This document shows, one piece after another, positions 1 through 14,033 of a stretch of 14,033 nucleotides of DNA. Below the pieces are notes generated by a model. That model ran no database searches. It was not told the origin of the DNA and saw only the letters and a program-made list of their open reading frames with translations. The position numbers and the translations under genes are program-made. Position 1 is the stretch's first letter. Each line of letters starts with the position of its first letter. Location: positions 1 through 14,033 of the forward strand of contig DYJV01000062.1 of NCBI GenBank assembly GCA_020722945.1. Reading direction: 5' to 3'. This DNA comes from Candidatus Methylomirabilis sp. (GTDB lineage Bacteria; DYJV01).

Positions 1-45
1 AAGTAATTAGTAATTATCATTTAAAAAATCAAGGTTCTATTTGTA

Positions 46-753
46 TTAGATAATCTCTTTTATTTTATAATTTATATGCCTGCTTATCATCCACCTAACA
101 GCAAGCAGATCAAAAAATGTAACAAGTCTATTTTTTATACCATATTTTGACTGACCAAATTTTCTTTTGTGATGCTTTACTTCAACCTGATAAATCTTTG
201 CTCCTTCAAGTTTGAGTAAAGTAGGGAGAAATCTGTGCATACCTTTATACAATTTGATTTTATCAATAAATTCTTTTTTATAGACTTTTAGTGAACAACC
301 TGTATCAATTATGTTGTCATTAGTCACAAAATTTCTGATAAAATTACCTATCTTTGAAACCAAAAGCTTGATAGCATCATCCTCTCTCTTCGCTCGGTAT
401 CCACAAACAACATCGTAATCACTTAAAAATTGGAGCATCTTTGGGATATCATCAGGGTCATTCTGAAGATCTGCATCAAGTGTAACAATAATATCACCAC
501 TGCAATGTTTGAATCCAGCATCAAAAGCTGCACTCTGACCAGAATTTTTGAGAAAGACAATTATTTTAATGTTGCTATCGAGAGATTTAAGATCATTTAA
601 TATTTTGAGACTGTTATCTCTGCTACCATCATCAACAAAGAGAATTTCATATTTGCAACCAAGTGTATCAACAACTTTTTTTATTTTATCGTATAAAATT
701 TTGAGATTATCCTGCTCATTAAATACAGGGATATTAAATGAGATTTTATTCAT
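46..753 (-). CDS. GT2 family glycosyltransferase (dolichol-phosphate mannosyltransferase-like), short form without membrane tail
   Basis: Family 2 (GT-A fold) glycosyltransferase of 235 aa. It likely transfers a sugar from a nucleotide-sugar to a polyprenyl-phosphate or envelope glycan at the inner face of the membrane. Visible motifs are the N-terminal nucleotide-binding strand with IPVFNE (residues 8-13), VDDGS (40-44), the metal-binding DAD in LDADLQNDP (92-100), GYR (118-120), and a C-terminal KFGQSKYG motif (198-205) typical of DPM1/ArnC-like enzymes. Many relatives continue into two transmembrane helices. This one stops about 30 residues after that motif (RWMISRHINYK), so it is a soluble or peripheral form; this appears natural rather than truncated because the stop is clean. 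The ATG lies inside the end of rdgB (8 nt overlap, ATGAATAA) with GGAG 8 nt upstream, so translation is coupled. The acceptor and sugar cannot be told from sequence. Confidence 0.9.
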   Translation of the reverse strand: MNKISFNIPVFNEQDNLKILYDKIKKVVDTLGCKYEILFVDDGSRDNSLKILNDLKSLDSNIKIIVFLKNSGQSAAFDAGFKHCSGDIIVTLDADLQNDPDDIPKMLQFLSDYDVVCGYRAKREDDAIKLLVSKIGNFIRNFVTNDNIIDTGCSLKVYKKEFIDKIKLYKGMHRFLPTLLKLEGAKIYQVEVKHHKRKFGQSKYGIKNRLVTFFDLLAVRWMISRHINYKIKEII

Positions 754-1348
754 TTAGGTTCTCCATAATCACTTTTATAAGTTTCTCTAAAGCTTTACCT
801 CTGTGACTTATTTTATTTTTTAGAGTTATATCTATCTCTGCCATTGTCTCTCCATACTGCGGGAGATAAAATATCGGGTCATAACCAAAACCTTTATCAC
901 CTCTTGGAATATCAATTATCTCACCGTAACATCTATCTTCAACTTCAAAAAAATCACCATTTTTATTTACAAAAACAATTACAGCTTGAAAAAAAGCTTT
1001 TCTATCTTTTAAATTCTTTACCCTATCTATTAGTTTGTCGTTGTTTGCTTTATCACTGCTGCCTTCACCTGCATACCTTGCAGAAAATACTCCGGGCTCA
1101 CCACCAAGAGCTTCGACTATAAGACCAGAATCATCAGCAATAACAGGTATATGATAAATATTAAAAAGAAAGGATGCCTTTTTTCTGGCATTATCAAGAA
1201 AAGTCTCTCCATCTTCAACTATCTTTCTATCAAACTTAACATCTTGGAGTGTCAGAATCTCTACATTGATATTTTTGGAATTAAATATCTCTTTAAATTC
1301 TTTAATCTTACCTTTGTTGTAAGTTGCTAAAATTACTTGGGGTGGCAT
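746..1348 (-). CDS. rdgB: XTP/dITP diphosphatase (Ham1/RdgB family)
   Basis: Hydrolyses non-canonical purine nucleoside triphosphates (ITP, dITP, XTP) to monophosphate plus pyrophosphate, keeping deaminated purines out of DNA and RNA. The 200 aa length is the family norm. Signatures seen: N-terminal ATYNKGK (8-14), the ADDSGL block with the general base Asp (71-76), GVFSARYAG (86-94), GFGYDPIF (153-160) and the C-terminal SHRGKAL (181-187). It starts at an ATG 2 nt after the rph stop codon; a weak G-rich stretch lies further upstream, so translation is probably coupled to rph. The rph-rdgB pairing is common in bacteria. Its end overlaps the start of the downstream glycosyltransferase gene, so the three genes form one transcription unit. 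Confidence 0.96.
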   Translation of the reverse strand: MPPQVILATYNKGKIKEFKEIFNSKNINVEILTLQDVKFDRKIVEDGETFLDNARKKASFLFNIYHIPVIADDSGLIVEALGGEPGVFSARYAGEGSSDKANNDKLIDRVKNLKDRKAFFQAVIVFVNKNGDFFEVEDRCYGEIIDIPRGDKGFGYDPIFYLPQYGETMAEIDITLKNKISHRGKALEKLIKVIMENLNE

Positions 1349-1350
1349 TA

Positions 1351-2061
1351 CTATTCGGATGACCCCAAAACTTTTTTCTGCAGCTCTATAATTTTCTCAA
1401 CACCCTTTATAGCAAGGTTTTTCATTTTTTCAAACTCATCTTGGGTGAAAGATCTGCTCTCTCCTGTCCCCTGTATTTCAACAAATTCTCCCTTGCCTGT
1501 TATTACAAAATTCATATCCACTTCTGCTTTTGAATCTTCATCATAATTGAGATCTATCATAGGAACAGCATCTACCATTCCGACACTTATAGCAGCAACA
1601 AAATCTTTTATAGGTGATTCTTTGAGAGTTAATTTTGCCAAAGATAGATAAACCGCAACAAAAGCCCCTATTATAGAAGCAACCCTTGTCCCACCATCTG
1701 CCTGTATAACATCACAATCTATCCATAATGTCCGCTCACCTATCTTCTTTAGATCAACAGCAGATCTCAGAGCCCTTCCGATTAATCTTTGGATTTCATG
1801 ACTTCTTCCATCAATCTTACCTTTAACAGAATCTCTAACTTTTCTAACCTCATTTGCTCTTGGAAGCATAGAATACTCTGCCGTAATCCATCCTGTCCCA
1901 TGCCCTTTAAGAAAAGGTGGAACCTTATCTTCAACTGTAACACTACATATAACCTTTGTTTCTCCAAGCTCTATGAGAGCTGAACCTTCAGGGTATTTGA
2001 GATAATTTTTGGTTATCTTGATGGGTCTAATCATGTTGTTGGCTCTGCCATCTTTCCTCAT
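1351..2061 (-). CDS. rph: Ribonuclease PH
   Basis: Phosphorolytic 3'-to-5' exoribonuclease that trims tRNA 3' ends, using phosphate and releasing nucleoside diphosphates; it acts as a hexameric ring in the cytoplasm. At 236 aa it is full length (E. coli about 238). The sequence aligns throughout with the family: N-terminal [20 protein letters not shown] (55-68), the phosphate/RNA-binding Arg in DGR (84-86), the GGTR phosphate-binding loop (123-126), and the acidic catalytic region [15 protein letters not shown] (170-184). The ATG start is supported by AGGAG 5 nt upstream and by the conserved N-terminus. It follows the DtxR/FeoA-like gene after 58 nt with no clear terminator between them, and leads into rdgB. 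Confidence 0.97.
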
Positions 2062-2119
2062 TACAACTCCTATCTTAAAATCTTATTTTAATAAAAAAAT
2101 TCTGTTATTAGAAATATTT

Positions 2120-2686
2120 TTAATTGTCAATCTTTTTTACCAAAATATTTTCAGCTTCCTCTTTTCGTATAGATATCTCTGTCCCTTTAAGTTTTATACT
2201 GATAGGATCACCAAAGGGTGCAATCTTCTCAACTTTGACTAAAGTTCCTGCAACCCCACCCATCTCGCAGAACCTTTTAGCTAAAAGGGGATTACGCCTT
2301 AATTTTACTATCTCTGCCTTATCACCTATCTTCAATTTATCAAGAGTAAGTGTATGTGAATCTAAAAATTTATTACCTGAACACTCTTTTAAAAAGTCAG
2401 AAATACAAGCTTCACAATTTTTTATATAATCTTGATTTTTATCGATTAACTTAATGCTATTCTTGAATTTGAGACCACCCATTGGGAAACTGTCAAGAAA
2501 GATAAGAGTATGCTGAAATTTTCTAAGATTTTCATCAGATACAGTATGCTCTACCTTATTAACTATATCTAATGCATCTTTCTCTGATAGATTAAAAACA
2601 GTCTCAAAAAATGAAGTCAAGATATCTCTCTTTTTAGATGGCTCAAAAGAGCTGATTTTACTTTTACTAATATCTTTTTTTGTCAT
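2120..2686 (-). CDS. HTH-less DtxR-type dimerisation domain fused to a FeoA/SH3-like domain
   Basis: 188 aa protein. Residues about 19-60 (SFFETVFNLSEKDA, then KVEHTVSDE) resemble the metal-binding/dimerisation helices of DtxR/MntR iron- or manganese-dependent repressors, including the Glu-His pair (46-47) equivalent to DtxR E105-H106. Residues about 114-187 form a FeoA domain (LKIGDKAEIVKL, then a GD/KLKG strand), the SH3-like domain found in FeoA and at the C-terminus of DtxR proteins. Between them lies a cysteine cluster CEAC (91-94) and C102. The N-terminal winged helix that binds DNA is absent, and only 86 nt separate this start from the end of rimO, so it is not hidden upstream. By my hand alignment, the other DtxR metal ligands (C102, H79, E83, H98) are not conserved. 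The start is supported by GAGGG 5 nt upstream. Function is unknown: an iron-linked sensor, adaptor or regulator of a partner is plausible. The FeoA call is good; the DtxR part is moderate. Confidence 0.8.
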   Translation of the reverse strand: MTKKDISKSKISSFEPSKKRDILTSFFETVFNLSEKDALDIVNKVEHTVSDENLRKFQHTLIFLDSFPMGGLKFKNSIKLIDKNQDYIKNCEACISDFLKECSGNKFLDSHTLTLDKLKIGDKAEIVKLRRNPLLAKRFCEMGGVAGTLVKVEKIAPFGDPISIKLKGTEISIRKEEAENILVKKIDN

Positions 2687-2772
2687 ACGAACCCTCTTTT
2701 AATCTCATATTGGGAATAAATTTACAAAATTATTTGAAAATGTATTTGGTGCTTTATATAAATTTTATCCAA

Positions 2773-4098
2773 TTAGATAACGCTCTCCGACTTTATAGGT
2801 TGGTGGATAATTTCACCAACAAGGTCATAATCTTTAAAATCAGTAATTTTAACATCATAGAAACCTGCTTTTTCAAGGGTCCCTCTATTTATAAGAGTAA
2901 CTCCATCAATATCTGGTGATTGGAAATATGTTCTCCCTTTTAGAAGTAATTCTGTTTCTTCAAAATAACCTGAAACATTTGTTCTGAAAACTTTACCTAC
3001 TAAGCCTTTATTTATTTTATTAACAATTTTTCTCTGTGCAGACATAATGGCTTTGTATCTCTCCCTTTTTAATTTCTCAGGGACTTGTGGCTTGATCTTT
3101 GCAGCCTTTGTCCCGTCCTCTTTAGAGTATGTAAAACAACCTAAATTATAAAACTGATACTCTTTAATAAATTTGATAAGTTTTTCAAAAGCATTATCAT
3201 CTTCACCCGGAAATCCAAGAAGTATTGTAGTCCTTATAAATATTGAAGGGTCAAATCTCTTTATCTTCTCTATCTTTGTAATTATATCTCGCTGGCTTGT
3301 TTTCCTATTCATAAGGGTTAATATTTTGTCATCTATATGTTGTATCGGGATATCAAGGTATTTACAAAATTTTTGATGTTGGGTAAGCTCCAAAAAATCA
3401 TCATCTATAAAATCAGGGTAGAGATAAAGAAGTCTCAGCCATTCTAATCCATCAATATCCAATACCTTCTCTATAAGTTTTTTAAGATCGGTTTGGAAAT
3501 TGGAGTCCCGTCCATAATCACCACTATTCTGGCTTACAAAAATTACCTCTTTTATACCATAATCAACAACTCTTCTTATCTCATCACAGATATCATTCTC
3601 TCTTCTGGATAAAACCCCACCTTTTATTGCAGGTATAGTGCAGAAACTACAACTATTGCTGCAACCTTCTGATATTTTGATATATGCAAAATCTCTGTTT
3701 GAAAATTGTCTTGGATCCAAGGATGAGTAGATATATTTACTATTTCTATATTCAGTGGGTTTACCTTGTAGATATTCTGGAATCTCTCTGAAATCATAAG
3801 TCCCAAAAAATTTATCCACCTCAGGTAGATTTGTAATCAAATCAGATACACTGTATCTGCTTGGCAAACAACCGGTTACTATAATATTTTTGTTACTCTG
3901 GGCTACTTTTAATACTGCTTCTAAAGATTCTTCGACTGCACTTTGAATAAATCCACATGTAAAGAGAATTACAACATCCGCTTGTTCTGTATCCTCAACA
4001 ATATCAAAACCTTTAGCAACCAACATTCCTGCCAAAACTTCTGCATCAACTTCATTTTTAGGACATCCCAAAACAACAATTGCAACAGTTCTATACAT
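2773..4098 (-). CDS. rimO: Ribosomal protein uS12 Asp methylthiotransferase RimO
   Basis: Radical-SAM methylthiotransferase that adds a beta-methylthio group to a conserved aspartate of ribosomal protein S12, using two [4Fe-4S] clusters. Domains in order: the N-terminal UPF0004 domain with cluster cysteines C12 (LGCPKNEVD), C48 (TCGF) and C77 (TGC); the radical-SAM domain with CxxxCxxC at C146/C150/C153 (SEGCSNSCSFC) and the conserved IPAIKG following it; then a C-terminal TRAM domain (about 375-435). The PKN/VD signature after C12 and the 441 aa length favour RimO over MiaB. An oddity is that the usual Asn before TCGF (NTCGF) is Phe46 here. The start is the only sensible one, with an in-frame TAA just upstream; its Shine-Dalgarno is poor. 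It lies 21 nt after ribF, so it is probably translated from the same message. Confidence 0.96.
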   Translation of the reverse strand: MYRTVAIVVLGCPKNEVDAEVLAGMLVAKGFDIVEDTEQADVVILFTCGFIQSAVEESLEAVLKVAQSNKNIIVTGCLPSRYSVSDLITNLPEVDKFFGTYDFREIPEYLQGKPTEYRNSKYIYSSLDPRQFSNRDFAYIKISEGCSNSCSFCTIPAIKGGVLSRRENDICDEIRRVVDYGIKEVIFVSQNSGDYGRDSNFQTDLKKLIEKVLDIDGLEWLRLLYLYPDFIDDDFLELTQHQKFCKYLDIPIQHIDDKILTLMNRKTSQRDIITKIEKIKRFDPSIFIRTTILLGFPGEDDNAFEKLIKFIKEYQFYNLGCFTYSKEDGTKAAKIKPQVPEKLKRERYKAIMSAQRKIVNKINKGLVGKVFRTNVSGYFEETELLLKGRTYFQSPDIDGVTLINRGTLEKAGFYDVKITDFKDYDLVGEIIHQPIKSESVI

Positions 4099-4119
4099 TT
4101 ACCATTTACGCTTTCTCTA

Positions 4120-5079
4120 TTAAAACCAAAATTTTATCTCTTTAAGAGATATTTTAACATCTTTTAGTATGGCTCTTGCTTTTTCAACATCACACTTTAT
4201 CTCAGATACAAGCTCATCTAATGAATTAAATTTGAGCATATCCCTTATTCTGTCTATAAAAACTATCTTTAACTTCTGGTCATATATCTGCTCATCAAAA
4301 TCGAAAATGTATGTTTCAACAGTAAGTCTGACACTGTCAAAAGTAGGATTAAACCCCAAACTACAAGCACCATCCCAAATTTTATTTTTATAACCAACCT
4401 TTACAGCATAAACACCATGTTTAGGGTAAACTTCACTGGGAGATTTGATATTCGCAGTTGGAAAACCAAGCTTTCTACCTATCCCCTCACCCTTTACAAC
4501 CACACCCTCTATAAGGTAATAGCTACCAAGAAATTTTGAAACATCTCTTACCTTTCCATCTGATATTAACTCACGGCATAATGAGGAGCTTACAATTTTA
4601 TCATCTATAATGTAAGGTTCTATTATGTTGACTTCAAAACCGTATTTATGACCAAATTTTTTAAACAACTCAACATTACCCTCTCTATCTTTCCCAAAAT
4701 AGTAATTATAACCGACAAAAATCTCCTTTGGTTTAATCATATCAACAATTACCCTTTTAACAAACTCTTCTGCACTTAACTCAGCAAAATCCCTTGTAAA
4801 ATTGAGCAGAATAAGATTATCCACCCCCATTTTCTCTATAAGCACTATCTTCTTTTTAGTAGGAGTGAGGAGAAACAGCTTCCTCTGATTTGAAAAAAGT
4901 TTCAGTGGATGAGGTTCAAAAGTGAGAACAACACTTTCCCCACCAATATCAGCAGCCCTCTTATTAATAGTTTCAAAGATATATTGGTGTCCTTTGTGAA
5001 CTCCATCAAAATTTCCTATTGTAACAATAGGATTTTTTATTATACCTGAAATATTTGAAAAATTATCAAAAACTCTCAT
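4120..5079 (-). CDS. ribF: Bifunctional riboflavin kinase / FMN adenylyltransferase
   Basis: Makes FMN from riboflavin and ATP, then FAD from FMN and ATP. The 319 aa protein has both domains. The N-terminal nucleotidyltransferase-like FAD synthetase domain shows GNFDGVHKGH (22-31), TFEPHP (53-58), the GYNYYFGKDREG loop (123-134) and a VSSSLCRELI segment (163-172). The C-terminal riboflavin kinase barrel shows GFPTAN (205-210), GVYAV (222-226), FNPTF (243-247) and the catalytic Glu in VETYIFDF (254-261). The ATG is 7 nt after the hflC stop and has no recognisable Shine-Dalgarno. The N-terminal sequence nevertheless matches the family, so initiation is probably coupled to hflC translation. rimO follows after 21 nt. 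Confidence 0.97.
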   Translation of the reverse strand: MRVFDNFSNISGIIKNPIVTIGNFDGVHKGHQYIFETINKRAADIGGESVVLTFEPHPLKLFSNQRKLFLLTPTKKKIVLIEKMGVDNLILLNFTRDFAELSAEEFVKRVIVDMIKPKEIFVGYNYYFGKDREGNVELFKKFGHKYGFEVNIIEPYIIDDKIVSSSLCRELISDGKVRDVSKFLGSYYLIEGVVVKGEGIGRKLGFPTANIKSPSEVYPKHGVYAVKVGYKNKIWDGACSLGFNPTFDSVRLTVETYIFDFDEQIYDQKLKIVFIDRIRDMLKFNSLDELVSEIKCDVEKARAILKDVKISLKEIKFWF

Positions 5080-5086
5080 AAATAAT

Positions 5087-5935
5087 CTATTTTAGGTATT
5101 TAAGGAAAGTTGATTCAGGGGTAACAACTATTTTGCTTTTATTATCTATTGAATATTTGTATGCTTCCATTGTTCTGTAAAATTCATAGAATTCTGTGTT
5201 TTTGGAGTAAGCATCCCCATATATCTGTATTGTTTTTGCCTCACCCTCACCCCTTATAATTTCTGATTCCCTATTTGCTTCAGACAAAATAATAGTTTTC
5301 TCTTTATCTGTCTCTGATTTTATCTTTTGGGCTTCTTCCATACCCTCTGATCTATACTTTTTAGCCTGTTGATTTCTCTCAGCTTTCATCCGCTCATAAA
5401 CAAATCTCTCATTTTCAGTGGGGAGATCTGCTCTCTTTATCCTTACATCCAATATCTCTATCCCATATTTGATAGAAGACTTGTTGGAATTTATGGTTAT
5501 CTCCTTCATTAACTCTTTCCTTTTAATTGCTACAATCTCTTGAAGAGTATGTCTACCTAATACTATTCTTAACTCTGAATAGATAATATCATCAAGTCTT
5601 GCTTGGGCTCCTATAAAATTATTAACTGTCTGATAAAATAGGAGTGGGTCCACTATCCGCCACTTTGCATAATTATCAACTACAAGATTCTTTTTATCTT
5701 GAGTTAGTATCTCAGCAGGTGAAGAGTCGTAATCAAGTATCCTCTTATCAAAAAATATAACATTTTGTAAAAAAGGGATTTTAATGTTGAGCCCCGGCTC
5801 TAATATCTGTCTAACTGGTTTACCAAGCTGAAGCAGAATGGCTATTTGGGTCTGGTCAACCTTAAAAAATAGATTTAGTAAAGCAAATATTAATACAACG
5901 AGCAATACAGCAAATATAAAAAGTTTATTTTTCAT
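5087..5935 (-). CDS. hflC: HflC, SPFH-domain modulator of the FtsH protease
   Basis: Membrane-anchored SPFH/prohibitin-family protein. With HflK it forms a large periplasmic cage around FtsH and tunes degradation of membrane proteins. The predicted 282 aa have an N-terminal transmembrane segment (about 4-24, LFIFAVLLVVLIFALLNLFF), then an SPFH domain starting at VDQTQIAILLQLGKPVRQI, then a charged coiled-coil (RSEGMEEAQKIKSETDKEK region) typical of stomatin-like proteins. I chose the ATG at 5935 because GGAG lies 6 nt upstream. In-frame ATG (5947) and TTG (5953) codons exist further up but have no Shine-Dalgarno. With this start the gene overlaps the end of hflK by 11 nt. ribF begins 7 nt after its stop. 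Confidence 0.93.
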   Translation of the reverse strand: MKNKLFIFAVLLVVLIFALLNLFFKVDQTQIAILLQLGKPVRQILEPGLNIKIPFLQNVIFFDKRILDYDSSPAEILTQDKKNLVVDNYAKWRIVDPLLFYQTVNNFIGAQARLDDIIYSELRIVLGRHTLQEIVAIKRKELMKEITINSNKSSIKYGIEILDVRIKRADLPTENERFVYERMKAERNQQAKKYRSEGMEEAQKIKSETDKEKTIILSEANRESEIIRGEGEAKTIQIYGDAYSKNTEFYEFYRTMEAYKYSIDNKSKIVVTPESTFLKYLK

Positions 5936-6941
5936 TTTTCTCTCCATTGCCAAGATTTAGAAGTGGTAAGATTTTTGATGATGCCTTACTATCAACAATC
6001 ACTTTTTCAGATTCTTTAAAAATCTGCTGCATAGTTTCAATATAGATTCTCTTTTTGGTAATATCTTTATTCATCATAAATTGTGTAAGAACTTTATCAA
6101 ATCTATTTGTCTCACCAATAGCTTTATTGATAATAGCCTCTTTGTAACCTTTGGCATCGTTGATTATCTGGGCTGCTTCACCCTTTGCTTTTGGGATAAT
6201 GTCATTGTTGTAACCTAAAGCTTCATTTATCAAACGCTCTTTATCCTCCTTAGCACTTGCAACATCTTTAAATGCATTGATAACCTCTTTGGGTGGATGG
6301 ACATCTTGAAGCTGGATAGTTACTACATTGACTCCAATATCGTATGAATCAAGCACATCTTGAAGTAAGTTTTTACAATCAATCTGAATTTGCTCCTTCC
6401 CACTTGTAAGAACAGAATCTATTTTATTACTTCCAACAACCTCTCTTATAGCAGCTTCCGCAGTCTTGAAAACTGTGCTATACTGATTTTTTACATTAAA
6501 AAGAAATTTTACTGGATCTTTTATTCTAAACTGAACTATAAATTCAACTTTTACAATATTTTCATCACCTGTAAGCATATAAGATTCTTCAGGGACTTCA
6601 CGATATTTAGCAGGATTTGACTTGGGAATAGTCCTAAAACCTATCTCAAGACGATATACCCTTGTAACTTCAGGCTTAAAAACTTCCTCAACAGGGTAAG
6701 GGATATGCCAATGGGGACCCGGTGTAACTGTGGATGAATACTTTCCAAATCTCTTAACCACACCAACCTCTTGAGGACTAACAATGTAAAACCCTGATGC
6801 AATCCATCCAATAATAAAAATCAATATAAAAGTTGGTAATTGGGGGAAATTGAATTTATTTTTGATATCTTTTAGTTTACTAAAATCGATATTTATCTTA
6901 TTTTTTTCCGGTTTCTTGTATTCATCATCATACCATGCCAT
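5925..6941 (-). CDS. hflK: HflK, SPFH-domain partner of HflC
   Basis: Partner of HflC in the FtsH-regulating membrane complex. Of the 338 aa, residues 1-35 are a charged cytoplasmic N-terminus (MAWYDDEYKKPEKNK), about 36-54 a transmembrane helix (PTFILIFIIGWIASGFYIV), and from about 55 the SPFH domain begins with the family-typical VSPQEVGVVKRFGKY and TPGPHWHIPYP. An Ala/Glu-rich helical region (ALGYNNDIIPKAKGEA) follows. A Trp/Asp-rich N-terminus before the membrane helix is typical of HflK and separates it from HflC. The ATG is supported by AAGGAG 7 nt upstream. An 82 nt AT-rich gap separates it from the U32 gene, so a promoter of its own is possible. hflC overlaps its 3' end. Confidence 0.94.
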   Translation of the reverse strand: MAWYDDEYKKPEKNKINIDFSKLKDIKNKFNFPQLPTFILIFIIGWIASGFYIVSPQEVGVVKRFGKYSSTVTPGPHWHIPYPVEEVFKPEVTRVYRLEIGFRTIPKSNPAKYREVPEESYMLTGDENIVKVEFIVQFRIKDPVKFLFNVKNQYSTVFKTAEAAIREVVGSNKIDSVLTSGKEQIQIDCKNLLQDVLDSYDIGVNVVTIQLQDVHPPKEVINAFKDVASAKEDKERLINEALGYNNDIIPKAKGEAAQIINDAKGYKEAIINKAIGETNRFDKVLTQFMMNKDITKKRIYIETMQQIFKESEKVIVDSKASSKILPLLNLGNGEKNEK

Positions 6942-6964
6942 AAGAGATCTCCTTTTATAAGGTA

Positions 6965-6993
6965 AATTTAATTAAAAAAAAATAATTTAGCAA
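6965..6993 (-). promoter_or_regulatory. Candidate sigma70-type promoter for hflK-hflC-ribF-rimO
   Basis: In the 82 nt gap upstream of hflK, the minus strand carries TTGCTA, 17 nt, then TAAATT. Each box matches the -35/-10 consensus at 4 of 6 positions. The predicted transcription start falls about 17 nt before the hflK ATG and leaves the AAGGAG ribosome-binding site intact. The region is so AT-rich that chance matches are expected, so this is tentative. Confidence 0.22.
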
Positions 6994-7023
6994 ATATATC
7001 AATGATTTTAAAAAATATCACTG

Positions 7024-9027
7024 CTACATCCACCCCATACTGTAATTAAAATCTGTTCCAGAGGATATTTTCCCATTTTTGAGGCTTTCATAAAGGGGTA
7101 TTAATCCACTATTATAATATTTTACATTTGAAACATCAAATAAAAATTTTGAATATCCAGATTTTTCAATATCCCTCCTCACTGATAGTAAATTAAAGTT
7201 CCTCTCATCAAAGATAGTAGTCAACTCACCCTTTGATTTTATAAAGAAATTATGTTTCTTGTCATCTGTCAACATAGCATTATTTTTAAGTTTATTAGGG
7301 ATTCTCGAAATAAGTAGAGGATAATTGGCATAAACCGTAATAATACTCCTTCCTTTGAGAATTATCTTATCAAGATTATCTTTCTCATTTTCGATATCAA
7401 TTACCCATCTTTTAAAACCAAGCTTTGCAAGAAATGAGATTGAGAGATCATTTGAAAGATGAAATCTTTCAGAAGCTATAAGGAAATTATCTTTGCTACC
7501 ATCAAAAAGGTTAATCTGACCTTTGGAATTGAGGTAAAATTTGTTAAACCCTGACTCTTTTGCACTTTTTATAAGTTTATAAAATCTCTCTGTTTCAGAG
7601 TTAAAAATAAATGGTGGAATTTCAAAAATTATATTATCTTTTAATGTAGTTAACTTTTTCTTGTTGACCCTGAGAGGTTTCTCTAAATCTGTGATTGGAA
7701 ATATCAGGTAATCTCTTGTATTATCTCTAAAAACATTAATATCTTCGATAGTTTTGAGCTTGAAGTATATCTCCTGTTTATTACTACCAGAATCTGCAAA
7801 GTCAGGAGTAGGAAAATCGCTTAAAAGAAAATTCTTTGTTTTAGGAAGAGGAAACTTATACTCCGAGTTGCTCTCTTTTTCAGATATTTTAAAAATATTA
7901 TTACCCTTCCTTACTTTGAGGCTTTTACCTATCGGGATTAAAACAGTAGAATTTTTCCTCCCGTTATGAGTAACTTTATCCTTTAAAATTATATCCTTTA
8001 CCCTTACAGATTCTCTCAACTCCTGTATCCGTAAGACATCACCCTCGTTAATATCAATATTTAGCTTTAACTTTAAAAAATCAGATGAGCTTTCAAGCAC
8101 TTTACCCACAAAGAGACCATTTCCGCCAGAAAGTTTTGGCTCTACTATATTGTCTGAGTAGAAGTAAAAACCGTTTGAGTATCTTCTTCCAAAACTTTTT
8201 TTTATCAACTCTTCAGCTTCATCTTTTAACTTTTGGTCAATAAATTTATCTTTGTAAAATTGATCTATTAAGATTCTATAAGCTTTCGTAACATTTCCCA
8301 CGTATGTTGCATTCTTCATACGACCTTCAATTTTGAATGATGTTACATTTAGCTCAAGGAGTTTTTCTATATTGCTAATCGAACATAAATCGTGTGGCGA
8401 AAAGTAATTTCCTATATCATGACCTGATAAAAAGTAGCTCCTTCTGCACGGCTGGGTGCATCTGCCTCTATTGGCACTCTGCCCACCAAGGAAAGAGCTG
8501 AAAAGACATTGCCCTGAAAATGAGTAGCAGACAGCACCATGTATGAATATCTCAGTTTCTATATCTGTTCTCTCTACGATACTTTTTATCTCTTCATACC
8601 TCAACTGTCTATCAAGAACCACTCTTTTGATATTAAATTTATTAAAAAATTGAGTATCAAGGGTATTTAGGTTGGTTGTTTGGGTGCTTGCATGTAATTT
8701 GAGATTTGGGAAAAACCTTTGAACTGCCTCAATTATCCCAAAATCTTGAAAAATAACTGCATCAATCCCAATCTTCTCAAGAAAGGCAAGATATTTAAGA
8801 AGTAAAGGCAACTCACCCTCTTTAATTATAGTATTAACAGCAATATAAAGCTTTTTACCCCTTTTTTTCAGGAAAGATAAGATTGATGGGACATCTTGAA
8901 TAGAAAAATTTACGGCAAAAGCCCTTGCACTAAACTCTTTTAGACCTATGTATACAGAATCAGCACCATTTTCAACTGCTGCATACAAAGCATCAAGACT
9001 TCCTGAAGGTGAAAGTAATTCAACTAT
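7024..9027 (-). CDS. Peptidase U32 family protein (RlhA/YdcP-like), inferred ATA start
   Basis: Long-form U32 protein, 667 aa with the proposed start. Relatives with this architecture (E. coli RlhA/YdcP about 650 aa; TrhP/YegQ shorter) hydroxylate 23S rRNA or tRNA bases, and others are called collagenase-like peptidases. The Fe-S-type cysteines are present: C167, C174, C190 and C194 in [12 protein letters not shown] and RGRCTQPC. The N-terminal TIM-barrel strands are clear ([19 protein letters not shown]). The first standard start codon, TTG at 8988, would remove [12 protein letters not shown], the conserved first strand (usual form ELLAPAGS). That peptide is encoded in frame upstream, bounded by an in-frame TGA. 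The only near-cognate start there is ATA at 9025-9027, overlapping the rho stop as ATAG, with GAGGAG 9 nt upstream. Length and cysteine pattern favour RlhA-like over TrhP-like, but the substrate is not proven. Confidence 0.9.
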
Positions 9028-10271
9028 TGGTTCATACTCCTCAAAAACTCTTCATTGGTTTTCTTCTCTGAAATTTTCTCTAAGAGAAATTCCATAGCTG
9101 AAATAGAGTCCATCTTATCAAGAACTTTTCTGAGCAACCATATTCTTGGAAGTATATTCTTATCAAGTAAAAGCTCCTCTTTCCGTGTCCCTGAAGCATT
9201 TATATTGATAGCTGGGAATATACGCTTATTTGCAAGAGCTCTGTCAAGGTGAACTTCCATATTTCCTGTCCCTTTAAACTCTTCAAATATAACATCATCC
9301 ATACGGCTGCCTGTATCAATAAGTGCTGTAGCTATAATAGTAAGACTCCCACCCTGCTCTATATTTCGGGCTGCACCAAAGAAACGTTTTGGTTTGTAAA
9401 GAGCAGTTGCATCTATACCACCTGATAAAACTTTACCACTTACAGGTGTGGTAGAGTTGTAAGCTCTCGCAAGTCTTGTAATACTATCTAATAGAATAAC
9501 AACATCTCTCTTAAATTCAACTAACCTTTTAGCTTTTTCAATGACAACCTCTGCAACTTGAATATGCCTCTCAACAGGCTCATCAAAAGTTGAGCTGACC
9601 ACTTCACCTTTTACTGAGCGGAGCATCTCAGTAACCTCCTCTGGACGCTCATCAATAAGAAGAACAATCAGATACACTTCAGGGTGATTATGTTTTATAC
9701 TGTTTGCTATCTGCTGAAGGAGAACAGTTTTCCCGGTTCTTGGAGGTGCAACTATCAAACCCCTCTGACCCTTACCAATCGGTGTAAGTATATCCATTAT
9801 CCTTGTAGAGTATGTCCGTGGGTCACCCTCCATATTTAGCTTTTCATCAGGGTGTAGGGGGGTAAGATTGTCAAATAAAATTTTTGATTTTATAACCTCA
9901 GGTTCTGATTCATTGACTGTCTCTACTTTAAGGAGAGCAAAATATTTTTCACCATCTTTTGGTGGTCTTATCTGTCCTGCAATTGTATGACCAGTTCTCA
10001 ACCCAAACCTTCTTATCTGTGACGGCGATATATAAATATCATCTGGACCAGGCTGATAATTGTAATCACTGCACCTTAAAAAGCCAAAACCATCAGGTAA
10101 AACTTCAAGAACTCCCTCTCCATATATACTCCCATTCTGCTGGGCAAAAGTTTTCAAAATGTGAAATATCAACTCCTGTTTAGTGAGCATAGCATAGTTT
10201 TCTATTTTTAAATACTCAGCAATTTCATTAAGTTCTGTCATAGATTTTAATTTTAATTCACTTAAATTCAT
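9024..10271 (-). CDS. rho: Transcription termination factor Rho
   Basis: Hexameric RNA-dependent ATPase/helicase that ends transcription at unstructured C-rich transcripts. The 415 aa contain, in order: the N-terminal helical Rho_N domain (1-45); the cold-shock-like RNA-binding domain with RNP motif GFGFLR (61-66) and the [18 protein letters not shown] block (77-94); Walker A APPRTGKT (175-182), a common variant of [18 protein letters not shown] (204-213); Walker B VVILLDS (257-263); the Q-loop [15 protein letters not shown] (281-295); and the R-loop region [18 protein letters not shown] (319-336). There is no insertion in the N-terminal region, unlike high-GC Rho proteins. The ATG is preceded by GGAGG but with an unusually long spacer (12 nt). 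A 157 nt AT-rich gap precedes it. Its stop codon overlaps the proposed U32 start. Confidence 0.98.
9037..9042 (-). promoter_or_regulatory. Shine-Dalgarno sequence (GAGGAG) deciding the ATA start of the U32 gene
   Basis: GAGGAG on the minus strand, inside the last codons of rho, 9 nt before the ATA at 9027. It also lies 10 nt before the rho stop codon, so a terminating ribosome sits over it. Spacing to the alternative TTG at 8988 would be 48 nt, too far to serve that start. Confidence 0.6.
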
Positions 10272-10428
10272 TACAATTTTTTTCCTCCAAAGATGAGATA
10301 TAGTTAAAATTATTAAAAATTTTTATTTTTGATTTTGTAATATTAAATTGAAAAAATGATCAATTTATGATTTTCAAATGAAATTGAAGTGCTTTAAAAG
10401 ATTTTTGGCAGTAGTAAATTAAAAAATT

Positions 10429-11061
10429 TTAAAAGTCAATAAGTTTTTCATATATATCTATAATATCTTCAATTTTATTTATAGAGAAATCAAATTCATC
10501 CATCTTTTTATTACCAACAAAAATAGTTTTCATATTGAATTCTTTAGCTTTATGAAGGTTTGGCACACTATCATCAATCAAAATTATATCTTCAGGTTTG
10601 AATCTGTATTTCTCAATGACTTTTTTGTAAGGGAGGGCAAAAGGCTTTGGAGTAAACTCAAAATCAACTATATCATGAATATTATCAAAATACTCATCTA
10701 CAGAGAGTAACGATAATATTTTTTTTATGTAAGGATAGTATGCATTTGAAAATATTACATTAGTAGAAGAAGCCTTCTCAAAAAAATCTCCAAGAATTTG
10801 ATTCGGAACAATAAAATCTTCCAAAGGTATATCGTGAACAAACTCAAGATAATCAATAGGATCAACATTGTGGTGCTTCATTAGACCATTTAAAGTGGTC
10901 CCATACTCATAAAAATATCTAACTCTCATCTGATTAACATCTTGAGAGTTGATAGAGAGACTCTCTGTCATGTATTGGTTGATTTTGTTGTTGATAAGAT
11001 TAAACATACCAGTATCTTCAGAGTAAAGGGTATTATCAACATCAAAAAGGAGAAGTTTTAT
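10429..11061 (-). CDS. HAD-superfamily hydrolase, pyrimidine 5'-nucleotidase-like (SDT1 type), inferred ATA start
   Basis: 210 aa with the proposed start. It has all four HAD motifs: motif I DVDNT (7-11, nucleophile D7), motif II Ser in VIFSNAY (residue 105), motif III Lys in TPKPFALPYKK (139) and motif IV IDDS (DD 163-164). DNTLYSEDTGMFNLI followed by an all-helical cap resembles the pyrimidine 5'-nucleotidase branch of the superfamily, which dephosphorylates nucleoside monophosphates. The first ATG (11007) would delete motif I and leave an inactive protein. Reading upstream in frame, the codons between an in-frame TAA and motif I include no ATG, GTG, TTG or CTG; the only near-cognate start is ATA (11059-11061), with GAGG 7 nt upstream. 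The ATA is 1 nt after the mnmG stop, so initiation looks coupled. Substrate is inferred from family resemblance only. Confidence 0.88.
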   Translation of the reverse strand: MKLLLFDVDNTLYSEDTGMFNLINNKINQYMTESLSINSQDVNQMRVRYFYEYGTTLNGLMKHHNVDPIDYLEFVHDIPLEDFIVPNQILGDFFEKASSTNVIFSNAYYPYIKKILSLLSVDEYFDNIHDIVDFEFTPKPFALPYKKVIEKYRFKPEDIILIDDSVPNLHKAKEFNMKTIFVGNKKMDEFDFSINKIEDIIDIYEKLIDF

Positions 11062-11062
11062 T

Positions 11063-12940
11063 TTAGTTCCTCTTTTTTATATGATTCCATTTTTTAAGGT
11101 AAATAGCTATTATATTTACAGCAGCAGGAGTAACCCCTTCTATTCTGGAGGCTTGGCCTAATGTATCTGGTCTAACCAAAGACAATTTCTCTTTTATCTC
11201 TGAAGACAAGCTTTCAACTGATGTATAATCAAAATCATAAGGAATCTTTTTCTCTTCAAGCTGTTTAAATTTGTTGATAAGCTCACTCTGTCTCTCTATG
11301 TAGCCATCATATTTTACCTGAATTTCTGCCTGAGTATCAACATAATAATTTGTAGGTTTAATCTCACTTGTAAGATTAAAAATATCTTTTATATTTATTT
11401 CACTCCTTTTAAGTAGATTATAAGCAGAGGAAGACTCTTTGAAATCTATATTTTTTATACTTAAATACTCTTGATTTTTATCTGTCTTGAATATCTTTGT
11501 TACCTTCAATTTATCAATAAGCTCATATGTTTTGGCCCTTTTAAACTCAACTGCCTCAAACTGCTCTTTCCCTACCAAGCCCATATTGTAAGCTATCTTG
11601 GTCAACCTTAAATCTGCATTATCCTCTCTTAATACAAGCCTATGTTCAGCTCTTGAAGTAAACATTCTATACTGCTCTTTTGTCCCTTTGGTCACAAGAT
11701 CATCTACCATAACACCCATATAGGCTTGAGAACGATCAAGTATAAATGGCTCCCTTTTCAAAAGTGCAGATCCAGCATTGATACCTGCCCACAATCCTTG
11801 TGCCGCAGCTTCTTCATAACCAGATGTTCCATTTATCTGACCTGCAAGATATAAACCTGAGATAAGCTTAGTTTCGAGAGTTAACTTTAGTTGGGTAGGA
11901 TCAATATAATCGTATTCAATTGCGTATGCAGGACGCATTATTTCAGCATTTTCAAGACCTTTAACCTTTTTGAATATTTTATCCTGATATTCAAAAGGGA
12001 AACTATTCCCAAGACCTTTTGCATAAATCTCTTCTGTATCCCGACCTTCAGGTTCAAGGGTAACCTGATGCCGCTCTTTATCTTGAAACCTCATAACCTT
12101 ATCTTCAAGAGAGGGGCAGTATCTTGCACTCCTCCCCTTGATATCTCCACTGTAAAGTGGGGACATTGAAATATTAGCTCTCATAAAAGTATGGATATCT
12201 TGATTAGTATAAGTAACAAAACAACTCATCTGTTCAGGTTTAAATGTGGTTATATCTGTTTTGCAGGATAATGGGATAACAAAAGAGTCCCCCTTCTGCT
12301 CCTCAAGTGATGAAAAATCTATGCTACTCTTTCTTATCCTTGGTGGAGTCCCAGTCTTCATCCTTCCAAGTATAAAACCTATATCTTTAAGATTTTTGGC
12401 AAGTGAAACAGAAGCAAACTCCCCTGCTCTACCTGCGGGGATTTTGGTTTTACCTATATGTATAAGTCCATTTAGGAATGTCCCAGTTGTAATGATTACT
12501 TTGTGAGCATAATACTCTGCTCCAACTTCATCAACAACACCTTTGACAGTAAAATTTTCAATCAGCAGCCTCTCTACCATAGCCTGTCTAATTTTTATAC
12601 CCCTTACACTTTCAAGAAAATGCTTGACTGTAAGTCTATAACCCTGCTTATCACATTGAACTCTGCTCCCTCGAACAGCCGGTCCTTTAGATGTATTTAA
12701 TATCTTAAACTGAATACCTGTTTTATCTGCTGCCCATGCCATTATTCCACCAAGAGCATCTATCTCCTTGACAAGATGTCCCTTCCCAAGACCACCAATA
12801 GCAGGATTACACGACATTTGAGCAATTGTATCAAGATTGATGTTAAAGAGCATAACTGATAAACCTAATTTTGCACATGCATAGCTTGCTTCTATCCCAG
12901 CATGTCCTCCACCAACAACTATAATATCGAAACTATTCAA
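11063..12940 (-). CDS. mnmG: tRNA uridine 34 carboxymethylaminomethyl-modifying enzyme MnmG (GidA)
   Basis: FAD- and NADH-dependent enzyme. With MnmE it installs the cmnm5/nm5 group on wobble U34 of tRNAs reading two-codon boxes. At 625 aa it is full length. Seen motifs: dinucleotide-binding GGGHAGIEA (10-18), [13 protein letters not shown] (43-55), [11 protein letters not shown] (85-95), [10 protein letters not shown] (192-201), the catalytic Cys in RYCPSLEDK (C275), and [16 protein letters not shown] (367-382). The C-terminal helical MnmE/tRNA-binding domain ends with [11 protein letters not shown]. The start is a TTG, supported by GAGGG 7 nt upstream and by a conserved N-terminus (FDIIVVGGG); there is no in-frame ATG nearby. 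It is the first gene after a 600 nt gap and leads straight into the HAD gene. mnmE is not in the window. Confidence 0.97.
11069..11072 (-). promoter_or_regulatory. Shine-Dalgarno sequence (GAGG) deciding the ATA start of the HAD gene
   Basis: GAGG (GAGGA extended) on the minus strand in the last codons of mnmG, 7 nt upstream of ATA at 11061. The mnmG TAA lies between the two, giving GAGG-N3-TAA-N1-ATA. No alternative start codon lies within reach of this site in the frame that encodes the HAD catalytic motif. Confidence 0.6.
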
Positions 12941-12947
12941 ACTATAT

Positions 12948-12952
12948 CCCTC
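12948..12952 (-). promoter_or_regulatory. Shine-Dalgarno sequence of mnmG, deciding a TTG start
   Basis: GAGGG on the minus strand, 7 nt before the TTG at 12940. No ATG or GTG in this frame lies within reach, and the peptide after the TTG immediately enters the conserved FAD-binding strand. This makes the TTG start secure. Confidence 0.75.
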
Positions 12953-12973
12953 TAATTTTTAAAATAAAATATG

Positions 12974-12999
12974 CTTATCCCAATCTGTCAGAGGATAAG
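12974..12999 (-). promoter_or_regulatory. Hairpin in the probable mnmG leader
   Basis: Inverted repeat CTTATCC/GGATAAG (7 bp, perfect) around a 12 nt interval that itself holds a short TCT/AGA stem. In the mnmG direction it is followed by an AT-rich run (ATATTTTATTTT) and then the ribosome-binding site, with its base 34 nt before the start codon. It could be a weak terminator or attenuator-like leader structure, or an operator; the sequence does not decide. A CTGACA-N17-TTTATT promoter-like pair overlaps it, which is an alternative reading. Confidence 0.4.
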
Positions 13000-13009
13000 A
13001 TCTTCAAAG

Positions 13010-13015
13010 ATTATA
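13010..13015 (-). promoter_or_regulatory. Candidate -10 box (TATAAT) upstream of mnmG
   Basis: A perfect TATAAT on the minus strand about 70 nt before the mnmG start. No good -35 box lies at 16-18 nt upstream, and the region is very AT-rich. If used, the leader would be about 60 nt and would carry the 12974-12999 hairpin. Confidence 0.25.
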
Positions 13016-13055
13016 TAAATATTATTATTGAAATATTAGAAAAAAAGCTACTCAC

Positions 13056-13184
13056 TAACCCAAGTTTGTCAAAAAAAGATAAAACGAGTAAAAACAATAG
13101 TTTAAAGAAAATTTGCAGTGTAGAATGATTTTAAGTATCTAGTAATATCAATGCTTTATAAATACTTTTAACAAACTTGGGCTA
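13056..13184. repeat. 129 nt unit bounded by 19 nt imperfect inverted repeats (possible MITE-like element or structured RNA)
   Basis: The left arm at 13056-13074 (TAACCCAAGTTTGTCAAAA) and the right arm at 13166-13184 are inverted copies matching at 17 of 19 positions, including a perfect 11 nt core (CCCAAGTTTGT/ACAAACTTGGG). The 91 nt between them is AT-rich and does not extend the pairing. There is no obvious target-site duplication outside the arms and no coding sequence within. The arrangement fits the ends of a small non-autonomous element, or a long-stem transcript; I recognise no family. Confidence 0.55.
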
Positions 13185-13397
13185 ATCTTTGTAGTAATTA
13201 TCAGTAAAATATGTAGATTATTTTCGATTTCTGTTACTCAAAAAACTATAATAGTTAAGATTTACTGTCTATTTAAAATATTTAAGGGAAACTTCCATTT
13301 AATATTCCAAGCTATATCACTATTAAATAAGCTTCTTTTACTTTTTCCTACCATATATTTTTAAGTTTATGGGTCCACTCCTCTGATATATTGTGGT

Positions 13398-13475
13398 TGT
13401 CCAAATTACAGAGCAATATGCCTTAAAAATGGCAGTATAATCAATATTTAAAACGAAAAATCAATAAGTTGGACA
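13398..13475. repeat. Short inverted repeat TGTCCAA / TTGGACA
   Basis: The sequence at 13398-13408 (TGTCCAAATTA) and the one at 13465-13475 (TAAGTTGGACA) are inverted copies matching at 10 of 11 positions, 56 nt apart. AAGTTGGACA resembles the inner part of IS3-family terminal repeats, but the rest of such a terminus is not recognisable. It may be an insertion-sequence scar or a chance pair. Confidence 0.35.
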
Positions 13476-13542
13476 TTCTTGATGCTCTTTATTAACAAAA
13501 TTTTTATCCCCTACAGACTCCTATCAAGATAGAAACTATTAT

Positions 13543-14033
13543 TTAATCAACATCAACAGAATACATATTGTATTTTAAAGTTCCTGATGAATTGGTGTAA
13601 CCGTAATAAACATAAAAACCAAAACCTGAAGCATCTGAAAAATCAAGAGCATTGCTCAAAATATCAAATGTTTGTGTAGAGCTTAATGTAACACTCTTTG
13701 ATGGCAACATTAATCCCCCACCTGTTTTAAATGCAATATACATAACAAGTTTACCACTTGTTCCAACATCAGAAGTAGAAACTGTCATTTTCGGCTGCAT
13801 CATCACACCTGAACAAGCAGGAATTTTTATATATTCTGACGGTGTAGTAATATTCGTGGCTACAGAAACACCTGTCAATGCAGATGATGGAGCAGCAGAA
13901 ATATCTCCATCACACTCTGAAGGTGTTGCACTTGATGATTTAACTCCTAATCGTATCAAGACATCTCCCTCAGAGTAGGATGTCATTGAAGATAGATTGT
14001 ATCCTATGTAGGAATAACCTGTCCCACTATTAT
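13543..14033 (-). CDS. C-terminal part of a Ser/Thr/Gly-rich, probably exported protein (partial at window edge)
   Basis: The reading frame is open to the right-hand edge; codons above the first ATG (13986) continue as SGTGYSYIGYNLSSM without a stop, so the N-terminus lies outside the window. About 163 residues are visible. They are rich in Ser, Thr, Gly, Tyr and Asp, poor in Lys and Arg, with two cysteines (SECDGD and PACSGV) that could form a disulfide. The alternating pattern at the end (FGFYVYYGYTNSSGTLKYNMYSVDVD) suggests a beta-sandwich. This composition fits a secreted or surface protein, possibly a domain of an adhesin or fibre, but I recognise no family. No transmembrane segment or sorting signal is visible at the C-terminus. 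No strong terminator follows. Confidence 0.75.
   Translation of the reverse strand, partial: NSGTGYSYIGYNLSSMTSYSEGDVLIRLGVKSSSATPSECDGDISAAPSSALTGVSVATNITTPSEYIKIPACSGVMMQPKMTVSTSDVGTSGKLVMYIAFKTGGGLMLPSKSVTLSSTQTFDILSNALDFSDASGFGFYVYYGYTNSSGTLKYNMYSVDVD

Follow-up and report, generated by a model that had tools for sequence, protein, structure and literature searches.

The window analysed here, a 14,033-nucleotide stretch from contig DYJV01000062.1 of a Candidatus Methylomirabilis sp. assembly (a draft of 184 contigs, with contamination estimated at 5.8%), carries mnmG, a HAD-family gene, rho and a U32-family gene one behind the other on the minus strand (7024–12940; Table 1). The U32 protein matches the NCBIfam profiles TrhP and UbiU, in both cases below their cut-offs. 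Wobble uridines of tRNA are, in known systems, the target of MnmG as well as of TrhP-like members of the U32 family. A fragment of a Ser/Thr-rich, surface-like protein lies at the contig edge (13543–14031, minus strand), and no Rfam elements were found in the window.

Table 1. Features of the mnmG–HAD–rho–U32 segment, in window coordinates
Feature	Position	Strand	Evidence
U32 peptidase-family protein (TrhP/UbiU-like), 667 aa from ATA	7024..9027	-	Pfam PF01136 2.4e-75
rho stop TAG, 2 nt common to U32 ATA (ATAG)	9024..9026	-	sequence
ATA start codon of U32-family gene	9025..9027	-	sequence; G001 ATG alignment; NCBIfam coverage
AGGAG Shine-Dalgarno inside rho, 9-nt spacer to U32 ATA	9037..9041	-	sequence
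rho, gene upstream of U32	9024..10271	-	TIGR00767 4.8e-210
HAD-family pyrimidine 5'-nucleotidase-like protein, 210 aa from ATA	10429..11061	-	TIGR01993 3.2e-47, above cut-off
ATA start codon of HAD gene	11059..11061	-	sequence; TIGR01993; G001 homologue ATG one codon on
GAGGA Shine-Dalgarno inside mnmG, 6-nt spacer to HAD ATA	11068..11072	-	sequence
mnmG (TTG start), stop TAA 11065-11063, gene upstream of HAD	11063..12940	-	TIGR00136 3.5e-252

A sequence-only reading of this DNA had placed two ATA starts at the stop codons of the preceding genes, each served by a Shine-Dalgarno (SD) sequence in the last codons of that gene, and the positions of both starts and of both SD sequences (AGGAG in rho, GAGGA in mnmG) are confirmed here. 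On the minus strand, rho ends in AGG AGT ATG AAC CAA TAG, and the U32 frame runs ATA GTT GAA TTA CTT TCA CCT from 9027; the start and stop codons share two nucleotides, a spacing scored as a −4 overlap in our junction statistics. At the other junction, mnmG ends in AGG AAC TAA, followed by a single A and then by the HAD frame from 11061, ATA AAA CTT CTC CTT TTT GAT GTT GAT. Standard start codons appear in the two frames only 13–18 codons after the ATA, the first being TTG 8988 in U32, with no ATG, GTG or TTG before it, and ATG 11007 in HAD, again with none before it. The NCBIfam matches open at residue 2–3 of both ATA-started proteins (UbiU, 2–191 on 1–194, and TrhP, 3–200 on 6–204, for U32; TIGR01993, 3–182 on 2–183, for HAD), and the nucleophile motif DxD of the HAD protein (DVDNTLY) is encoded before ATG 11007; a start upstream of the standard codons is therefore needed. 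That translation instead begins at TTG 8988 and ATG 11007, as the first standard codons, to give shorter proteins is highly improbable, since the HAD protein would then be without its catalytic motif and the U32 protein without its conserved N-terminus. Gene finders limited to ATG, GTG and TTG truncate such proteins, here with the loss of that motif. Both genes thus combine a family-conserved N-terminus at a non-ATG/GTG/TTG codon, away from any in-frame standard start, with an SD at a working distance and with the geometry of coupling, a start at or within a few nucleotides of an upstream stop on the same strand.

The only order-level relative, G001, is a metagenome-assembled genome of another family (JALVYZ010000089.1), in which the HAD–rho–U32 order is kept and mnmG does not adjoin. 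Its U32 homologue (57% identity) reads ATG GTA GAA TTA exactly opposite ATA GTT GAA TTA, and its HAD homologue has an ATG that aligns one codon further on; profiles and G001 homologues together place both N-termini at the ATA or within a codon or two. Homologues of U32 outside the source genome, comprising G001 and 50 distant loci, have a standard start near the aligned N-terminus in 51 of 51 cases (ATG in 46, GTG in 5), so the method does not itself generate non-standard starts. A coding-signal ranking of the sequence above the first standard start, blind to both SD and codon, put U32 and HAD fifth and seventh of 190 and infC first; other high entries include prfB and a TGA-containing peroxiredoxin. 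ATG at both genes in close relatives, together with ATG in a resequenced genome, had been named beforehand as grounds for refuting the proposed coupling rule; G001, although of another family, does have ATG in both, which is half of that test. The difference implies that the ATA is either recent or was lost in G001. Misreading of ATG as ATA in the consensus or assembly would fit both the fragmented draft and the ATG of G001, yet it would take two independent errors in one window and further ones at infC and at the locus L112 (below), and an AUA or AUU start is expected for infC from other bacteria; we regard such errors as very unlikely. Frameshifting at the upstream stop could in principle yield fused proteins with no new initiation, as a programmed shift does occur in this genome, in prfB, and the frames are +1 at mnmG and thrS. 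However, no slippery site was seen at the junctions, the SD sequences stand at initiation spacing and the G001 homologues start with their own ATG, which makes this reading extremely improbable. On the sequence evidence, the U32 and HAD genes do appear to start at AUA beside the stop codon of the preceding gene.

An in-script model of coding signal and SD was used to look for near-cognate starts in some 1.45 Mb of this genome (2.51 Mb in total), where it called about 1,200 genes. Its start statistics were trained on ATG, GTG and TTG only, because free expectation-maximization over 64 start codons drifted to AAA/TTT; candidate lists at low threshold consist mostly of internal SD-like matches. 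When the U32 protein served as sole query, an initial scan of genomes had returned no match. At least seven near-cognate starts were found, which looks more frequent than the four profiled in S. aureus, by methods that differ. The ATA of infC comes one base past the stop of thrS, with AGGAGGTG, and this start is backed by TIGR00168 and PF05198 coverage; many other lineages sampled start infC at ATA, ATT or ATC with a strong SD. Conserved N-termini likewise place an ATT start in ftsH (L117:13552-15384, minus strand), an ATC start in the adenine deaminase gene ade and a CTG start in a MoaD-like gene (L141:5827-6108, minus strand), where the CTG and the stop of the preceding gene overlap as CTGA. 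The ftsH start reads AGGAGG AGTCCA ATT AAC here and AGGAGG AAAGCT ATT AAC in G001 (L189), both with a 6-nt spacer, and no standard start is found at the ftsH N-terminus in either genome. This AUU, kept across two families on the gene of a protease that is normally important, is in sequence terms the clearest sign of selection in our analysis. Two further starts were placed by position: an ATA after AAGGAG at L112 8925(+), in a gene for a secreted protein whose signal peptide also supports the placement, and an ATT in an RND-type transporter gene on L049. Of these, the L112 ATA is uncoupled, the 400 nt before it containing no gene in the same direction, and the L049 start is uncoupled too; some other near-cognate starts lie 54–226 nt from any stop.

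Several candidates were set aside. An ATA at L032 18166(-) was left ambiguous, an in-frame GTG lying two codons upstream. The prfB entry (L099 18781-19824, minus strand) is the programmed RF2 frameshift (AAGGAG...CTTTGA) and served as a positive control of the scan. The peroxiredoxin on L012 proved to have an in-frame TGA (ADFTFV*PTELAAV; L012:13957-14415, minus strand, and upstream; also L031 892-986, minus strand); it is likely a selenocysteine-containing PrxU, and a tRNA-Sec is present in the genome. Separately, a gene for a cyclic-nucleotide-binding/CBS-type protein is broken by an in-frame TGA (LPDI*IYRLIGEDP; L097 5724-7277, plus strand), through a nonsense change, an error or recoding.

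The sequence-only reading had further proposed a possible rule, by which this lineage would accept AUA as a start only at sites where the codon is offered to a ribosome that has just terminated. Three of the four unambiguous ATA starts do lie within −8 to +5 nt of an upstream stop (infC at +1, U32 at the −4 overlap, HAD at +1), as about 20% of all genes do (p=0.027, with both discovery cases counted), and so do 4/8 of the near-cognate starts (p=0.056). Without the two discovery cases, 2/6 near-cognate starts are coupled against the 20% background (p=0.34), and one of these two is thrS–infC, an old, ancestral junction. An automatic count of ATA against other codons at SD positions, a noisy test, gave a weak enrichment (7/39 against 8.4% expected, p=0.04). 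Given these numbers and the uncoupled L112 ATA, the rule is unsupported; the ATT of ftsH, the ATC of ade and the ATT of the RND-type transporter, all uncoupled, also speak against it, and we consider it quite unlikely. What survives of the proposal is coupling itself, which the geometry of the rho–U32 and mnmG–HAD junctions leaves plausible at both. At the latter, folding predicts a hairpin in which the SD of HAD (GAGGA) pairs with UCCUUUU in the first codons of that gene (z −2.0), and in this model the hairpin would be opened by the ribosome finishing mnmG; no comparable SD-sequestering fold was predicted at the U32 and infC start sites.

A look at IF3 and the initiator tRNA for unusual residues had been suggested, and both molecules turned out to be ordinary on inspection. 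IF3 keeps the fidelity residues Y70, Y75, R99, K110, R131, R133, R147 and R168, with N at position 116 in a variable column, and the initiator tRNA has the C1-A72 mismatch and the GGG/CCC stem. A code change to AUA=Met was also ruled out: 14 of the 20 ATA codons of rho align with Ile in G001, so AUA is still Ile. Neither relaxed machinery nor a new code is thus required. IF3 disfavours weak third-position pairs (PMC10158994), and its overproduction lowers translational coupling in E. coli (reviewed in PMC12548453).

We therefore favour, as the probable explanation of these sequence patterns, SD-assisted near-cognate initiation at AUA by the ordinary initiator tRNA, disfavoured by IF3 and aided by coupling at the two junctions, with no rule confining AUA to coupled sites. 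In this scheme, U32 and HAD would be initiated at AUA by ordinary fMet-tRNA(CAU); IF3 would disfavour the third-position mismatch and keep initiation weak (the S. aureus precedents reach roughly one tenth of the AUG level), and the SD at its working distance would rescue it. Both starts may also be fed by ribosomes that terminate on rho or mnmG right there; protein output would then be low, sensitive to IF3 and linked to the gene upstream. The ATA codons probably arose from ATG by single G-to-A changes in an AT-rich genome, a polarity that one relative leaves unproven. Both starts would belong to a wider near-cognate set in the genome, led by infC. Since AUA and codons like it also serve as starts outside such junctions in the same genome, the case is a modest new instance of a known way to hold protein output low, not a new rule. 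It is a tentative and unlikely extension that near-cognate starts are several times as frequent in the lineage as in described bacteria and form an IF3-sensitive regulon including infC and the conserved AUU of ftsH, with coupled AUA junctions holding the expression of some genes to a small, fixed proportion of that of the gene upstream. If near-cognate starts are common in this little-known lineage, a whole set of genes could have its expression level governed by the amount of IF3.

Among known systems, infC, which encodes IF3, starts at AUU, AUA or AUC and is autoregulated through IF3; such a near-cognate start is known from E. coli. The starts described here resemble it in combining an AUH codon with an SD, so that IF3 discrimination is expected, and the genome's own infC has its ATA at the thrS stop. 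U32 and HAD, however, are not initiation factors, so the purpose of self-feedback does not follow for them. In S. aureus, infC, ccpN and citZ start at AUA and cvfC1 at AUU, and the tested near-cognate sites had, in one medium, about 10% of the activity of AUG (PMC13009471); for that species, AUA initiation of infC and of further genes is already in the literature. The ccpN, citZ and cvfC1 cases are alike in that AUA or AUU codons, all preceded by an SD, start ordinary genes in a low-GC bacterium, but those starts were measured and infC, cvfC1 and ccpN have an extended SD (PMC13009471), whereas those here have an SD of 4–5 nt, lie at upstream stops and are known from sequence. Termination-reinitiation at ATGA- and TAATG-type junctions (PMC6728339, PMC12548453) shares with the present junctions a start within a few nucleotides of the upstream stop and an SD in the upstream gene; it differs in that AUA replaces AUG here (ATAG against ATGA) and that the coupling here is putative.
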